From assembly GCF_001895025.1 (NCBI RefSeq), contig NZ_BCXI01000001.1, forward strand, positions 248,001 to 312,000: a stretch of DNA of 64,000 nucleotides, given 5' to 3'. Positions 1 through 64,000 of the stretch are shown here, piece by piece. Below the pieces are notes generated by a model. It was given only the letters and a program-made list of their open reading frames with translations, did no database searches and was not told the DNA's origin. Both the position numbers and the translations under genes were made by a program. This DNA is from Rhodococcus zopfii NBRC 100606 = JCM 9919. Its GTDB lineage: Bacteria > Actinomycetota > Actinomycetes > Mycobacteriales > Mycobacteriaceae. How positions within the stretch are numbered: position 1 is the first letter of the stretch; each line of letters opens with the position of its first letter.

Positions 1-811
1 CGGTTTCCTCCGAGGCCGCGGCGAGGAACTCGGCGACCGAATCGGAGATCACGAGCGGGAAGGTGTGACTGCCGAGCCGCGCGACGGCCTGCGACAGGAT
101 CGTCACCGCGTTTTCCTCGTGCAGGAACGAACCGTGCCCGGCGCGACCCTTGGCGGTCAGCCGCATCCAGCCCAGGCCCTTCTCGGCGGTCTCGACGAGG
201 TAGAAGCGGCGTTCTCCCCCGTCGCGTCGGGGCAGGGTCAGCGAGAAGCCGCCGACCTCCCCGACCGCTTCGGTGATGCCCTCGAACAGGTCGGGACGAT
301 GCTTCACGAGCCATTGGCAGCCCCAGGTGCCGCCGGCTTCCTCGTCGGCGACGAACGCGAACACCAGGTCGCGGGGCGGGACGATGTTCTCGGCCTTGAA
401 TCGGCGCGCCACGGCCAGCATCATGCCGACCATGTCCTTCATGTCGACGGCGCCGCGACCCCACACGTAGCCGTCCTCGACGGCACCGGAGAACGGGTGC
501 ACGCTCCAGTCGGCGGGTTCGGCGGGCACGACGTCGAGGTGGCCGTGCAGCATGAGGGCGCCGCGGCTGCGGTCGGCACCGGCCAGCCGCGCGAACACGT
601 TGCCGCGCCCCGGCTGCCCGGACTCGACATACACGGTTTCGTAGCCCACTTCCTCGAGCTGCGCCGCGACCCACTCCGCACAGGCACGTTCGCCGCGGGT
701 GGTCGCCGGGTCGCCGGTGTTCGAGGTGTCGAACCGGATGAGCTGGGAGACGAGGTCGACGACCTCGTTCTCGGCTCGGGACGGAATATGGGCACTCACG
801 TGTTCGGCCAT
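1..811 (-). CDS. M20-family metallopeptidase / amidohydrolase (3' end off the window)
   Basis: Zinc-dependent hydrolase of the M20 (ArgE/DapE/CPG2) family that cleaves amide or dipeptide bonds in the cytoplasm. About 270 codons are visible and the gene continues past the left edge. Metal-site motifs are present: HGHLD (His91, Asp93), GRGAVDMK (Asp123, the bridging aspartate) and DEEAGG with the general-base Glu157-Glu158 pair. The ATG at 811 is the only start just ahead of the conserved N-terminal region; no strong ribosome-binding site is visible. It diverges from the tRNA-Leu genes. The exact substrate cannot be read from sequence; actinobacterial members are often annotated as dipeptidases. 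Confidence 0.88.
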   Translation of the reverse strand, partial: MAEHVSAHIPSRAENEVVDLVSQLIRFDTSNTGDPATTRGERACAEWVAAQLEEVGYETVYVESGQPGRGNVFARLAGADRSRGALMLHGHLDVVPAEPADWSVHPFSGAVEDGYVWGRGAVDMKDMVGMMLAVARRFKAENIVPPRDLVFAFVADEEAGGTWGCQWLVKHRPDLFEGITEAVGEVGGFSLTLPRRDGGERRFYLVETAEKGLGWMRLTAKGRAGHGSFLHEENAVTILSQAVARLGSHTFPLVISDSVAEFLAAASEET

Positions 812-928
812 GCCTGAATGTCTACCACCGTGGGTTCGCATCTGTGCAGGTGAAGGGGGCGATTTGGGCGCGTGGACGCAGTGGGTTACTCTTTCACAGC
901 ACCCACGGAAGCGGGTGCGAACAATTCA

Positions 929-1014
929 GTCCGAGTGGCGGAATGGCAGACGCGCTAGCTTGAGGTGCTAGTGTCCTATTAACGGACGTGGGGGTTCAAG
1001 TCCCCCCTCGGACA
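929..1014 (+). tRNA. tRNA-Leu (GAG), copy 1
   Basis: Folds as a class II tRNA. The acceptor stem GTCCGAG pairs with CTCGGAC, the anticodon stem CTAGC pairs with GCTAG around the loop TTGAGGT (anticodon GAG), there is a long variable arm (GTCC/GGAC), and the T arm is GGGGGTTCAAGTCCCCC. The 3' CCA is not encoded. It reads CUC and CUU leucine codons. An identical copy lies about 230 bp downstream. Confidence 0.95.
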
Positions 1015-1031
1015 CTCTGAGTTGAGACAGA

Positions 1032-1071
1032 CGGCGAAGGCCCCGAACCGACAGGTTCGGGGCCTTCGCCG
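1032..1071 (+). terminator. Hairpin after tRNA-Leu copy 1
   Basis: A perfect 18-bp inverted repeat (arms 1032-1049 and 1054-1071, loop GACA) is followed by TTGTCGT. It sits 17 bp after the tRNA and is the likely intrinsic terminator. Confidence 0.8.
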
Positions 1072-1078
1072 TTGTCGT

Positions 1079-1131
1079 CACCGCCCCTGCCGTGCGCGTT
1101 TCCGGTGGCGGGAGCAGCCGGAAACGCGCAC
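1079..1131. repeat. Dispersed palindromic element, divergent copy
   Basis: Inverted repeat with 14-bp arms at 1092-1105 and 1118-1131, preceded by TCACCGCCCC. The same preceding motif and the same arm design (GTGCG...TTTCGG-type) occur at 17557-17610, and related arms occur at 45975-46020, so this looks like a member of a small dispersed family rather than a private terminator. Confidence 0.55.
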
Positions 1132-1247
1132 GAGACCCCGGGGCAGAACGATGCCAGCGCACGAATTGGGGAATCGCGCTTCCATACGCTACTGTTCTCG
1201 TCAGCGCCCGCGGGAGCGGGAGCTACCGGCATGTCCAAGCACATCCG

Positions 1248-1333
1248 GTCCGAGTGGCGGAATGGCAGACGCGCTAGCTTGAGGTGCTAGTGTCCTATTA
1301 ACGGACGTGGGGGTTCAAGTCCCCCCTCGGACA
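1248..1333 (+). tRNA. tRNA-Leu (GAG), copy 2
   Basis: Base-for-base the same 86-nt class II tRNA as at 929-1014, with anticodon GAG. The flanks do not match those of copy 1, so the duplication boundary coincides with the tRNA itself. It is followed by its own hairpin terminator at 1362. Confidence 0.95.
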
Positions 1334-1361
1334 CTCCGACAGTTCCCGGAACTGACATTTG

Positions 1362-1401
1362 CGAGGTCACAAACCCGACAGGGTCGTGACCTCGTTTTCG
1401 T
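1362..1401 (+). terminator. Intrinsic terminator of tRNA-Leu copy 2
   Basis: Arms CGAGGTCAC (1362-1370) and GTGACCTCG (1386-1394) are followed by a T-rich tract TTTTCGTTT. Confidence 0.8.
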
Positions 1402-1405
1402 TTCG

Positions 1406-1454
1406 GTTCTGTGTGGGTTTGTGTCCGCTGGGCGAACACAAACCCACACAGAAC
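1406..1454. terminator. Hairpin between convergent units
   Basis: A 19-bp inverted repeat (1406-1424 with 1436-1454) lies between the tRNA and the stop of the converging membrane-protein gene at 1461. It can stop transcription from either side. Confidence 0.7.
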
Positions 1455-1460
1455 ATGTGA

Positions 1461-1682
1461 TCAGGCGCGGCGACCCTTCCGGAAGTACCAGATCGGGCCC
1501 ACGAAGTTGATCAGGGTGATCAGCGCCCACTTGCCCTTGCTGCCGTTGACCTTCTCGGCGGGACGCGTGGCGAGGTCCGCCCACGCCGTCGCCGCCAGCG
1601 ACAGCTGCACGCTCGCAAGCGTGAGGACCGCGGTCTTCTGCCACGGGGCAAGGTCGGCGAACTTCTTCTTGGCGGCGCTCAT
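1461..1682 (-). CDS. Small PLDc_N-like membrane protein (73 aa)
   Basis: A 73-residue protein with a hydrophobic segment at about residues 16-35 and a second ending in the motif NFVGPIWYFRKGRRA. This is the pattern of the PLDc_N / phospholipase D nuclease-N-terminal family of small two-helix inner-membrane proteins; there is no catalytic domain. The start is the ATG at 1682, the first Met of the family-like sequence, 5' of a lysine-rich N-terminus (MSAAKKKF). It is transcribed divergently from the zinc-ribbon SDR at 1770. The physiological role of the family is not known. Confidence 0.75.
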   Translation of the reverse strand: MSAAKKKFADLAPWQKTAVLTLASVQLSLAATAWADLATRPAEKVNGSKGKWALITLINFVGPIWYFRKGRRA

Positions 1683-1769
1683 GATCCGGGTGCTCCTCGG
1701 GTGTGTGGACGGACGCACCTCCTGCGCCCGATACCATTCATTGCTACAGCACGACATCGGAAAAGGTTC

Positions 1770-3257
1770 ATGAACTCCCACTGCGACACTCCGGCCGCGG
1801 AGGCCGCCGCCGTCCCGCCGCGCGCAATCGACCCCGCCGAGCTCGAAACCTGCTTGAGGGTTCTCGATCTCGCGGCCGGCCTGGACGCCGGCGATCCCGA
1901 CGCGATCGCCGTGCAGCGGGCCGCCGGCCACATGTTCAAGAAGTTCAAGCGGCTGCGCCGCAACGAGGCACGCACCCGGAAGGTCGAGGCCGACCGCGAG
2001 GTGCTGTCGGCGACCGCGACCGGGTCGCCGACCCGTATCGACGACGAAACCGCCGGGCTGACGCTGACGTCGACGACGCGCGGCGCGTCCGCGGGCACCC
2101 TGCTGCGTCCTCGGCACTGCTACGTGTGCAAGGACAAGTACACCCGGGTCGACGCGTTCTATCACCAGCTGTGCCCGGACTGCGCGGCCGAGAACCACGC
2201 GAAGCGGGACGCCCGCACCGACCTGTCGGGCAGGCGGGCCCTGCTCACCGGCGGTCGCGCCAAGATCGGCATGTACATCGCGTTGCGACTGCTGCGCGAC
2301 GGCGCGCACACGACCGTCACCACCCGGTTTCCGCACGACGCGATCCGCCGGTTCTCGGCGATGGAGGACAGCGCCGACTGGATCCACCGGCTGCGGATCG
2401 TCGGGATCGACCTGCGCGATCCCGCACAGGTGGTCGCCCTCGCCGACGACGTCGCCGCGCAGGGGCCGCTGGACATTCTCATCAACAACGCCGCGCAGAC
2501 GGTGCGCCGCTCCCCCGGCGCCTATTCGGCGCTGGCCGATGCCGAATCGGGGCCGCTGCCGGCGGGTCCCCGACCGGAGATGATCACCTTCGGCAAGCCG
2601 TCGGATGCCCATCCGGCGGCGCTGGCGGGGTCGCTGCCCACCGAGCTTGCCGCACACGCCCTGACGCCGGAGTCGGTGACGGCGCTGGCGATGGTCGCCG
2701 GGTCCGCAACGCCGGAGCGGATCGCGGCGGGGGTCGCGGTGGACGCGGGCGGGTTGCTGCCGGACCTCGTGCACACCAACAGCTGGGTGCAGACGGTCGG
2801 CGAGGTCGAGCCCCTCGAGCTGCTCGAGGTGCAGCTCTGCAACTCGGTGGCGCCGTTCATTCTGGTCAACCGGCTGCGCCCGGCGATGGCCGCGGCAGCC
2901 GCGCGGCGCAAGTACGTGGTGAACGTCTCGGCGATGGAAGGGCAGTTCGCGGGCCGCCGCTACAAGGGCGCCGGCCACCCGCACACCAACATGGCCAAGG
3001 CCGCGCTGAACATGCTCACCCGCACCAGTGCGGAGGAGATGCTCACCGACGGGATCCTCATGACCGCGGTGGACACGGGGTGGATCACCGACGAGCGACC
3101 GCATCACACCAAGATGCGTCTGGCCGAGGAGGGCTTCCACGCGCCGCTCGACCTCGTGGACGGCGCCGCCCGGGTGTACGACCCGATCGTGCAGGGCGAG
3201 GCCGGGGTGGACCTGTACGGCTGTTTCCTGAAGGACTACAAGCCGGCACCGTGGTGA
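1770..3257 (+). CDS. SDR-family oxidoreductase with N-terminal zinc ribbon
   Basis: A 495-residue protein. Residues 1-110 are charged, helical-looking and of unknown role. A four-cysteine zinc site follows (CYVC at 117-120, CPDC at 135-138), then a short-chain dehydrogenase domain from about residue 150 with the nucleotide-binding glycine motif TGGRAKIG and an NNAA motif. Typical SDRs are about 250 residues, so this is roughly double length. The ATG at 1770 is preceded by GGAAAAGG and by a -10-like TACCAT at 1732. The substrate is unknown. The zinc ribbon suggests binding to nucleic acid or a protein partner, or simply structural zinc. The stop codon lies inside a tandem duplication (3249-3289). 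Confidence 0.75.
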   Translation: MNSHCDTPAAEAAAVPPRAIDPAELETCLRVLDLAAGLDAGDPDAIAVQRAAGHMFKKFKRLRRNEARTRKVEADREVLSATATGSPTRIDDETAGLTLTSTTRGASAGTLLRPRHCYVCKDKYTRVDAFYHQLCPDCAAENHAKRDARTDLSGRRALLTGGRAKIGMYIALRLLRDGAHTTVTTRFPHDAIRRFSAMEDSADWIHRLRIVGIDLRDPAQVVALADDVAAQGPLDILINNAAQTVRRSPGAYSALADAESGPLPAGPRPEMITFGKPSDAHPAALAGSLPTELAAHALTPESVTALAMVAGSATPERIAAGVAVDAGGLLPDLVHTNSWVQTVGEVEPLELLEVQLCNSVAPFILVNRLRPAMAAAAARRKYVVNVSAMEGQFAGRRYKGAGHPHTNMAKAALNMLTRTSAEEMLTDGILMTAVDTGWITDERPHHTKMRLAEEGFHAPLDLVDGAARVYDPIVQGEAGVDLYGCFLKDYKPAPW

Positions 3258-3289
3258 GCCACGACAAGGATGCCGTGGTGAGCCACGAC
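3249..3289. repeat. Direct repeat duplicating the stop-codon region of the SDR gene
   Basis: CCGTGGTGAGCCACGAC occurs at 3249-3265 and again at 3273-3289. The 24-bp offset is in frame, so the second copy carries a second in-frame TGA. Each copy also contains the small palindrome CGTGGNNNNCCACG. Confidence 0.7.
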
Positions 3290-3409
3290 TGAGACGCACC
3301 TGACACGAAAGAGCAGGTCGAGACGGGTTACACACCCTCTCCACCCTGCTTCTTCGGGTCTGTGCCGGGATACTGGAGGCAGTTCCGTCGAGTCGCCAGG
3401 AGCATCATC

Positions 3410-3802
3410 ATGACCGTCGCAGTCGTTCACGCCGATTCCCCCGAGGGCCGCGCCGCACTCGTCGCCGCCGTCGACGAGGCCCACCGTCACCACGAGGATC
3501 TGTTGGTTCTGCATGTGCTCGACGACGACGGTGCGGCTGCCGAAGCGGAAGTCGAATCGGTACGCACCGCGGTGCGGCGGATCGCCGGCGACGACGGCTG
3601 GCAGGTGCGCACGGCCGTGCACGACGGTGACGCGGTGGGCACCCTCGTCGGCCTTGCCACCGACAGCGGCGCCGCGCGGGTCGTGGTCGGCAGCCGGGGT
3701 CGCAACGCGCTCGGCAAGTTCCTGCTCGAACGGCCGCTGCAGAGATTGGTGATCGAGGTTCCGGTGCCGGTTCTCGTCGTCAAGGATCCCGACGAGCAGT
3801 AG
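3410..3802 (+). CDS. Universal stress protein, UspA family
   Basis: A 130-residue single-domain Usp with the N-terminal strand TVAVVHADSPEG and the C-terminal VVGSRGRNALGKFLL segment, where ATP-binding members carry G-x2-G-x9-G(S/T). Here the last part of that signature is degenerate, so nucleotide binding is uncertain. The start at ATG 3410 has CAGGAG 8 nt upstream. It is a soluble stress or dormancy-associated protein in actinobacteria. It is monocistronic or read through into the DUF2784 gene 18 bp downstream. Confidence 0.85.
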   Translation: MTVAVVHADSPEGRAALVAAVDEAHRHHEDLLVLHVLDDDGAAAEAEVESVRTAVRRIAGDDGWQVRTAVHDGDAVGTLVGLATDSGAARVVVGSRGRNALGKFLLERPLQRLVIEVPVPVLVVKDPDEQ

Positions 3803-3820
3803 CCGCCCTACCCTGGAGGC

Positions 3821-4207
3821 ATGCCCTATCGCGTGCTGGCCGACGGTATCGCGGTTGCACACATGCTCTTTCTGCTGTACGTCGCGTTCGGTGGATTCCT
3901 GGCGTGGCGGTGGCCGCGCACGATCGTGCTGCACGGTTTCGCGGTCGCGTGGGGGCTCGGGTCGGTGGTCGTCGGATTCGAATGCCCGCTCACCGACACC
4001 GAGAACTGGGCGCGTCATCGCGCCGGCGCGGCGGGATTGCCGCCGTCGGGATTCATCGACCATTATCTGACCGGAGTGATCTATCCGGATTCCGCGCTCG
4101 GTCTGGTCCGCGCGCTCGTCGCGGCCTGCGTTCTCGTGTCCTGGGTGGGCCTGTGGCGACGTGCGCGTCGTGTGAGTTCCGTCGCATCCGGGGTTACCCG
4201 ACAGTAG
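3821..4207 (+). CDS. DUF2784 family membrane protein
   Basis: A 128-residue integral membrane protein with four hydrophobic segments and the family signature CPLT...E....R...G......GFIDHYL. This identifies DUF2784, whose function is unknown. The ATG at 3821 lies 6 nt after a -10-like TACCCT (3809-3814), so the mRNA may be leaderless. A GGAGG lies directly before the ATG but is too close to act as a normal ribosome-binding site. Confidence 0.85.
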   Translation: MPYRVLADGIAVAHMLFLLYVAFGGFLAWRWPRTIVLHGFAVAWGLGSVVVGFECPLTDTENWARHRAGAAGLPPSGFIDHYLTGVIYPDSALGLVRALVAACVLVSWVGLWRRARRVSSVASGVTRQ

Positions 4208-4217
4208 GGTGGGCGCC

Positions 4218-5465
4218 ATGACTGCTGTCCCACGCGAACTCGACATCGTCGTCTACGGAGCCACCGGGTTCGTCGGTCGGCTCACCGCCGCCTACCTGGC
4301 CGAACATCTGCCCTCCGGCCTGAAGGTCGCCCTGGCCGGGCGATCCCGCAGCCGCCTCGAGAAGGTCCGCGCGGAACTCGGCGGCACGGCCGCGGACTGG
4401 CCGCTGATCGAGGCCGACGCCGGAAACCCCGAGTCCCTCGCCACGTTGGCCGCCGCGACGCGGGTCGTGCTCACCACCGTCGGCCCCTACGCGAAATTCG
4501 GGTTGCCCCTCGTGCAGGCGTGTGCCGAGGCTGGCACCGACTACGTCGACCTCACCGGCGAGGTGCTGTTCCACCGCGAGAGCATCGACCGGTTCGACGA
4601 GCTCGCGCACCGGACCGGGGCCCGGATCGTGCACTCGTGCGGCTTCGACTCGATCCCCTCCGACCTGGGGGTGCATGCGCTCTATCGCGCGGCGCAGGCC
4701 GACGACGCGGGTGAGCTCACCGACACCACCCTGGTGGTCACCGCGTTCCGCGGCGGTATCAGCGGCGGCACCATCGACTCGCTACGCACTCAACTCGACG
4801 CGGTGCGCAAGGATCCCGCGCTGCGGAAGGTCGCGGCGCAGCCCTACTCGCTGAGTCCCGATCGGGGGCGGGAGCCGCAGCTGGGGCGGCAGAACGATCT
4901 CGCGCTCGTCGACGGCAAGACCATCGCCCCGGAGCTGTCCGGGTGGAAGGCACCGTTCGTCATGGCGTCGTACAACACCCGGATCGTGCGCCGGAGCAAC
5001 GCCCTGACCGGATGGGACTACGGAAAATCCTTCCGGTACCGCGAGGTCATGGATGTCGGCACGTCGCCGGTGTCGCCGGTGCTGGCCGGGGGTGTCGCGG
5101 CGGGCCTCGGTGCGCTGGTGCTGGGCTTGTCGTTCCCGCCCACGCGGTTCCTGCTCGACAAGGTGCTGCCCGCGCCGGGCGAGGGTCCGTCGGAAGCCAC
5201 TCGCGACCGCGGGTTCTTCACGATCGACCTGTACACCACGACCACAAGCGGCGCCCGGTACACCACCCGGTTCGCGGCGCAGGGTGATCCCGGTTACAAG
5301 GCGACCGCGGTGATGCTCGGCGAATCCGCGCTCTCGCTGGCGGTCGGCGGTTCCGCACTGCATGCCGGTGGAGGGGTGCTCACTCCGGCGGTCGCGTTCG
5401 GCGATGTGCTCACCGAACGGCTGCGGGCGGCCGGTTTCGAGATCACGACACGCCGGCTTCCGTGA
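4218..5465 (+). CDS. Saccharopine dehydrogenase-like NAD(P)-binding enoyl reductase
   Basis: A 415-residue protein with an N-terminal Rossmann fold (VVYGATGFVGRLTAAYLAEH) and the architecture of saccharopine-dehydrogenase-like membrane-associated reductases. Mycobacterial relatives include the trans-acting enoyl reductases of polyketide lipid synthesis. A hydrophobic segment near residues 290-310 (LAGGVAAGLGALVLGLSF) fits membrane association. ATG 4218 is chosen over GTG 4209 because a -10-like TAGGGT (4205-4210) sits 7 nt before it, pointing to a leaderless transcript. The substrate is unknown; a role in complex lipid reduction is inference. Confidence 0.8.
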   Translation: MTAVPRELDIVVYGATGFVGRLTAAYLAEHLPSGLKVALAGRSRSRLEKVRAELGGTAADWPLIEADAGNPESLATLAAATRVVLTTVGPYAKFGLPLVQACAEAGTDYVDLTGEVLFHRESIDRFDELAHRTGARIVHSCGFDSIPSDLGVHALYRAAQADDAGELTDTTLVVTAFRGGISGGTIDSLRTQLDAVRKDPALRKVAAQPYSLSPDRGREPQLGRQNDLALVDGKTIAPELSGWKAPFVMASYNTRIVRRSNALTGWDYGKSFRYREVMDVGTSPVSPVLAGGVAAGLGALVLGLSFPPTRFLLDKVLPAPGEGPSEATRDRGFFTIDLYTTTTSGARYTTRFAAQGDPGYKATAVMLGESALSLAVGGSALHAGGGVLTPAVAFGDVLTERLRAAGFEITTRRLP

Positions 5466-5522
5466 CGGTCCGGCGGGACGACGCTCCACGGGCCGGAGGT
5501 GTCGTCCCGCCGCGGATCGGGC

Positions 5523-5528
5523 TATGCT
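5523..5528 (+). promoter_or_regulatory. -10 element for the leader peptide / TSUP transcript
   Basis: TATGCT places the predicted transcription start near 5535, only about six bases before the first in-frame GTG (5541) of the leader ORF. Confidence 0.45.
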
Positions 5529-5540
5529 CGACCGGTCGCC

Positions 5541-5693
5541 GTGTCTCGGCGACACCGACGACGAAGGACGCCAGCCGTGCAGACGACGAGCATCGAGGCC
5601 GCACCGGCCACCGTGCTTGCGCTGATGCCGTTCTGGCCGACTCGTCGTGGTGCCTGCTTCGACGGCGCGTGTTGTTCCCAGGTGTGTTGCTGA
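5541..5693 (+). CDS. Cys-rich leader peptide (candidate cysteine attenuator)
   Basis: A short ORF ending ...GACFDGACCSQVCC-stop, with five of its six Cys codons among the last eight sense codons. Possible starts in frame are GTG 5541 (50 aa, nearly leaderless), GTG 5577, GTG 5613 and ATG 5625 (22 aa); the sequence does not settle which is used. It lies 57 bp upstream of a TSUP (TauE/SafE) permease. Polycysteine leader ORFs that attenuate sulfur genes in response to cysteine supply are known in mycobacteria, and this ORF has the same design: Cys codons at the very end followed by competing RNA pairings (5692-5745). It is probably regulatory, not a functional protein. Confidence 0.65.
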   Translation: MSRRHRRRRTPAVQTTSIEAAPATVLALMPFWPTRRGACFDGACCSQVCC

Positions 5694-5745
5694 GCGGTCT
5701 GTCCGCTCCCATTCCCCTTCGGTAACCCACGTTCGCGGTCGGAGC
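5692..5745 (+). promoter_or_regulatory. Competing RNA pairings between leader ORF and TSUP gene
   Basis: GAGCGG (5692-5697, overlapping the leader stop) pairs with CCGCTC (5703-5708). The same GCTCC (5705-5709) can instead pair with GGAGC (5741-5745), which contains the ribosome-binding site of the TSUP gene. The two pairings exclude each other, so a ribosome stalled on the terminal Cys codons would change access to the downstream start. Confidence 0.5.
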
Positions 5746-5750
5746 ATGCC

Positions 5751-6686
5751 TTGTTCAATTTGTTGATCTTCACTCTCGTCGGTGTCGGCGCGCAGCTCGT
5801 CGATGGCGCACTCGGCATGGCCTTCGGCGTCACCGCCACCACCTTGTTGATCTTCAGCGGGGTGGGTGCGGCACACGCCAGCGCGGCCGTGCACCTGGCG
5901 GAGGTCGGCACCACCCTGGTCTCGGGCATCTCGCACTGGAAGTTCCGCAACATCGACTGGAAGGTCGTCGCGAAGCTCGGCGTGCCCGGCGCGATCGGCG
6001 CGTTCCTCGGCGCGACGGTGCTGTCGAGCCTGTCCACCGAGGCCGCGGCCCCGGTCACCGCGGGGATCCTGCTGGCGATCGGCGTGTACGTGGCGTTGCG
6101 GTTCTCGGTGCGGCCGCCGGCGGTCGCGCATGCCCGCACCTCCCCGCACACCGCGAAGTTCCTGTCACCGCTCGGGTTCTTCGGCGGATTCGTCGACGCC
6201 AGCGGCGGCGGCGGATGGGGGCCAATCACCACCAGCACGCTGCTCTCGCGCGGTAAGACGGCACCGCGGACCGTCATCGGCTCGGTCAGCGCGTCGGAGT
6301 TCATGGTTGCGGTCGCGGCCAGCGTCGGCTTCGTGATCGGTCTCGGTCGCGAGTCGGTGGGCAACCTGCTCGTCGTCGCCGGGCTGGCGCTCGGCGGCGC
6401 GCTCGCGGCACCGCTGGCCGCGTGGCTGGTCAGCCGTGTTCCGGCGACGCTGCTCGGCACCGCGGTCGGCGGCATCATCGTCATCACCAATGCGCAGAAG
6501 CTGTTCAAGTCGTTCGACGTCACCGGCACCGTCGCGATGCTGGTGTATCTGCTGATCGTGGCCGGCTGGATCGCGTTGCTCTCCGTCTCGTGGCGGCGCT
6601 CGCGCCTCACCCGCGCCGAGTCCGCCGGGTCGCTCGAGCGGATCACCGTCCCGACCTCGCCCGCCCTGCGCGAAGAACGCGTCTGA
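5751..6686 (+). CDS. TSUP / TauE-SafE family membrane transporter
   Basis: A 311-residue polytopic membrane protein (about eight helices) with the family-type opening LLIFTLVGVGAQLVDGALGMAFGV and the half-repeat GFFGGFVDASGGGGWGP. TSUP proteins move organosulfur compounds, sulfite or thiosulfate across the membrane in either direction. The start is TTG 5751, with GGAG at 5741-5744 at good spacing; the ATG at 5746 runs into a stop after six codons. The Cys-rich leader upstream supports a sulfur-related substrate. The C-terminal tail is charged and cytoplasmic. Confidence 0.85.
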   Translation: MFNLLIFTLVGVGAQLVDGALGMAFGVTATTLLIFSGVGAAHASAAVHLAEVGTTLVSGISHWKFRNIDWKVVAKLGVPGAIGAFLGATVLSSLSTEAAAPVTAGILLAIGVYVALRFSVRPPAVAHARTSPHTAKFLSPLGFFGGFVDASGGGGWGPITTSTLLSRGKTAPRTVIGSVSASEFMVAVAASVGFVIGLGRESVGNLLVVAGLALGGALAAPLAAWLVSRVPATLLGTAVGGIIVITNAQKLFKSFDVTGTVAMLVYLLIVAGWIALLSVSWRRSRLTRAESAGSLERITVPTSPALREERV

Positions 6687-6741
6687 ACGGCACCGCTCGC
6701 CTCGCGCCTGACCTCGCGTCGTTCGACAGATTGGAGCGGGT

Positions 6742-8118
6742 GTGACGGTGTCCGACTCGAGGCTCCCGCACGACTACGCAAAGGCGCTCGCCGGTGCAGG
6801 GCTCGATGCCGCACCCGCCGGTGACGTCGAGTGTCCCGCTCCGGGGGCGCTGCTCTCGGCACGGCTGCCGGTGTTCGCGCTCGCCGCGGGCGCGGTCGCG
6901 GTGTTCGCGCAGGCCGCGAACCGGGTTCGGGCCGCGGCCGGGGTACCTTCCCGCCCGATTCGCCTGGACCCGGAGCGGATCGCCGCGTCGTTCTCCGGCG
7001 ATCGGATGCTCCGGTTGTCGGGGACACCGGTCGACGGTTTCGCCGACCTGTCGGGGTTCTTCCGGGTTCGTGACGGGTGGGTGCGCACGCACGCGAACTA
7101 TCCGCACCACCGGTCACGGCTGCTGCGGGCCCTGAACGTTCCCGCCGACGCGAGCCGCCACGAGGTGGTAGAGCGACTCTGCGGTCTCGACGCCGCCGAG
7201 GTCGAGGCCGCCGCGGTCGCGCACGACGCGATCGCGGTGCAGGTGCGCAGCGAGGCGCAGTGGCGGGCATCGGCGGCGGGATGCGCGGTGGCCGCCGAAC
7301 CCCTCGTCGCGGTGACTGCCCGGCCCGATTCCGGGCGCCCGGCCGGGACGGCGGCGACCGCGGCGGCGCCGCTCGCCGGTGTGCGCGTGCTGGACACGAC
7401 CCGGGTCATCGCCGGTCCGGTGGCCTCCCGGGCGCTGGCGCTGCTCGGCGCGACGGTGCTGCGGATCGACCCGCCGCACCTACCCGAGATCGCGTGGCAG
7501 CACCTCGAGAACGGCCAGGGGAAGCACAGTGCGCTGCTGGATCTGCGCGACCGCCGGGACGCGGCGACCTTCCGCGCGCTGCTCGCGGACGCCGACATCC
7601 TGCTCGGCGGGTATCGGCCGGGTGCGCTCGAGGCGCTGATCGGCGACATCGGCGCGATCCGTCCGGGCCTGCTCCGGGGCCGGGTGTGCGCGTGGGGCCG
7701 GACGGGGCCGTGGTCCGGCCGCCGGGGTTTCGATTCGATCGTGCAGGCCGCTTCCGGAATCGCGGTCGTCGAGTCCGGGGGTGACGGGCCGGGCGCGCTG
7801 CCGGCGCAGGCGCTCGATCACGCATCGGGGTACCTCCTTGCCGCCGGCGTCCTCGACGCCTGTGCGATCGGTGACGGTGTCGGGCGGGACGTCACGGTGT
7901 CGCTGGCCCGCACGGGCTCGTGGCTGCTCGGCGCGCCCGGTCGCCGGCCGGACCCGCCGCTGCCCGTCGCCCCGGGTGAGGCCACCGTCGCGATCCACGG
8001 TGCGGTCACGGCGGCTCGGCCCGCCGTCGCCGACTACGCCGATCATCCGTTTCCGGCGCGCCCCTGGGGCGGTGATCCCCCGTGCTGGCCGACACCTCCG
8101 CCCACACGCGTGCGGTAG
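6742..8118 (+). CDS. Class III CoA-transferase (CaiB/BaiF) with unusual domain order
   Basis: A 458-residue protein. The canonical N-terminal CaiB segment (LAGVRVLDTTRVIAGPVASRALALLGATVLRID) does not begin until about residue 210. Residues 95-190 (FRVRDGWVRTHANYPHHR...) resemble the C-terminal half of ordinary family III enzymes, so the halves appear in swapped order. The ALDHASGYLLAAG motif near residue 355 is where a catalytic aspartate is expected. Such enzymes move CoA between carboxylic acids or racemise acyl-CoAs. The GTG start at 6742 has TTGGAGCGGG directly upstream. The substrate is unknown. Confidence 0.72.
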   Translation: MTVSDSRLPHDYAKALAGAGLDAAPAGDVECPAPGALLSARLPVFALAAGAVAVFAQAANRVRAAAGVPSRPIRLDPERIAASFSGDRMLRLSGTPVDGFADLSGFFRVRDGWVRTHANYPHHRSRLLRALNVPADASRHEVVERLCGLDAAEVEAAAVAHDAIAVQVRSEAQWRASAAGCAVAAEPLVAVTARPDSGRPAGTAATAAAPLAGVRVLDTTRVIAGPVASRALALLGATVLRIDPPHLPEIAWQHLENGQGKHSALLDLRDRRDAATFRALLADADILLGGYRPGALEALIGDIGAIRPGLLRGRVCAWGRTGPWSGRRGFDSIVQAASGIAVVESGGDGPGALPAQALDHASGYLLAAGVLDACAIGDGVGRDVTVSLARTGSWLLGAPGRRPDPPLPVAPGEATVAIHGAVTAARPAVADYADHPFPARPWGGDPPCWPTPPPTRVR

Positions 8119-8187
8119 CTGCTGACCTGCGACGATCGCGGGCAATCCCGGCAAAGGAGACCAAGATCAACCGGCCGGTGCGCGGCC

Positions 8188-8193
8188 TATAGC
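8188..8193 (+). promoter_or_regulatory. -10 element of the lipoprotein gene
   Basis: TATAGC ends 8 nt before the GTG at 8202, consistent with a leaderless mRNA. Confidence 0.5.
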
Positions 8194-8201
8194 ATGCAGC
8201 G

Positions 8202-8777
8202 GTGATTCGAACTCGACTTCTCGCCGCCCCCGTCGCACTTGCCTGTGCGCTGCTGCTGCCCGCCTGTTCCGCCGAGGACTCGTCCTCCGAGTCCGCGTCG
8301 TCGGATCCGGCCGCGGAGTTCACCCCCGACACCCTCGACGACGACCTCCTTGCGCGCTTCTCGAGCTGCGCCGAGATCGAACCGTATGTCGCCGACTACA
8401 TCGACGGCCTGCAGGCCGGCTCCGCGAGCGAGGCCGGCGAGAACGGCGCCTACTGCGAGTGGGAAACCCCCGATTCGGCGACCGACCTCGACGAGATCCG
8501 CACGGTCGGGGTCACCCTCGAACCCGGCACCGGCATCGTGTACTCGGCCGAGGAGATGGGTGGGTCCGGGCTGACGGTGATCGCCGACGCCGACATCGAG
8601 AACGCCGGTGGCGTCGCCTACACCCTCGACCAGGAGGTCGCCGTCGCCTCCGTCGCCGTGACCACGGTGACTCTGCCCGAGGTCTCGGTGACGGTCATCG
8701 GCGGCCGGTGGGGCGACCGTCCGGCTCTCGACGGACCCGCCGCGGTCGCCGTCGCGAAGGAACTGATCGGACTCTGA
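8202..8777 (+). CDS. Secreted lipoprotein of unknown function
   Basis: A 191-residue protein with a lipoprotein signal peptide (MIRTRLLAAPVALACALLLPAC) and the lipobox cysteine at residue 22. The mature part is acidic, with cysteines flanking SCAEIEPYVADY and GAYCEWETP, possibly a disulfide. The spacing is reminiscent of DUF3558-type lipoproteins of Corynebacteriales, but I cannot confirm the family. The start is GTG 8202, supported by the close -10 element. It converges with the YhhN gene downstream. Confidence 0.75.
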   Translation: MIRTRLLAAPVALACALLLPACSAEDSSSESASSDPAAEFTPDTLDDDLLARFSSCAEIEPYVADYIDGLQAGSASEAGENGAYCEWETPDSATDLDEIRTVGVTLEPGTGIVYSAEEMGGSGLTVIADADIENAGGVAYTLDQEVAVASVAVTTVTLPEVSVTVIGGRWGDRPALDGPAAVAVAKELIGL

Positions 8778-8805
8778 CCGCCGTCCCGGCCGGTTCGCGA
8801 CCAGT

Positions 8806-9492
8806 TCAGGAGGCCGCGGCCCGGTCGGGGCTCGACAGCATCGGCTCGGCGACCGCGCGGGCACCGACCGCGATGAGCGCCTGGGCCGCGAGGTAGGTGG
8901 CCATGATCGCGAAACCGGGGACGGCCAGCGCGGTGAACGCCCCGAGGGCGATCAGGGCGTCCGAGACGACGAACAGCACCGCGCCGGTCGCGACGACCGG
9001 GGACACCCCCGTGGCGAGCACCGCCATGGTGGCGAGCAGCAGCCCGTACACCACGACCGGGACGAGCAGCACACCGGCGCCCGGCGCGCACGCCACGATC
9101 AGCGCGGCGACGGCAACCACCGGAATCACCAGCGCCCAGCGGCGCCTGTGCAGAATGCTCCCCGCCCGGTACGGCACGAACGCCACGATGTAGACGACCT
9201 GGGCGCACAGGAAGAACCCGACCATCACCAGGAACGAGGCGTCTCCGTCGAACAGGTCGGGTGCGGTGTCCCCCAGCCACGAGAACCCGAGCGCGACGAG
9301 AACGAGGCCCACCAGCCGGGTGCGGGGCGGCGGGGCAGAGGCGGCCAGCGCGGCCGCGAGCAGCGGCATGGCGAACCACTGCGAGATGTCCGTGAAGGAC
9401 GATTCCGGTGCCACCAGCTGTGCGACGAGATGCGCGACGGCGACGGCCGCGAACGCCACCGAAGCAGCGGTCGCGGCCGGACGTGTCGTCAT
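8806..9492 (-). CDS. YhhN / lysoplasmalogenase family membrane protein
   Basis: A 228-residue integral membrane protein with about eight helices and the YhhN-type motif GDxxL-like region (FSWLGDTAPDLF) followed by FLVMVGFFLCAQVVYIVAF and FVVSDALIAL. Characterised homologues hydrolyse the vinyl-ether bond of lysoplasmalogens. ATG 9492 overlaps the meaB stop in ATGA, so the gene is translationally coupled and is the last member of the mutA-mutB-meaB operon. Whether it acts on plasmalogens here is not known. Confidence 0.8.
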   Translation of the reverse strand: MTTRPAATAASVAFAAVAVAHLVAQLVAPESSFTDISQWFAMPLLAAALAASAPPPRTRLVGLVLVALGFSWLGDTAPDLFDGDASFLVMVGFFLCAQVVYIVAFVPYRAGSILHRRRWALVIPVVAVAALIVACAPGAGVLLVPVVVYGLLLATMAVLATGVSPVVATGAVLFVVSDALIALGAFTALAVPGFAIMATYLAAQALIAVGARAVAEPMLSSPDRAAAS

Positions 9493-10481
9493 TCGGAGCC
9501 GTCGAATGCGGCGAGCAGCCGCTGTGCGGCCAGCGCCGCGGTGAGCGAACCGTCCCGCACACCCGACTCGACGTCGTCGCGGATCGCCCTGACCCGCGGA
9601 TTCGTTTCGAGGCGGCGCAGCAGCTGGTCGTGCACCATCGTCCACGTCCAGTCGACCTGTTGGCGGCGGCGGTTCTCCTCGAACTGCCCGGCCTCGGTGA
9701 GCACCTCGCGGTGTTTCAGGACGGTGTCCCAGAAGGTGTCCAGGCCGATGCCTTCGAGACCGCTCATCGTGATGACCGGAGGCTTCCACAGGGCGTCGTG
9801 CCCGTGCACCAGACGCATCGCACCCGACAGTTCACGGGCGGCGACCCGCGCATCGCGTTCGAAATTGCCGTCCGCCTTGTTCACCGCGACGAGATCGGCG
9901 AGCTCGAGCACACCTTTCTTGATGCCCTGCAACTGGTCGCCGGTGCGGGCGAGGGTCAGGAACGTGAAGCAGTCCACCATGTTCGCGACGGTCACCTCGG
10001 ACTGGCCGACACCGACGGTTTCGACGAGGATCACATCGAAACCGGCAGCTTCGAGCAGCACCATCGTTTCGCGGGTCGCCTTGGCGACACCGCCGAGCGT
10101 GCCGGCGGTCGGGGACGGCCGGATGTAGGCGTCGCGTTCGACGGACAGCCGCGCCATCCGCGTCTTGTCACCGAGGATCGAACCGCCGGTCCGGGTCGAC
10201 GACGGATCGACCGCGAGCACCGCGACCCGGTGCCCCTTGCCGAGCAGGTACATGCCGAGCGAGTCGATGAACGTCGACTTTCCGACACCGGGAACACCGG
10301 TGATACCGACACGAATCGCGTTGCCCGCCTTCGGGAGCAGGCGCAGCAGCAACTGCTGCGCCTGCTCCCGATGGTCGTCGCGGGTGGACTCGACCAGGGT
10401 GATGGCCTTGGCCAGGCCGGCCCGCCGATTGGCGAGCACGTCCTGTTCGAGCACATCGAGATCGACCGGGGGTCGGCCCAT
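9489..10481 (-). CDS. meaB: MeaB-type GTPase, chaperone of methylmalonyl-CoA mutase
   Basis: A 330-residue P-loop GTPase of the ArgK/MeaB family. Walker A is GVPGVGKST (residues 62-70), followed by VDPSSTRTGGSILGDKTRM, typical of the family, and ETVGVGQSE. It protects and reactivates the B12-dependent mutase and gates cofactor loading. It is encoded 5 bp after the mutB stop, with GGAGG about 11 nt before ATG 10481, and overlaps the YhhN start. The context makes the assignment secure. Confidence 0.95.
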   Translation of the reverse strand: MGRPPVDLDVLEQDVLANRRAGLAKAITLVESTRDDHREQAQQLLLRLLPKAGNAIRVGITGVPGVGKSTFIDSLGMYLLGKGHRVAVLAVDPSSTRTGGSILGDKTRMARLSVERDAYIRPSPTAGTLGGVAKATRETMVLLEAAGFDVILVETVGVGQSEVTVANMVDCFTFLTLARTGDQLQGIKKGVLELADLVAVNKADGNFERDARVAARELSGAMRLVHGHDALWKPPVITMSGLEGIGLDTFWDTVLKHREVLTEAGQFEENRRRQQVDWTWTMVHDQLLRRLETNPRVRAIRDDVESGVRDGSLTAALAAQRLLAAFDGSE

Positions 10482-10486
10482 TCCGA

Positions 10487-12760
10487 TCAGGCCTCCGCGT
10501 CGTGGCCGAGCTGCTCGGAAAGCTTGCCGAGCAGGCCCACGGCCGCGTCGGCGATGACGGTGCCGGGCGGGAAGATCGCCGCGGCGCCGCCCTGGTACAG
10601 CTCGTCGAAGTCGCCCGGAGGGATGACGCCGCCGACCACGATCATGATGTCGGGGCGGCCCACCTCCGCGAGCGCCTCCCGAAGCGCGGGCACCAGCGTG
10701 AGGTGTCCCGCGGCCAACGACGACACGCCGATGACGTGCACATCGTTGTCGGCCGCCTGGTTGGCGACCTCTTCGGGGGTCTGGAACAGCGGTCCCACGT
10801 CGACGTCGAAGCCGAGGTCGGCGAAGGCCGTGGAGATCACCTTCTGGCCTCGGTCGTGGCCGTCCTGGCCCATCTTCGCGACCAGGATGCGCGGACGACG
10901 CCCCTCGGCCTGCTCGAACTTGGCGACGAGCTCGGTTGCCGTGCTGATGTTGCCCGCCTTTCCGGCCTCGTCCCGGTACACACCGCTGATGGTGCGGATC
11001 TCGGCCTGGTGCCGTCCGTAGACCTCTTCGAGCGCGTCGGAGATCTCGCCGACGGTGGCCTTCGCGCGCGCGGCGTCGATCGCCAACGCCAGCAGGTTGT
11101 TCTCCAACGAGACACCCCCCGCCGCTCCGCTCGCCCCGGCCTCGGTGGAGGCGGCCGCACGGGTCAGCGCGGCGAGCGCGGCGCGGGTGGCCTCCTCGTC
11201 GCGGTCGGCGCGCAACTGCTCGAGTTTGGCGATCTGCTCGGCCCGCACCTTCGAGTTCTCGACCTTGAGGACCTCGATCTGCTGGTCCTCGTCGACCTGG
11301 TACTTGTTGACGCCGATCACCGGCTGGCGGCCGGAGTCGATGCGCGCCTGGGTGCGGGCCGCGGCCTCCTCGATGCGCAGCTTGGGGATGCCCTCGGAGA
11401 TGGCCTGCGCCATGCCGCCGGCCTCCTCGACCTCGGCGATGTGGGCGCGGGCCCGGTTGGCGAGCTCGTGGGTGAGCCACTCGACGTAGTAGGAGCCGCC
11501 CCACGGGTCGATCGGCCGGGTCGTGCCGGACTCCTGCTGCAGCAGCAGCTGGGTGTTGCGGGCGATGCGCGCGGAGAAGTCCGTCGGCAGCGCGAGCGCC
11601 TCGTCGAGCGCGTTGGTGTGCAGCGACTGGGTGTGGCCCTGGGTCGCGGCCATCGCCTCGACGCAGGTGCGCGCGACGTTGTTGAACACGTCCTGCGCGG
11701 TGAGCGACCAGCCGGAGGTCTGCGAGTGGGTGCGCAGCGACTTCGACTTCGCGGACTTCGGGGAGAACTTCTCGACGAGTTCGCTCCACAGCAGGCGCCC
11801 GGCCCGCATCTTCGCGATCTCCATGTAGAAGTTCATGCCGATGGCCCAGAAGAACGACAGGCGCGGCGCGAACTTGTCGATGTCCATGCCCGCGTCGAGG
11901 CCGGCGCGGATGTACTCGATGCCGTCGGCGAGCGTGTAGGCGAGTTCGAGGTCGGCGGTCGCTCCGGCTTCCTGGATGTGGTAGCCGGAGATCGAGATGG
12001 AGTTGAACCGCGGCATCTTCGCCGACGTGTACGCGAAGATGTCGGAGATGATCCGCATCGACGGCTTCGGCGGGTAGATGTACGTGTTGCGGACCATGAA
12101 CTCCTTCAGAATGTCGTTCTGAATGGTTCCGGCCAGCTGCTCGGGGGTGACGCCCTGTTCCTCGGCGGCCACGACGTACAGCGCGAGGATCGGCAGCACC
12201 GCGCCGTTCATCGTCATCGACACCGACACCTGCGACAGGTCGATACCGTCGAAGAGCTGACGCATGTCCAGGATCGAGTCGATCGCGACACCGGCCATGC
12301 CGACGTCACCCTGCACGCGCGGATGGTCCGAGTCGTAGCCGCGGTGCGTGGCCAGGTCGAACGCCACCGACAGGCCCTTCTGGCCCGCCGCGAGATTGCG
12401 GCGGTAGAAGGCGTTGGACTCGGCGGCGGTGGAGAACCCGGCGTACTGGCGGATGGTCCACGGCTGGTTGACGTACATGGTCGGGTACGGGCCGCGCACG
12501 AACGGCTCGATGCCGGGGTAGCTGGCCAGCGGGTAGCCCTCGGCCTCGACGGCGTCGCGGTCGGCCTTGGTGTAGACGGGCTTGACGTCGATGCCCTCGG
12601 GCGTCGACCACACCACGTCGTCGACGGTGTAGTTGTTCGCGGTCGCCACGGATTCGACGAGCGCGGCGGCCTGCTCCGGCGTCGGCGCGGACGGGGCCGG
12701 CGACGCCGGATCCGTCAACGGGACCTCGGCGAAGCTGCCGATCTGGTGTTCGATGCTCAC
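10487..12760 (-). CDS. mutB: Methylmalonyl-CoA mutase large (catalytic) subunit
   Basis: A 757-residue adenosylcobalamin-dependent mutase that interconverts (R)-methylmalonyl-CoA and succinyl-CoA, linking propionyl-CoA from odd-chain, branched or sterol catabolism to the TCA cycle. The N-terminal TIM barrel includes [17 protein letters not shown] and [11 protein letters not shown]. The C-terminal B12 domain has DGHDRG (633-638), with His635 as the cobalt ligand. The start is GTG 12760, directly abutting the mutA stop codon. Length and motifs are normal. Confidence 0.97.
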
Positions 12761-14623
12761 TTACGCTCCCAGGGTGTTCAGCAGGTCGGTCAGCGCGGCG
12801 ATCGCGTCGATCTTGGCGGTGAGGAACCCGTCCGGCCGCGCCTCGCCCTCCGCGTCACCGACGGCCTTCTCCGGTCCCGCGAGCAGGACGGTGGAGATCC
12901 CCGCGGCGCGCAGCGCGGCGACCGCGGGGCCGGCGTCCGCGCCGTACCGCTTGTCGGTTCCGCACAGGACGGCGACGGTCGCCCCCGAATCGGCGACGGC
13001 CTGCGCGATGGTGTCGAGCGCCAGCGGGCCGGGGTTGACGGCCTCGATGCCGCCCGCGGCGAGGAGATTCACCGCGAAGGTCGAGCGGACATTGTGCTCG
13101 GCGACGGGGCCGAGCGGGGCCAGCAGCACCGTCGGGCGGGTGCCGTGGGCGGCGAGGTACACGTCCGAGCGGTCGCGCAGGGCCTCGAACGGTGCGGCGT
13201 AGCGGGCCGCGAACGCACCGGAGTCGGCGACGGCGGCGGGCAGCGGCGCCTCCCCGAGATTCGGGAACTCGTTGACGCCGGTCACCGAGGTGCGCCGGTG
13301 CGCGATGTCGGTGTCGCGGCGGGCGCGGGTCGCGGCGATGCGTTCGGAGATCAACCCGGCATCGAGCGCGGCGCGGTAGCCGCCGGCCGCCTCGATCTGC
13401 TGGAAGAACTCCCAGGCCTTGCCGGCGACCTGCGCGGTGAGCTCCTCGACGTACCAGGAGCCCGCACCCGGGTCGAGGACGCGGCCGAGGTTGGACTCCT
13501 CGAGCAGCAGCAGCTGGGTGTTGCGGGCGATGCGCTCGGAGAACGCCTCGGACACCTCGAGCGCACCGGCGGGCAGGGCCACGTCGAACGGCAGGACGGT
13601 GACCGAGTCCGCGCCGCCGACGCCGGCGCCGAACGCGGCGAGGGTGGTGCGCAGCATGTTCACCCACGGATCGCGCTGGGTCATCATCGCGGCGGAGGTG
13701 ACGGCGTGCTGCGGGGCGTTGCCCTCGCCGGCGGCGCCGACGACCTGGGCGATACGCGCCCAGAGCTGACGGCCGGCGCGGAACTTGGCGATGGTCTGGA
13801 ACTGGTCGTCGGTGGCCGCGAGGCGGAACTCGACCTGATCGAGTGCGCGGCCGGCGGTCCGTCCGGCGGTGACCAGTTCGCGCAGGTACTCGAGGCCGGC
13901 GGCGATCGCGGCGCCGAGTTCCTCGGCGTCGGACGCGCCCGCGTTGTGGAACGCGGTGCCGTCGACGGTGAGGGCTCGGACGGTCTCGGCGCGATCGGAG
14001 GCGGCGCCCGCGAGGGCGATCGCGTCGGCGACGGAGACGTCGGCGCGACCGGAGAACGCGCTGGTCAGCGGAGCGGCGCCGAGGGCGATGCGCACGGCGG
14101 CGCGGTCGGCGACATCGGGGCGGGAGTCGAGCAGCGCGTACAGCGCGTCGGCGGCCGCGGCGGTGTCGGCGCCGGCGTCGAGGGTGACCGGCGCGAGATC
14201 GAGCAGCACCCGGTCCAGCGTGGCCGCGAGGGCATCGACGGGCAGTCCCTCGGCGCCGACCTGCAGCCAGAGCGCGCTGACGCCGTTCTCGAGGGCCGCG
14301 AGGATCCGCTCGTTGGCGGCTGCGGCGTCGGTGCCGCCGAACCGGGCGGACACGAGCCAGCCCGCGTTGACGTCGCGGGTCGCCGAGGTGCCGCGCACGT
14401 ACGGGAACTCACCGGGCAGCGGCGCCTCGGGGCGCTCGTCGCGAACCCCGTAGAGGGGGTTGACGGTGACGTCGTCGTACGTGGTGGTCTCGAGCAGTCG
14501 CTGCGGCTCCGGTCCGAGTTCGGCGGGCTCGACGCGGCGGGACTTCGCGAGCACGCCCGCCACCGCGTTCTGCCACTGCGCATACGCGCGTGCGGCGTCC
14601 TCGGCTTCTGCAGCTAATGACAC
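12761..14623 (-). CDS. mutA: Methylmalonyl-CoA mutase small subunit
   Basis: A 620-residue subunit homologous to MutB, but with the cobalamin motif lost: the equivalent C-terminal region reads LAPLGPVAEHNVRS instead of DGHDRG. This is expected for the non-catalytic partner of the heterodimer. The start is GTG 14623, preceded by the strong ribosome-binding site AGGAGAGGAA. First gene of mutA-mutB-meaB-yhhN. The 254-bp gap to the divergent TVP38 gene shows no cobalamin riboswitch. Confidence 0.95.
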   Translation of the reverse strand: MSLAAEAEDAARAYAQWQNAVAGVLAKSRRVEPAELGPEPQRLLETTTYDDVTVNPLYGVRDERPEAPLPGEFPYVRGTSATRDVNAGWLVSARFGGTDAAAANERILAALENGVSALWLQVGAEGLPVDALAATLDRVLLDLAPVTLDAGADTAAAADALYALLDSRPDVADRAAVRIALGAAPLTSAFSGRADVSVADAIALAGAASDRAETVRALTVDGTAFHNAGASDAEELGAAIAAGLEYLRELVTAGRTAGRALDQVEFRLAATDDQFQTIAKFRAGRQLWARIAQVVGAAGEGNAPQHAVTSAAMMTQRDPWVNMLRTTLAAFGAGVGGADSVTVLPFDVALPAGALEVSEAFSERIARNTQLLLLEESNLGRVLDPGAGSWYVEELTAQVAGKAWEFFQQIEAAGGYRAALDAGLISERIAATRARRDTDIAHRRTSVTGVNEFPNLGEAPLPAAVADSGAFAARYAAPFEALRDRSDVYLAAHGTRPTVLLAPLGPVAEHNVRSTFAVNLLAAGGIEAVNPGPLALDTIAQAVADSGATVAVLCGTDKRYGADAGPAVAALRAAGISTVLLAGPEKAVGDAEGEARPDGFLTAKIDAIAALTDLLNTLGA

Positions 14624-14863
14624 GTGCGGTTCCTCTCCTACGCTGCGGGGTGTGGTGCAGGCTCGGTGTGATGCAGGTTCTCGGGCCTGTGGGGGCCGTG
14701 GATACCTTAGGCGGGTTCTCGTGTGATGCTAGCCGCACACACGCCGGGGCTATTGTGGGGATCACCACAGTTTTCCTAGCGATCGTTAACGGCGTTGCCG
14801 CAGGGAAATCTACCGGTTGCTCCTCCGCCACTCGCAGGCACCGGCCCATCCCCCGGCCCCGGG

Positions 14864-14869
14864 TATCGT
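14864..14869 (+). promoter_or_regulatory. -10 element of the TVP38 gene
   Basis: TATCGT ends 8 nt before GTG 14878 and indicates a leaderless start. Confidence 0.5.
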
Positions 14870-14877
14870 GGACCCTC

Positions 14878-15582
14878 GTGACGAGGCTCCTGAACGACCG
14901 CAGAATCCTCGGCATCCTCGTCGTTCTGGTGGCGCTGGCCGCCGCGGCGGTTCTGATTCCGCGCCCGACGATCGCGGAGATCCGCGGCTGGTCGGAGACG
15001 ATCGGGCCGATGTTCGTCCTGGTCTTCTTCTTGGTCCACACCGTCGTGACGATCGCGCCCGTGCCGCGCACGATGTTCACGCTCAGTGCCGGCGTGCTGT
15101 TCGGCGCGGGTACCGGGATCGCCGTTTCGGCCGCCGCGACCACGGTGAGCGCGGTCCTCGCCTTGCTGCTGGTGCGGCGGATCGGCCGTGGGGCGGTCTC
15201 GTCGTATCTGACACATCCCGCGGCGAAGGCCGTGGATCTGCGGCTCGCCCGGCGCGGCTGGCTCGCGGTCGGGTCGCTGCGCCTGATCGCGCCGGCGCCG
15301 TTCTCGGTGGTGAACTACTGCTGCGCGATCTCGTCGGTGCGGCTCGTGCCGTACACGCTGGCCACGATCGTGGGGATCCTGCCCGGCACGATCGGGGTGG
15401 TGCTGCTCGGCGACGCCCTGACCGGGCGGACGAACCCGGCGCTGATGGCCGTGACGGCGGTGTGCCTGCTGGTCGGGGTGGTGGGACTGTGGCTCGAGGC
15501 GCGTCTGCCCGCGCCGGCCGGTTCCGCTCTCGACGCGATCGTCGACCCGGACCACGACACTTCGACAAGTCTCAAACCTTGA
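14878..15582 (+). CDS. TVP38/TMEM64 (DedA-superfamily) membrane protein
   Basis: A 234-residue integral membrane protein with an N-terminal helix, the family motif VPRTMFTLSAGVLFG, a re-entrant-type segment and the RLIAPAPFSVVNYCCAISSVR region. It belongs to the TVP38/TMEM64 branch of the DedA superfamily, whose members act in phospholipid or undecaprenyl-lipid translocation or membrane homeostasis. Its place divergent from mutA matches Rv1491c of M. tuberculosis as I recall it. The start GTG 14878 is supported by the adjacent -10 element. Confidence 0.85.
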   Translation: MTRLLNDRRILGILVVLVALAAAAVLIPRPTIAEIRGWSETIGPMFVLVFFLVHTVVTIAPVPRTMFTLSAGVLFGAGTGIAVSAAATTVSAVLALLLVRRIGRGAVSSYLTHPAAKAVDLRLARRGWLAVGSLRLIAPAPFSVVNYCCAISSVRLVPYTLATIVGILPGTIGVVLLGDALTGRTNPALMAVTAVCLLVGVVGLWLEARLPAPAGSALDAIVDPDHDTSTSLKP

Positions 15583-15613
15583 TTTCCTGAAGTCAAGGCT
15601 TCATTCTTGACCC
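15577..15613 (+). promoter_or_regulatory. Promoter and operator of the SatD-like operon
   Basis: A -35 TTGATT (15579-15584) is separated by 17 bp from a -10 CATTCT (15602-15607), which lies 6 nt before ATG 15614, so the transcript is probably leaderless. The inverted repeat CCTTGA-N10-TCAAGG (15577-15598) covers the -35 and the spacer, an ideal repressor site and possibly autoregulatory. Confidence 0.6.
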
Positions 15614-16195
15614 ATGTTCGTGTTGACGGTGGATCAACGCGGCAGCCGACGCGATGTCGACCGGGTCGCGGCGCTGCTCGACGAATTGCGCGACGCCGAC
15701 CTGCTGCGCCCGTTCGAACGCACCGCCGGCGACGAGGTCCAGGCGGTCGCGGACGATGCCGAGACCGTCGTGGATCTCGCCCTCGACCTGGTGCGGCGCG
15801 GCCACTGGAGTGTCGGGATCGGGGTCGGCTCGGTGGAGACGCCGCTGCCCGAACAGACCCGCGCCGGGCGCGGCCCCGCCTTCGAACACGCGCGGACCGC
15901 CGTCGAACGCGCCAAGAACGCACCGGGCAATCTCGCCGTCGAAGGCACCGATTCCGCGGCCGCGGCCGACGCCGACGCCGCCCTCACCCTGCTGGCGACG
16001 CTGGTGCTGCGCCGCACCGCTCAGGGACGGGAAGCGGTCGCGCTCGCCCGCGCCGGACTCCCCCAGGCCCAGGCCGCGCAACGCCTGGGCATCAGCAAGC
16101 AGGCGGTGTCGCAGCGTCTGCACACCGCCGGGTGGCCGGCCGAACAATCCGGCCGGACCCTCGCTCGCCGACTCCTCGAAAGGGCCGATCGTTGA
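15614..16195 (+). CDS. SatD-like protein with C-terminal helix-turn-helix
   Basis: A 193-residue protein. The N-terminal part (FVLTVDQRGSRRD..., GDEVQAV, SVGIGVGSVETPLPEQTRAGRGPAFEHAR) follows the SatD-family pattern. The C-terminal ~45 residues form a helix-turn-helix (LPQAQAAQRLGISKQAVSQRLHTAGW). A nucleotide-sensing N-domain controlling the HTH is a reasonable inference, not demonstrated. The ATG at 15614 follows the promoter at near-zero distance. The stop overlaps the TTG start of the membrane partner (TTGA), so the two are coupled. Confidence 0.65.
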   Translation: MFVLTVDQRGSRRDVDRVAALLDELRDADLLRPFERTAGDEVQAVADDAETVVDLALDLVRRGHWSVGIGVGSVETPLPEQTRAGRGPAFEHARTAVERAKNAPGNLAVEGTDSAAAADADAALTLLATLVLRRTAQGREAVALARAGLPQAQAAQRLGISKQAVSQRLHTAGWPAEQSGRTLARRLLERADR

Positions 16196-16731
16196 CCGTC
16201 GTCTCGCTGGTGTTGCTCGCCGTGGTCGCGCTCGCCCCGGCGCTGAGCCTGCGCCCCGACCTGCCCGCCTGGCTCGCGCCGGTACTTTCGACGGTGGCGC
16301 TGGCCGGGGCGGCCGCGGCCGCGTCGGCGACGACCGCGGTGCACAGCTTCGACTACGCCGTCACCCTCGTCCTGACGATGCTCGCGGCAATCACGGGCGG
16401 TGGACCGGCCGTACTCGCCGCGTTCCGCATCGCCCGCCGCCAACCCGACGCCGGCCCCGAACCGGCCGCGTCCGGACCCGGCGGCGGCGCACCGATACCG
16501 GGTCCGTTGCGCGGCGGTCGCGTCATCGGCATCCTCGAACGCGCCGCGGTGGCCGGTGCGGTGCTGGCCGGCTGGCCCGAAGGCATCGCGATCGTCCTGG
16601 CCGTCAAGGGCCTGGCGCGGTATCCGGAACTGCGCGAGCCGCAGGCCTCCGAGCAGTTCATCATCGGCACCGGCACCAGCGTGTTGTGGGCACTCGCGGT
16701 GTGCGGTGTCGGGTGGTCGCTGCTCACCTGA
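16192..16731 (+). CDS. Membrane protein, partner of SatD-like gene
   Basis: A 179-residue protein with about four to five hydrophobic helices and a Gly/Pro-rich loop (residues 82-102). TTG 16192 overlaps the previous stop and has GAAAGG 8 nt upstream. It resembles the uncharacterised membrane proteins that follow SatD-like genes in actinobacteria. The function is unknown. Its 3' end overlaps the convergent SDR gene by 8 bp. Confidence 0.6.
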   Translation: MTVVSLVLLAVVALAPALSLRPDLPAWLAPVLSTVALAGAAAAASATTAVHSFDYAVTLVLTMLAAITGGGPAVLAAFRIARRQPDAGPEPAASGPGGGAPIPGPLRGGRVIGILERAAVAGAVLAGWPEGIAIVLAVKGLARYPELREPQASEQFIIGTGTSVLWALAVCGVGWSLLT

Positions 16732-17539
16732 GCGGCGACGCGGCCTCGTCGCGCACGGCGTCGTCGATCCGGCGTTGGATGCGGCGCATCCCGCGCAACC
16801 ACCGGTCGGTGTCGGCGGCGCGGCCCGCGTAGTACTCGGCGACCTCGGGGTGCGGAAGGATCAGGAACTGCTCCCCGGCCAGGGCCACCATCACCTCGTC
16901 GGCGACCTGCCCGGGTGTGAGCACACCGGTCTCGAAAATCACCTGTCCCGCCGTGTCGGTCGGCAGCAGGTCCGTCGCGACCCCCTGTGGACACAGGCAC
17001 TGCACGATCACGCCCTTGTCTCCATACGTCGCAGACAGCCACTCCGCGTGCGCGACGGCCGCGTGCTTCGACACCGAGTACGGCGCCGACCCGAGCATGG
17101 TGAGCAGACCCGCCGCCGACGCGGTGACGACGAAGCGCCCGTGCCCGCGTTCGATCCAGCCCGGGACGAGGGCCCGCGCGGCACGCACGTGTCCCATCAC
17201 GTTGACGTTCCAGGACGTCTCCCACGCAGTCTCGGCGTCGGGAGAATCGGCTACCACGCCGGCGTTCGCGAACCACGCATCGACGGTCCCGAGTGCGTCC
17301 ACGGCCCTCGCGACGAGCTCGGCGACGCCGGTCTCCCCCGCCGCATCACCGGGGACGGCGGTACCACCGATCTCCCGGGCGACGGCGGCGCAGGCGTCGG
17401 CGTCGAGGTCGTTGACGACGACCCGTGCCCCGGCCTCGGCCAGCCGGTGGGCGAGGGCTCGGCCGATCCCGTTGCCGGCGCCGGTCACGACGACGCCGGC
17501 GTCGCGCAGCCACGCCGGATACTCGATCGTCTCCACCAC
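16724..17539 (-). CDS. SDR-family oxidoreductase
   Basis: A 271-residue classical short-chain dehydrogenase with TGAGNGIG cofactor motif, NDLD after beta-2 (acidic residue favouring NAD), NAG, and a catalytic YSVSK triad segment. The C-terminal extension VAEYYAGRAADTDRWLRGMRRIQRR is typical of a mycobacterial/rhodococcal SDR subgroup near acyl-CoA degradation genes. Start at GTG 17539 (or GTG 17536), following GGAAGG. It is the last gene of the long minus-strand series of the island, separated from the ABC permease by a palindromic element. Confidence 0.85.
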   Translation of the reverse strand: MVETIEYPAWLRDAGVVVTGAGNGIGRALAHRLAEAGARVVVNDLDADACAAVAREIGGTAVPGDAAGETGVAELVARAVDALGTVDAWFANAGVVADSPDAETAWETSWNVNVMGHVRAARALVPGWIERGHGRFVVTASAAGLLTMLGSAPYSVSKHAAVAHAEWLSATYGDKGVIVQCLCPQGVATDLLPTDTAGQVIFETGVLTPGQVADEVMVALAGEQFLILPHPEVAEYYAGRAADTDRWLRGMRRIQRRIDDAVRDEAASPLR

Positions 17540-17556
17540 ATTCCTTCCTGTTTCCT

Positions 17557-17617
17557 CACCGCCCCGTCCGTGCGTGGTTTCGGTAGCGGGAACTACCGAA
17601 ACCACGCACGGGCGGTG
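17557..17617. repeat. Dispersed palindromic element
   Basis: Perfect 18-bp arms CGTGCGTGGTTTCGGTAG at 17569-17586 and its complement at 17593-17610, loop CGGGAA, flanked by TCACCGCCCC and GGCGGTG, which extend the pairing imperfectly. The arm is identical to that of the element at 45975-46020. It could terminate transcription between the permease and SDR genes. Confidence 0.7.
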
Positions 17618-17629
17618 CCGCGAGAGCGA

Positions 17630-19366
17630 TCACATCTTGCTGAGAGCGTCGGTTCCACCGACGAGCATCGCCGCGGCGACACCGACCGCGGTCACGGCGG
17701 TCATCACCAGCGCCACGGCGGCGACCAGCGGATAGCCGCCGTTGGACCAGTACTCGAACAGGATGGTGCCCATCACCTGAGTCTGTGAGGCCCGAACCAG
17801 CAGCGACGCGGTGAACTCGTGAGTGAGCAGCACGAACAGCAGAGCCGCGGTCCCGCCGAGACTGCCGCGCATGAGCGGCAGGAGGATCTTCAGGTTGGTG
17901 GCGACGAATCCGGCGCCGCTCACCCGGGAGGCCTCGAGGTAGGAGTCACCGAGGGCCAGCATCGACGACAACTGCATCCGGGTCGCGAACGGCAGCATCA
18001 GCGTGACGTACACCAGGATCACCACCCACGGCGTGCCGTAGAGCACCAGCGGTCCCTGGGTGTAGGTGAGCAGGAATGCCGCGCCGAAGATCACCGCGGG
18101 CACGCCGAGCGGTATCGACACGAGGACATCGGCGACCACACGCAGCACGGGGTAGCTGCGCCCGCGGACGATCAGATTGGCCGCGACGAAACCGAGCGGC
18201 AGCACGATCGCCATGGCGATCAGGGAGAACATCACGCTGTTGCCGATCGCGGTGGGGACCGCGGATCCGGAGAAGATCGTGCGGAAGTTGTCGAACGTCA
18301 GTGCCGAGAAGCTGATCGTGCCGCTCCAGTACCGCGACAACGCCACGAACACCAGAGCGAGGATCGGCAGCACGGTCGAGAGCAGCGAGAACACCAGGAT
18401 GATCGCCACGCCCGTCTTCGACGGGCGCCCCTGCGACCGGAACGCCTTACCGCCGTGGGTGACGAACCGCCGCTGGTTGCCCAGCAGTGCCTTCTGCGCG
18501 AACACCACGACGATGCCGACGATCAGCAGCGGCGACCCGAGGGCCGCGGCGGTCGCGAACTGCGCCGGCGAATCACTGATCTGGAAGTACATCTCCGTCG
18601 TCAGCACGCTCACGCCGGTATTGGTGCCCAGCAGCAGCGGGCCGGTGAACTGGCCCAGGCCCAGCAGCAGCGCCACCCCCGCGCCGTAGATCAGGGTCGG
18701 ACGCAACAACGGCAGAGTGATCTTGAAGAACACCTTCCATTCCGGCATGCCCGACACCTGCGCCGCCTCGATCATCTCCGAGTTGATGTTCTCGAATCCG
18801 GACCGGACGAACATGTACACGAACGAGCTCAGCGAGAATCCGGTGATGATGACGATCCACTGGATCGAGTAGATGTCGATCGGGCCTTCCTCCAGGTGCG
18901 ACCACCACGGCAGGTTCCGCAGCATCGCGTTGAGGTAGCCCGGCCGGGGTGAGAGCAGGAACGCCCACCCGACGATCGCGGCGACCGCGGGGATCACGAT
19001 CGGCAGGATCGGCAGGATCTCGAGCAGCGCCAGCCGGCGCGGCAGCCGGTTCGCGGCCCACGCCAGCGCCGTGCCCAGCACCATCGCGATCGTCAGCGAT
19101 CCGAACGCGAGACCGACTGTGTTCCAGAGGATTCCACCGAGCCGCGCGAGACCCAACGCGCGTTCGTATCCCGCCGCTCCGTCCTCGAACGCAGTCGACT
19201 GCAGCCGCACCACCGGGACGACGACCAGATAGGCGAGCAGCGCGACGAACGCCACCACCCCCAACCGGCGCGCCACCGACCGGACGGCTTCGCTCTGCAT
19301 TCCCGCGGCCGGGGCACTCGGACGCTGTTCGCCGATGTCGTTGCTCGGCAAGGTCACCACAGCCAT
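17630..19366 (-). CDS. ABC importer permease, fused two-module (Fe/phosphonate/polyamine type)
   Basis: A 578-residue protein with two homologous six-helix permease modules. Each carries an EAA cytoplasmic loop that docks on the ATPase: EAAQVSGMPEWKVFF and EASRVSGAGFVATNL. This fused layout is typical of FbpB/AfuB/PhnU-type importers. ATG 19366 lies 5 bp after the ATPase stop, so the genes are coupled. With the ATPase (19372) and binding protein (22163) it makes a complete importer embedded among acyl-CoA genes, suggesting uptake of the catabolised acid rather than iron. Confidence 0.88.
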   Translation of the reverse strand: MAVVTLPSNDIGEQRPSAPAAGMQSEAVRSVARRLGVVAFVALLAYLVVVPVVRLQSTAFEDGAAGYERALGLARLGGILWNTVGLAFGSLTIAMVLGTALAWAANRLPRRLALLEILPILPIVIPAVAAIVGWAFLLSPRPGYLNAMLRNLPWWSHLEEGPIDIYSIQWIVIITGFSLSSFVYMFVRSGFENINSEMIEAAQVSGMPEWKVFFKITLPLLRPTLIYGAGVALLLGLGQFTGPLLLGTNTGVSVLTTEMYFQISDSPAQFATAAALGSPLLIVGIVVVFAQKALLGNQRRFVTHGGKAFRSQGRPSKTGVAIILVFSLLSTVLPILALVFVALSRYWSGTISFSALTFDNFRTIFSGSAVPTAIGNSVMFSLIAMAIVLPLGFVAANLIVRGRSYPVLRVVADVLVSIPLGVPAVIFGAAFLLTYTQGPLVLYGTPWVVILVYVTLMLPFATRMQLSSMLALGDSYLEASRVSGAGFVATNLKILLPLMRGSLGGTAALLFVLLTHEFTASLLVRASQTQVMGTILFEYWSNGGYPLVAAVALVMTAVTAVGVAAAMLVGGTDALSKM

Positions 19367-19371
19367 GGCCC

Positions 19372-20538
19372 TCACCCCGCCAGGGCGCCGGTGAGCGCCC
19401 GCTGCGGCAGCGCCAGGGCGCGGCCGTCGGTGTCGAAGGTGCGGCCGTCGATCGGATCGAACGCGAGAATCATCGCCGCACCGCGGGAGACGGTCCGCGG
19501 CGCCCGCGACGAGTCGTGCGTCGGGATCCGCGCGTGCAACTGCCGCCGGGCCGAGTCCTCGACCGCCACCGAACACATCACATCCAGATGCAGGCCGCCG
19601 TATTCGACGTCGTCGACGTGCACCGCGATACCGGCCTCGCCGTGCCGCAGGTCCGCCGCATCGGCGACGAGGCGCGCCTTCTCCGGTCGCAAGCGGATCA
19701 CGAAAGATCCCACCGATGCTCCGGCCGGGGGCTGCATACCGAAGATCTCGGCGCCGAGGGCGTACCAGCGGCCGTCGACGTACTCGCACGGCAACCGGTT
19801 CGACATGCCGGTGAATCCGGCGACGTACTCGTCGACGGGTTCCTCGAACACCTCCCGCGGGGGACCGATCTGCACGATCTGCCCGGCGCGCATGATGGCC
19901 ATACGGGTGCCGAGCGCCAGCGCCTCGCTCTGGTCGTGGGTGACGAACACCGCGGTGAACGGCTTGCGCTGGTGCAGGTCGTGCAGTTCGGCCCGGACCT
20001 GGTCGCGAAGCCGGGCGTCGAGGTTGCTCAGCGGCTCGTCGAACAGCACGAGGTCGGGGTGCGAGACGAGCCCGCGGGCGAGCGCGACACGCTGCTGCTG
20101 GCCGCCGGACAGTTCGGCGGGGAGGCGGTCGAGCAGGCGTTCGCAGTCGACCAGGGCCGCCGTCTCCTCGACCCGGCCGCTGTTGAGCGCATCGGTGAGC
20201 TTGCGGGACTTGAGCGGGTACGCGATGTTCTTGCGGACCGTCATGTGGGGCCACAGGGCATACGACTGGAACACCATGCCGATGAACCGCTTGTCGGGGG
20301 TCAGGTTCACTCCCCGATCGCCGTCGAAGACGAGCTGGTCGCCGAGGGTGATCGAGCCGCTCGCGGGCTGTTCGAGTCCGGCCAGGCACCGCAGGGTGGT
20401 GGTCTTGCCGCAGCCGGACGGGCCGAGCAGCACCAGGAATTCACCGTCCTCGATCTCGAGGTCGAGGTGGTCGACGGCCACCGTCGGGGGCTTGCCGTCG
20501 AAATTCTTCAGCAGCTGGCGTATCGAGACATGGGACAT
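19372..20538 (-). CDS. ABC importer ATP-binding protein (PotA/FbpC class)
   Basis: A 388-residue ATPase. Walker A is GPSGCGKT (39-46), the signature is LSGGQQQR, Walker B is DLVLFDEPLSNLD and the switch is VTHDQSEAL. The C-terminal ~130 residues form a TOBE-like regulatory domain. It energises the permease encoded immediately downstream. The start is ATG 20538; the preceding acyl-CoA dehydrogenase gene ends 28 bp upstream, so it is read from the same message. The ligand cannot be deduced from the ATPase. Confidence 0.92.
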   Translation of the reverse strand: MSHVSIRQLLKNFDGKPPTVAVDHLDLEIEDGEFLVLLGPSGCGKTTTLRCLAGLEQPASGSITLGDQLVFDGDRGVNLTPDKRFIGMVFQSYALWPHMTVRKNIAYPLKSRKLTDALNSGRVEETAALVDCERLLDRLPAELSGGQQQRVALARGLVSHPDLVLFDEPLSNLDARLRDQVRAELHDLHQRKPFTAVFVTHDQSEALALGTRMAIMRAGQIVQIGPPREVFEEPVDEYVAGFTGMSNRLPCEYVDGRWYALGAEIFGMQPPAGASVGSFVIRLRPEKARLVADAADLRHGEAGIAVHVDDVEYGGLHLDVMCSVAVEDSARRQLHARIPTHDSSRAPRTVSRGAAMILAFDPIDGRTFDTDGRALALPQRALTGALAG

Positions 20539-20566
20539 CGGAGACTCACTTTCTGGCCGGCAGGAA

Positions 20567-21751
20567 TCAGGGCTCGGTGGCGAACAGGGCCGAGGCCGGC
20601 TCGCGGAGACGTTCGGTGGTCGGGGCGTCGGCGGCGGAGGGGGCGCTGCCGGTCGCGAGGAGATACAACCGTTGCGCGTGATCGTCGGCGGTTCCCCACA
20701 GCACGCTCGAGGTCAGGGCCCGGCGGTAGTACAGGTGGGCGGTGTGTTCCCAGGTGAAGCCGATGCCACCGTGTACCTGGATGTTGGTGGCGGTCGCGAG
20801 ATCCGCCGCGTCACCGCAGGCGAGCGCGGCGATGGCGGCAGCTTCGGCGAGCTCGTGCTCGGTCCCCTCCTCGACGGCCCAGACAGCATGGGACACAGCG
20901 GAATCGGCGAGCTCGACGGCGACCGCCACCTCGGCGAGCATGTGCTTGATCGCCTGGAATCCGCCGATCACGCGCCCGAACTGGACCCGGTTCTTCGCGT
21001 ACTCGACGGCGGTGTCGAGGCACGCCCGGGCGACGCCGAGGCTGTCGCAGGCGAGGGCGACGAGAGCGCGATCGCGGAGGGTCTCGGGAGCCGGACGGTC
21101 GGTGAGCAGCGTCGCGGGCGCGGCCCCGATCTCGAGACGCGACAGAATGCGGGTGGGGTCGGTGGCCTCCATCCGGTGCACGGCGATATCGGCGCGGTCG
21201 ACGGCGTAGAGACCCAGGGTCCCGCTCTCGTCGGCGGCGTGGAGCAGCACGGTGTCCGCGACATCACCGTCGAGCACGAACTCGGCGCTGCCGGTGACCA
21301 CCGAGTCGTTGCCGATCCGGTCGACCCGGAAGGCGCTGCCGTGCCCGCCCGGGGTCGGAACGCCGGAGAGGACGGTCGCGACGACCGTTCGCCCCGCGGC
21401 GAGGCCGGCGAGCAGTTCGGCCGCGTACGGATGGTCGGCGCACCGGCCGAGCGCGGCGGCCGCGACGACACTGCCGACCATCGGAATCCGGGTCAGTTCC
21501 GATCCGAGCAGTTCGAGGGCTGCGGCGACCGCGGCGAACGAGGCCCCCAGCCCCCCAGCCGATTCGGGGACAGCGAGTGCGCCGATCCCGATCTCGGCGC
21601 CGAGCACCGACCACAGGTCACGGTCGAAGGGACCGTCGCGGTAGACGCGTTCGACTCGGCCGTCGGCCGGGTCGGCCTTGCCGAGGACGGCCCGGATCGT
21701 GTCGGTGAGCAGCGCCGCGTCCTCCGCGCCGACCGCGCTCGAGAGAATCAT
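20567..21751 (-). CDS. Acyl-CoA dehydrogenase (FadE type)
   Basis: A 394-residue flavoprotein that introduces an alpha,beta double bond in an acyl-CoA. The C-terminal motif HGGIGFTWEHTAHLYYRRA is the FadE variant in which the Glu of WEH is near the catalytic-base position; RVQFGRVIGGFQAIKHMLA is the conserved FAD/substrate helix. The N-terminal domain is short and divergent. ATG 21751 follows AAAGG. It lies between the small Cys protein gene and the ABC ATPase gene. Actinobacterial FadE proteins of this type often act as heteromeric pairs, so a partner such as 23338-24579 is possible. Confidence 0.87.
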   Translation of the reverse strand: MILSSAVGAEDAALLTDTIRAVLGKADPADGRVERVYRDGPFDRDLWSVLGAEIGIGALAVPESAGGLGASFAAVAAALELLGSELTRIPMVGSVVAAAALGRCADHPYAAELLAGLAAGRTVVATVLSGVPTPGGHGSAFRVDRIGNDSVVTGSAEFVLDGDVADTVLLHAADESGTLGLYAVDRADIAVHRMEATDPTRILSRLEIGAAPATLLTDRPAPETLRDRALVALACDSLGVARACLDTAVEYAKNRVQFGRVIGGFQAIKHMLAEVAVAVELADSAVSHAVWAVEEGTEHELAEAAAIAALACGDAADLATATNIQVHGGIGFTWEHTAHLYYRRALTSSVLWGTADDHAQRLYLLATGSAPSAADAPTTERLREPASALFATEP

Positions 21752-21794
21752 GTGTCGCCTTTCTGGTGGGGCGTGTCGCTCGGGTGGTTGTCGG

Positions 21795-22079
21795 TCAGTC
21801 CGAGGACGGGAGGGGTTTGGCCTGCTTCTCACCGAGTACGGTGTCGCCGAGTGCCAGCGGGCCGGCGCCGGGCTTGACGCACAGCACCTCCACTCCCCCG
21901 CCCTCGTAGCGCTTGCCGATGAGCAGACCGGGTGCGGCGGCAGGAGCGGAGTCGGGGGCGGCGTCGGCGGACATCGGCTCGCCCCCGCACAACAGGGGTC
22001 CGTCGATACCGGCGTCGAGGCGCACGATGACGACCTCCGCGCCGCAGCGCGAGCTCTTCAGACGTTCTCCGACCTTCAT
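21795..22079 (-). CDS. Small conserved hypothetical protein with two cysteines (94 aa)
   Basis: A 94-residue protein starting MKVGERLKSSRCGAEVVIVR with a second cysteine in LLCGGEPM, an Ala/Pro-rich linker, then IGKRYEGGGVEVLCVKPGAG and the ending EKQAKPLPSSD. It looks like a small beta-rich domain. I recall similar proteins beside acyl-CoA genes in rhodococci but cannot name a family. ATG 22079 has GAGGAAAG just upstream. Its operon place between the ABC binding protein and an acyl-CoA dehydrogenase suggests an accessory role in the island. Confidence 0.7.
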   Translation of the reverse strand: MKVGERLKSSRCGAEVVIVRLDAGIDGPLLCGGEPMSADAAPDSAPAAAPGLLIGKRYEGGGVEVLCVKPGAGPLALGDTVLGEKQAKPLPSSD

Positions 22080-22162
22080 GGTGTCTTTCCTCTCGTCGTG
22101 TCCGGCACGTCGTGCCGGAGGGGGTGCCGGCGGCCCGGAGGGGTCGGGCCGCCGGCACGGCA

Positions 22163-23224
22163 TCACTGGCTGGAACCGAACAGGCGCTCGAAGTCGGTGC
22201 GGAAGGCTTCGACGTCGGCGCCGGTGACGGTGCGACTGTTGACCCAGATGTTCTGGGCGGACGTGGCCGCGGTCGAGATTCCGGGCAATACGGCACCGGC
22301 TCGGTTCGCGACCGCTTCCTGGCCGGCCTTCGTCACCAGGAAGTTGGCGAACAACTGCGCGGCGTTGGGGTGCGGCGCATTCGCGGACACGCCCGTGTGG
22401 AAGGGGGCGCCGAAGACGGGGTCGGGCATCCCGGACTCGACGGGGGCGCCCGCTTCCTTCTCCGCGGTCAGCGGAACGGTGTAGACGGCCGCGGCGAGTT
22501 CACCGGAGGCCAGCGCCTGCCCCATCGCCTGGGCGCCCGGGTAGGTGCGCGGCTTCTGCGCGGCAAGCTTCTCGACGAAGTCCGGCGACACGGTGTCGTT
22601 CAGGTAGTCGTAGAAATCGACGATCGCGGCCGAAACCGGGAGCATGACCCCGACCTTGCCGTCGGCGAGCGCCGGGTCGAGCAGGTCCTCGTAGCCGTCG
22701 AGACCCTCGGGGACGCGGGAGGTGTTCCAGCCGTAGGTGAGCACGGCCGCGGACGAGGTGAAGATCGTGTCGTCGCGCAGGAACTTGTCGCGGTCGAACT
22801 CGGCCGCGCCGAACGCGGGGCCGGTCACCGGAAGGTAGGAGCCCTCCGCGAGTCGCGCATCCACCCAAGGCTTGGCAGCGGAGGCGACCACGTCGGCCGT
22901 GTGCCGGCCCGTCTCCGCCTCTGCCGCGAGCTTCGTCTGGAGGTTCGCGTCGTTGTCGCGGACGATGTCGACCTTGATGCCGTAGGCGGACTCGAAGCGG
23001 TTCGAGAGCTCCTGCAGGTTGTCGGTGGCCTGACCGGTGAAGTAGGTGACGGACCCTTCCTGCTGGGCGGCGTCGATCACCTGCTCCCACGCGGCGTCGC
23101 CGGCGGGGCCGAGATCCTCGGCGGCGACCTCGGTCGTGGATCCGGAGCCACACGCGGCGACGGCGAATGTCGCCGCGGCGAGTCCGACCCCGGCAAGCGA
23201 GCGGCGGAGCGACGCAAATCTCAT
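22163..23224 (-). CDS. ABC importer substrate-binding lipoprotein (Fe/AfuA-like fold)
   Basis: A 353-residue protein with signal peptide and lipobox VAAC (Cys25), followed by the type-2 periplasmic binding fold: WEQVIDAAQQEGSVTYFTG, RFESAYGIKVDIVR, LTYGWNTSRVPEGLDGYEDLLDP. Database names for this fold usually say iron(III), but the typical iron-ligand tyrosine pair is not evident and the neighbours are acyl-CoA enzymes, so an organic anion is more likely. It is clearly paralogous to the lipoprotein at 39901. Start at ATG 23224. Confidence 0.87.
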   Translation of the reverse strand: MRFASLRRSLAGVGLAAATFAVAACGSGSTTEVAAEDLGPAGDAAWEQVIDAAQQEGSVTYFTGQATDNLQELSNRFESAYGIKVDIVRDNDANLQTKLAAEAETGRHTADVVASAAKPWVDARLAEGSYLPVTGPAFGAAEFDRDKFLRDDTIFTSSAAVLTYGWNTSRVPEGLDGYEDLLDPALADGKVGVMLPVSAAIVDFYDYLNDTVSPDFVEKLAAQKPRTYPGAQAMGQALASGELAAAVYTVPLTAEKEAGAPVESGMPDPVFGAPFHTGVSANAPHPNAAQLFANFLVTKAGQEAVANRAGAVLPGISTAATSAQNIWVNSRTVTGADVEAFRTDFERLFGSSQ

Positions 23225-23286
23225 GGGACACGGCCTTTCAGAGCGATTTCGGGGCGGAGGAGATGGCCGTGCGTGCCGACGGCACG

Positions 23287-23320
23287 ACAGCGGACGGGGT
23301 GGGACAGCGGACGGGGTGGG
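23287..23320. repeat. 17-bp perfect tandem duplication
   Basis: ACAGCGGACGGGGTGGG occurs twice in tandem (23287-23303 and 23304-23320), in the gap between the acyl-CoA dehydrogenase and binding-protein genes. Confidence 0.8.
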
Positions 23321-23337
23321 GCGTTAGCCGGGACTGT

Positions 23338-24579
23338 TCAGTGGGCGCCGGTACGGGAGCGCGCTTCCCGCCAGGTCAGTCCGCGGTCGGCGCGCGGCTC
23401 GGCCGGCAACCCGAGCAGACGTTCGGCGACGATGTTGCGCTGGATCTGGTCCGATCCGCCGGCGATGGAGTACCCGGGGGCGCCGAGGACGTGGGCGTTC
23501 CACGCGTAGGTGCCGGGCACGCCGGTGTCGGCGACGAGGGACCTGCCGAGGACGGTGCGGGCTGCCGTCGAGACGGCCGCGAGCTTGTCGACCCACTGGA
23601 TCTTGCGGATCGAGCCGATGGCCGACGGCGCGGCGCCGCCGTCGCGGGCCTGCCGGTCCCGCAGCTGGTCGACGGTGGCGAGCTGCTGGCGCAGGTACAC
23701 CCGGGCGAGCTGCTCGCGGACGCGCGGGTCGGTGTCGCGCCCGAGCCGGCGGGCGGTGTCGACGAGCTGGGTGAACTGCCCACCGATACCTGCGGTGTTG
23801 GAACCTCCCTCGCGTTCGAACGCGAGGGTGGTCAGGGCCACCGACCAGCCCTGCCCGACTTCGCCGAGGCGATGACTGTCGGGAATCCGGACATTGTCGA
23901 GGAAGACTTCGTTGAAGCTGCTGCCGCCGGACATCTGACGGATGGGCCGCACCTCGACGCCGGGCGCGTCGAGCGGGACGAGGAACGCGGTGATCCCGGC
24001 GTGTTTGGGCTGGTCCGGGTCCGTCCGGGCGAGCAGTTCGCCCCATTCGGCGAACTGGGCGCCGGACGTCCAGACCTTCTGGCCGGAGACGATCCAGTCG
24101 TCGCCGTCGCGCACGGCGCGGGTACCGAGGTCGGCCAGATCGGATCCGGCGGCGGGCTCGGAGAACAGCTGGCAGGCCAGCAGTTCGCCGCCGAGCATGG
24201 CGGGCAGGAATTGCCGCTTCTGGTCTTCGGTGCCGAGCAGCCGGATGGTCGGGGCGATCAGGTGCAGGGTGACCGAGACGAGTTCGTGCGGAGGAAGCGG
24301 GCACAGTTCGTTCTCGATCCGGGCGAACGCTTCGGCGATGTCGGTCCCGGCGTCGGCGCCTCCGTATTCTGCGGGCCACGCCAGGGCCCCGTAGCCGGCG
24401 GCGAACTTCTCTCGCTGCCAGGCGCGGTGCCGGTCGAGCAGGGCGAGCTCGGCGTCGGTGCTCAGATCGTGGAACACCGAGACGTCGAATCCGTCGTCGG
24501 TGGCGGCCGTGAATCCGAGCCGGGCGACCGCGTCGCCGACCCAGGCCCGGGCGCGGGTCTCGAACTCCGAAGGGGACAT
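23338..24579 (-). CDS. Acyl-CoA dehydrogenase
   Basis: A 413-residue flavoenzyme with the full ACAD architecture: LAWPAEYGGADAG, QLFSEPAAGSDLADLGTRA (flavin-contact segment), WIVSGQKVWTSGAQFAEWG, and the C-terminal IAGGSDQIQRNIVAERLLGLP. In this subgroup GGS/T-x-QRN replaces the classical YEGT-x-EIQ catalytic Glu, common in actinobacterial FadEs that act as heteromers. ATG 24579 is preceded by GGAG. Upstream, a candidate island operator (24673-24690) overlaps a -10-like TATGTT. Predicted to oxidise an intermediate of the island pathway. Confidence 0.88.
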   Translation of the reverse strand: MSPSEFETRARAWVGDAVARLGFTAATDDGFDVSVFHDLSTDAELALLDRHRAWQREKFAAGYGALAWPAEYGGADAGTDIAEAFARIENELCPLPPHELVSVTLHLIAPTIRLLGTEDQKRQFLPAMLGGELLACQLFSEPAAGSDLADLGTRAVRDGDDWIVSGQKVWTSGAQFAEWGELLARTDPDQPKHAGITAFLVPLDAPGVEVRPIRQMSGGSSFNEVFLDNVRIPDSHRLGEVGQGWSVALTTLAFEREGGSNTAGIGGQFTQLVDTARRLGRDTDPRVREQLARVYLRQQLATVDQLRDRQARDGGAAPSAIGSIRKIQWVDKLAAVSTAARTVLGRSLVADTGVPGTYAWNAHVLGAPGYSIAGGSDQIQRNIVAERLLGLPAEPRADRGLTWREARSRTGAH

Positions 24580-24672
24580 GATTACTCCACTGGCTGAGGC
24601 TGTCGAGGGGTGGACGGTGTTCTCGTCGGTCCGCGGGCGTGGCAGGCACAGCCCCACCAGGCATCCATTAGG

Positions 24673-24690
24673 AACATACGCATATTAACG
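24673..24690 (-). promoter_or_regulatory. Weak candidate island operator / promoter
   Basis: On the minus strand this reads CGTTAATATGCGTATGTT. It shares AATATN2CGTATGT with the complement of the site at 30710-30727 and overlaps a -10-like TATGTT for the acyl-CoA dehydrogenase gene. Confidence 0.35.
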
Positions 24691-24760
24691 GAGATTTGCG
24701 TCACAGTCCAGAATCCACGAGATTGGGATCACTCACAGGGTGGCTGCTCACGGGACGGGC

Positions 24761-24804
24761 CGTCGTTTCGGCGGCGGGCCGTTGCGCCCGCCGCCGAAAC
24801 GACG
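24761..24804. terminator. Strong hairpin downstream of amidohydrolase gene
   Basis: Perfect 19-bp arms (24761-24779 and 24786-24804) with a 6-nt loop, containing the GTTTCGG core seen in the other palindromic elements. It lies 12 bp after the amidohydrolase stop and probably ends that transcript. Confidence 0.7.
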
Positions 24805-24815
24805 AGGACCGGTGC

Positions 24816-25985
24816 TCAGTCCAGGTTGTACAGAGCCGCCGCGTTGTCGTGCAGGATCTTGCGGGCATCCGCCTCGGACAGGTGCGCGAAATTGCGCCGG
24901 AGGTAGTCGTCGGGGCGCTCCGCGTCGGAGGCCGGGCCGGGAGACATCGACGTCGGATGCGGGTAGTCGGTCTCGTAGAGGACGTTGTCGGCCCCGAGCT
25001 GATCGATGGCACTACGCGCCGAGTCCTGTTCGAACCAGAAGCAGCCGTAGATCTGGCGCTTGAAGTACTCGCTCGGCAGCAGCTCGTAGTTGGGATGCTC
25101 CTTGTGGACTCCGCTGTTCTTCCACTGCCAGTCCATCCCCTCGAGCGCGAAGGGCATCCAGCCGATACCGGATTCGACGGAGACGAACTTCAGCTCGGGG
25201 AAGCGGTCGCAGATGCCGCCGAAGATGAGCTGCGAGAGGGTGCGCGCGTTGTCCATGAAGAAGGAGATGCCCATCATGCCGTAGTTGGCCCGCACCCCGT
25301 TGCTCGCATGGCCGAATCCGCTCAGATCGACCTCACCGGACGCGATGTGGAAGTTGATCGGCAGCTTCTTCTCCTGCGCGGACGCCCACAGCCGGTCCCA
25401 GTACGGATCGGTGAGCATCGGCAGGCCGAACGCCGCGGGATTCTGGGTGAACACCAGACCCTTGTGACCCGCGGCGGCGACCCGCTCGACCTCGGCGAGC
25501 GTGGCCTCCATGTCCCAGAACGGCAGGATCCCGACGGGAACGTACCGGCCCGGCGCGAACTGCGCCCACTCGGTGAGGTAGTCGTTGTAGGCGCGGATGC
25601 ACTCGATCTGCATCTCGTTGGATCCGTTGGCCTGCAGCGTCTTCGAGCTGAACACCGCGACGTTCGGGTAGAGGATCTGGGCGTGGATGCCGTAGTCGTC
25701 CATGAGGGTCAGGCGCTTGGCCGGATCCCACGACCGCGGGTCGGTGTCCTCGAAACGGGGCGGGCAGCTCGGCGGGTACTCGTGCCAGCCGGCCATGGCC
25801 GGCGAGCCCACGGCGCTCATCCGCGTTCCGGCGACGAACCACGCTTCGTCGCCGCGCTCGTCGTCCCACCGCACGTGCGGAACGAGGTCGCCCCACTTCC
25901 GCGACATGCGGGAGGTCCACAGGTCCGGCGGCTCGACGACATGGGTGTCGGTGTCGATGATCTTGATATCGCGCAGGTCGTACAC
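24816..25985 (-). CDS. Amidohydrolase-2 family metal-dependent hydrolase/decarboxylase
   Basis: A 389-residue TIM-barrel protein with the first-strand metal motif DTDTH (residues 11-15), INFHIASG, SVESGIGWMPFALE and the C-terminal metal aspartate in ETDYPHP. Family members include ACMSD-type decarboxylases and hydrolases that cleave beta-keto acyl-CoAs, such as the amidohydrolase of rhodococcal hydroxycinnamate degradation. Either carbon-carbon cleavage or decarboxylation would suit this island. GTG 25985 is preceded by AAAAGGAGCTGATC, a strong ribosome-binding site. Confidence 0.87.
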   Translation of the reverse strand: MYDLRDIKIIDTDTHVVEPPDLWTSRMSRKWGDLVPHVRWDDERGDEAWFVAGTRMSAVGSPAMAGWHEYPPSCPPRFEDTDPRSWDPAKRLTLMDDYGIHAQILYPNVAVFSSKTLQANGSNEMQIECIRAYNDYLTEWAQFAPGRYVPVGILPFWDMEATLAEVERVAAAGHKGLVFTQNPAAFGLPMLTDPYWDRLWASAQEKKLPINFHIASGEVDLSGFGHASNGVRANYGMMGISFFMDNARTLSQLIFGGICDRFPELKFVSVESGIGWMPFALEGMDWQWKNSGVHKEHPNYELLPSEYFKRQIYGCFWFEQDSARSAIDQLGADNVLYETDYPHPTSMSPGPASDAERPDDYLRRNFAHLSEADARKILHDNAAALYNLD

Positions 25986-26102
25986 GATCAGCTCCTTTTA
26001 CGGATCGAATGAGATGGAGGGGAAAGGCACGCGTGCCCGGCGCCGGGCACGGCGAGAGAGGGCCGCGAGCACGCTCAGCGGCCGGAAGGTGCGGCGGTGC
26101 GG

Positions 26103-27320
26103 CTACTTGATGGCGCCGGCGAGCTTCAGTTCGACGATCCGATCCCAGTCCAGACCGTGTTCGAGCAGTACTTCCTCGGTGTGCTCGCCGTGCTGCGGAG
26201 CCCGCGTGAGCGTCGGGGCGTGCCCGTCGAAGGAGGTCGGCGCGGCGACCATGTCGAGCGTGCGTCCGTCCTCGTATTCGACCGTGCGCACGTAGCCGTT
26301 GGCGAGGGCCTGCGGATCGGAGAGCACGTCGAGCGGCTTCCGGAAGACGTCCCACTGTCCTTCCTGCTTGCCGAGGATGTCGGTCCACTCCGCGAGGGTC
26401 TTGCGTTCGAACACGGCGGTGAGGATCTCGGTGCACTCACGGGTGTTGCGGGCACGGTCGTCGAAGGTGGCGAAGCGCGGGTCGTCGATCAGGTCCGCGA
26501 GCCCGATGGCCTCGCACAGGCCGGGCCAGAACTTCTGGCTCTGGAGCAGGGCGAGGTGAATGTACCGATCGTCGCTGGTGCGGTAGATGTTCGAGACGGG
26601 ATTGACCGGGTTGTTCCGGTCCGGATACGGCAGCTCGTCGGCGCCGACCATCTGGCATCCGGCGATGGTGGCCTGCATCGCCCACGCACCGACCGAGAAC
26701 AGCGAGGTGTCGACGACGATGCCCTCGCCGGTACGTTCACGATGCAGCAGGCCGGCCGCGATGCCCCCGGCCAGCGCCATTCCGCTCTGCGAGTCCCCGA
26801 AGGCCGGGCCGGGCATGTTCGCCGGCCACTCCAGGTCGTCCGGCGCGATCGACCCCGCCGCCCCCGAGCGCGCCCAGTAGGTGATGCCGTCGAACCCCCC
26901 CTTCTCGCTGTCCGGACCCGTCACGCCCTGGGCGGTGCCGCGGGCATACACGATGCGGGGGTTGCGGGCGAAGATGTCGTCGACGTCGATGCCGAGCTTC
27001 GCCCGTGCGTCCGGCAGGAAGTTCGTCATGAAGACGTCGGCCGATTCGACGAGCGTCATGAGCACTTCGCGCCCCTCGGGGTTGGCGATGTCGAGGGCGA
27101 TCGCGCGCTTGCCGCGGTTGTTGATCTCCCACAGGCTGGCGAGGCCGTCGACGTGGGCGGGAACGCCCCACGCCGCGGTCGACCGGGTCGGATCGCCGAA
27201 ATCGGAGTGTTCGACCTTGACGACGTCGGCTCCCCAGTCGGAGAGGATCGCCGCGGCCGAGGGAACGAAGGCGTACAGCGCGACCTCCACCACCTTGATC
27301 CCGTTCATCACCGTGGTCAT
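26103..27320 (-). CDS. Class III CoA-transferase (CaiB/BaiF family)
   Basis: A 405-residue canonical family III enzyme: N-terminal [33 protein letters not shown]-type start, [10 protein letters not shown], and the catalytic aspartate Asp176 in PAFGDSQSG. It transfers CoA to a carboxylic acid via an aspartyl-CoA thioester, or may racemise a 2-methylacyl-CoA. It could activate the island substrate using succinyl-CoA or acetyl-CoA as an alternative to the AMP-dependent ligase. ATG 27320. An operator-like motif overlaps its -10 element about 125 bp upstream. Confidence 0.9.
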
Positions 27321-27444
27321 CGAGTGTTCTCCTTCGTCGTCTCACGACCACGACCGGTCGTGCGGAGGCTGGGTTGAGACCGCCGAACAGAGTGCGCGGG
27401 GCGCGGGTTCGACGGCAGCTCGAACACGAGCTGAAAACACCGTA

Positions 27445-27463
27445 ACTATAGCAATGTTTTGTG
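27445..27463 (-). promoter_or_regulatory. Candidate island operator (site A) with -10 element
   Basis: Minus strand CACAAAACATTGCTAT (27463-27448) overlaps the -10 TATAGT (27450-27445) upstream of the CoA-transferase gene. It matches site B at 14 of 16 positions. Confidence 0.6.
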
Positions 27464-27517
27464 CGTTGTACATCACAATTTTTGGGAGGCCCACCCTCGG
27501 GCGCGGCGCGGAGCCGG

Positions 27518-28324
27518 TCAGTACAGGGATTCACCCCCGTCGACCACCAGGTTCGTCCCCGTCACGAAGGACGCCGCGGGACTCGCGAGATACAGTGCGG
27601 CACCGGCCATGTCGGCCGGAGTGCCTGCACGGCCCATGGGCACGGTGGCGGCCCGCTCCTCGAACAGAGTGTTGCGGTCCTGAGCCAGCGGGGTCGCGGT
27701 GATTCCCGGCGAGAGGGCGTTGACCCGCACGCCGGTGGAGGCCAGTTCGTACGCCGCGAGCCGGACGAGTTGATTCAGCCCCGCCTTCGTCGTGCCGTAC
27801 GGAACGAGGGACGGGCGGGCGCCGAGCGCGCGGATCGAGGAAACGACGACGATCGAGCGGTTGGCTCCCTCGCGCTGCACCATCGACCGGGCGGCCGCCT
27901 GGACACACCGGAAGGTGCCGGTGAGGTTGAGGTCGATGCAGTCCTGCCACTGCTGCGGCGTGAGCTCGAGGAAGGGCACCGGGGTGCCGCTGCCGGCGTT
28001 GGCGACGAGGACGTTGAGCGGGCCGTGGCACTCCTCGGCGGTCGCGAACATCGAGGTGATCGAGTCGCCGTCGGTGATGTCGGCGACGACGCCCGCGACC
28101 CGCCGCGGCTGACCGCACCGCGCGCGCAGCCGCTCGACGGCGGCGTCCAGGACGGCCGGCCGGCGGGCGGCGAGCGTGACGGTGGCGCCCGCGTCGAGCA
28201 GATGCTCGGCGATGCCGTAGCCGATTCCTTCGCTCCCGCCGGTGACGAGGGCGTGCTGCCCGGCGAGAACCTGCGCCACGGAGGAAGTTTCGACGGATGT
28301 GTGTGTCATTGTGTTCCGGGTCAT
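27518..28324 (-). CDS. SDR-family oxidoreductase
   Basis: A 268-residue classical short-chain dehydrogenase: TGGSEGIG (28-35), AARRP after beta-2 (arginine favouring NADP), NAGSG, VVSSIRA and the YGTTK catalytic pair, with NLVVDGGESLY at the C-terminus. ATG 28324 is preferred over ATG 28309 because a -10 TATACC (28337-28332) lies 7 nt upstream, giving a leaderless mRNA; neither has a clear ribosome-binding site. It heads the minus-strand series and is transcribed divergently from the GntR regulator, sharing operator site B. Confidence 0.85.
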   Translation of the reverse strand: MTRNTMTHTSVETSSVAQVLAGQHALVTGGSEGIGYGIAEHLLDAGATVTLAARRPAVLDAAVERLRARCGQPRRVAGVVADITDGDSITSMFATAEECHGPLNVLVANAGSGTPVPFLELTPQQWQDCIDLNLTGTFRCVQAAARSMVQREGANRSIVVVSSIRALGARPSLVPYGTTKAGLNQLVRLAAYELASTGVRVNALSPGITATPLAQDRNTLFEERAATVPMGRAGTPADMAGAALYLASPAASFVTGTNLVVDGGESLY

Positions 28325-28331
28325 ACACAGT

Positions 28332-28371
28332 GGTATAACATCAACTAACCGAAACATAGCAATAATTTGTG
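28332..28371 (-). promoter_or_regulatory. Promoter of SDR gene with candidate operator (site B)
   Basis: The -10 TATACC is at 28337-28332. The motif CACAAATTATTGCTAT (minus strand, 28371-28356) covers the expected -35 position and also lies just upstream of the GntR promoter. One protein bound here could control both directions. Confidence 0.6.
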
Positions 28372-28401
28372 AGGATGCTTCCGGCCGGATTTCTCCAGCC
28401 C

Positions 28402-28407
28402 TATACT
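28402..28407 (+). promoter_or_regulatory. -10 element of the GntR regulator gene
   Basis: TATACT, with a weak TTCCGG 17 bp upstream. The transcript would have a leader of about 60 nt before ATG 28473. Confidence 0.5.
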
Positions 28408-28472
28408 CGGCCGCACGCTCGCCCGGCCCGGACGAGTCGGGCATCCGCTGGCGCTACCGACGAGGACTTCCC

Positions 28473-29258
28473 ATGACCCGCAACATCACGAGTTCGCAGG
28501 ACACCGCCGCTCGGCGGCGCGCGGTCGCGATGACCCGCAACGAGAAGGTCTCGAAAACCGTCGCGCGCATGGTCGCCAAGGAGATCGCCGACCGCGGTCT
28601 CGCCCCGGGATCGGCGCTCGAGGCCGAGTCCGAGATGGCACGGCGCTTCGGCGTCGGACGCGCGTCGGTGCGGGAAGGACTGCGGCTGCTCGAGGCCCAG
28701 GGGCTGGTCACGGTCCGTCAGGGTCTCGGTGGCGGACCGATCGTCTCCGAACCCTCCGGGAGCGAGTTCGGCGACACCCTCTCGATGTACCTGCAGGCCA
28801 GGGACGTCAGCTTCCGTGAGGTCGCCGACGCGGCGCTCGAGATGGAGGGACTCGCCGCGGCGATGCTCGCCGATCGCGTCGCGGCCGGCGAGGACGTCGA
28901 TCTCGACACCCTCGCCGGCAAGCGCATCCATCCGGATATGTCGAACGACGAGGTGATCGACACCGCGGTCGGTTTCCACCGGATGCTGCGCGAGATGTCG
29001 GGCAACTACATCCTCACCCTGACCGGATCGGCACTCGCCCATATCTACACCGACCGGATACTCGAGGCGCATCCCCACGAGTGGAGCGAATCCGAGCGCG
29101 AAGGCTTCTCCGGCCCCCACGAGCAGATCCACGCCGCCATCGCAGCCGGGGATCCCGAACGTGCCCGCAGTCTCGCTCGCGAACACATGCGCGAGGTCAT
29201 CGAACGCCTCTCGGCTCTGAACCCCCGCATGCTGGACGAACGCGTGGCCTGGCACTAG
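28473..29258 (+). CDS. GntR-family (FadR/FCD subfamily) transcription regulator
   Basis: A 261-residue regulator with an N-terminal winged helix-turn-helix (about residues 25-95; LEAESEMARRFGVGRASVREGLRLLEAQGLVTVRQG) and a C-terminal all-helical ligand domain of the FCD type (VGFHRMLREMSGNYIL, HEQIHAAIAAGDPERARSLAREHM) whose His/Asp residues usually bind a metal and an organic acid or acyl-CoA. ATG 28473 follows CGAGGAC. It is the only regulator in the island and diverges from its first SDR gene, so it is the likely controller of the shared operator motif. Confidence 0.9.
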   Translation: MTRNITSSQDTAARRRAVAMTRNEKVSKTVARMVAKEIADRGLAPGSALEAESEMARRFGVGRASVREGLRLLEAQGLVTVRQGLGGGPIVSEPSGSEFGDTLSMYLQARDVSFREVADAALEMEGLAAAMLADRVAAGEDVDLDTLAGKRIHPDMSNDEVIDTAVGFHRMLREMSGNYILTLTGSALAHIYTDRILEAHPHEWSESEREGFSGPHEQIHAAIAAGDPERARSLAREHMREVIERLSALNPRMLDERVAWH

Positions 29259-29323
29259 ATCGCCGCGTCCTTCCCGGTTCGACAGCGCCGCGGCCAACCC
29301 GCCCGCAGCCCGCACGACGTCCT

Positions 29324-29359
29324 CGACGATCCGGTGGCACATGCGCCACCGGATCGTCG
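29324..29359 (+). terminator. Hairpin between regulator and MFS genes
   Basis: Perfect 15-bp arms CGACGATCCGGTGGC / GCCACCGGATCGTCG with a 6-nt loop, 65 bp after the regulator stop. A terminator or an attenuator of the MFS gene. Confidence 0.65.
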
Positions 29360-29393
29360 CCGTGCAGGTCGCCGCACCGAATCGGAGTTCGCA

Positions 29394-30677
29394 GTGACAT
29401 CACGTCCCAAGCCCTGCCCGAAGCGCTCCCTCGAGCCACCGCGCCGCGGCGCCCACTCCCGCGCCACCTGGGCGATCGTGTTCGCGACCGTCGGCGTGTT
29501 CATGGGTATCGGCGTCGTCAGCCCCATCCTCGCCCCGCTGGCCACCGAACTCGGCGGCACCCCGGCCCAGGTCTCGCTGCTGTTCACCAGCTACATGGCG
29601 GTCATGGGTCTGGCGATGATCACCACCGGATGGATTTCGAGCCGGATCGGCATCCGCACCACGCTGCTGCTCGGGCTGGTCGTCATCGCGATCGCGGCAC
29701 TCGGTTCCAGTGCCTCGGCCTCCGTCGGCCAGATCGTCGGGTTCCGCGCGGGCTGGGGTCTGGGCAACGCCTTGTTCGTCGCCACTGCGCTCGCCGCGAT
29801 CGTCGCGACCATGGCGGGCCGGCCGTCCAGGGCCGTCATCCTCTACGAGTCGGCGGTCGGCACCGGGATCGCCACGGGTCCGTTCATCGGCGGCCTGCTC
29901 GGGGAGATCTCCTGGCGCGTCGCCTTTCTCGGCTCCGCCACGCTCGTGGCTCTCGCGTTCGTCGTCCTCGTCGTCCTGCTTCCCCGGAGCGCGACGCCGC
30001 CGACCCCGACGTCCTTCTCCGCGCCGTTCCGGGCGCTCACCCACCGCGGGCTGTTGTCGGTGGCGCTGGTGTCGCTGCTCTATCACCTCGGACTGTTCGC
30101 CATGTTCGCGTACGGCCCGTTCGTACTCGGGCTCACCGCGGCGCAGATCGGGGTGGTGTTCTCGGGGTGGGGCCTGTGCCTGGTCTTCTCGACCGTGGTC
30201 CTGGCTCCGCGAATCCGCAACGCGCTGGGCGCGATCCCCGCCACGGCGGTGGCGTTGGTGCTGTTCTCCGCGACGCTCGGCGTCACGGCCACCTTTACAG
30301 GACACCGCCCGGTGGTCGTCGCCTGCATCGTGGTCTCGGGACTGTTCGTGGGGGTGCTCAACGCCCTGGTGACGGAGATCGGGATGGATGCCGCCCCGGT
30401 CGACGGGGCCACCGCGGCCGCCGCGTACAGCTTCGTGCGGTTCGGCGGCGGGGCGTGCGCGCCGTGGCTGGCCAGCTGGGCGGGTGAGGCCACCAACGAA
30501 CACGTGCCCTTCGCCGTGGTCGCGGGTGCCTCGGTGCTGGCGCTCGGGGTCCTGACGTTCGGCGCGCCCGCCCTGCCCGCACGCCACCGGAAGCCGGCCC
30601 GGCGCCGTGGACGGCGGCAACTCACCGGATCGGACGACGCCACCCCGGCGGCCACCCGGGTCACCACCGAGGCGTGA
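29394..30677 (+). CDS. MFS transporter
   Basis: A 427-residue protein with about 12 transmembrane helices in two halves. The first cytoplasmic loop carries a weak MFS motif (TGWISSRIGIRTTLLLG), and a basic tail ends the protein. The early helix pattern resembles the cyanate-permease/aromatic-acid group. Start GTG 29394, with CGGAG 8 nt upstream. It lies between the regulator and an SDR of the island, so import of the substrate or export of an intermediate is plausible. Confidence 0.85.
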   Translation: MTSRPKPCPKRSLEPPRRGAHSRATWAIVFATVGVFMGIGVVSPILAPLATELGGTPAQVSLLFTSYMAVMGLAMITTGWISSRIGIRTTLLLGLVVIAIAALGSSASASVGQIVGFRAGWGLGNALFVATALAAIVATMAGRPSRAVILYESAVGTGIATGPFIGGLLGEISWRVAFLGSATLVALAFVVLVVLLPRSATPPTPTSFSAPFRALTHRGLLSVALVSLLYHLGLFAMFAYGPFVLGLTAAQIGVVFSGWGLCLVFSTVVLAPRIRNALGAIPATAVALVLFSATLGVTATFTGHRPVVVACIVVSGLFVGVLNALVTEIGMDAAPVDGATAAAAYSFVRFGGGACAPWLASWAGEATNEHVPFAVVAGASVLALGVLTFGAPALPARHRKPARRRGRRQLTGSDDATPAATRVTTEA

Positions 30678-30705
30678 CGCAGGCCACGTCCTGCGCTACC
30701 ATCGC

Positions 30706-30727
30706 TATACATACGAAATATTGCAGT
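30706..30727 (+). promoter_or_regulatory. Promoter with candidate operator (site C)
   Basis: The -10 TATACA (30706-30711) is followed by TACGAAATATTGCAGT (30712-30727), which matches the CACAAANNATTGCTAT consensus at 11 of 14 defined positions and would cover the transcription start of the SDR gene at 30791. Confidence 0.5.
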
Positions 30728-30790
30728 GTTTATCGTCCGGCGGGCGCCCGCCTCGCCGCGCCCAACCGACTCCCACGAAAGGCTTTGCCC

Positions 30791-31510
30791 GTGAACGGAT
30801 TTCCCACGACCGCACGCACCGTTGTCGTCACCGGCGGCACCGGAGGACTCGGCACCGCGGTGACCGGGCATCTCCTCGACGCCGGATGGCGGGTCGTCGT
30901 CCCGTGGTTCGATCCGGCCGAGGCCGACCGCCTCGACGCGCACCCCGGGCTCGAGCTTCTGCGCGCCGACCTGTCGAGCGAAGCCGACGTCGAGACGCTG
31001 ATCGCCCGGGCGGCCGGCGACGACGCCCGCCCGCTCACCGGGGTTGTCAACCTGGTGGGCGGCTTCCACTCCGGCAGCCGCGTGCACGAGACACCCGTCG
31101 ACGTGCTCGACGCGCAACTCTCGATCAACGTGCGGATCGCGTACCTGGTCACCCAGGCCGCCCTTCCCGAGCTGATCCGCCGCGGCGGCGGGTCCGTCGT
31201 GTGCATCGGCTCCGCGGCGGCGACCCGGCCCTTCCCGGGGGCGGCCGGATACATCGCCTCGAAGGCGGCCGTCGCCGCGCTGGTGCAGTCCCTGGCTGTC
31301 GAGTACACGGCCGACAACATCCGGGTCAACGGCATCGTCCCGTCGATGATCGACACCCCCGCGAACCGTCTCGCCATGCCCGGAGCCGACACCTCGACGT
31401 GGGCGCGCCCGGCCGACATCGCCGAGGTGATCGCGTTCCTGCTGAGCGACGCCTCCCGCGCGGTGACCGGCGCGTCCATCCCGGTCACCGGCTCTTCCGC
31501 CGCGGGATAG
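30791..31510 (+). CDS. SDR-family oxidoreductase
   Basis: A 239-residue short-chain dehydrogenase with TGGTGGLG, VNLVGGF in place of the usual NNAG, a serine at CIGSAAA and the catalytic YIASK pair; it ends with a truncated VTGSSAAG. GTG 30791 is preceded by GAAAGG. It has its own promoter overlapping operator-like site C, so it seems co-regulated with the rest of the island. The substrate is unknown; oxidation of a hydroxyacyl intermediate is the simplest role. Confidence 0.82.
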   Translation: MNGFPTTARTVVVTGGTGGLGTAVTGHLLDAGWRVVVPWFDPAEADRLDAHPGLELLRADLSSEADVETLIARAAGDDARPLTGVVNLVGGFHSGSRVHETPVDVLDAQLSINVRIAYLVTQAALPELIRRGGGSVVCIGSAAATRPFPGAAGYIASKAAVAALVQSLAVEYTADNIRVNGIVPSMIDTPANRLAMPGADTSTWARPADIAEVIAFLLSDASRAVTGASIPVTGSSAAG

Positions 31511-31518
31511 CACCGAAA

Positions 31519-31558
31519 CGGAAGGGACCCCGGGGATGCTTCCCCGGGGTCCCTTCCG
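31519..31558. terminator. Bidirectional terminator
   Basis: Perfect 18-bp arms (31519-31536 and 31541-31558, loop TGCT) between the convergent SDR and LLM genes. Confidence 0.85.
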
Positions 31559-31573
31559 GCTGCGCGCCGCGGA

Positions 31574-32458
31574 TCAGCCGTGTGAGGACACGCCGAGCCG
31601 ATCCGCGAGCGCAGCGAGCCGGTCCTGCCGTTCCGCGAGCGTGACCCCGCTCCAGCCGGCGTCCGCCCACACCACGAGATCGTCGATCCCGTGATCGCGG
31701 TAACGCTCGAGGTCGGCGGCGGTGGTCGCCTCCGTCACCGCGACCCGCACGTAGCAGGGGAAGTCGCCGTCCGCACCGAGGTCGGCGCGATGGCGACGGA
31801 GCGCGGCGACCAGCTCGCAGGCCTCGTCGAATCCCGGTGTCCCCGAGGAGAACCACGCGTCCCCGAGCCGAGCGGCGCGCGCGAGTGCCTGCGGCCCGTT
31901 GCCGCCGTAGACCACGGGCACCGGGACCGGCCGCGGATGCACCTGCACCTCGTCGAACCGATAGTGGGTGCCCGCGTGCGAGAACCGCTCCCCCGCCCAC
32001 GCCCTGCGCAGGATCTCCACGCATTCGTCCGTGCGGGAGAACCGCCCCCGGAACGGCACGTCGAGGGCGGCGAACTCCTCGCGCAACCACCCCGCTCCGA
32101 CGCCGAACAGAACTCGGCCGCCGCTGAGTTCCTGAACGGTCAGAGTCGTTCGCGCGGTGTGCAGCGGGTGCCGCAGGGCGGTGACGTACACGGCCGTGCC
32201 GAGCGCGATCCGGCTCGTCGTCGCGGCGATCGCCGCGTGCACCGCCCACGGGTCGGTGAGTTCGGTGGTGACGTCGACGATCGGTCCCGTGTGGTGCTGG
32301 CTCGTGCCGGTCGACGGGTGCGCGCTCGCGTACGCGGTCGGGTGCAGCACATGCTCACCCAGCCACAGCGCGTGGAATCCCAGCGCGTCCGCGGCGCCGG
32401 CCAGCTCCAGCGCGTCCCGGGGGGTCACCCCGTAGGTGCAAAGTCCGACAGTGGGCAC
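31574..32458 (-). CDS. LLM-class (luciferase-like, F420- or FMN-dependent) oxidoreductase
   Basis: A 294-residue TIM-barrel flavin/F420 enzyme: PTVGLCTYGVTPRDALELAGAADALGF, ALWLGEHV, ELSGGRVLFGVGAGWLREEF (the family signature) and VPVVYGGNGPQALARAARLGD. The TIGR-type LLM_F420 subgroup is common in Corynebacteriales. It may act as a monooxygenase or as an F420-dependent dehydrogenase. GTG 32458 is preceded by GAGGAGGA. Last gene of the second minus-strand series of the island. Confidence 0.85.
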   Translation of the reverse strand: MPTVGLCTYGVTPRDALELAGAADALGFHALWLGEHVLHPTAYASAHPSTGTSQHHTGPIVDVTTELTDPWAVHAAIAATTSRIALGTAVYVTALRHPLHTARTTLTVQELSGGRVLFGVGAGWLREEFAALDVPFRGRFSRTDECVEILRRAWAGERFSHAGTHYRFDEVQVHPRPVPVPVVYGGNGPQALARAARLGDAWFSSGTPGFDEACELVAALRRHRADLGADGDFPCYVRVAVTEATTAADLERYRDHGIDDLVVWADAGWSGVTLAERQDRLAALADRLGVSSHG

Positions 32459-32518
32459 AGATCCTCCTCGTAGCGGTGGTGACACCGCGGTCGTGTGGCG
32501 GTGGGTGGGTCCGCGCGC

Positions 32519-33607
32519 TCAGCCCCCGAGCAGCCCGAGCGCCCGGCGGGCGAGCGGCTCGACGAGGTCGCCGCGCTGCCCCATCCTCGGATCGGTCGTT
32601 TCGCCGCGCACGAACCGTGCGTGGAGCTGTTCGAGAATCACGACGGTCTTCCAGCATCCGAACGCCTCGTACCAGTCGATCCGCGACAGGTCCAGGTCGC
32701 TACCTGCGGCGTACCGCTCGACGATCTCGGCCCGCGACGGCAGGCCCAGCGCGTGCATGCCCGGCACGACGATGAACGCCGCGTCCGAGCCCGGGTCGAC
32801 GGTGTGGTCGGGCCAGTAGTTGAGCAACGTCCCGAGGTCGACGAGGACGTCGCCGGTGGTGGCCATGTCCCAGTCGAACACCGACTTGACCCGGTCGGGA
32901 TCGCCGTGTGGGAACTGGCAGTTGTCGACCTTGTAGTCGCTGTGGACGATCCCCGCGCGCCGGCTCGTGGGAATGTCGGCGCGGATCCGGCGACCCACTT
33001 CATCGACGAGCGCCGCGACCGGCGGCGATACCGCATACCCGGAGACCGCGTCCCACCGGCCGGACCAACCGGTGACCTGACGCTCGAGGTAGCCGTCGGG
33101 TCGCCCGAGATCACCGAGATCGCACGACGCCGGGTCGACGGCGTGCAGGTCCGCGAGCGCGTCGACGACGGCGAAGCCGATCCGGCGGCCCGAGTCCGGG
33201 GCGGTCATCGTCTCGGGAATCTCGTCCCACACGACGACGCCGTCACGGTACTCGGAGACGAAGAACTCGGCTCCTACCACGCCGGTGTCGGCGCAGTGCA
33301 GCAGAGCGCGGGGTGCCCGGTCGTAGGCCCGGTGCAGCCGGGACAGGACCTTGTGCTCCCGGGTCATGTCGTGGGCGCCGCGGGCGAGCGCCCCGAACGG
33401 CGGGCGGCGCACGACGAGCAACCGGTCCCCGAACGCGACCCGGTAGGTGAGGTTGGCCGATCCGCGCGGAAACTGCAGGACCGAGAACTCGCCGTCGAGA
33501 CCGTCGAGGTGTGTCCGCAGGTGATGCTCGAGCGCGGTCCAGTCGAGCTCCTCCCCGGGCCGGACCGGGGCGAGCTCGGTGCGGGGCTCCTCGGTCACGC
33601 CGGCCAT
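32519..33607 (-). CDS. APH-type kinase, like the N-terminal domain of ACAD10/ACAD11
   Basis: A 362-residue phosphotransferase with catalytic loop HSDYKVDN (HxDxxxxN) and metal-binding FDWDMATTGDVLVDLG. The sequence follows the kinase half of human ACAD11 (FPRGSANLTY, PDGYLERQVTGW). In ACAD10/11 and in bacterial levulinate catabolism such kinases phosphorylate 4-hydroxyacyl-CoAs so that the partner dehydrogenase can eliminate the phosphate. The ATG overlaps the stop of the ACAD11-like dehydrogenase by one base (TGATG), meaning equimolar synthesis. Substrate identity is inference. Confidence 0.85.
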   Translation of the reverse strand: MAGVTEEPRTELAPVRPGEELDWTALEHHLRTHLDGLDGEFSVLQFPRGSANLTYRVAFGDRLLVVRRPPFGALARGAHDMTREHKVLSRLHRAYDRAPRALLHCADTGVVGAEFFVSEYRDGVVVWDEIPETMTAPDSGRRIGFAVVDALADLHAVDPASCDLGDLGRPDGYLERQVTGWSGRWDAVSGYAVSPPVAALVDEVGRRIRADIPTSRRAGIVHSDYKVDNCQFPHGDPDRVKSVFDWDMATTGDVLVDLGTLLNYWPDHTVDPGSDAAFIVVPGMHALGLPSRAEIVERYAAGSDLDLSRIDWYEAFGCWKTVVILEQLHARFVRGETTDPRMGQRGDLVEPLARRALGLLGG

Positions 33608-34896
33608 CACTGCACCCCGAGTGCGGGCAGACCGAACTTCGCCTCGGCGGCCGCGTCGAGCGCCGGCAGATGGGTGGTGGGGAACAGCCCGCCGGCCGGA
33701 GTGGCCGTCTTGAGCAGCTGCTTCGCGATCTGCTGCTTGTGCAGCTCGGTCGCGCCGTCGGCCAGACCCATGTGGTAGCTCTCGAGCAGCCACTTACCGA
33801 ACGGCATCTCGGTGGAGATGCCGAGCGAGCCGTGCAGCTGGATGGCGCGGGAGACGACGTTGTTGAGCACCTTCGGCATCACCATCTTCACGGCGGAGAT
33901 GTCGGCGATCACCTTCTTGTAGTCGTCGAGCTGGTCGATCTTCCACGCGGTCCGCAGCACGAGCAAACGGAACTGTTCGAGGTCGGCCCAGGATTCGGCG
34001 ATCATGTCCTGCACGAGCTGCATGTCGGCGAGCGATCGGCCGCGGGTCTGCCGCGACACGGCACGCTCGAGCATCATGGCGAGGGCGGCCTTGACCAGCC
34101 CGACGGTGCGCATCGCGTGGTGGATGCGCCCACCGCCGAGTCGGGTCTGGGCGACGGCGAATCCCTCTCCTTCCGCGCCGAGCAGGTGGTCGGCGGGCAC
34201 CCGCACATCGGTGTACCGGATGTAGGCGTGCGTGCCCTCCGATTCCTGGTGCCCCCAGACGCCGACGTTCCGGATGATCTCGATGCCGGGGGTGTCCATG
34301 GGGACGACGAACATCGAGGCGCGCTCGGTGCGCGGCGCGTCGGGGTCGGTGACCGCCATGACGATGAGAAACGAGGAGAAACGGGCGTGTGAGGAGAACC
34401 ATTTCTCGCCGTTGATGACGTAGTGGTCGCCGTCGCGGACCGCGCGGGTGACGAAGCTCGTCGGGTCCGATCCACCCTGCGGTTCGGTCATCGAGTAGCA
34501 CGAGGCGATCTCCCCGTCGATGAGGGGCTGCAGGTAGCGCTCCTTGAGTTCGGCGGTGCCGTAGTGCGCCAGGATCTCGGCGTTGCCCGAGTCGGGCGCC
34601 TGGCACCCGAAGACGACCGGGCCGCTGTGGGTGGCGCCGAGGATCTCGTTGAGCAGCGCCAGCTTGAGCTGGCCGTAGCCGGGACCGCCGAGTTTGGGAC
34701 CGAGGTGGCACGCCCACAGGCCTTGCTCGCGGACGATCTGCTGCAGCGGCTTGATGAGCTTGTTGCGGGTCGGGTCGGTCACGTCCCATGCGTGCTCGAT
34801 GACGCGGTCGACGGGCGCGACCTCCTCGTCGACGAACTTCTGCACCCAGTCCAGCTTCGCCTGGAACTCGGGGTCTGTTTCGAAATCCCATGCCAT
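33607..34896 (-). CDS. ACAD11-like acyl-CoA dehydrogenase
   Basis: A 429-residue ACAD with hallmarks of the ACAD10/11 branch: APDSGNAEILAHYG, SMTEPQGGSDPTSF, GGGRIHHAMRTVG and C-terminal LADGATELHKQQIAK in place of the YEGT catalytic motif. It is coupled to the APH-type kinase gene, recreating as two proteins what is one fused protein in mammals. Such pairs convert phosphorylated 4-hydroxyacyl-CoA to an enoyl-CoA. ATG 34896 has GGAGACG upstream. Whether the substrate is a 4-hydroxy acid here needs enzymology. Confidence 0.88.
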   Translation of the reverse strand: MAWDFETDPEFQAKLDWVQKFVDEEVAPVDRVIEHAWDVTDPTRNKLIKPLQQIVREQGLWACHLGPKLGGPGYGQLKLALLNEILGATHSGPVVFGCQAPDSGNAEILAHYGTAELKERYLQPLIDGEIASCYSMTEPQGGSDPTSFVTRAVRDGDHYVINGEKWFSSHARFSSFLIVMAVTDPDAPRTERASMFVVPMDTPGIEIIRNVGVWGHQESEGTHAYIRYTDVRVPADHLLGAEGEGFAVAQTRLGGGRIHHAMRTVGLVKAALAMMLERAVSRQTRGRSLADMQLVQDMIAESWADLEQFRLLVLRTAWKIDQLDDYKKVIADISAVKMVMPKVLNNVVSRAIQLHGSLGISTEMPFGKWLLESYHMGLADGATELHKQQIAKQLLKTATPAGGLFPTTHLPALDAAAEAKFGLPALGVQ

Positions 34897-34936
34897 GTCG
34901 ATCGTCTCCTGCCGTTGTTGTGAAGATTCGGGATGG

Positions 34937-36079
34937 TCAGCGCGTGAGGACGGTGCACGCGCTGATACCGGGCGCGCCGTAGACGTGGGTGAACCCGACC
35001 TTCGGGTCTCCCGGCACCTGCCGGTCGCCGGCGGTACCGCGCAGTTGCACGACGTTCTCGTACACCTGGCGCAGGCCGGTGGCACCGATCGGCTCGCCGT
35101 TGGCGAGGCAGCCGCCGTCGGTGTTGACCGGTATCGCCCCGCCGATCTCGGTGGCGCCGGAACGGATGAGCGTCTCCTGCTCTCCGTGCTTGCACAGACC
35201 GGTCTCGGCGAGGTGCATGATCTCGGCGCCGGCCTCGGTGTCCTGGATCTGGGCGACATCGATGTCGATCGGGTCGATGCCCGCGGTCTCGAACGCCGCC
35301 CGCGAGGCGGTCACGGTGGGTCCGTCCGCGCGGTCCGGCGAGATCCAGGGGCTGAAGACCTCGAACGAGCCGAACAGTCGCGACCGCAGTTCGGCGGCCT
35401 CGAGGAAGACCGGGGTGTCGGTGTAGCGGTGGGCGTGGTCGGCGCGCGCGAGCACCAGGGCGACACCGCCTTCCGCCGGGGAGCAGAACATGTACTGCGT
35501 GAGCGGGTCGTTGACCATCGTCGCGCCGGTGATCTGCTCCTCGGTCAGCGGCGAGCGCCGCCAGGCATGCGGGGCGAGCGCGCCGTTGCGGAACGCCTTC
35601 GCGGCGACGGTGGCGAGCAGCGACTTCGGCAGGTCGTGTTCGACGAGGTAACGCTGGATCTTCATGGCGAAGAACTGGGTGGTGACCATCATCCCGGACT
35701 CGCCGTACCAGCGGCCCAGGCCGTTGTCCTCGGGGCGCGGATTGAACGCGCCGCGGGGGTGCTTGTCGAACCCGACGACGAGGCCGAGGTCGGATTCCCC
35801 GGACCGGATGCGGCTGACCGCAGAGGTCAGGGCGCTGCCGCCGGTGGCGCAGCCGTTGGAGACGTTCACGAAAGGCAGGCCGGTCAGTCCGAGATCGGAG
35901 ACGAGGGTGTCGGCGTTGCCCGCGGAATCGCTGCCGCCGTAGGCGAACTGGATGTCCTTGAACTCGACTCCCGCGTCCGCGAGCGCCTGCCGGGCGGCGT
36001 AGGCGCCCTGCGCGCGGCCGCTGACCCCCTCGGTGCGGCCGAACTTGTGGATGCCGACGCCGACGATCGCGACCTTCAT
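34937..36079 (-). CDS. Thiolase-like protein / lipid-transfer family enzyme (Cys present)
   Basis: A 380-residue thiolase-superfamily protein: MKVAIVGVGIHKFG, VNVSNGCATGGSAL with a cysteine at the thiolase nucleophile position, NTDGGCLANGEPIGATG and a YGAPGISACTVL end. It is paired with the DUF35 protein encoded just upstream (ATGA overlap at 36076-36079), the usual partner that supplies a zinc ribbon and OB fold to SCP2/Ltp-type thiolases and aldolases. The nucleophile suggests true thiolytic activity, releasing acetyl- or propionyl-CoA. Confidence 0.85.
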   Translation of the reverse strand: MKVAIVGVGIHKFGRTEGVSGRAQGAYAARQALADAGVEFKDIQFAYGGSDSAGNADTLVSDLGLTGLPFVNVSNGCATGGSALTSAVSRIRSGESDLGLVVGFDKHPRGAFNPRPEDNGLGRWYGESGMMVTTQFFAMKIQRYLVEHDLPKSLLATVAAKAFRNGALAPHAWRRSPLTEEQITGATMVNDPLTQYMFCSPAEGGVALVLARADHAHRYTDTPVFLEAAELRSRLFGSFEVFSPWISPDRADGPTVTASRAAFETAGIDPIDIDVAQIQDTEAGAEIMHLAETGLCKHGEQETLIRSGATEIGGAIPVNTDGGCLANGEPIGATGLRQVYENVVQLRGTAGDRQVPGDPKVGFTHVYGAPGISACTVLTR

Positions 36080-36510
36080 GACATCTCCTCCGTGGTCGGG
36101 GCGAATGCGAACGTGACGACCTCGGTGCCGTCTTCGTCGACGTGGTTGACGACGCGGCACAGGCGCATCGCCATTCCGATCCGGAGGGCGTCGGGATCGG
36201 CGACGGTGAGCCGGGATTCGACGATCACATCGCCGAGATCGATGTAGCCGACGCCGAACGGGGTGAAGGGCTCGGCGTGCAGGAACGGCCGCTTGGGCGC
36301 GAAGGACTGCACGGTGTACGACCAGAGGATTCCGTCGCGGGGCAGCGCGACGTCGTCCATGCCGGTGGCGCCGCAACGCGGGCAGCCGTCCTGGCTCGGG
36401 AAGGTCACGGTCCCGCACTCCGCACACCGGGCCCCGCGCAGTGCGGCGTCCGGCGTCTCGTCGGCGAACAGGTGCGGATCGAGGGGACGGATCGGTGTTG
36501 TCGCGGTCAT
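36076..36510 (-). CDS. DUF35 (zinc ribbon plus OB-fold) protein
   Basis: A 144-residue protein with a zinc ribbon CAECG...CPRCG (residues about 29-48) and an OB-fold domain (ILWSYTVQSFAPKRPF...PFGVGYIDLGD). DUF35 proteins form complexes with thiolase-like enzymes and bind acyl-CoA. It overlaps the start of the downstream thiolase gene (ATGA) and is itself overlapped by the upstream DUF35 stop (36507-36510). The two neighbouring DUF35 genes each sit next to one thiolase-like gene. Confidence 0.88.
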   Translation of the reverse strand: MTATTPIRPLDPHLFADETPDAALRGARCAECGTVTFPSQDGCPRCGATGMDDVALPRDGILWSYTVQSFAPKRPFLHAEPFTPFGVGYIDLGDVIVESRLTVADPDALRIGMAMRLCRVVNHVDEDGTEVVTFAFAPTTEEMS

Positions 36511-36983
36511 TGCGCGCCTCCCGCGGAGGCGGCACGCGCGGTGTCGACCTCCCACACCGGCAGCACGACGGGGTTGCCCGCGGCGTCCGCCCCGAGGTCC
36601 TCGAAGGTGCACCGCACGGGCGTGCCGGCGGTGACGTCGGCCCGTCCCGGCAGGTTGCCGATCAGACGCACCCCGTCCGCCTCGCCGTCGAGATCGACGA
36701 CGATCACCGTGTACGGCGTCGGGAACAGCGGGTGCACCTGGTGCTCGACGACGGTGTGGCTGTAGACGGTGCCGGTCCGCGGGGCGGGTGTCCAGGTCAC
36801 CGCGGTGGACGCGCAGTACACGCACCGCGGTCGCGGCAGGTGGATGCGGCGCCCGCAGTCCCCGCAGGTGAGCAGGGCGATCTCGCCGGCGGCGGCGGCG
36901 CTGAAGAAGCCGCTGCTGCCGCGTTCGGTCACGAGCGGCCGCAACCGGCCGGCTGCCGCGGTCGCGGCCGTCGGGGCGTTCAT
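36507..36983 (-). CDS. DUF35 (zinc ribbon plus OB-fold) protein
   Basis: A 158-residue protein. The N-terminal ~30 residues are Ala-rich, followed by the zinc ribbon CGDCGRRIHLPRPRCVYC and an OB fold (GTVYSHTVVEHQVHPLFPTPYTVIVVDLDG). The region is similar to the DUF35 domain of ChsH2, which binds the aldolase Ltp2 in steroid side-chain removal. ATG 36983 overlaps the stop of the thiolase-like gene 36980-38167, so these two are the likely complex. Confidence 0.88.
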   Translation of the reverse strand: MNAPTAATAAAGRLRPLVTERGSSGFFSAAAAGEIALLTCGDCGRRIHLPRPRCVYCASTAVTWTPAPRTGTVYSHTVVEHQVHPLFPTPYTVIVVDLDGEADGVRLIGNLPGRADVTAGTPVRCTFEDLGADAAGNPVVLPVWEVDTARAASAGGAQ

Positions 36984-38167
36984 GCCGCCACCAGGATCAG
37001 TGCGGACGCCGCCGGCGGCGGTGCCGACGTGACGAGCGAGACCCGCGCGCCCTCCACCTGGCTGGTGGAGGTGCCGCGGATCTGCCGCACGCCTTCGACG
37101 ATGTGGTTCATTCCGTGGATGTAGCCCTCGGACATGTGTCCTCCGCTGGTGTTGATCGGTATCGCCCCGCCCAGGTCGATCTGGCCGTCGGCGAGGAAGT
37201 CTCCGGTGTCGCCGCGCTTGCAGAATCCGTAGTCCTCGAGCTGGATCAGCGCGGTGATCGAGTAGCAGTCGTAGATCTGCGCGACGTCGATGTCGGCGGG
37301 GCCGAGACCCGCGCGGCTGTACAGCGTCTCCTGGCATTCCCGGGACGGCAGCGCGGTGATGTCCTCCCGCATGAGCGTCGGGTACATCAGGCCGGGCTGC
37401 GGGTGCCGGCAGGTGGACATCGCCGCGGACCGGATCAGCGCGGGCGGCTGCCGCAGGTCCTTTGCCCGGTCGGTCGTGGTGACCACGACCGCGGCGGCAC
37501 CGTCGGTTTCGAGGCAGTAGTCGTAGAGGCGCAGCGGCGACGAGAGCATCCGCGAGTCGAAGTAGTCGTCGAGTGTCATCGTGCGCTCGTACATCTGTGC
37601 GGCCGGGTTGGCGTTGGCGCGCCGGCGCGTGACGAGGGCGATCTGGGCGAGCTGCTCGGACGTCAGGCCGGTCTGGGTCATGTACCGCTGCGCCATCAGC
37701 GCGAAGTACTGACCGGACGAGAGCAGGCCGTACGGTCCGAAGAACTCCTCGAAGGTCTCGTTGCCGCCGACCTCGTCGGTCGCGACGGGTGAGAGACCGA
37801 ACCGGCGGCCGGATCGGCCGTTGAGCGAACGGAACACCACGACGGTCGTGGCCTGGCCGCTCATGATCGCGGCGACGGCCTGCGCGACCATCGCGGCCGG
37901 GCCCGAGCCGCCGGGGCCGGCTTCGCCCCAGTACGTCAGGTGCGGGACGCCGAGGCCGTCGGCGAGTGCCGCGCAGGAGACGAGGTCCATGTCGTTGCGG
38001 ACGACGCCGTCGACGTCGGCGGGGGTCAGGCCGGCGTCGGCGAGTGCGTTCGCGGCGGCCTCCACCGCGAGCGCGGTGACGGACACCCCGGAGTCCTTGG
38101 AGTATCTCGTCGTTCCGATTCCGGCGATTGCGCAGGCATCTCTGCGCCAGGTGGGGTCGGTGGGCAT
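36980..38167 (-). CDS. Thiolase-like protein without nucleophilic Cys (Ltp2-like retro-aldolase candidate)
   Basis: A 395-residue thiolase-fold protein. At the usual nucleophile position it reads YWGEAGPGGSGPAAM, with no cysteine, so it is not a thiolase. The motif QIYDCYSITALIQLEDYGFCKRGD and NTSGGHMSEGYIHGMNH resemble Ltp2-type aldolases, which cleave beta-hydroxyacyl-CoA side chains by retro-aldol reaction together with a DUF35 partner. ATG 38167. The partner gene overlaps its stop codon. Retro-aldol activity is inferred from family and context. Confidence 0.82.
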   Translation of the reverse strand: MPTDPTWRRDACAIAGIGTTRYSKDSGVSVTALAVEAAANALADAGLTPADVDGVVRNDMDLVSCAALADGLGVPHLTYWGEAGPGGSGPAAMVAQAVAAIMSGQATTVVVFRSLNGRSGRRFGLSPVATDEVGGNETFEEFFGPYGLLSSGQYFALMAQRYMTQTGLTSEQLAQIALVTRRRANANPAAQMYERTMTLDDYFDSRMLSSPLRLYDYCLETDGAAAVVVTTTDRAKDLRQPPALIRSAAMSTCRHPQPGLMYPTLMREDITALPSRECQETLYSRAGLGPADIDVAQIYDCYSITALIQLEDYGFCKRGDTGDFLADGQIDLGGAIPINTSGGHMSEGYIHGMNHIVEGVRQIRGTSTSQVEGARVSLVTSAPPPAASALILVAA

Positions 38168-38215
38168 GTGTGGGTCACCTCTGTGTCGTGCCCACCGTGA
38201 CGGCGGGCGGGGGGA

Positions 38216-39031
38216 TCAGTTCGCGGTCAACCCGCCGTCGGCGGCGATCGCCGCGCCGGTCACGAAGGACGCGTCGTCGGAGAGGAGGAACGCGACGACC
38301 GAGGCCATCTCGGCGGGGTCGGCGGACCGGGCCAGCGCAGTGTTCTCGACGACGCGACTGCGGGTCGCCTCCGGTTCGGGTCCTTGCAGTGCCTGCGAAT
38401 TCGCCCTCAGTCCGGTCGACACGAGTCCCGGGCACAGGCAGTTCGCGCGGATGCCGCGGTCGGCGTATCCCATGGCGACGGACCGGGTCAGCTGCAGGAC
38501 ACCGCCCTTCGATGCGTCGTAGCCGGGCGTGTTCAGGTTGGTCGCGACGAGCGAGGCCACCGATCCGACCGTGACGATCGATCCGCCGCCGGCGTCGAGC
38601 AGGTGCGGCAGGACCGCGCGCAGCGGAAGGAAGGTCCCGGTGAGGTTGACCCGCAGGATCCGTTCCCAGTGGGCGAGTTCCATCTCGTGCAGCATCGCGG
38701 TGCCGTTGATGCCCGCGCACGTGACGACGCCGTCCAGGCCACCGAACTCGGTGACGGTGGCGGCGACGGCCTCGGCGACGGAGGTCTCGTCTCCGACATC
38801 GCACCGCATGCCCAGCGTCCGCGTGCCGGTCTCGGCGACCGCGGCGGCGACCGACTCGGCGGCGTCACCGCGCGCATCGGTGACCGCGACGACGGCGCCT
38901 TCGGCGGCGAGCCGGTGCGCCACCGCCGCGCCGATTCCGCTTCCGCCTCCCGTGACGAAGATCCGGCGTCCTTCGAGCCGGCGCATCACACCCGCGGCAG
39001 CCGGCCGGGTGGACGCGTCGAGCGCGGTCAC
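38216..39031 (-). CDS. SDR-family oxidoreductase
   Basis: A 271-residue (GTG 39031) or 256-residue (ATG 38986) short-chain dehydrogenase: TGGGSGIG, CAGING, SVASLVATN and the YDASK catalytic pair, ending IAADGGLTAN. GTG 39031 is preferred: it overlaps the upstream SDR stop in GTGA and has GGAG at 7-nt spacing, whereas the ATG has no ribosome-binding site. Coupled to the mycofactocin-type SDR upstream. Probably oxidises a hydroxyacyl intermediate. Confidence 0.83.
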   Translation of the reverse strand: MTALDASTRPAAAGVMRRLEGRRIFVTGGGSGIGAAVAHRLAAEGAVVAVTDARGDAAESVAAAVAETGTRTLGMRCDVGDETSVAEAVAATVTEFGGLDGVVTCAGINGTAMLHEMELAHWERILRVNLTGTFLPLRAVLPHLLDAGGGSIVTVGSVASLVATNLNTPGYDASKGGVLQLTRSVAMGYADRGIRANCLCPGLVSTGLRANSQALQGPEPEATRSRVVENTALARSADPAEMASVVAFLLSDDASFVTGAAIAADGGLTAN

Positions 39032-39855
39032 AGCCGCACTCCGGCGTCGACCGGCAGTGCCACACCGGTGATGAACCGCGACTCGTCGGACGCGAGGAAC
39101 AGCACGGCGCTGCTCATGTCCTCGGGCGCGACCCAGCCGATTCCCATGGGGTTGCGGTCCTTGGACCGTTCCCACAGATCGTCCGGTCCCGGGTCGTCGA
39201 GGTCGGGGCCGAACACGCGGAAGGTCGCCTCGTTGTGGAGCATCGGGGTCTCGACCGCGCTGGGGTTGACGGTGTTGACGCGGATGCCGTGCGGCCCGAG
39301 CTCGGTGGCCAGGGTGCGCATGAGGCCCACGACACCGCTCTTGGACGCGTTGTAGTGGCCGATGTTCGCCGAGCCCAGGAATGCCTGCACCGAGCTGGTC
39401 ATGATGATCGATCCGCCCCGGCCCCCGCGGATCATGTCCGGAACGACGGCGCGGATGGTGTGGAACACGCCGGTGAGGTTCACGTCGAGCATGTCCTGCC
39501 ACTCGACGTCGCTGAGCTCCCAGGTGGGCCGGAATCCGACGATGCCGGCGTTCGCGCAGACGATGTCGATGTGGCCGAAGGCTTCCAGTGCGTCCGCGAC
39601 CACCGCGTCCAGCTGCGACTGGTTCCGCACGTCGGCCACGCGGGACAGGACCCGCCGCCCGGTGGCGGCGACGAGCGCCTCGGTCTCCTTCAGGTCCGTC
39701 TCCGACGCGAGCGGGTAGGGCACGGAATCGATCTCCGTGCACGCGTCGACGATCACGATGTCCGCGCCTTCCTCGGCCAGCCGGACCGCGTGTGCGCGTC
39801 CCTGGCCCCGGGCGGCGCCGGTGACGAACGCGACCTTTCCTTCAACTCTTCCCAT
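39028..39855 (-). CDS. Mycofactocin-coupled SDR-family oxidoreductase
   Basis: A 275-residue SDR with the subgroup hallmarks GAARGQGRAHAVRLAEEGADI, an insert after the second strand (DACTEIDSVPYPLASETDL) and WVAPEDMSSAVLFLASDES. Members of this group hold NAD(H) tightly and pass electrons to mycofactocin instead of exchanging the nicotinamide. It is the first of two coupled SDR genes and lies 45 bp from the binding-protein lipoprotein gene upstream. An alcohol-oxidising step is expected. Confidence 0.87.
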   Translation of the reverse strand: MGRVEGKVAFVTGAARGQGRAHAVRLAEEGADIVIVDACTEIDSVPYPLASETDLKETEALVAATGRRVLSRVADVRNQSQLDAVVADALEAFGHIDIVCANAGIVGFRPTWELSDVEWQDMLDVNLTGVFHTIRAVVPDMIRGGRGGSIIMTSSVQAFLGSANIGHYNASKSGVVGLMRTLATELGPHGIRVNTVNPSAVETPMLHNEATFRVFGPDLDDPGPDDLWERSKDRNPMGIGWVAPEDMSSAVLFLASDESRFITGVALPVDAGVRL

Positions 39856-39900
39856 GGGGATGTCTCCTTAGTTGCGTGACGGGCTGCGGGTGTCCGGTGC

Positions 39901-41013
39901 TCACTGGTTGAACAGGCTCGCGAACCGGGCCTTGAGCTCCTCGAGCGACCCGGCGGTCATCGCCGCGGTGTCCTGGGGTGCCACCTTGTCGACGGTGGTG
40001 ACGGCCGACGCGACCCCGGGCAGGACGGCGGCGTTGCGGAAGGACAGAGCTTCCTGACCGGAGGGGGTGATCATGTAGTTCGCCAGCACTTGAGCCGCGT
40101 TGGGATGGACGGCGTCGGCGAGGACGGCGGTGTACATCGGTGCCCCCCACACGAGGTCGCCGAACGCCGATGCCACGGGTGCGCCGTTCTTCTGTTCGGC
40201 GGTCTGGTCCTGGACGAACGCCGCCGCCGCGATCTCCCCGGAGGCGAGCGCTTGGGCGAGCGGCAGGGCGCCGGGGTAGATGCGGGGGCGCTGCGCGGCG
40301 AGGTCGTCGAGGAAGCCCTCTCCGGCGACCTGGTCGAGGTAGTTGCCGTAGAAGTCGACGTGCGCGGTCGAGGTGGGGACGACGATGCCGATCTTGCCGT
40401 CGGCCAGGGCCGGGTCGAGCAGGTCGGTGTAGCTGTCGAGGCCGTCGGGGTGGCGCTGGGTGTTCCATCCGAAGGTGAGCACCGAGGCGCCGCTGACGAA
40501 GTAGCCGCTCTCGTTCGCGAGTGAGGTGTCGTACTGCGTGTCCGGCGCCGTGAACGACGGTCCGACGGGTGCAGCGATGCCGCCGCGCGCCCCGAGGTCG
40601 GCGGCCCACGGTGCGGTCGCCTGGGTGACGACATCGGCGACGCGGTTCCCGGTGTCTCCTTCGGCTCCGATCTTCTGGTGCAGGTTGGCGTCGACGTCGC
40701 GGACGACGTTGAGCTTGATCCCGTAGTCGGCTTCGAAGCGCCGGCCGAGTTCGGCGATCGCGTCGGAGGCATTGGACGAGTAGAGGGTCACCTCCCCCTC
40801 TGCCTTGGCCGCGTCGACGATCTGCTGCCACGAGTCGTCGCCGGCCGGACCGGTGGCGCCGATCGAGTCGGAGGTGATGCGGTCGTCGCCCGTGGAGCCG
40901 CCGCAGGCGGCGAGGAGAACGGCGAGGGCTCCGGCGGTCAGCGTCGCGGTGATGCGGCGTGTGGCCGGGGACGCGGTGCGACGCGACGGCCGCAGTGCGC
41001 GAGTGAGGTTCAT
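39901..41013 (-). CDS. Orphan ABC substrate-binding lipoprotein, paralogue of 22163-23224
   Basis: A 370-residue lipoprotein with lipobox LAAC (Cys37) and the same fold and motifs as the island's other binding protein: WQQIVDAAKAEGEVTLYSS, LTFGWNTQRHPDGLDSYTDLLDPALADGKIGI, HPNAAQVLANYM. There is no permease or ATPase gene beside it, so it may deliver a related ligand to the 17630/19372 transporter 20 kb away. ATG 41013 has AGGAGCATCC upstream. Confidence 0.87.
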   Translation of the reverse strand: MNLTRALRPSRRTASPATRRITATLTAGALAVLLAACGGSTGDDRITSDSIGATGPAGDDSWQQIVDAAKAEGEVTLYSSNASDAIAELGRRFEADYGIKLNVVRDVDANLHQKIGAEGDTGNRVADVVTQATAPWAADLGARGGIAAPVGPSFTAPDTQYDTSLANESGYFVSGASVLTFGWNTQRHPDGLDSYTDLLDPALADGKIGIVVPTSTAHVDFYGNYLDQVAGEGFLDDLAAQRPRIYPGALPLAQALASGEIAAAAFVQDQTAEQKNGAPVASAFGDLVWGAPMYTAVLADAVHPNAAQVLANYMITPSGQEALSFRNAAVLPGVASAVTTVDKVAPQDTAAMTAGSLEELKARFASLFNQ

Positions 41014-41050
41014 GGATGCTCCTGTTCGGAGGAGTGGACCGGGGGACGGG

Positions 41051-41815
41051 TCAGGGGGTGGCGGTGCGTCCACCGTCGACGGGGATGACGGCGCCGGTGG
41101 TGTAGGTGGAGGCGGGGCCGGCGAGATACAGTGCGGCGCCGACGATCTCATCGGGGTTGCCCGCCCGTTGCAGCGGCATTCCCCGAAAGAGCTCGTCGGC
41201 GGAGTCCATGTCCCATGCCTTGCTGATGTCGGTGAGGAAGGCGCCGGCCATGATCGTGTTGACCCGGACGCGCGGCCCGTAGGCCTGGGCGAATCCCTTG
41301 GTGAGGGTGTTGAGTCCGGCCTTGGCGGCCGCGTAGGGCAGGTCGGTGGTCATCGGCCGCACGGAGGCGATGGAGCTGACGTTGATGATCGATCCCCCGG
41401 AGCCGGACGCCATCCGGGGGCCGACGAGACTGGTGAGCCGGAACGCGCCCTTGAGGTTGACGCCGATCACCTTGTCGAACAGCTCTTCGGTGATCTGGTC
41501 CAGGCTCGGGTACAGCGGCGCCATCCCGGCGTTGTTGACCAAAACGTCGAGGTGCCCGAATTCGTCGTAGACGCGCTCGACGAGCGGCGCGTGCGCGTCC
41601 CAGTCGCCGACGTGGAAGGCCAGCGGAAGGGCCTTGCGCCCGGTTGTTTCGGCGACCTCCGCGGCCAGCTTCTCGCAGCTGTCGATCTTGCGGCTGACGA
41701 TGACGGTGTCGGCGCCGGCGTTCGCGAACGCGAGGACCATCTCGCGGCCCAGGCCGCGGCTACCGCCGGTGACGAGCGCCACCTTTCCTTCGAGAGGCAG
41801 TGGATTGGGGGTCAT
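41051..41815 (-). CDS. SDR-family oxidoreductase
   Basis: A 254-residue classical SDR: TGGSRGLG, SRKID after beta-2, NNAGMAP, VSSIASVRPM and catalytic YAAAK, with PVDGGRTATP at the end. ATG 41815 is preceded by ACAGGAGCCGTC. It sits between the MDR reductase and the binding-protein genes. One of six SDRs in the island. The sequence suggests a beta-hydroxyacyl or secondary-alcohol dehydrogenase, but the substrate is open. Confidence 0.85.
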   Translation of the reverse strand: MTPNPLPLEGKVALVTGGSRGLGREMVLAFANAGADTVIVSRKIDSCEKLAAEVAETTGRKALPLAFHVGDWDAHAPLVERVYDEFGHLDVLVNNAGMAPLYPSLDQITEELFDKVIGVNLKGAFRLTSLVGPRMASGSGGSIINVSSIASVRPMTTDLPYAAAKAGLNTLTKGFAQAYGPRVRVNTIMAGAFLTDISKAWDMDSADELFRGMPLQRAGNPDEIVGAALYLAGPASTYTTGAVIPVDGGRTATP

Positions 41816-41918
41816 GACGGCTCCTGTGGTTCGGGGCGGCGCGGGCGGGCGCGCCGGGGGCGGGGGGTACGGCGGGGTTCCGGCAGCGCCGCGGCGTTGC
41901 CGGGGTCGGCCGGGACAG

Positions 41919-41954
41919 GTCAGGTGGTGGGGACCAGTCAGGTGGTGGGCACCA
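41919..41954. repeat. 18-bp tandem duplication at the 3' end of the MDR gene
   Basis: GTCAGGTGGTGGGSACCA occurs at 41919-41936 and 41937-41954 with one mismatch. The second copy contains the stop codon and last codons of the MDR gene (minus strand), so the stop region is duplicated downstream in frame, as at 3249-3289. Confidence 0.7.
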
Positions 41955-42981
41955 GGGGCACGAGGGCCTTGCCGGTGGCTGCGCCGTCGAGCATTCCGAC
42001 GAAGGCGTCCCAGGCTCCGGCGACGCCTCCCGGGAATTCGGTGTGCACCGGCCTGATCCGTTCGGTTCGGACCAGGTCGGCCATTTCGTCCTCGAACTGG
42101 TCCTGTGCGTCGAGGTGGTCGGCAAGAAGAAAGCCTTCCATCCGTGCTCGGCGCCAGATGAGTTTGATGAGATTGTTCGGGCCCGGAACGGGTTCGGCGG
42201 AGTTGTAGATGCTGATCATCCCGCACAGCGCGATACGGGCGTGGTCCGCCAGAACGCGGACAGCCGCCTCGAGCTGTTCGCCTCCGACGTTGTCGAAGTA
42301 GACGTCCAGGGCGGTGACCCCGAGGTCCGACATGGCGGTGCGCAGCAGATCCTTCGCCGGGCCGTCGTGGTGGTCGAACGCGGCGTCGGCTCCGAGGGCC
42401 TCCGTCAGCGCGACCTTCTCCGGGGATCCGGCGCTGGCGATCACGACGGCGCCACGCTGTTTCGCCAGCTGGACGGCGGTGGACCCCACCGCGCCGGCGG
42501 CGGAGGACACGAAGACGACGTCGCCGCTGCGGACCTGCGCGATCCGCTCGACACCGACCCAGGCCGTCATTCCCGGGATGCCCAGCACGCTCAGGTGCAC
42601 GGCGGCGGGCAGGTCGTCGTGCCGCAGCCGGCGGCAGTCGGATGCATCGACGAGAGCTTCTATCCGCCAGCCGAAGTCGTGGAGCACGAGAGATCCGGGG
42701 GGAAGTGCGGCGTGGTCGGACTCGATCACGACTCCGACCGTGGGGGCGAGCATGGGCTCGCCGAGACCGTAGGGCTCGGCGTACGTGGCCTCACCGCCCA
42801 TCCGTCCCCGCATGTAGGGCTCGACGGACATGACGAGGTTGCGCACCCGAACCTGCCCGGCGCCGGGCCGGCCGAGGGTCGACTCGACCAGTTCGACGTC
42901 GGTGGCCCGGGGGCGCCCACTCGGGCGCGATCGGAGCACCCACTCGAGTTGGGCTGTGCCGGAGGTGACGATGTCGGTCAC
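41938..42981 (-). CDS. MDR-superfamily NADP-dependent reductase (CurA/PTGR-like)
   Basis: A 347-residue zinc-independent medium-chain reductase. SVEPYMRGRM and the cofactor motif SSAAGAVGSTAVQLAKQRGA are typical of the leukotriene-B4 dehydrogenase/CurA group, which reduces alpha,beta-unsaturated ketones. The catalytic-zinc cysteines are absent. GTG 42981 follows AGAGGAC. Second gene in the series after the acyl-CoA ligase. An enone-reduction step in the pathway is plausible. Confidence 0.87.
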   Translation of the reverse strand: MTDIVTSGTAQLEWVLRSRPSGRPRATDVELVESTLGRPGAGQVRVRNLVMSVEPYMRGRMGGEATYAEPYGLGEPMLAPTVGVVIESDHAALPPGSLVLHDFGWRIEALVDASDCRRLRHDDLPAAVHLSVLGIPGMTAWVGVERIAQVRSGDVVFVSSAAGAVGSTAVQLAKQRGAVVIASAGSPEKVALTEALGADAAFDHHDGPAKDLLRTAMSDLGVTALDVYFDNVGGEQLEAAVRVLADHARIALCGMISIYNSAEPVPGPNNLIKLIWRRARMEGFLLADHLDAQDQFEDEMADLVRTERIRPVHTEFPGGVAGAWDAFVGMLDGAATGKALVPLVPTT

Positions 42982-43024
42982 GGAAAGCTGTCCTCTCTGC
43001 TGCCGGAGGTCGATGGGGGCGCGG

Positions 43025-44521
43025 TCATCCCGCCGTGAGGTCGGCCGTGATCCGCTCGACGAGGTCCCGGCGAACGAGCTTGCCGGTCGGGGTCCGGGGC
43101 AGTTCGTCCACGAACACGACGTCGTCCGGAGTCCGCGAGCCGCGCAGACGCTCCCGGCACCAGTTCCGGATGGACTCGGCGTCGTCGTGGTCCTTGGACG
43201 CCGGAACGATCACTGCACAGATCCGCTCGCCCCATTCGTCGTCGGGTGTACCGATCACGGCAACCTCGCGCACGTGGTGGTGATGCACCATCACGTCTTC
43301 GATCTCGGCGGGCGCGATGTTCTCGCCGCCGCGGATGATGGTGTCGTCCGCGCGCCCCCCGATGTAGAGGTATCCGTCCTCGATGCGGGCGCGGTCGCGG
43401 GTCGGGAACCAGCCGTCGGCGTCGAGAACCGACCCGTTCCCCATGTACTCGCCGCTCACCTGTGCGCCCCGCACCCACAACAGGCCGGTCTCCCCCTCGG
43501 GGAGCACCCGTCCGCCGTCTTCCGATCGGATCTGCGCGTCGACGCCGGGCACGATCTTTCCGGTCGACGCCAGCCGTCCGCGCAGCGCCGGATTCGCGAA
43601 TGCCTCACGATGATCGTCGGGGCCGAAAACGGCTATCGTCGAACTGGTTTCGGTGAGCCCGTAGGCGTTGACGAAGCCGGTGTCGCCGAATGCTCCCAGC
43701 GCGCGTTCGAGGACCGGTCGCGGCATGCGGGCACCCCCATAGGCGAGCGACTCGAGGGTCGGGACGTCGGCGGGGGCGCCGCCGAGATGATCGACGATGC
43801 GGGCGAGCATGGTGGGCACGACCATCGCGCTGGTCACCCCTTCCGCGCGGACGGTGTCCAGCCATCGCTGCGGCGCGAAATCCGGCAGGTGAACCATGCG
43901 GCGGGTGGAATAGATGTTGCTCAGGACGGCACCCAAGCCCGCGATGTGGTAAGGCGGCGTGCTGAGCAGCGCGGCCTGTTCCGCACCGGCGGAACCGAAT
44001 TCGACGGTGTTGATCAGGTACGACAGCAGGTGGCGGTGACGCAGCAGCACACCCTTCGGCGCCGAGGTCGTTCCGGAGGTGAACAGGACGATCGCGGTTC
44101 CGCCGTCCTCCGAGGCGTCCACCTCGACCGGGGCGGTGGTGCTCGCGAGGCGCAGGAACTCCGCGGTCGACAGGATGCGGTGCCGGCATCCGGCCAGCTT
44201 GGCGATGTACTCGTCGTCGGCCACGATCACGGGTTCGTCGAGCCGGTCGATCAATTCGAGCACCTGCGCGGCCGGGAGCCGGTAGTTCAGTGGCGCGAGC
44301 GGGATTCCGGCGCGTGCCGCGGAGAACATCAGGGTGGGAAGCACCGGGCCGTTGACACCCACGAACACCGCGTGACGAGCGTGCAGTTCGGCGAGCAGAC
44401 CTGCACCGCGCGAAGCGAGTTCGTCGAGCTGCCGGTAAGTCGTGCCGCCCGCGCGCGGACCCAGCGCGATCCGATCGGGGGCGGCAGCCGACGCCATGTC
44501 GAGGACCATTGCGATGCCCAT
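43025..44521 (-). CDS. Acyl-CoA synthetase (AMP-forming)
   Basis: A 498-residue adenylate-forming ligase: P-loop VLFTSGTTSAPKGVLL, YGLTETSS, GWFPTRDRARIEDGYLYIGGR (hinge Asp) and the C-terminal catalytic lysine in RTPTGKLVRRDL. It converts a carboxylic acid to acyl-CoA through acyl-AMP, the entry step of the island. ATG 44521 is the conserved N-terminus (MGIAMVLDMAS). It heads the 13-gene minus-strand series behind a promoter that overlaps operator-like site D. The substrate pocket cannot be read by eye. Confidence 0.9.
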   Translation of the reverse strand: MGIAMVLDMASAAAPDRIALGPRAGGTTYRQLDELASRGAGLLAELHARHAVFVGVNGPVLPTLMFSAARAGIPLAPLNYRLPAAQVLELIDRLDEPVIVADDEYIAKLAGCRHRILSTAEFLRLASTTAPVEVDASEDGGTAIVLFTSGTTSAPKGVLLRHRHLLSYLINTVEFGSAGAEQAALLSTPPYHIAGLGAVLSNIYSTRRMVHLPDFAPQRWLDTVRAEGVTSAMVVPTMLARIVDHLGGAPADVPTLESLAYGGARMPRPVLERALGAFGDTGFVNAYGLTETSSTIAVFGPDDHREAFANPALRGRLASTGKIVPGVDAQIRSEDGGRVLPEGETGLLWVRGAQVSGEYMGNGSVLDADGWFPTRDRARIEDGYLYIGGRADDTIIRGGENIAPAEIEDVMVHHHHVREVAVIGTPDDEWGERICAVIVPASKDHDDAESIRNWCRERLRGSRTPDDVVFVDELPRTPTGKLVRRDLVERITADLTAG

Positions 44522-44641
44522 GTGACCACCTGTCTGTAGAAGCGGATGCCGTACGAACCGAGAGGTGAGCCGGTCGACGCTCGTGGCCGCGTCGAACACG
44601 GATGCACGTGCGCACCCGGCTCGAATCACCCTGTGATGCAC

Positions 44642-44670
44642 ACCATAGCAATTATGCCAATATTTGTGAA
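44642..44670 (-). promoter_or_regulatory. Promoter with candidate operator (site D)
   Basis: Minus strand -35 TTCACA (44670-44665), 17-bp spacer and -10 TATGGT (44647-44642). The spacer holds overlapping matches to the island motif: CACAAATATTGGCAT and AATTGCTAT. It drives the acyl-CoA ligase operon with a leader of about 115 nt. Confidence 0.55.
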
Positions 44671-44715
44671 GGTATCGGTGGATCATTTTCGCCAACCGGC
44701 CTCACCTGCGGAAAT

Positions 44716-44744
44716 ACCCCGGGGGATGGCCCCCGAGCCGGGGT
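44716..44744. terminator. GC-rich hairpin upstream of the riboswitch
   Basis: ACCCCGG (44716-44722) pairs with CCGGGGT (44738-44744), with further pairing inside. It insulates the divergent ligase and riboswitch transcripts or marks the riboswitch leader start. Confidence 0.4.
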
Positions 44745-44775
44745 GACATACTTGACCACACAACTGAATAGCCAC

Positions 44776-44960
44776 CCGAACCGCGGCGGGAGAGTCCCGC
44801 ACAGCAGCGGGCGCCGAAGGAGCAACCTCCCCGGGAATCTCTCAGGCCCCCAGACCGCCGCGGCGAGGCTCCTCTGGAAAGCAACCCGTCCGGGTTCACC
44901 GAAGGTGTAAGCGGATCACGTCCGCGAAAGCTCTCAGGTCCCAATGACAGAGCGGGGAAC
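44776..44960 (+). promoter_or_regulatory. Tandem glycine riboswitch
   Basis: Two consecutive aptamers with glycine-riboswitch cores. Aptamer 1 has GGGAGAG ... GCCGAAGGAGCAACC ... GAATCTCTCAGG. Aptamer 2 has CTCTGGAAAGCAACC ... ACCGAAGGTGTAAG ... AAAGCTCTCAGGTCC ... GACAGAG. It fills the 486-bp gap before the EamA transporter gene. There is no clear U-tract terminator after it; GGTGCC/GGCGCC (about 44974-44989) just before the ribosome-binding site suggests translational control. Confidence 0.92.
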
Positions 44961-45007
44961 GACATCACCCGCTGGTGCCGCACGGCGCCCTGGCCTGAGG
45001 AACATGT

Positions 45008-45973
45008 GTGACCGTTTCCCTCGGCGCGCCGCCGCGCGCCTCGCTTCCCGCTGCTCCGCCCCCTCCCGCGCCGCGGCCCGCACCCGCCCCCGACCGGCGC
45101 CTCGGCATCGTCGCCATCGTCCTGTCCGCCACGGCGATGGGCGCGGCGGGACTGTTCGGACGCATGGCCACGCCGGACGGCGCGGTGCTGGGCGAGGCGT
45201 TGACGCTCGGACGCATGGCGGTCGGCGCGGCGGGCATGCTCGTGCTGCTCACCCTCACCCGGCGCCTCGGGCAGCTGCGGCGGGTCCGCCTGTCGGGGTC
45301 GGTCGTCGCGGGCGGGGTCTTCCTCGGGCTGTCGCTCGCCACCTACCTGTCGGCGACCGTCCTGACCGACCTGTCCCGGGCCGTGGTGCTGCACTATCTC
45401 GGACCGGTCGTCGCGACCGTGCTCGCCCGCGTGGTCCTGAAGGAATCGATCACTCGCCTCGACGCGCTGTCGCTCGGGACCGCATTCGTCGGCATGCTGT
45501 TCGCGGCCGGTCTGGTCGGCGGTAGCTCCGCCGGCGGTGACCAGGAGACACTGGGAACCGTCCTCGGGGTCACGTCGGGTGTCTTCTACGGCGCCGCCCT
45601 GCTGTGCTATCGATACCGCAGCGACATGCCGTCCGATGTGCGGTGCTTCTGGAACTTCGCGTTCGGCGCGATTGCCACCGGGGCGATGGTCGTGGTGACA
45701 CAGCCCGACCTGTCGGGGATGACCCCGGGCAATTGGACGTGGGCGGCGGGCTTCTTCGTCGTCTGCGGCCTCTTCGCCCTGGGTCTGCTGGTGGTCGCCG
45801 GGAAGCACCTGCGTGCCGCCGAACTCTCGGGCCTGTCGTATCTCGAAGTGGTGGTCGCCCTGATGATCGGCGCGCTCGCATTCGGCGAGTCCGCGTCCAC
45901 GCCGGCCGTGTTCGGTTCGGGCCTGATCCTGGTGGCGATGGCGCTGCCGATGCTCGCCGGCCGGCGGCGCTGA
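45008..45973 (+). CDS. EamA/DMT-family transporter under glycine riboswitch control
   Basis: A 321-residue drug/metabolite-superfamily exporter with about ten helices in two EamA repeats (LGRMAVGAAGMLVLL..., HYLGPVVATVLARVVLKESI, GLSYLEVVVALMIGALAFGES). The N-terminal 30 residues are Pro/Ala-rich and cytoplasmic. GTG 45008 has TGAGG 7 nt upstream. The tandem glycine riboswitch directly ahead suggests induction by glycine and a role in exporting glycine or a related amino acid when in excess; that is inference from regulation. Confidence 0.88.
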   Translation: MTVSLGAPPRASLPAAPPPPAPRPAPAPDRRLGIVAIVLSATAMGAAGLFGRMATPDGAVLGEALTLGRMAVGAAGMLVLLTLTRRLGQLRRVRLSGSVVAGGVFLGLSLATYLSATVLTDLSRAVVLHYLGPVVATVLARVVLKESITRLDALSLGTAFVGMLFAAGLVGGSSAGGDQETLGTVLGVTSGVFYGAALLCYRYRSDMPSDVRCFWNFAFGAIATGAMVVVTQPDLSGMTPGNWTWAAGFFVVCGLFALGLLVVAGKHLRAAELSGLSYLEVVVALMIGALAFGESASTPAVFGSGLILVAMALPMLAGRRR

Positions 45974-45974
45974 C

Positions 45975-46020
45975 CCCGTGCGTGGTTTCGGTAGCTGCAG
46001 CTACCGAAACCACGCACGGG
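45975..46020. repeat. Dispersed palindromic element (46-bp perfect palindrome)
   Basis: Perfect palindrome with 23-bp arms (CCCGTGCGTGGTTTCGGTAG...), centred on CTGCAG. The arm is identical to that at 17569-17586. It sits between the convergent EamA and SPFH stops, where it can work as a bidirectional terminator. Confidence 0.8.
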
Positions 46021-46026
46021 CGGACG

Positions 46027-47280
46027 TCACTCCTGACGGTGCCGCGGTTCGTCGGAGGCGGGCGGCGCGAGATCCGGTGCGGTGGGCGGCACCCACCCCG
46101 TCGCGAGCGGCTCCGACGCCGGCAACGCACCGGGCTTGTCGAACTCCGGTCCCCCGGCCCGCTCCCCGCTCATGCGCACCGCCGGGTCGACGGGCTTGCG
46201 CGCGACGGCCTCGGCCTCGGCGACCGCTTGCGCGACCTGCGGGTCGCGGACGGTGGTGAACCAGTCGGCGACCTCGGCGGTGTCGTCCTCCGGCCGGGGA
46301 AGCTCCTCCTCGACGGGGGACGCCTCGAAGCGGAACACCCCGTCGTCTCCCGGTGCGCCCAGGGTCTTCGCGAATCCCTTGAGGGCCTCACCGAAGTCGC
46401 TGGGCACCAGCCACACCTTGTTCGCGTCACCCTGCGCCATCTGCGGCAGCGTCTGCAGGTACTGGTAAGCGAGCAGCTCGGGGGTCGGCTTGCCGGACTT
46501 GATCGCCGCGAACACCTTCTCGATGGCCTTCGCCTGCCCCTGCGACTCGAGGTACTTCGCGGCCCGATCGCCCTGCGCCCGCAGGATCCGGGACTGGCGT
46601 TCGGCCTCGGCCTCGAGGATCGCCGCCTGCTTGGAACCCTCGGCCGAGAGGATCCGCGACTGCTTGTCACCCTCGGCGGTCTTGATCGCGGCTTCGCGGT
46701 GGCCTTCGGCGGTGAGGATCATCGCGCGCTTCTCGCGATCTGCCTTCATCTGCTTCTCCATCGACTCCTGGATCGACGGCGGCGGGTCGATGCTCTTCAG
46801 TTCGACACGGGCGACCCGCAGCCCCCAACGCCCCGTCGCTTCGTCGAGCACTCCGCGCAGCTGCCCGTTGATGGAGTCGCGCGAGGTCAGGGTCTCTTCG
46901 AGGGTCATCCCGCCGACGACGTTGCGCAGCGTCGTCACCGTCAACTGCTCGACGGCGGCAATGTAGTTGCTGATCTCGTAGACCGCAGCCTGCGGGTTGG
47001 TGACCTGGAAGTACACGACGGTGTCGATGCTCAACGTGAGGTTGTCCTGGGTGATCACCGGCTGCGGCGGGAACGACACGACCCGCTCGCGCAGATCCAC
47101 CTTCGCGCGGATCCGGTCGACGAACGGCACCAGGAACGTGAGCTGCCCCGACGCGGTCCGGTAGTAGCGACCCAACCGTTCGATCACCGCGGCCTCCGCC
47201 TGCGGCACCAGCGCCACCGACTTGACCACGACGAGCACCACCAGTGCCACCAGAACGGCGAGCACGATCAACGCTTCCAT
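46027..47280 (-). CDS. SPFH/Band 7 (stomatin-like, paraslipin) membrane protein
   Basis: A 417-residue protein with an N-terminal membrane helix (residues 4-24), a Band-7/PHB domain (VIERLGRYYRTASGQLTFLVPFVDRI, SIDTVVYFQVTNP), a long Ala/Glu-rich coiled coil (AEGHREAAIKTAEGDKQSRIL) and a Pro-rich tail. Such proteins form oligomeric rings that organise membrane microdomains and control proteases. ATG 47280. The NfeD-like partner gene lies 2 bp upstream, as in Rv1488-Rv1487 and many bacteria. Confidence 0.92.
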   Translation of the reverse strand: MEALIVLAVLVALVVLVVVKSVALVPQAEAAVIERLGRYYRTASGQLTFLVPFVDRIRAKVDLRERVVSFPPQPVITQDNLTLSIDTVVYFQVTNPQAAVYEISNYIAAVEQLTVTTLRNVVGGMTLEETLTSRDSINGQLRGVLDEATGRWGLRVARVELKSIDPPPSIQESMEKQMKADREKRAMILTAEGHREAAIKTAEGDKQSRILSAEGSKQAAILEAEAERQSRILRAQGDRAAKYLESQGQAKAIEKVFAAIKSGKPTPELLAYQYLQTLPQMAQGDANKVWLVPSDFGEALKGFAKTLGAPGDDGVFRFEASPVEEELPRPEDDTAEVADWFTTVRDPQVAQAVAEAEAVARKPVDPAVRMSGERAGGPEFDKPGALPASEPLATGWVPPTAPDLAPPASDEPRHRQE

Positions 47281-47282
47281 CG

Positions 47283-47714
47283 TCAGACACCCCTCCACAC
47301 GACGGCCGTTGCGCCGTCGATCTGCATCACCGTCACGGTCGTTCCCGGTTCGTACACCGCGGTGTCGTCGAGCGGCCGCGCCGTCCAGATCTCACCGTTG
47401 ATCTTGACCTGCCCGGAATGCTCGGCGACCTGCTCGAGCACCAGCGCATGTTTGCCCGGCAGGGCGTCAACGCCGGTGGTCAGCGCGGGCGGAGCCGCAT
47501 AACGTCGCCGCAGCGCAGGTCGCACCCCGAGCAGCAACACCAGCGAGGACACCGCGAACACGACGGCATCGGCCCACACCGGCAGGTCGGTCGCGGCCGA
47601 GACACCAGCGGTCACGAGGGCGGCGCCGCCGAGCATGAGCAACACGAAGTCACCGGTGAGCGCTTCCGCGGCTGCCAGTGCCACACCCGCGATCAGCCAG
47701 ATCAATGCCGTCAC
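47283..47714 (-). CDS. NfeD-like membrane protein
   Basis: A 143-residue protein with three to four N-terminal helices (ALIWLIAGVALAAAEALTGDFVLLMLGGAALVTAGVS) and a C-terminal OB-fold domain (GQVKINGEIWTARPLDDTAVYEPGTTVTVMQIDGATAVV). This is the short NfeD form that partners SPFH proteins; the larger form with a ClpP-like protease is absent. The start is GTG 47714; an earlier start would run into the upstream gap. It is co-transcribed with the SPFH gene. Confidence 0.88.
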   Translation of the reverse strand: MTALIWLIAGVALAAAEALTGDFVLLMLGGAALVTAGVSAATDLPVWADAVVFAVSSLVLLLGVRPALRRRYAAPPALTTGVDALPGKHALVLEQVAEHSGQVKINGEIWTARPLDDTAVYEPGTTVTVMQIDGATAVVWRGV

Positions 47715-47739
47715 GTCACCATCGAACCACAAATCGGAC

Positions 47740-48039
47740 ACCGAGGCAGATGCCCTGGCAGAGCGTCCGAGGAGCGCGGAGGACACCCCCGGCCCGGCGA
47801 CCGCGCGACTGCTCGCCGCCGAGGTGGCGGGCACCGACGGCGACACCTTCGTCGTGCAGGTGTTCGTCGACATGCTCTCGAAGAGCAAGCAGACCCCGGA
47901 CGGCGTGGCCGCCACCGCGACCTATCGGGTCACCATGCATCGGGCGTCGGACTGGACCATCACCGACGTCGGCGGCGTGGGGGCCGGGCTGCCCGGGACG
48001 GGCGGGTCCGAGGCCGCGCCGGGCAGCGGCGGCCGCTGA
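47740..48039 (+). pseudogene. Possible remnant of an Mce-associated-type protein
   Basis: An open reading frame without a convincing start or ribosome-binding site. It encodes LLAAEVAGTDGDTFVVQVFVDM followed by ATYRVTMHRASDWTITDVGGV, the pattern of the C-terminal NTF2-like domain of Mce-associated membrane proteins. The N-terminal membrane helix expected for that family is missing, and the first ATG in frame leaves only about 55 residues. It occupies the 351-bp gap between the NfeD-like and DUF3097 genes. It could also be a short real gene. Confidence 0.4.
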
Positions 48040-48065
48040 CCTCTTCAGCCGCAGCAGGGTTCGGG

Positions 48066-48902
48066 TCAGGCCTCGTCGGGTTCGGTGACGAAGTCGACGA
48101 GGCGCTCGACCGCCCCGATCAGGTGCGATTCGAGGTCCCGGAACGAGTTCACGGCGGTGTAGACGCGGCGCCAGCCGTCCTGAGGTGTGCCCCAGCCCAG
48201 TTCGCGGCACACCCCGGTCTTCCAGTCCTGACCGCGCGGGATCATCGGCCACGCGTCGATCCCGACGGCCCGCGGCTTCACGGCCTCCCAGACGTCGATG
48301 TAGGGGTGGCCGGTGACCATGACGTGGGGACCGAGGTTCGCGGTGAGTCGTTCTTCCTTGGATCCGGTCACCAGGTGATCGGCCAGGACACCGACGCGCC
48401 GCCCCGGTCCGGGGCAGAACTCGGCGAGGCGGGCGCCGAGGTTGTCGAGACCCTCGAGCTGCTCGACGACCACCCCTTCGACGCGCAGGTCGTGTCCCCA
48501 TACCCGTTCGACGAGCGCGGCATCGTGCACCCCCTCGACCCAGATGCGGCTGCCGCGCGCGACGCGGGCCTTCAGTCCCTCGACCCGGGTCGAGCCGGAC
48601 GCGGATCGTGTCGAAGCCTGCACGGCCGGGCGGGCCTTCGGCCGAACCAGCGTGACGGGTTTACCGTCGACGAGAAACGCGGCGGGACGCATCGCGAACA
48701 GGCGGGTGCGGCGCTGCCCGTCCTCGAGGCGCACGAAGTCGCCGTCGTAGGTGCGCTCGAAACCCACCACCGCGCCGCACCAACCGGAGGCAGCGTCCTC
48801 GACGACGAGTTCCCTCTCGGCCTCGACTTCGGGGATCACCGGCTTGCGGGTGCGGTTGTGGCCGGCGTAGATGTCGCCGCCGTACATGTCGCGTGGGCTC
48901 AC
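48066..48902 (-). CDS. DUF3097 family protein
   Basis: A 278-residue soluble protein matching DUF3097: DMYGGDIYAGHNRTRKP, GWCGAVVGFERTYDGDFVRLEDG, RIWVEGVHDAALVERVWGHDLRVEGVVVE, VLADHLVTGSKEERL and HPYIDVWEAVKP. The central part resembles a TOPRIM-like fold (EGVHDA), suggesting a nucleic-acid role, but the function is unknown. GTG 48902 is chosen because a -10 TAACGT (48916-48911) lies 8 nt upstream (leaderless). Divergent from 48987. Confidence 0.85.
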   Translation of the reverse strand: MSPRDMYGGDIYAGHNRTRKPVIPEVEAERELVVEDAASGWCGAVVGFERTYDGDFVRLEDGQRRTRLFAMRPAAFLVDGKPVTLVRPKARPAVQASTRSASGSTRVEGLKARVARGSRIWVEGVHDAALVERVWGHDLRVEGVVVEQLEGLDNLGARLAEFCPGPGRRVGVLADHLVTGSKEERLTANLGPHVMVTGHPYIDVWEAVKPRAVGIDAWPMIPRGQDWKTGVCRELGWGTPQDGWRRVYTAVNSFRDLESHLIGAVERLVDFVTEPDEA

Positions 48903-48910
48903 GCCCGTCG

Positions 48911-48980
48911 ACGTTAGGACACGGCGCCGCGCCGTCGCGGCTGCCACGCCGGGTGCCGTTGTGACGGATCGCCGTATGCT
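48911..48980. promoter_or_regulatory. Divergent leaderless promoters
   Basis: The minus-strand -10 TAACGT (48916-48911) serves GTG 48902. The plus-strand -10 TATGCT (48975-48980) ends 6 nt before ATG 48987. Both genes seem to lack 5' untranslated leaders. Confidence 0.5.
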
Positions 48981-48986
48981 GTGCCG

Positions 48987-49796
48987 ATGAGTTCCCCGAG
49001 CCTGACGCTGGCCGCCTGGGCAGGGTCGTGGCTGTCCGGTCACGCCTCCCCCGACGACGTGATCGACGCACTGCACGAGTGGGCGCCGATGCATCTGGTG
49101 AGTGCCCACGACGCGGCGGCCGCATCCGCGACCGGGCTCCCCGACCGCGGTGCCGCCGACGGCGCCGCGCTGCTGCTCACGCTGGTACGCCGCATCGACA
49201 CCGCGGCCGGCGCGGGCGTGCATCTGGTTCTGCCCGCTCCGGGAGACGTGCGTGCGCTGCCGGCGGGTACCGCGTTCGCATCGGCAGCACTCGCGGCAGG
49301 CGAAGGTGTCGTCGTGGGGGCGCCCGGCACCCCGGGCGTCGGTCTGGTGCCCACCGTCGAGGGGCCGGACGTCCTGCGGTGGACCGTATTCGCAGTACCG
49401 TCGGTCCCCGAACCGGCCGTCGACGGTGGTCTCGGCGCAGCCGAGTTCGCGATCCGGGAGGCGGTGCGGGACGCAGCCTCCGCGCTGAGCGGCATCCCGA
49501 CGGTCGGGACGGACGGGCGCCGGACCGATCCGCGGGCACTGATCGCCGAGGAGGTCGCCGAGCTTGCTCGGCACCGCTATCCCGCTTCGCTTCCCCCGCG
49601 TGCCGTCCGCGTCCTCGACACCGCGGACCAGGTCGCGGCGATTCTCGCCGTGGCGGGCCGCGGGGGCGGCATGCGCGCCGGCTCCGCGTCCGGCGCCGCG
49701 AGTCGTGAAGGAGCACTGCAGCCGCTGTGGACAGCTGTGCGGGAGGCCCGCGTCGGAGCGGTGGCGGCCGCACTGCGGGCCGAGTATCACCGCTGA
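48987..49796 (+). CDS. Conserved hypothetical protein
   Basis: A 269-residue Ala-rich soluble protein beginning MSSPSLTLAAWAGSWLSG. It contains DDVIDALHEWAPMHLV, a Gly-rich segment (GEGVVVGAPGTPGVGLVP) and a C-terminal helical region. No enzymatic motif is visible. Its position between the NfeD/SPFH pair and the inhA-hemH block suggests it corresponds to Rv1486c of M. tuberculosis, which would need a search to confirm. The ATG at 48987 is directly behind a -10 element. Confidence 0.7.
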   Translation: MSSPSLTLAAWAGSWLSGHASPDDVIDALHEWAPMHLVSAHDAAAASATGLPDRGAADGAALLLTLVRRIDTAAGAGVHLVLPAPGDVRALPAGTAFASAALAAGEGVVVGAPGTPGVGLVPTVEGPDVLRWTVFAVPSVPEPAVDGGLGAAEFAIREAVRDAASALSGIPTVGTDGRRTDPRALIAEEVAELARHRYPASLPPRAVRVLDTADQVAAILAVAGRGGGMRAGSASGAASREGALQPLWTAVREARVGAVAAALRAEYHR

Positions 49797-49965
49797 CGCG
49801 CCGACGAAATCCGGCGACCGGTCGGTGAACTGCACCTGCACCCGCGGATGACACCGAGGTGAACGGTGTGCACCCGCATCCGCATCCGCGTTCTGTGTCA
49901 CTAACCTGACGATCCTGAGCTCGCCGGAGTCCGCCGGCGGAGGGACGAACAGGACCACACTCCAC

Positions 49966-50820
49966 ATGTCGCACGCATCCGACCGATCCTGGCGTTCGAA
50001 CGCCACCCTCGCCCGTCTGCGCTCCGGACTTGCGACGCTCGGACCGGGAGAGCAGCGTGTCGTACGCGCCGTGCTGACCGAACCGGGGGCAGTGGTGGAA
50101 TTGTCGACCGCCGAGCTCGCGGCGGCGTCGGGCACCTCTCCGGCGACCGTCGTGCGAGCGTGCCAGCGTCTGGGCTTCCGGGGTTTTCAGCATCTTCGTC
50201 TCGAACTGGCCAGGGCCGCACCGGATTCCGACCGCGTGTCCGCGACCCCGCTGGATTCGGCGTTCGCGGCCACGACGGAGGCACTCACCGCGACCCGCGC
50301 GACCGTCGACGAAACCGGGTTCGCGCAGGTGGTGGACCTGATCGTTCGGGCTCGCCGGATCCTGCTGGTGGGCAACGGTTTCTCGTCTCCGCCGATCCAG
50401 GACGCCGCGTTGCGGTTCACCACGGTCGGCCGCAGCGCCGAGGCCCCACTCGACATTCTCGGTCAGCAGTTCTCGGCGCGACTACTGACCGGAGAGGATC
50501 TGTGCCTCGCGGTGAGCTACTCGGGCGCGAACACCCACACCCTGCGTGCATGCAGGGCCGCACGTGAGCGCGGCGCGACGATCGTGTCGGTGACGAGCTA
50601 CACGAGCACACCGTTGACGCGTCTGTCCGATCACGTGCTGTTGACCGGTGCGGGTGCGCACGAGAACGAAGCGGATTCGTTCGCGGCACGCGTGTCCCAG
50701 AGCACGATCCTGTATGCGCTCCAACGGGCCGTGCTCGAGCATCCCGAGCACGGGGGCACCGACACCGGAGCCCACGACGTGGTGGCAGACGCTCTGACCG
50801 ACGCACTCCCCGACTGTTAA
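49966..50820 (+). CDS. MurR/RpiR-family transcription regulator
   Basis: A 284-residue regulator with an N-terminal RpiR helix-turn-helix (about residues 35-80; STAELAAASGTSPATVVRACQRLGFRGFQHLRLEL) and a SIS domain (about 115-245; RILLVGNGFSSPPIQDAALRF, CLAVSYSGANTHTLRACRAARERGATIVSVTSY). SIS domains bind phosphosugars. First gene of the 50-57 kb cluster. A -10-like TAACCT is at 49902. It probably controls the cluster through the palindrome at 50890 and senses a phosphorylated sugar or related ester. Confidence 0.9.
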   Translation: MSHASDRSWRSNATLARLRSGLATLGPGEQRVVRAVLTEPGAVVELSTAELAAASGTSPATVVRACQRLGFRGFQHLRLELARAAPDSDRVSATPLDSAFAATTEALTATRATVDETGFAQVVDLIVRARRILLVGNGFSSPPIQDAALRFTTVGRSAEAPLDILGQQFSARLLTGEDLCLAVSYSGANTHTLRACRAARERGATIVSVTSYTSTPLTRLSDHVLLTGAGAHENEADSFAARVSQSTILYALQRAVLEHPEHGGTDTGAHDVVADALTDALPDC

Positions 50821-50889
50821 CCGGCGCGACGTCGCCCGTTTCGGACAAAGGGGTCAAACGTTCGATCCGTGCATCCACGATATGGCTCG

Positions 50890-50906
50890 CCGGAACAGTG
50901 TTCCGG
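50890..50906. promoter_or_regulatory. 17-bp perfect palindrome, candidate RpiR operator
   Basis: CCGGAACA-G-TGTTCCGG lies 31 bp before the start of the phosphatase fusion gene and directly after the regulator gene. A two-fold symmetric site is expected for a dimeric RpiR regulator. Confidence 0.55.
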
Positions 50907-50937
50907 ATCCAGTGGAACGGTGAACGAGAGGCGATTC

Positions 50938-52410
50938 GTGGAGTCCATCGAGGTCGACGGGGTGTTCAATGTGCGCTCGGTAGCCGGGCCGGGTCTCGCT
51001 CCCGGTCGTCTGTTCCGATCCGGCACCCTCGACCACCTGACCCCCCGGGGCCGGAACATGCTGGAGAAACTCGGGATCCGCACGGTTCTCGATCTGCGGG
51101 ATGGCACCGAGCGCCCGGAGAGCACGGCACCGGCGTTCTGGGACGTCCTGCATCATCCGCTCTACGACCCGCTCACGGGCCCGCCCCGGACCGGCGAGAT
51201 CACCGCGATCTACCGGGCATTGCTCAACGAGCGCGGCCCCGCTCTCACCGATGCCGTGCGGGCCCTCGCGGCCTCCCCCGCGCCGGTGCTCGTGCACTGC
51301 ACCGCCGGAAAGGACCGCACCGGACTGGTTGTCGCCCTGGCATTGTCCGCGGTCGGAGTGCCCGACCCGGTGATCGTCGACGACTACGCATGGTCCGGAC
51401 CCCGGGTGCGGCCGCACCGCGAGGAGGCGGTGCGGAATCTGCTCGCCGACCTGGCCCTCGACCCGGCCGAGCACACGCGGTCCGTCGAACTGCACCTGGA
51501 TTCCCCGCCGTCGGCCCTGCAATCGGCGCTCGGTCACGTCCGGCGGCGGTACGGGTCGGTGACGGGCTATCTCGAGGCTCACGGTTTCACCGCGGACGAT
51601 CTCGTCGCCCTGCGGACGCGTCTGCTCGGCGAACCGGAACTGACGGTGCTGCACCTGAGCGACGTCCATGCGAGCGATCGCCAGGATCCGTTCGTCGGGG
51701 TCGACGGCGCCGGACGGGTCCGCGCGGCCGTCGACCGGGCGTCGGCGTCGCGTCTGCGGCCCGACATCGTCGTCGTCACAGGCGATCTCGCGCATCACCG
51801 GGCGACGGCCACCTACCCGGGGCTGGTCGAGATCTTCGACGAGATCCGCAACCGCCTGGGGTGCCCGGTGCTGGCGGTGCCGGGCAACCACGACGATCCG
51901 GTGGCCTTCGCGTCGGCGTTCGGGACGCACCCGGTGGAGTACGTGCGGGGTTTCCGAGTCCTCGGTGTCGACACGAGCTCGGGAGCGCTTCCCCGGGACG
52001 AGCTCGCCCGATTGTCGCACGAGCTCGCGACCCCGGCCCCGAACGGCACCGTGCTCGTCATGCACCACCCGCCCGTGCCGTCGCCCGCCGCCACCCTGGC
52101 GGGCCGGGAGCTCGTGCGCTCCGACGAGCTCGCCGCGGTGCTGCACGGTTCCGATGTCTCGGCGATCCTCGCGGGCCATTTCCACCATCCCATGAGCGGT
52201 GTCTTCACCGGGATTCCCGTCTGGGTCGGCAGCTCCCTCGCCTACCTGCAGGACGTCGGAACACCGGGTGATTCCGTCGTCGCGTTCGACGACCCCGCCT
52301 ACTCGCTCGTGCGGTGTTCCCGCGCAGGGGTCCGCGCCCTGCCGATCGCGCTGCGCACTCCCGAGGTGCTGTTCCGGTCGAGTCCCACGCTCACCGCCAC
52401 CACCTCCTGA
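50938..52410 (+). CDS. Fused tyrosine-phosphatase-like / calcineurin-like metallophosphoesterase
   Basis: A 490-residue two-domain phosphatase. Residues 1-225 form a Cys-based dual-specificity phosphatase (Tyr_phosphatase3 type) with P-loop HCTAGKDRTG (Cys121, Arg127). Residues 234-480 form a binuclear metallophosphoesterase of the Icc/GpdQ class: DVH (242-244), GD (282-283), GNHDD (316-320), HH (376-377) and GHFHH (413-417). Both active sites look intact. GTG 50938 has AGAGG 6 nt upstream and is preferred over GTG 50920. One protein could cut a phosphodiester and then a phosphomonoester, matching the importer downstream. Confidence 0.88.
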   Translation: MESIEVDGVFNVRSVAGPGLAPGRLFRSGTLDHLTPRGRNMLEKLGIRTVLDLRDGTERPESTAPAFWDVLHHPLYDPLTGPPRTGEITAIYRALLNERGPALTDAVRALAASPAPVLVHCTAGKDRTGLVVALALSAVGVPDPVIVDDYAWSGPRVRPHREEAVRNLLADLALDPAEHTRSVELHLDSPPSALQSALGHVRRRYGSVTGYLEAHGFTADDLVALRTRLLGEPELTVLHLSDVHASDRQDPFVGVDGAGRVRAAVDRASASRLRPDIVVVTGDLAHHRATATYPGLVEIFDEIRNRLGCPVLAVPGNHDDPVAFASAFGTHPVEYVRGFRVLGVDTSSGALPRDELARLSHELATPAPNGTVLVMHHPPVPSPAATLAGRELVRSDELAAVLHGSDVSAILAGHFHHPMSGVFTGIPVWVGSSLAYLQDVGTPGDSVVAFDDPAYSLVRCSRAGVRALPIALRTPEVLFRSSPTLTATTS

Positions 52411-52448
52411 CCGCCCTCCCTCCCCGCTGTCCCACCTCAGGAGAAAAT

Positions 52449-53486
52449 GTGAAATCCCTCCCCCGTCTCGTGTCGGTCGCCGCGTTCGGCACGCTCGCCG
52501 CGTTCGGCCTCGCTGCATGCTCGGAGCCGGCCGCGTCCGACACCGACGCCTCCGCGTCGCCGTCCGCATCCGGTGGCGCGCAGACCATCACGGTCTACAC
52601 CTCCGAACCGCAGGCCAAGATCGACGAGATCGCCGCAGCATTCACCGAAGAGACCGGCATCGGCGTCGAGGTCTTCCGCGCCGGCACCGGTGATCTGACC
52701 GCCCGGATCGAGGCCGAGCGCACCACCGGTGAGATCGGCGCGGACGTGCTGCTCGCCGCCGATGCACCGACGTTCGAGGGCTACAAGTCCGAAGGGCTCC
52801 TGCAGCGGTACACACCCGCAGAGTCGGATGCGCTGAATCCCGACGTCGTCGATCCGGACGGATACTACGTGGGCACCCGGATCATCCCGACCGTCATCGC
52901 CTACAACACGACGGCAGTCGATGCGCCGCCGACCTCGTGGAAGGATCTCATCGATCCGGCCTATCTCGGTCGCGTCACTCTGCCGAACCCGAACGTCTCG
53001 GGTGCCGCGGCCTTCAACACCGCAGTCTGGCTCAACACCCCGGAACTCGGTGAGCAGTGGCTCGCGGGGCTGGCCGCGAACGAACCCGTGGTCGCCGAGA
53101 GCAACGGCCCGGTCGGGCAGGCGGTCGCGGCCGGCACACAGCCGGTCGGCATCGTCGTCGACTATCTCGTCCGGGAACTCGCGGCGAAGGGTTCGCCGAT
53201 CGCGTTGTCCTACCCGACCGACGGCGTCCCCTACGTCACGCAGCCGGCCGGCATCTTCACCGACTCCGACAATGCCGAGGCCGCACAGCAATTCGTCGAT
53301 TTCCTCGTGAGCAAGAAGGGCCAGGAGATCGCCGTCGCCCAGCGGTACCTGCCGGTGCGCGGTGACGTGGGCACACCGGAGGGCGCTCCCGCGCTGTCCG
53401 AGCTCACGTTGCTGACACCCGACCTGCAGAAGATCACGGAAACCCAGGACGAGGCAGTCCGGAAGTTCGATGACCTCATCGGTTGA
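52449..53486 (+). CDS. ABC importer substrate-binding lipoprotein (AfuA/FbpA/PhnS-like)
   Basis: A 345-residue lipoprotein with lipobox LAAC (Cys24), a Ser/Ala linker and the binding fold ITVYTSEPQAKIDEIAAAFTEETGI, EAERTTGEIGADVLLAADAP, LPNPNVSGAAAFNTA. This fold binds iron(III), 2-aminoethylphosphonate or sugar phosphates (AfuA). The adjacent phosphatases and RpiR regulator favour a phosphorylated ligand. GTG 52449 has AGGAG 7 nt upstream. The 3' end overlaps the permease start by 17 bp. Confidence 0.88.
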   Translation: MKSLPRLVSVAAFGTLAAFGLAACSEPAASDTDASASPSASGGAQTITVYTSEPQAKIDEIAAAFTEETGIGVEVFRAGTGDLTARIEAERTTGEIGADVLLAADAPTFEGYKSEGLLQRYTPAESDALNPDVVDPDGYYVGTRIIPTVIAYNTTAVDAPPTSWKDLIDPAYLGRVTLPNPNVSGAAAFNTAVWLNTPELGEQWLAGLAANEPVVAESNGPVGQAVAAGTQPVGIVVDYLVRELAAKGSPIALSYPTDGVPYVTQPAGIFTDSDNAEAAQQFVDFLVSKKGQEIAVAQRYLPVRGDVGTPEGAPALSELTLLTPDLQKITETQDEAVRKFDDLIG

Positions 53487-55137
53487 TCTCGACCCTCGAC
53501 CCGCCGCCCGGATGCCGTCCGGCCGGCGGGTCGACCCTGTCGTCGGTGTCCGGGTCGCGTTGTGGGTGTTCGTCGTCGCCGTGATCGTCGCGCCGCTCGC
53601 GACCGTCGTGTCGCTCGGCGCGAGCGGACGACACATCGGGCAACTCGTCGACGACGACATCGCCGGAGCCGCGGTGAACAGCATCGTCTCCGCGGGATCC
53701 TCCGCGCTGTGTGCCGTCGCTCTGGCGACCGCGATGGCACTGCTGCTCGACCGCACCGATCTCCCCGGTCGCGGCTCGCTTCGTCTGATCCTGTTGTCGC
53801 CCTTGCTCATTCCTCCGTTCGTCGGCGCGATCGCCTGGACGGGCCTGCTCGGCCCCAGCGGAATGGTCAACCGCTGGTGGACCGACCGCTTCGGGGACCC
53901 CCTGTGGAACATCTACGGCGGCGACGGCGTGGTGTTCCTGTTGACGGTGCATTCGTACCCCATGGCCTACCTCATCGTCTCGACCGCGCTGCGGAAGATC
54001 CCCGGCGATCTCGAACAGGTCGCGCGCATCGGCGGTGCGTCACCGTGGCAGGCGATGCGGACCGTGACGATCCCGCTGCTGCGACCGGCCCTGCTGGCCG
54101 CGTTCACCCTCACCGCAGTGGGGAATCTCGCCGACTTCGGAATTCCCGCACTGATCGGCCTGCCCGAGCGATACACGACCCTGTCGACGATGGTCTACCG
54201 CTACATCCAGTCGGGGACGGTCGACCGCCCGCTCGAGGTGGTGTCCACCATCGGTGTCGCCCTGCTGGTACTGGCGGTGCTCGCGGTGGTCGCCGATCGC
54301 CGGTTGTCACGGCGACGACGGCAACTCGACGGTCCCGTCACCGCACCCCAGCCGCTCTGCCTCGGGCGCGCCCGTGTGCCGGCGGGGATCGCCGCCTGGG
54401 GCGTCGGCCTCGCCCTGACCGTGCTGCCGATCCTCGCGCTCGCGACCCAAGCCCTGCTCCCCGCCCCGGGTGTGCCGTTGACCTGGGAGAACCTGACACT
54501 GGACAGCATCGTCGCAGCCGTGACCGCACCGGGAACCGTGGTCGGCGTCCAGAATTCGCTGATGCTGGCCGTGGGCGCCGGGGTGGTGTGCGCGGTGGTC
54601 GGACTGGCGGTCGGGGTGCTCACCACCCGCACCCGATCCCGCGACAACGCGGGTCTCGATCTGGCGGTGATGCTCCCCCAGGCGGTGCCCGGCCTCGTCA
54701 TCGCGGTCGGATGGCTCATCCTCGGCCGGTACACCGGACTGTTCGACACGCGGTGGGTGATCCTGTGCGCCTATGTCACGGCCTTCCTCGCGATCGTCGT
54801 CCAGGCCGTGCGAGCCCCCCTGTCCACCGCGTCCGAGTCGCTCGAGGAAGCGGCGCGCACATCCGGCGCATCGCGTCTGCGGGCACTGCGGGACGTGCCG
54901 TGGGCGATGACCGTGCCGGCGGCGGTGACCGGAGGCGTGCTCGTCGCCGTGACCGCGGTGCGCGAACTGACGATGTCGGTGCTGCTGGTCGCGCCGGGCA
55001 CCCAGACGCTCGGTGTGTCGATCTTCAACCTGCAGCAGGCCGGGGACTACAACGCCGCATCGGCGCTGTCCCTGCTCGTCGCCCTCGTCGGAATCGCCGG
55101 CCTCGGTGTCGCCTCAGGTTCCCGGGCGAGTCGCTGA
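53470..55137 (+). CDS. ABC importer permease, fused two-module
   Basis: A 555-residue protein with two six-helix permease modules. The EAA-type loops are LEQVARIGGASPWQAMRTVTIPLLRP-like in module 1 and LEEAARTSGASRLRALRDV in module 2, for docking to the ATPase. It begins inside the binding-protein gene (ATG 53470), showing tight coupling. It is architecturally like the permease at 17630 but clearly diverged. Predicted to move an organophosphate. Confidence 0.88.
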   Translation: MTSSVDLDPRPAARMPSGRRVDPVVGVRVALWVFVVAVIVAPLATVVSLGASGRHIGQLVDDDIAGAAVNSIVSAGSSALCAVALATAMALLLDRTDLPGRGSLRLILLSPLLIPPFVGAIAWTGLLGPSGMVNRWWTDRFGDPLWNIYGGDGVVFLLTVHSYPMAYLIVSTALRKIPGDLEQVARIGGASPWQAMRTVTIPLLRPALLAAFTLTAVGNLADFGIPALIGLPERYTTLSTMVYRYIQSGTVDRPLEVVSTIGVALLVLAVLAVVADRRLSRRRRQLDGPVTAPQPLCLGRARVPAGIAAWGVGLALTVLPILALATQALLPAPGVPLTWENLTLDSIVAAVTAPGTVVGVQNSLMLAVGAGVVCAVVGLAVGVLTTRTRSRDNAGLDLAVMLPQAVPGLVIAVGWLILGRYTGLFDTRWVILCAYVTAFLAIVVQAVRAPLSTASESLEEAARTSGASRLRALRDVPWAMTVPAAVTGGVLVAVTAVRELTMSVLLVAPGTQTLGVSIFNLQQAGDYNAASALSLLVALVGIAGLGVASGSRASR

Positions 55138-55162
55138 ACAACTCACAGATCGGAAAATCATC

Positions 55163-56260
55163 ATGTCCGCGATCACCTTGACCGGTGTCGACCTGCGTTT
55201 CCCCGATGGCACCGCAGGATTGTCCGGGATCGACCTCGATGTACGAGACGGCGAGTTCGTAGCCCTCGTCGGTCCGTCCGGCTCGGGGAAAACCACCCTG
55301 TTGCGCACCGTGGCGGGCTTCCTCGATCCCACCGCCGGGACGGTCCGGCTCGGCGACGATGTCGTCGCCGACGGCACTCGCAGCGTCCCCCCGGAGAAAC
55401 GCCGCCTGGGGATGGTCTTCCAGAACCACGCCATCTGGCCGCATCGGAACGTGGGCCGGAACGTCGCATATCCGCTGGAGATCGCGAAGATCCCCCGTGC
55501 ACGCCGCGCATCGCGGGTCGCCGAGGTCCTCGAGTTGGTGGGGCTCCCGGGCATGGAGCAGCGCGACCCGGCGACGCTGTCCGGTGGGCAGCGGCAACGG
55601 GTCGCGCTCGCAAGAGCGCTGGCGGGCCGGCCCCGCGCGTTGCTGCTCGACGAGGCGTTGTCCGCACTCGACGAGCCGCTCCGCGACCGGTTGCGTCTCG
55701 AACTGCGCACCCTCACTCGCTCCCAGCAGCTCACCGTCGTCCACGTGACACACGATCGCGCCGAGGCGCTCGCGCTCGCCGACCGCGTCGTCGTGCTCGA
55801 TCACGGCCGGATCCGGCAGGCCGGTGCGCCCGAGGACCTCGTGCTCCGCCCCCGGTCGGCCTTCGTGGCCTCGTTCCTGTCGGACGCGAACCTGCTGACC
55901 GGGCGCGTGTCGGCAGACGGTTTCGTCAGCGACGACAACACGGTCGAGGTAGGACAGGATGCCCTGCCGGACAGTGCATTCGGACCGGGCACCCTCGCGG
56001 TGCTGCCGGGCGATGTGGGATTGACGTCCCCGCAGAACGCGCTGATGCAGGGCATCGTGATGTCGTCGTTGTTCGGACGCGATGCGAGCGACGTGGTGGT
56101 CTCGTGCCGCGGAGTCGAATTCCGTTGCGCCGTGCGAGGTGTCCGCCCTGCGGTCGGCGACCGCGTGGGGGTTTCCGTCCATCGGACGCTGTTCTACCCC
56201 GCCTCCGCCGAGGTAGGAACCCGCGAAGGGGCGGACGCGCTGTCCGGGACGCGGCGATGA
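55163..56260 (+). CDS. ABC importer ATP-binding protein
   Basis: A 365-residue ATPase: Walker A GPSGSGKT (about residues 37-44), NHAIWPHRNV Q-loop region, signature LSGGQRQR, Walker B ALLLDEALSALD (DEA instead of the more usual DEP) and the switch VTHDRAEAL, followed by a TOBE-type C-terminal domain. It lies 25 bp after the permease gene; its own stop overlaps the start of the histidine phosphatase (ATGA). It completes the third component of the importer. Confidence 0.92.
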   Translation: MSAITLTGVDLRFPDGTAGLSGIDLDVRDGEFVALVGPSGSGKTTLLRTVAGFLDPTAGTVRLGDDVVADGTRSVPPEKRRLGMVFQNHAIWPHRNVGRNVAYPLEIAKIPRARRASRVAEVLELVGLPGMEQRDPATLSGGQRQRVALARALAGRPRALLLDEALSALDEPLRDRLRLELRTLTRSQQLTVVHVTHDRAEALALADRVVVLDHGRIRQAGAPEDLVLRPRSAFVASFLSDANLLTGRVSADGFVSDDNTVEVGQDALPDSAFGPGTLAVLPGDVGLTSPQNALMQGIVMSSLFGRDASDVVVSCRGVEFRCAVRGVRPAVGDRVGVSVHRTLFYPASAEVGTREGADALSGTRR

Positions 56261-56820
56261 GCATCACCCGGCTGGCTCTGGTGCGGCACGGGCGCACCGA
56301 CTGGAATCGGCGCGGCCTGTTACAGGGCAGCACGGATGTCCCGCTCGACGAGGTCGGGCGCGGACAGGCGCGCGCCGTCGCGCGTGTGCTCGAAACCGCG
56401 GTGTGGGACACCGTCGTGACCTCACCACTGTCGCGCGCCCACGACACGGGCCGCATCGTGGCAGCGCATCTGGGTATCGCAGTGGCGGGGACGATACCGG
56501 ACCTGATCGAACGCACCTACGGTGCAGCCGAGGGCCTGACCCGCGCGGACGCCGAACAGCGTTGGCCCGGAGGGGATTTTCCCGGACTGGAACCGCTCGC
56601 CGCGGTGGCCGTGCGGGGCCTGCACACACTCGGCGAGATCGTCGCGGCGCACCAGGGCTGCCGGGTCGTGGTGATCGCGCACGGCGCACTGATCCGTGCC
56701 GTGCTCGACCGCCTGTCGCCGACGCCCGCGCCGCGCATCGTCAACGGTGCGGTCAGCGAGCTCGAATGGTCGGGCCGGTGGACGGTGCGGTCCGTCAACC
56801 GCACCGCCCCTCCGGCCTGA
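56257..56820 (+). CDS. Histidine phosphatase (phosphoglycerate-mutase superfamily)
   Basis: A 187-residue enzyme with the RHG motif LVRHGRTDWN at the N-terminus, RGLLQGSTDVPLDEVGRGQA, SPLSRAHDTG and the second catalytic histidine in VVIAHGALIRA. The catalytic Glu is expected in LIERTYGAAEG. It removes phosphate from small monoesters via phosphohistidine. ATG 56257 overlaps the ATPase stop, so it is part of the importer operon and adds a third phosphatase active site to the cluster. Confidence 0.9.
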   Translation: MSITRLALVRHGRTDWNRRGLLQGSTDVPLDEVGRGQARAVARVLETAVWDTVVTSPLSRAHDTGRIVAAHLGIAVAGTIPDLIERTYGAAEGLTRADAEQRWPGGDFPGLEPLAAVAVRGLHTLGEIVAAHQGCRVVVIAHGALIRAVLDRLSPTPAPRIVNGAVSELEWSGRWTVRSVNRTAPPA

Positions 56821-56875
56821 CGGCGGCTTCGCCGCCGGTGATGCCTTTGTGGCGCCTCCGACGGCTGCCGCGCGG

Positions 56876-57709
56876 TCAACCGGCGCGCCGCGCGGTGAGC
56901 AGCAGGTATTCCCAGTCCATCGCTCCTCCGCCCAGATCGTAGCTGCGGCCCAGCTCCGCCAGCTCGCGGTCGAGGGCGGCGACGCGGTCGGGTTCTCCGG
57001 CAATCGCCCGGTAGACCGCGATCGTCGGCCCGTAGGCGGCCTTGAAGAAGTCCCGGAACTCTTCGCCGGTGGCGAATCGCTCCACCCGCAGGTTCGCCGT
57101 GCGGGCCTGGACGTCGGTGACCCGCTCACCGAGCAGCGACCGCACGTGACTCTCGTCTCCCCACAACGGTGGCGGCTGAGCTCCCGGAGGAGGCGGCGGC
57201 GCATACGGCTTCATGATCGCGAACATGCGGCCGATGAATCCGGCCGGGGTCCAGCTCAGCAGCCCGATGCGGCCGCCGGGCCGGGTGACGCGTACCAGTT
57301 CGTCCGCCGACGGCTGGTGGTGCGGCGCGAACATGATGCCGACGCACGAGAACGCCACGTCGAAGCTCGCATCGTCGAACGGTAATGCCTCGGCGTCGGC
57401 CTCCTGCCAGGTCAGGGTCGTGCCTGCGGCGTCGGCGTCGCGGCGCCCCGCGTCGAACAGTTCGGGTGTCAGATCCGACGCGACCACTGTGGCTCCGGTG
57501 AGCGCGGCGGGGATCGCAGCGTTGCCCGACCCGGCTCCGACGTCGAGGACCCGGTCCCCCGGGCCGACCTCGCACGCGGACACCAGAATCGGGCCGAGCT
57601 CCGGAATCACCTCGGTGGCGACAGCCGGGTAGTCGCCGAGGGCCCACATCGCCCGATGCTTGACCTTGAGGGCGTGGTCGCCGGTCGGTGCTGTCGTTGA
57701 TTCGCTCAT
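56876..57709 (-). CDS. SAM-dependent class I methyltransferase
   Basis: A 277-residue methyltransferase with motif I VLDVGAGSGNAAIPAALTGATVVASDLTPEL, motif post-II EADAEALPFDDASFDVAFSCVGIMFAPHHQ and RPGGRIGLLSWTP, close to the UbiE/MenG-type small-molecule group (Methyltransf_11). The Pro-rich loop MKPYAPPPPPGAQPPP is unusual but common in actinobacterial members. ATG 57709. It is transcribed divergently from the HxlR gene. The acceptor is unknown. Confidence 0.87.
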   Translation of the reverse strand: MSESTTAPTGDHALKVKHRAMWALGDYPAVATEVIPELGPILVSACEVGPGDRVLDVGAGSGNAAIPAALTGATVVASDLTPELFDAGRRDADAAGTTLTWQEADAEALPFDDASFDVAFSCVGIMFAPHHQPSADELVRVTRPGGRIGLLSWTPAGFIGRMFAIMKPYAPPPPPGAQPPPLWGDESHVRSLLGERVTDVQARTANLRVERFATGEEFRDFFKAAYGPTIAVYRAIAGEPDRVAALDRELAELGRSYDLGGGAMDWEYLLLTARRAG

Positions 57710-57946
57710 CGTGTGGTCCGGCGCGAGTGCTCCGACGATCACGCGGGAGCGCGGATGCGCCGGCCTCCTTTCTCCTACTCGGGGGATGCGTCCCGATTCG
57801 TGATCCGAGGAGGTGATCGGGCCGTACGTCGACTGTAGGAACCGGCGCCGCGGCGCTTCCAGTACAGGATCTGTACCGCGAGCCGCTGTGCCGCCGCGCG
57901 TCGCGTTCACCACGTGTCACCGGGCGCGGCGGCCTAGCATTCGACC

Positions 57947-58618
57947 ATGGGCTCGTCCTATCACCAATTCTGTCCCGTCGCGAAGGCGATGGAACTGTTC
58001 GACGAACGGTGGACGATGCTCCTTGTCCGCGAACTGGTGCTGGGCAGCGAACGATTCAACGACCTGCGGCGGGGACTCCCGCGGATGTCGCCGTCGCTGC
58101 TGTCCACCCGGTTGCATCAGCTGACGACCGCGGGCATCGTCCGCCGGGTCACCGACGGTCGCGACGTCCGTTACGTGCTCACGCCCGCCGGACGGGACCT
58201 CGAATCGGTGGTGGACGCGCTCGGTGACTGGGGGTCGCGATGGACCGGCCGGCTGGGCGACGAGGACCTGGATCCGAAGCTGCTGATGTGGGACATGCAC
58301 CGCCATGTCGACCGCTCCGCGATCCCGCAGGAACGGGTGGTCGTGCACTTCGCGTTCACCGATGCACCGCTCGGGTCGCGCCGGTGGTGGCTGGTCGTCA
58401 CCGCGGACGACGTCGACGTGTGCGACGTGGACCCCGGATTCGAGGTGTCGGTGGCGGTCACCGCGGAACTGCGGGCGCTCACCGAGATCTGGCGAGGCGA
58501 GCGGTGCTGGTCGGACGTGTTGCGTTCGGGTGCCGCGGTGATCGATGGTCCGGTCACGCTGCGCCGGACCCTGCCGGACTGGTTCGTCTCCCCGCTCGTC
58601 GCGAAGAGCGGCAGGTGA
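57947..58618 (+). CDS. HxlR-family winged-helix regulator with C-terminal extension
   Basis: A 223-residue protein. Residues 1-100 form an HxlR-type winged helix (CPVAKAMELFDERWTMLLVRELVLGSERFNDLRRGLPRMSPSLLSTRLHQL). The remaining ~120 residues resemble an SCP2-like domain found in some actinobacterial HxlR proteins. The ATG at 57947 is 6 nt after a -10 TAGCAT (57935-57940), so leaderless. Divergent from the methyltransferase gene, which it may regulate. The ligand is unknown. Confidence 0.87.
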   Translation: MGSSYHQFCPVAKAMELFDERWTMLLVRELVLGSERFNDLRRGLPRMSPSLLSTRLHQLTTAGIVRRVTDGRDVRYVLTPAGRDLESVVDALGDWGSRWTGRLGDEDLDPKLLMWDMHRHVDRSAIPQERVVVHFAFTDAPLGSRRWWLVVTADDVDVCDVDPGFEVSVAVTAELRALTEIWRGERCWSDVLRSGAAVIDGPVTLRRTLPDWFVSPLVAKSGR

Positions 58619-58625
58619 CCCGGGC

Positions 58626-59699
58626 TCAGCGGGCGGTGGGTCCCGACGGCCGGGTGGCCGGCCGGCAACACCCGGCCGCACACAACACGCCGTTGCGACC
58701 GGCGCCGAAGAGCGGTTCCGAACCGAGACGCTCCGGCTCCCGACCGGCGGCGACTTCCTCGACGAGGACGCGCACGAGCTGCGGGAAGCGGGCGTCGGCA
58801 CCGGCGGTCGCGGCCCGCACGAACGCCATGCCGAGATCGGCGGCCTTCTGCTGCGCTTCGGTGTCGAGGTCCCACACGACCTCGAGGTGGTCGGACACGA
58901 AGCCGACCGGAACCACGATCACGGCGGTCACGCCGCGCGCGTGCAGGGCGTCGAGGTGATCGACGATGTCCGGTTCCAGCCACGGCACCTGCGGCGGCCC
59001 GGACCGGGACTGCCACACCAGATCGTGGTCGTCGACGCCGACGGCGTCGGCGACGAGCCGGGCCGCCTCGGCGACCTGCCGACTGTAGAGGTGACCGTCA
59101 CCGTCGGCGGGCCCGCCGGTGCGGTCCGCGGACAGCGGAATCGAGTGTGCGGTGAACACCACCCGCGCATCCGCGCGCACATCGGCAGGCAGTTCGGCGC
59201 GCGCGGCCCGGACGGCATCGGCGACCGCCCCGACGACCAGCGGATGATCGTAGAACTGGCGCAGCTTCGTCAGCGCCGGAGCGTCCGGGACGGCGGCGCG
59301 GGCCCGCGCGATGTCCTCGTGGTATTGGCGGCAACCGGAGTACCCGCCCCACGCCGAGGTCGGGAACACCAGGGCATTGCGGACGCCGGCGTCGCGCATC
59401 GCGGCGACGGTGTCCTCGATCATCGGATGCCAGTTGCGGTTGCCGAAATACACCGGCAACGTGATCCCGGCCGCGGCGAACTCCGCTTCGACGCGAGTGA
59501 TCAGGTCCCGGTTCAGGGCGTTGATCGGCGACACTCCCCCGAAGTGCAGATAGTGCTGCACGACCTCCTCGAGCCGTTCCGGCGGCACGCCGCGTCCTCG
59601 GGTGACGTTCTCGAGGAACGGGCGCACGTCCTCGGGACGTTCGGGACCACCGAACGACAGCAGCAGCAGCGCGTCGTACGGTGCGGGGGTGTCGGCCAT
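58626..59699 (-). CDS. hemH: Ferrochelatase (coproporphyrin-type)
   Basis: A 357-residue chelatase that inserts Fe2+ into a porphyrin; in actinobacteria the substrate is coproporphyrin III. Motifs: [46 protein letters not shown] and VFTAHSIP (the catalytic His). An internal Cys (SGCRQY) plus the C-terminal CAAGCC supply the four ligands of the [2Fe-2S] cluster known in mycobacterial ferrochelatase. ATG 59699. It follows inhA by 16 bp, the standard Corynebacteriales order. Confidence 0.95.
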
Positions 59700-59715
59700 G
59701 ATCGCTACCTCGATC

Positions 59716-60522
59716 TCAGGCGCCGAAGGCGACCTGGGAGTGGAAACCGCCGTCGACGTACACGATGGAGCCGGTGGTGCCCGGCAGCCAGTCCGACAGC
59801 ACGGTGCACACGGTCTTGGCGACGGGCGTCGGGTCGTCGACATCCCAGCCGATCGGCGAGGCCGCCGACCAGCCCTCGTTGAGCCGGTTCATCTCGGCAC
59901 CCGGCCCGGTGGCGTCACCGGCGATGGCCTTGGCGGCGAGCGTCTTGATGGGTCCCGCAGAGACCAGGTTGGAGCGGATACCGCGGCTTCCGACTTCCTT
60001 GGCGACGTATCGGTTGACCGCCTCGAGGGTCGCCTTGGACACGCCCATCCAGTTGTAGAACGGCACGGCCCGCGCCGGGTCGAAGTCCATCCCCACGATC
60101 GACGCGTTGTCCTTGAGCACCGGCAGCACGGCCTTGGCGAGCGCCGCGTACGAGTACGCCGACACCTCGACGGCCACGGCGACGTCGGACCACGGCGCGT
60201 CCAGGAAGGGGTTGCCCAGGCACGAGCGCGGCGCGAATCCGATGGAGTGCACGACACCGTCGATGCCGTCCGGCGCGAGTTCACGCACCTTGCCGGCGAG
60301 CCCGGCGAGGTGTTCGGGATCCTGCACGTTCAGCTCGATCGCCGGCGGCACCGGCTGCGGGAGCCGCTGCGCGATCCGGTCGATCAGCCGTAACCGGTCG
60401 AAGCCGGTGATGATCACCTTCGCGCCCTGTTCCTGCGCGACCTTCGCGGTGTGGAACGCGATCGACGAGTCGGTGATGATCCCGGTGACGAGAATGGTCT
60501 TGCCCTCGAGCAGTCCGCCCAT
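59716..60522 (-). CDS. inhA: Enoyl-ACP reductase InhA (FAS-II, mycolic acid synthesis)
   Basis: A 268-residue NADH-dependent trans-2-enoyl-ACP reductase that completes each FAS-II elongation cycle and is the isoniazid/triclosan target in mycobacteria. Signatures: [43 protein letters not shown] (Ser93, equivalent to Ser94), FYNWMGVSK with Tyr156 and Lys163 as the catalytic pair, and [16 protein letters not shown] 60522. It is downstream of fabG1 with a 142-bp gap containing a 24-bp triplicate repeat, unlike the shorter gap usual in mycobacteria. Confidence 0.95.
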
Positions 60523-60568
60523 GAGTGTGTCGGTCCTCCAGTGAGTGTCGGATAGGGTCGCGGCGTCG

Positions 60569-60646
60569 GTGCCGGTGACATCGCGGCGCTCGGCGCCGGT
60601 GACATCGCGGCGCTCGGCGCCGGTGACATCGCGGCGCTCGGCGCCG
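60569..60646. repeat. 24-bp tandem triplication between fabG1 and inhA
   Basis: The unit GCGCCGGTGACATCGCGGCG-CTCG is repeated at 60569-60592 (first copy starts GT), 60593-60616 and 60617-60640, with a partial fourth. Read in the minus direction it would encode an 8-residue repeat (MSPAPSAA), but no gene uses it. Confidence 0.9.
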
Positions 60647-60664
60647 AGCGGTGACTCGGTCAGG

Positions 60665-61489
<825 letters not shown>

Positions 61490-62470
61490 TCAGGGCAGCC
61501 GCTGACGCAGCAGCAACGACGCACCGAGACCCACCGCGGCGGCGAGCACACCGAGCACCAGCCAGGGCCGGCTGGCGTCGCCGCGGGTGGTTTCGAACCC
61601 GATCTGCTCCTCGAGCGTGTCGTAGGCGTCCTCGAGTTCCTCGAGGCTGGACGCGGTGAAGAAGGCGCCGCCGGACAGGTTCGCGATTTCCTTGAGCGAC
61701 GGGTCGTCGACGGGCACCGGGATCCGTTCGTCCTCGATGGTCACGGTGCCGTATTCGGTGCCGAAGGAGATCGTCGACACGGGGACGCCCTTGTCGGCTG
61801 CCTGCCGCGCCGCGGTGAAGCCGCCGCGCGGATCGTCGGGACTCTCGGGCACGGTCTGTTTGCCGTCGGAGAGCAGCACGATCCGCGCCGGAGGCGCCTG
61901 ATCCCCGCCGCCGAGGACCGCGGCGAGCGTGTCGATGGACTGCATCGCCGTGAAGATCGCCTCGCCGGTCGCGGTGCGTTCACTGAGGGTGAGCTGATCG
62001 ATCGCCGACTTGGTGGCCTCGCGGTTCGTCGTCGGCGACACCAGCACCGACGCGGTGCCGGAGAACGCGACCAGACCGAGATTGATACCGGGGGTCAGGT
62101 CGTCCGCGAACTGCTTGGCCGCTTGCTGCGCGGCGGCGAGCCGGTTCGGCGCGACGTCGGTGGCCTCCATCGACAGCGACACGTCGATGACCAGCACCAC
62201 CGTCGCCCGGTTGCGCGGGACGCGTTGTTCGGCGGTCGGGCCGGCCAACGCCACGGTGAGCAGCGCCAGCGCGCTCAGCAGCGCGATGATCGGGATGTGC
62301 CGGGCCGGGCCGGGCCGGTTCGGCGCGACCTTCTCGAGCATCTCGAGATTGCTGAAGCGCAGCGCGTGCTTCTGTTTGCGTCGCTGCAGCACGACATAGC
62401 CGACGGCCAGCGCCGCGACGACGACGAGGAACAGCAGCCACCACGGGGACGCGAAGTCGGAGAAGCTCAT
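61490..62470 (-). CDS. VWA-domain membrane protein (Rv1481-like)
   Basis: A 326-residue protein: N-terminal helix ([19 protein letters not shown]) and second helix ([19 protein letters not shown]), then a von Willebrand A domain with an intact MIDAS DVSLS (Asp96, Ser98, Ser100) and LLSDGKQT, ending in a C-terminal helix ([20 protein letters not shown]). It forms the membrane anchor of the MoxR/DUF58/VWA chaperone-like system. ATG 62470 overlaps the DUF58 stop (ATGA). Metal-dependent protein binding is expected; targets are unknown. Confidence 0.9.
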
Positions 62471-63420
62471 CGCCCCCCCTTGGCCGGCGCACCGAAGCTG
62501 TGCCGGCGGGCGGCGACGAACCGGACGACGTCTTCGATCCAGTCCCGGTCGGTGCGCAATGTCATCTGCGGGGCGCCGCACCGGCGCAGGGCCTGCTGCA
62601 CCGAGGCGCGATGCTCGGCGGCGGCCGCAGCGTAGTCGGCGCGCAGCCGTTCGGTGGTGGTGAACTCGCGGGTGCGTCCGGTTTCCGGGTCGTGCAGCAC
62701 CACATCTCCCAGGTCCGGCAGTTCGAGGTCGCGGGGGTCGAGCACCTCGACGGCCAGCAGGTCGTGCCGGCCGGACAGCGCCCGCAGAGACCGTTCCCAG
62801 TCGACCGGGCCGAGGAAGTCGCTGATGACGACGACGAGGCCGCGCCGCCTCTGCGGCCGGCGCAGTGCCTCGATCGCCCCGCGCAGGTCGCCCCGGGTGC
62901 CGTCGGGGGCGTGCGGGGTGGTCGCGACCGCCCTCAGCATCGCCTGAGCGTGCAACCGGCCCCCGCGCGCCGGGAAGCGCGTGGTCTCGTGGCCGGTGCT
63001 CACGACCGCGCCGATCCGGTTGCCGCCCCCACTGGTCAGGTGCGCGACGGCAGCGGCCGCCGCGACCGCCAGGTCGCGCTTCTCGCAGACGCCGGTGCCG
63101 AAATCGAGGCTGGCCGACAGGTCGACGGCCAGCCAGGTCTCGAGCTCGCGATCGGCGACGGACTGTCGCACGTGCGGATGCGTGGTCCGGGCGGTCACCG
63201 ACCAGTCCATCTGCCGCACGTCGTCGCCGGGCTGGTATTCGCGGGCGTCACCCGGCTCGGAACCGGGCCCCGGGATCAGCCCGAGGTGGTCACCGTGCAG
63301 CACGCCGTCGAGCCGCCGCCGCACGGTGAGCTCGAGGGTGCGCAACGCAGCGGTCAGTGCGGGATCTCGCAGTTCGCCGGACCGGAAGGTCGGCGGCGAC
63401 CCGTGGGCGCGTGGGCTCAC
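62467..63420 (-). CDS. DUF58 domain protein of the MoxR operon
   Basis: A 317-residue cytoplasmic protein with the DUF58 core [50 protein letters not shown], a VWA-like fold with a DLSAS metal motif. It works with MoxR ATPase and the membrane VWA protein, possibly in folding or maturing envelope proteins or enzymes. GTG 63420 overlaps the moxR stop (GTGA). Equivalent to Rv1480 by order. Confidence 0.9.
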
Positions 63421-64000
63421 CGCTGCCCCGCACCTGCCTCGGGTCCGGCCGGGACACCCGCGGCCGGTGCCGCCGGCGCGGGAGCCGGCGGAATGGGCGC
63501 GTTGACCTGCGGGGCGACATGCGGCAGTCCGACGGTCTGCAGGATGCGGTTGATGATCTGGTCGGCGGTGACCTCGTCGGCGAGGGCGTCGTAGGAGAGC
63601 ACCAGGCGGTGACGCAGCACGTCCGGGATCACATCGAGGACGTCCTGCGGGACGACGTAGTCGCGGCCGCGGACCAACGCCAGCGCCCGCGCAGCCGAGA
63701 TGATGCCGAGGGTCGCGCGCGGCGAGGCCCCGTAGGCGATCCAGCCGGCGACGTCGACGAGGCCGAGTTCGGCGGGGGCGCGGGTCGCGAAGATCACCCG
63801 CACCACGTAGTCGACGAGCGCGTGGTGCACGAACACGCGGCTGGCGACGTCCTGCAGGCGCAGCAGTTCGGCATTGTCGAGGATCTGCTTCGGTTCGGGC
63901 GCGGACACACCCATGCGGTAGACGATCTCGCGTTCCTCTTCGACGGTCGGATAGTCGACGAGGACCTTGAACAGGAAGCGGTCGCGCTGCGCCTCGGGCA
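63417..64000 (-). CDS. MoxR-type AAA+ ATPase (5' end off the window)
   Basis: The visible C-terminal ~193 residues start with the sensor-2 side of the AAA+ module: [18 protein letters not shown], then [50 protein letters not shown] and [23 protein letters not shown], all typical of MoxR. A Pro/Ala-rich tail follows. The Walker motifs lie beyond the right edge. First gene of moxR-DUF58-VWA. MoxR ATPases act as chaperones with their VWA partners. Confidence 0.92.

Follow-up and report, generated by a model that had tools for sequence, protein, structure and literature searches.

Which compound is imported by the operon at 49,966 to 56,820 of the window, the whole 64,000-nucleotide stretch of Rhodococcus zopfii DNA analyzed here, and what becomes of it inside the cell? 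The six encoded proteins, which combine seven functions, are easily mistaken for an iron transporter. All components named in the preliminary description were recovered at their positions on the plus strand.

49966..50820, plus strand: RpiR/SIS regulator of the MurR/RpiR family (Pfam HTH_6 3.3e-15, SIS 1.1e-14; SYSG at residues 184-187)
50890..50906, strand not assigned: candidate operator, a perfect palindrome CCGGAACA-G-TGTTCCGG between the regulator and phosphatase genes
50938..52410, plus strand: fused phosphatase, with an N-terminal PtpB-like Y_phosphatase3 domain (YP3; Pfam 5.9e-49, PDB PtpB 4.7e-20) and a C-terminal metallophosphoesterase domain of the Rv0805/GpdQ class (MPE; Pfam 6.8e-16, PDB Rv0805 5.1e-34)
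52449..53486, plus strand: substrate-binding lipoprotein (SBP) of the AfuA/FbpA/PhnS structural class
53470..55137, plus strand: fused two-unit ABC permease (two BPD_transp_1 stretches by Pfam; PhnU2 model 155.3 bits, cut-off 593.25)
55163..56260, plus strand: ABC ATPase of the PhnT2/UgpC/PotA class (Pfam, NCBIfam)
56257..56820, plus strand: histidine phosphatase (HisP) of branch 1 (His_Phos_1 3.4e-40; RHGRT and AHG motifs)

The GTG start of the phosphatase fusion at 50938 is conserved in the alignment of relatives. The 17-bp overlap between the SBP and permease genes and the 4-bp overlap between the ATPase and HisP genes are real; calling the whole a tightly overlapping unit is accurate for these two of the five junctions and slightly overstated for the other three, which are gaps of 117 bp (regulator to phosphatase fusion), 38 bp (fusion to SBP), and 25 bp (permease to ATPase).

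The arrangement is more than a chance juxtaposition, because its gene order recurs across genera. Gene order was counted in the 80 of 132 relatives that were listed, and 12 of these 80 loci were dropped for lying too near a contig end, leaving 68; genes were counted by position, as overlapping long ORFs hide genes in an ORF-based count. Among these listed relatives, the complete order RpiR-YP3-MPE-SBP-PERM-ATP-HisP is found in 31 of 68, and eight more miss only the RpiR gene near the SBP gene. The most often retained accessory gene in the same set is MPE (45 of 47), followed by YP3 (43) and HisP (40), while two Cryobacterium loci (L093 and L094) keep YP3 and miss MPE. In 21 of the 68, the transporter occurs without RpiR, YP3, MPE, and HisP, once at the very same chromosomal site. 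These transporter-only loci count against a fixed coupling of transporter and phosphatases, and import is therefore independent of the accessory enzymes. Neighbors outside the operon's functions form clusters spanning at most six genus labels, except for an antisense ORF in eight, and no catabolic gene that would name the substrate is present among the neighboring genes.

At its chromosomal site the operon does interrupt an otherwise conserved block, as had been proposed. In a comparison of 18 same-genus genomes, the window's included, the flanking genes are neighbors on one contig in 13; the other five have the flanks on separate contigs (two) or one flank that was not found (three). The site is empty in seven of the 13 comparable genomes, with only ∼13–121 bp between the matched flank stretches. 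The operon lies between the flanks in four (again counting the window's genome), the transporter alone in one (G011), and 1.6 kb that match none of the operon's gene families in one (G015).

The binding protein falls in the SBP_bac_6 class of Pfam and shares 24% identity over the fold with AfuA, in a fold comparison in which iron and citrate binders are not distinguished from AfuA. The adjacent tyrosine pair of the FbpABC system (Y195/Y196 in FbpA) is missing: the HitA Tyr-Tyr aligns to Y239-L240, and among 49 phosphatase-linked SBPs, 10 have Ser at position 239. Ferric iron or metal-chelate transport, with the phosphatase genes unrelated to it, is accordingly very improbable, the more so as the phosphatase linkage spans many genera among the relatives listed, and the doubt that the preliminary description cast on the iron label is borne out. 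AfuA has a sugar motif of H205, D206, and E229, with H205 essential (PMC4546632); the chain used for alignment appears to be numbered two ahead of that paper. These residues align to V237, D238, and D258, so that the AfuA motif is not reproduced and one of its three sugar residues, the H205 equivalent, is absent. V237 and D238 are invariant, and position 258 is Asp or Glu, in the 75 SBPs compared.

Three helix ends hold the phosphate in P5PA (PMC8427247), and the predicted structure of the SBP has helices starting at T80, G185, and N219, which, through AfuA, appear to match those helix ends. T80, S184, G185, and G220 are invariant in the 75 SBPs, but AfuA T150 and T60 are replaced by A186 and D105. 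As modeled, the helix ends that hold the anion in AfuA are probably retained. D105, likewise invariant, stands at the place of T60 near the phosphate, where it would be hard to reconcile with a phosphomonoester dianion. Pocket positions resemble one another whether a locus carries both phosphatases or neither.

Every catalytic motif looked for in the window's proteins is present. The YP3 P-loop, HCxxGKDRTG, reads HCTAGKDRTG and is present in all 50 relatives that have the domain. The MPE metal motifs DxH, GD, GNHD, HHPP, and GHxH read SDVH, TGD, GNHD, HHPP, and GHFH, and are found in 51, 52, 52, 31, and 49 of 52 relatives, respectively. The solved structure nearest to MPE in the PDB search is Rv0805, and the nearest solved kin of MPE are phosphodiesterases.

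The explanation to which we give slightly better than an even chance is that the operon encodes an ABC importer that takes up an organophosphate intact, together with its own cytoplasmic processing line; the substrate would most likely be a phosphodiester containing a sugar or polyol moiety. In the SBP, three helix ends would bind the phosphate and two acidic residues the hydroxyl part, and the permease and ATPase would bring the organophosphate in. The MPE domain would then convert the diester to a phosphomonoester, from which the PtpB-like domain and HisP would take off the phosphate, yielding phosphate and an alcohol or sugar. The SIS domain of the regulator may sense the intermediate sugar- or polyol-phosphate and so lift repression at the 50890–50906 palindrome. 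Intact import followed by intracellular processing, as proposed earlier, remains the preferred reading, and both the conserved gene order and the enzyme relatives beside other importer classes strengthen it; the transporter-only loci count against it. A phosphodiester, also guessed at the outset, is the favored candidate substrate type, because MPE is kept more often than any other accessory gene among the relatives listed.

The palindrome is suggestive only. Six Rhodococcus genomes have a CGGAAC-N3-GTTCCG palindrome whose offset agrees to within one base. When the window is cut into 112-nt tiles, 56 of 571 contain a palindrome as good, and among 38 rows from other genera, 27 have none at the corresponding place. 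The genome holds one other exact copy (locus L232), and no member of the operon's gene families was detected in the scan around it.

The main competitor, which we regard as rather unlikely, is a phosphomonoester importer, for instance of a sugar phosphate as in AfuABC, with MPE as a second monoesterase or acting on cyclic phosphates. Against it stand the invariant replacement of AfuA H205 by V237, D105 at the place of T60, and the slightly greater retention of MPE than of the monoesterases YP3 and HisP among the relatives listed. Salvage of nucleotides or 2',3'-cyclic nucleotides, in which the Rv0805-like domain would open the imported compound and dephosphorylation would give a nucleoside, draws on the closeness of MPE to Rv0805 and to the SpdA 2',3'-cyclic phosphodiesterase model (NCBIfam, 76.6 bits, cut-off 400). 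It is improbable, given an RpiR/SIS regulator and recurrent neighbor clusters in which, judged by eye, no nucleoside gene was noticed.

The best NCBIfam names for the SBP, permease, and ATPase (phnS2, PhnU2, and PhnT2) would make the operon an importer of aminoethylphosphonate or another phosphonate, and the genome does have a PhnJ as well as a related phosphatase adjoining a PhnCDE importer. The scores lie far under the equivalog cut-offs (122.3 against 392.75 bits for PhnS2, 277.8 against 457.7 for PhnT2, and PhnU2 as listed above), however, no phosphonatase in the genome exceeds its cut-off, and three phosphate-ester hydrolases would be useless for a C–P bond, which leaves this assignment with very little probability. 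The Ugp importer with GDPD imports glycerophosphodiesters and hydrolyzes them intracellularly, as is envisaged here, with other SBP and phosphodiesterase families. An ordinary Ugp-GDPD function at this locus was rejected, since the protein families are not the same and a separate CUT1-type importer is encoded next to a GDPD gene in this genome; a profile search of the operon's six proteins gave no UgpB or GDPD match at E ≤ 0.001, and the ATPase scored 263.4 against UgpC (cut-off 432). NCBIfam gave no name to two other SBPs of the genome, searched as fragments.

An intact-organophosphate importer with its own processing enzymes has partial precedents, although no relevant description of this operon was found in the openly accessible literature searched. 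In the agrocinopine Acc system of Agrobacterium, a sugar phosphodiester enters intact through an ABC importer, with AccF as cytoplasmic phosphodiesterase, AccG as putative phosphatase, and AccR as sensor of the sugar phosphate product (PMC4526662). The operon would resemble Acc in intact phosphodiester import, cytoplasmic phosphodiesterase and phosphatase, and a product-sensing regulator. It differs in its regulator, RpiR, and in its SBP, which is of the AfuA class, whereas AccA is presumably an Opp-type SBP, partly to judge from PDB comparison. AfuABC and P5PAB share the SBP fold, probably the anion-holding helix ends, on the preferred reading a phosphorylated ligand and, for AfuA, a former iron label (PMC4546632, PMC8427247); the operon differs from them by its phosphoesterases and RpiR, besides the SBP divergence given above. 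GpxB and UgpB importers, of the PhnT and CUT1 families, carry glycerol phosphates according to PMC12718374, whose text does not contain the word phosphatase; YP3/MPE relatives adjoin importers of these same families, with a different SBP family here. Xanthosan, according to PMC12807533, is a sugar phosphodiester that serves as a nutrient and is imported and then opened intracellularly by XanT-XanP, a TonB receptor and a 2H phosphoesterase; the likeness would lie in intracellular opening of an imported phosphodiester, and the protein families are others. If the preferred reading is true, many Actinobacteria from soil or associated with hosts would take up organophosphates through a family of importers easily labeled as iron or phosphonate transporters.

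Relatives of both YP3 and MPE also lie in operons with CUT1/Ugp-type importers (Arthrobacter, Agrobacterium, Rhizobium, Sinorhizobium, Sulfitobacter, and genome G105) and with an Opp-type importer (Pseudosulfitobacter). YP3 alone accompanies a PhnCDE importer in R. koreensis and in the window's own genome (G000:C30), where PhnE and phosphate/phosphite/phosphonate SBP models exceed their cut-offs, and MPE alone accompanies a CUT1 importer in E. faecium. The G000:C30 operon has a PhnD-type SBP and its last gene is the Y_phosphatase3. Each of the four CUT1-type SBPs tested scored best with the NCBIfam model UgpB, under its cut-off, and the nearest PDB entries were sugar binders, not UgpB; the Opp-type SBP tested was nearest to peptide binders, with AccA only far down. 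Linked regulators of sugar or phosphosugar type are RpiR or, in the one Arthrobacter locus tested, ROK; some others are TetR or GntR, not of sugar type. Tentatively, and with somewhat less confidence than doubt, we suggest that YP3 and MPE together form a portable "import and strip" cassette that unrelated ABC importers of Actinomycetota and Alphaproteobacteria have repeatedly recruited and that marks an unrecognized natural pool of small sugar or polyol phosphodiester nutrients (agrocinopine-like or membrane-derived). If so, the pair adjoining an importer of any transporter class would be a genome marker of such systems and would point to phosphodiesters not yet recognized as nutrients.

A general link between Pfam Y_phosphatase3 and importers was tested and not found. 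Among 37 unselected Y_phosphatase3 loci of the phylum (seven with stretches shortened by contig ends), one was in an importer operon (L185, the PhnCDE and YP3 locus of the window's genome), seven had ATPase matches only, and 29 had nothing; the same position-based scan recovered all expected importers among positives with an intact importer. In 394 genomes from the class, 24 places had a YP3 close to the window's: only four were co-directional with an importer, eight lay beside an importer on the opposite strand, and 12 had none. At locus L068, YP3 adjoins MPE on an 8-kb contig that has no importer match. None of the plasmid matches to MPE in Curtobacterium, Cronobacter, Pantoea, and Rhizobium leguminosarum or to YP3 in Streptomyces, Lysinibacillus, and Latilactobacillus had the pair in an importer operon. 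In Lysinibacillus, a gene annotated as an ABC substrate-binding protein precedes YP3; in Latilactobacillus, YP3 has a metal ABC importer two genes upstream of it; and in Sphingomonas, a TonB receptor adjoins YP3.

The operon consists of six genes carrying seven functions, laid out as follows.

49966-56820, + strand: RpiR/SIS regulator; fusion of a Y_phosphatase3 (PtpB-like) domain and a metallophosphoesterase (MPE); substrate-binding lipoprotein (SBP); fused permease; ATPase; histidine phosphatase.

Both overlaps claimed in the preliminary description, of 17 bp and 4 bp, are present in the window sequence; at the remaining junctions the genes are separated by 117, 38 and 25 bp. Comparison of relatives places the start of the fusion at GTG 50938, preceded by a GAGAGG stretch. 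The window's three phosphoesterases carry every motif for which they were examined, and G+C across the locus is 0.69-0.72. When compared with PDB, the MPE has Rv0805 as its nearest solved relative (5.1e-34) and matches at 5e-9 entries which we take to be GpdQ; the Y_phosphatase3 domain matches PtpB at 4.7e-20. The probable route is one in which a phosphodiester would be imported intact and opened by the MPE, after which the PtpB-like domain and the histidine phosphatase would remove phosphate, with RpiR as the putative sensor of the phosphorylated intermediate. According to PMC4526662, the Acc (agrocinopine catabolism) system of Agrobacterium shows the same order of steps with a different transporter class, and its regulator responds to the sugar phosphate freed by the diesterase rather than to the diester. 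No description of the present operon was found in an open-access library.

The operon had been said to interrupt an otherwise conserved chromosome block, and this was borne out when 18 same-genus genomes were searched with both flanking genes and the permease. Both flanks adjoin in 13 of the 18. Between them, the site is near-empty in seven (approximately 13-121 bp separating the matched flank stretches), holds the full operon in four (the window, G003, G014 and G016), a lone transporter in one (G011) and 1.6 kb of other sequence in one (G015). In the other five genomes, the flanks lie on separate contigs (two) or one flank has no match (three); the permease was found in five of the 18 (E <= 1e-60). 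Because empty, full and transporter-only states occur between the same flanks, the locus is a gain-or-loss site within a conserved block.

A scan with an SBP alignment returned 132 relatives, 80 of which were compared; 12 loci near a contig end were left out of the gene count, leaving 68. The statements that follow hold among the matches listed, which come from Rhodococcus, Dietzia, Millisia, Arthrobacter and many Microbacteriaceae. Permease and ATPase follow the SBP in all 68. RpiR, Y_phosphatase3, MPE and histidine phosphatase are all present in 31, across 10 genus labels, and all absent in 21. Only RpiR is missing near the SBP in eight, namely L095, where it lies farther upstream, and seven Arthrobacter loci, the sole one tested (L116) having a ROK gene in its place; another eight carry other partial sets. 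At least one of the four is present at 47 loci, of which 45 retain MPE, 43 Y_phosphatase3, 40 histidine phosphatase and 37 RpiR. Y_phosphatase3 and MPE are encoded in a single open frame in [Zimmermannella] faecalis (L106) and in four records from Rhodococcus, and are separate elsewhere. Other neighbour clusters reach at most six genus labels; the one exception, with eight, is an antisense ORF of the ATPase gene. The six-label cluster, judged by eye to resemble a common short-chain dehydrogenase, occurs at 7 loci with both phosphatases and 11 without.

On a quick SBP tree with SH-aLRT support only, the phosphatase presence/absence split requires at least five changes. At the pocket positions, 49 SBPs from loci with both phosphatases (the window's among them) resemble 26 from loci with neither, six with one phosphatase being excluded; the two groups therefore probably share a ligand, judging from these residues. 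Given the same ligand, the accessory enzymes would probably be of use to the importer without being indispensable.

One of the 10 genus labels comes from L121, a record titled Vibrio cholerae strain 35D, which carries a Microbacteriaceae-type operon and clusters with Microbacterium in the SBP tree; the label is probably wrong or the record contaminated. Next to the lone transporter of a Rhodococcus clade (L078-L091), two genes are recurrent, one MarR-like (13 loci) and one MFS-like; a CopC-like gene is found there in seven (names by eye). At L206 (7884-13901), genes for an SBP, ATPase and permease, the SBP being of the same broad class but the gene order different, are followed downstream by an MPE close to that of the window.

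Among plasmids, 280 records matched the fusion, and 18 regions were inspected. Relatives of the pair accompany RpiR and a CUT1-type importer on an Arthrobacter plasmid; Agrobacterium and Sulfitobacter have the order TetR-MPE-SBP-permeases-Y_phosphatase3-UgpC, and Rhizobium gallicum and Sinorhizobium TetR-MPE-SBP-permeases-Y_phosphatase3, with the ATPase missing. Two Pseudosulfitobacter plasmids have an Opp-type importer beside the fusion's relatives. Weak matches place Y_phosphatase3 with PhnCDE in R. koreensis (E 2e-6) and MPE with CUT1 in E. faecium (E 1e-7); in the latter, importer and MPE form a single gene run (L032, 2691-7663). On a Microbacterium plasmid the pair follows an SBP gene, and the sole permease sequence is a fragment on the opposite strand. 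No importer operon containing either phosphatase was found in seven of the 18 regions, one of which has an annotated SBP gene before Y_phosphatase3 and another a metal ABC importer two genes off. A Sphingomonas plasmid (L215, 3482-6696) has a TonB-dependent receptor gene directly followed by a Y_phosphatase3 gene.

The best NCBIfam model for the four CUT1-type SBPs tested, including that of E. faecium, was UgpB, below cut-off; the R. koreensis SBP passes the phosphate/phosphite/phosphonate cut-off. Against PDB, sugar binders are nearest to two CUT1-type SBPs, with UgpB further down, and peptide binders to the Opp-type SBP, with AccA lower (3e-24).

As a control, Pfam Y_phosphatase3 was searched in 119 genomes of the phylum. 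Matches fell at 41 places in 28 genomes, of which 39, lying in 37 regions, were analysed; the window operon and G422:C185 were left out. The scan was position-based, an ORF-based one having overlooked parts of a known positive. One region has an importer operon with Y_phosphatase3; 7 have ATPase matches alone, and the other 29 have none. The sole positive lies in the window's own genome (G000:C30):

L185, 5004-8964: operon of PhnD-type SBP, PhnC-type ATPase, PhnE, Y_phosphatase3 and TetR.

Its SBP scores 140.6 bits with the phosphate/phosphite/phosphonate model (cut-off 112.05), PhnE 289 (above 216.7) and the ATPase 254.4 (below 266.1), and its plan matches the R. koreensis plasmid. By these models it is a phosphate-class importer, and it makes a second importer operon with Y_phosphatase3 in this genome. 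Among 24 places matching the Y_phosphatase3 half in 394 genomes of the class (E <= 1e-25), four lie inside a co-directional importer operon (the window, G155, G392 and G105, the last with RpiR, CUT1-type importer, Y_phosphatase3 and MPE together), eight beside an opposite-strand importer, six with ATPase matches only and six with none, RpiR standing at one of these. With 1 of 37 control regions and 4 of 24 close relatives positive, the association is not general to the Y_phosphatase3 family, yet it recurs with unrelated importer classes. At L071, L189, L191, L192, L193, L195, L196 and L199 (family f39), Y_phosphatase3 lies beside an opposite-strand Opp/Dpp-type importer, possibly a second arrangement of the same logic.

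The window's genome also has a separate CUT1 importer adjoining a GDPD gene, and uptake of common glycerophosphodiesters may thus be covered already. PhnJ is present; a model search of this genome found no phosphonatase above cut-off.

A palindrome at 50890-50906 keeps its distance from the regulator's stop codon to within one base across six Rhodococcus genomes, which are related to each other; equally good palindromes occur in about a tenth of window tiles of equal length, and in other genera it is missing at that position in 27 of 38 rows. On either strand, CGGAACCGAGTTCCG occurs at one to two places in eight same-genus genomes, off this operon (e.g., G005:C2:4387699).
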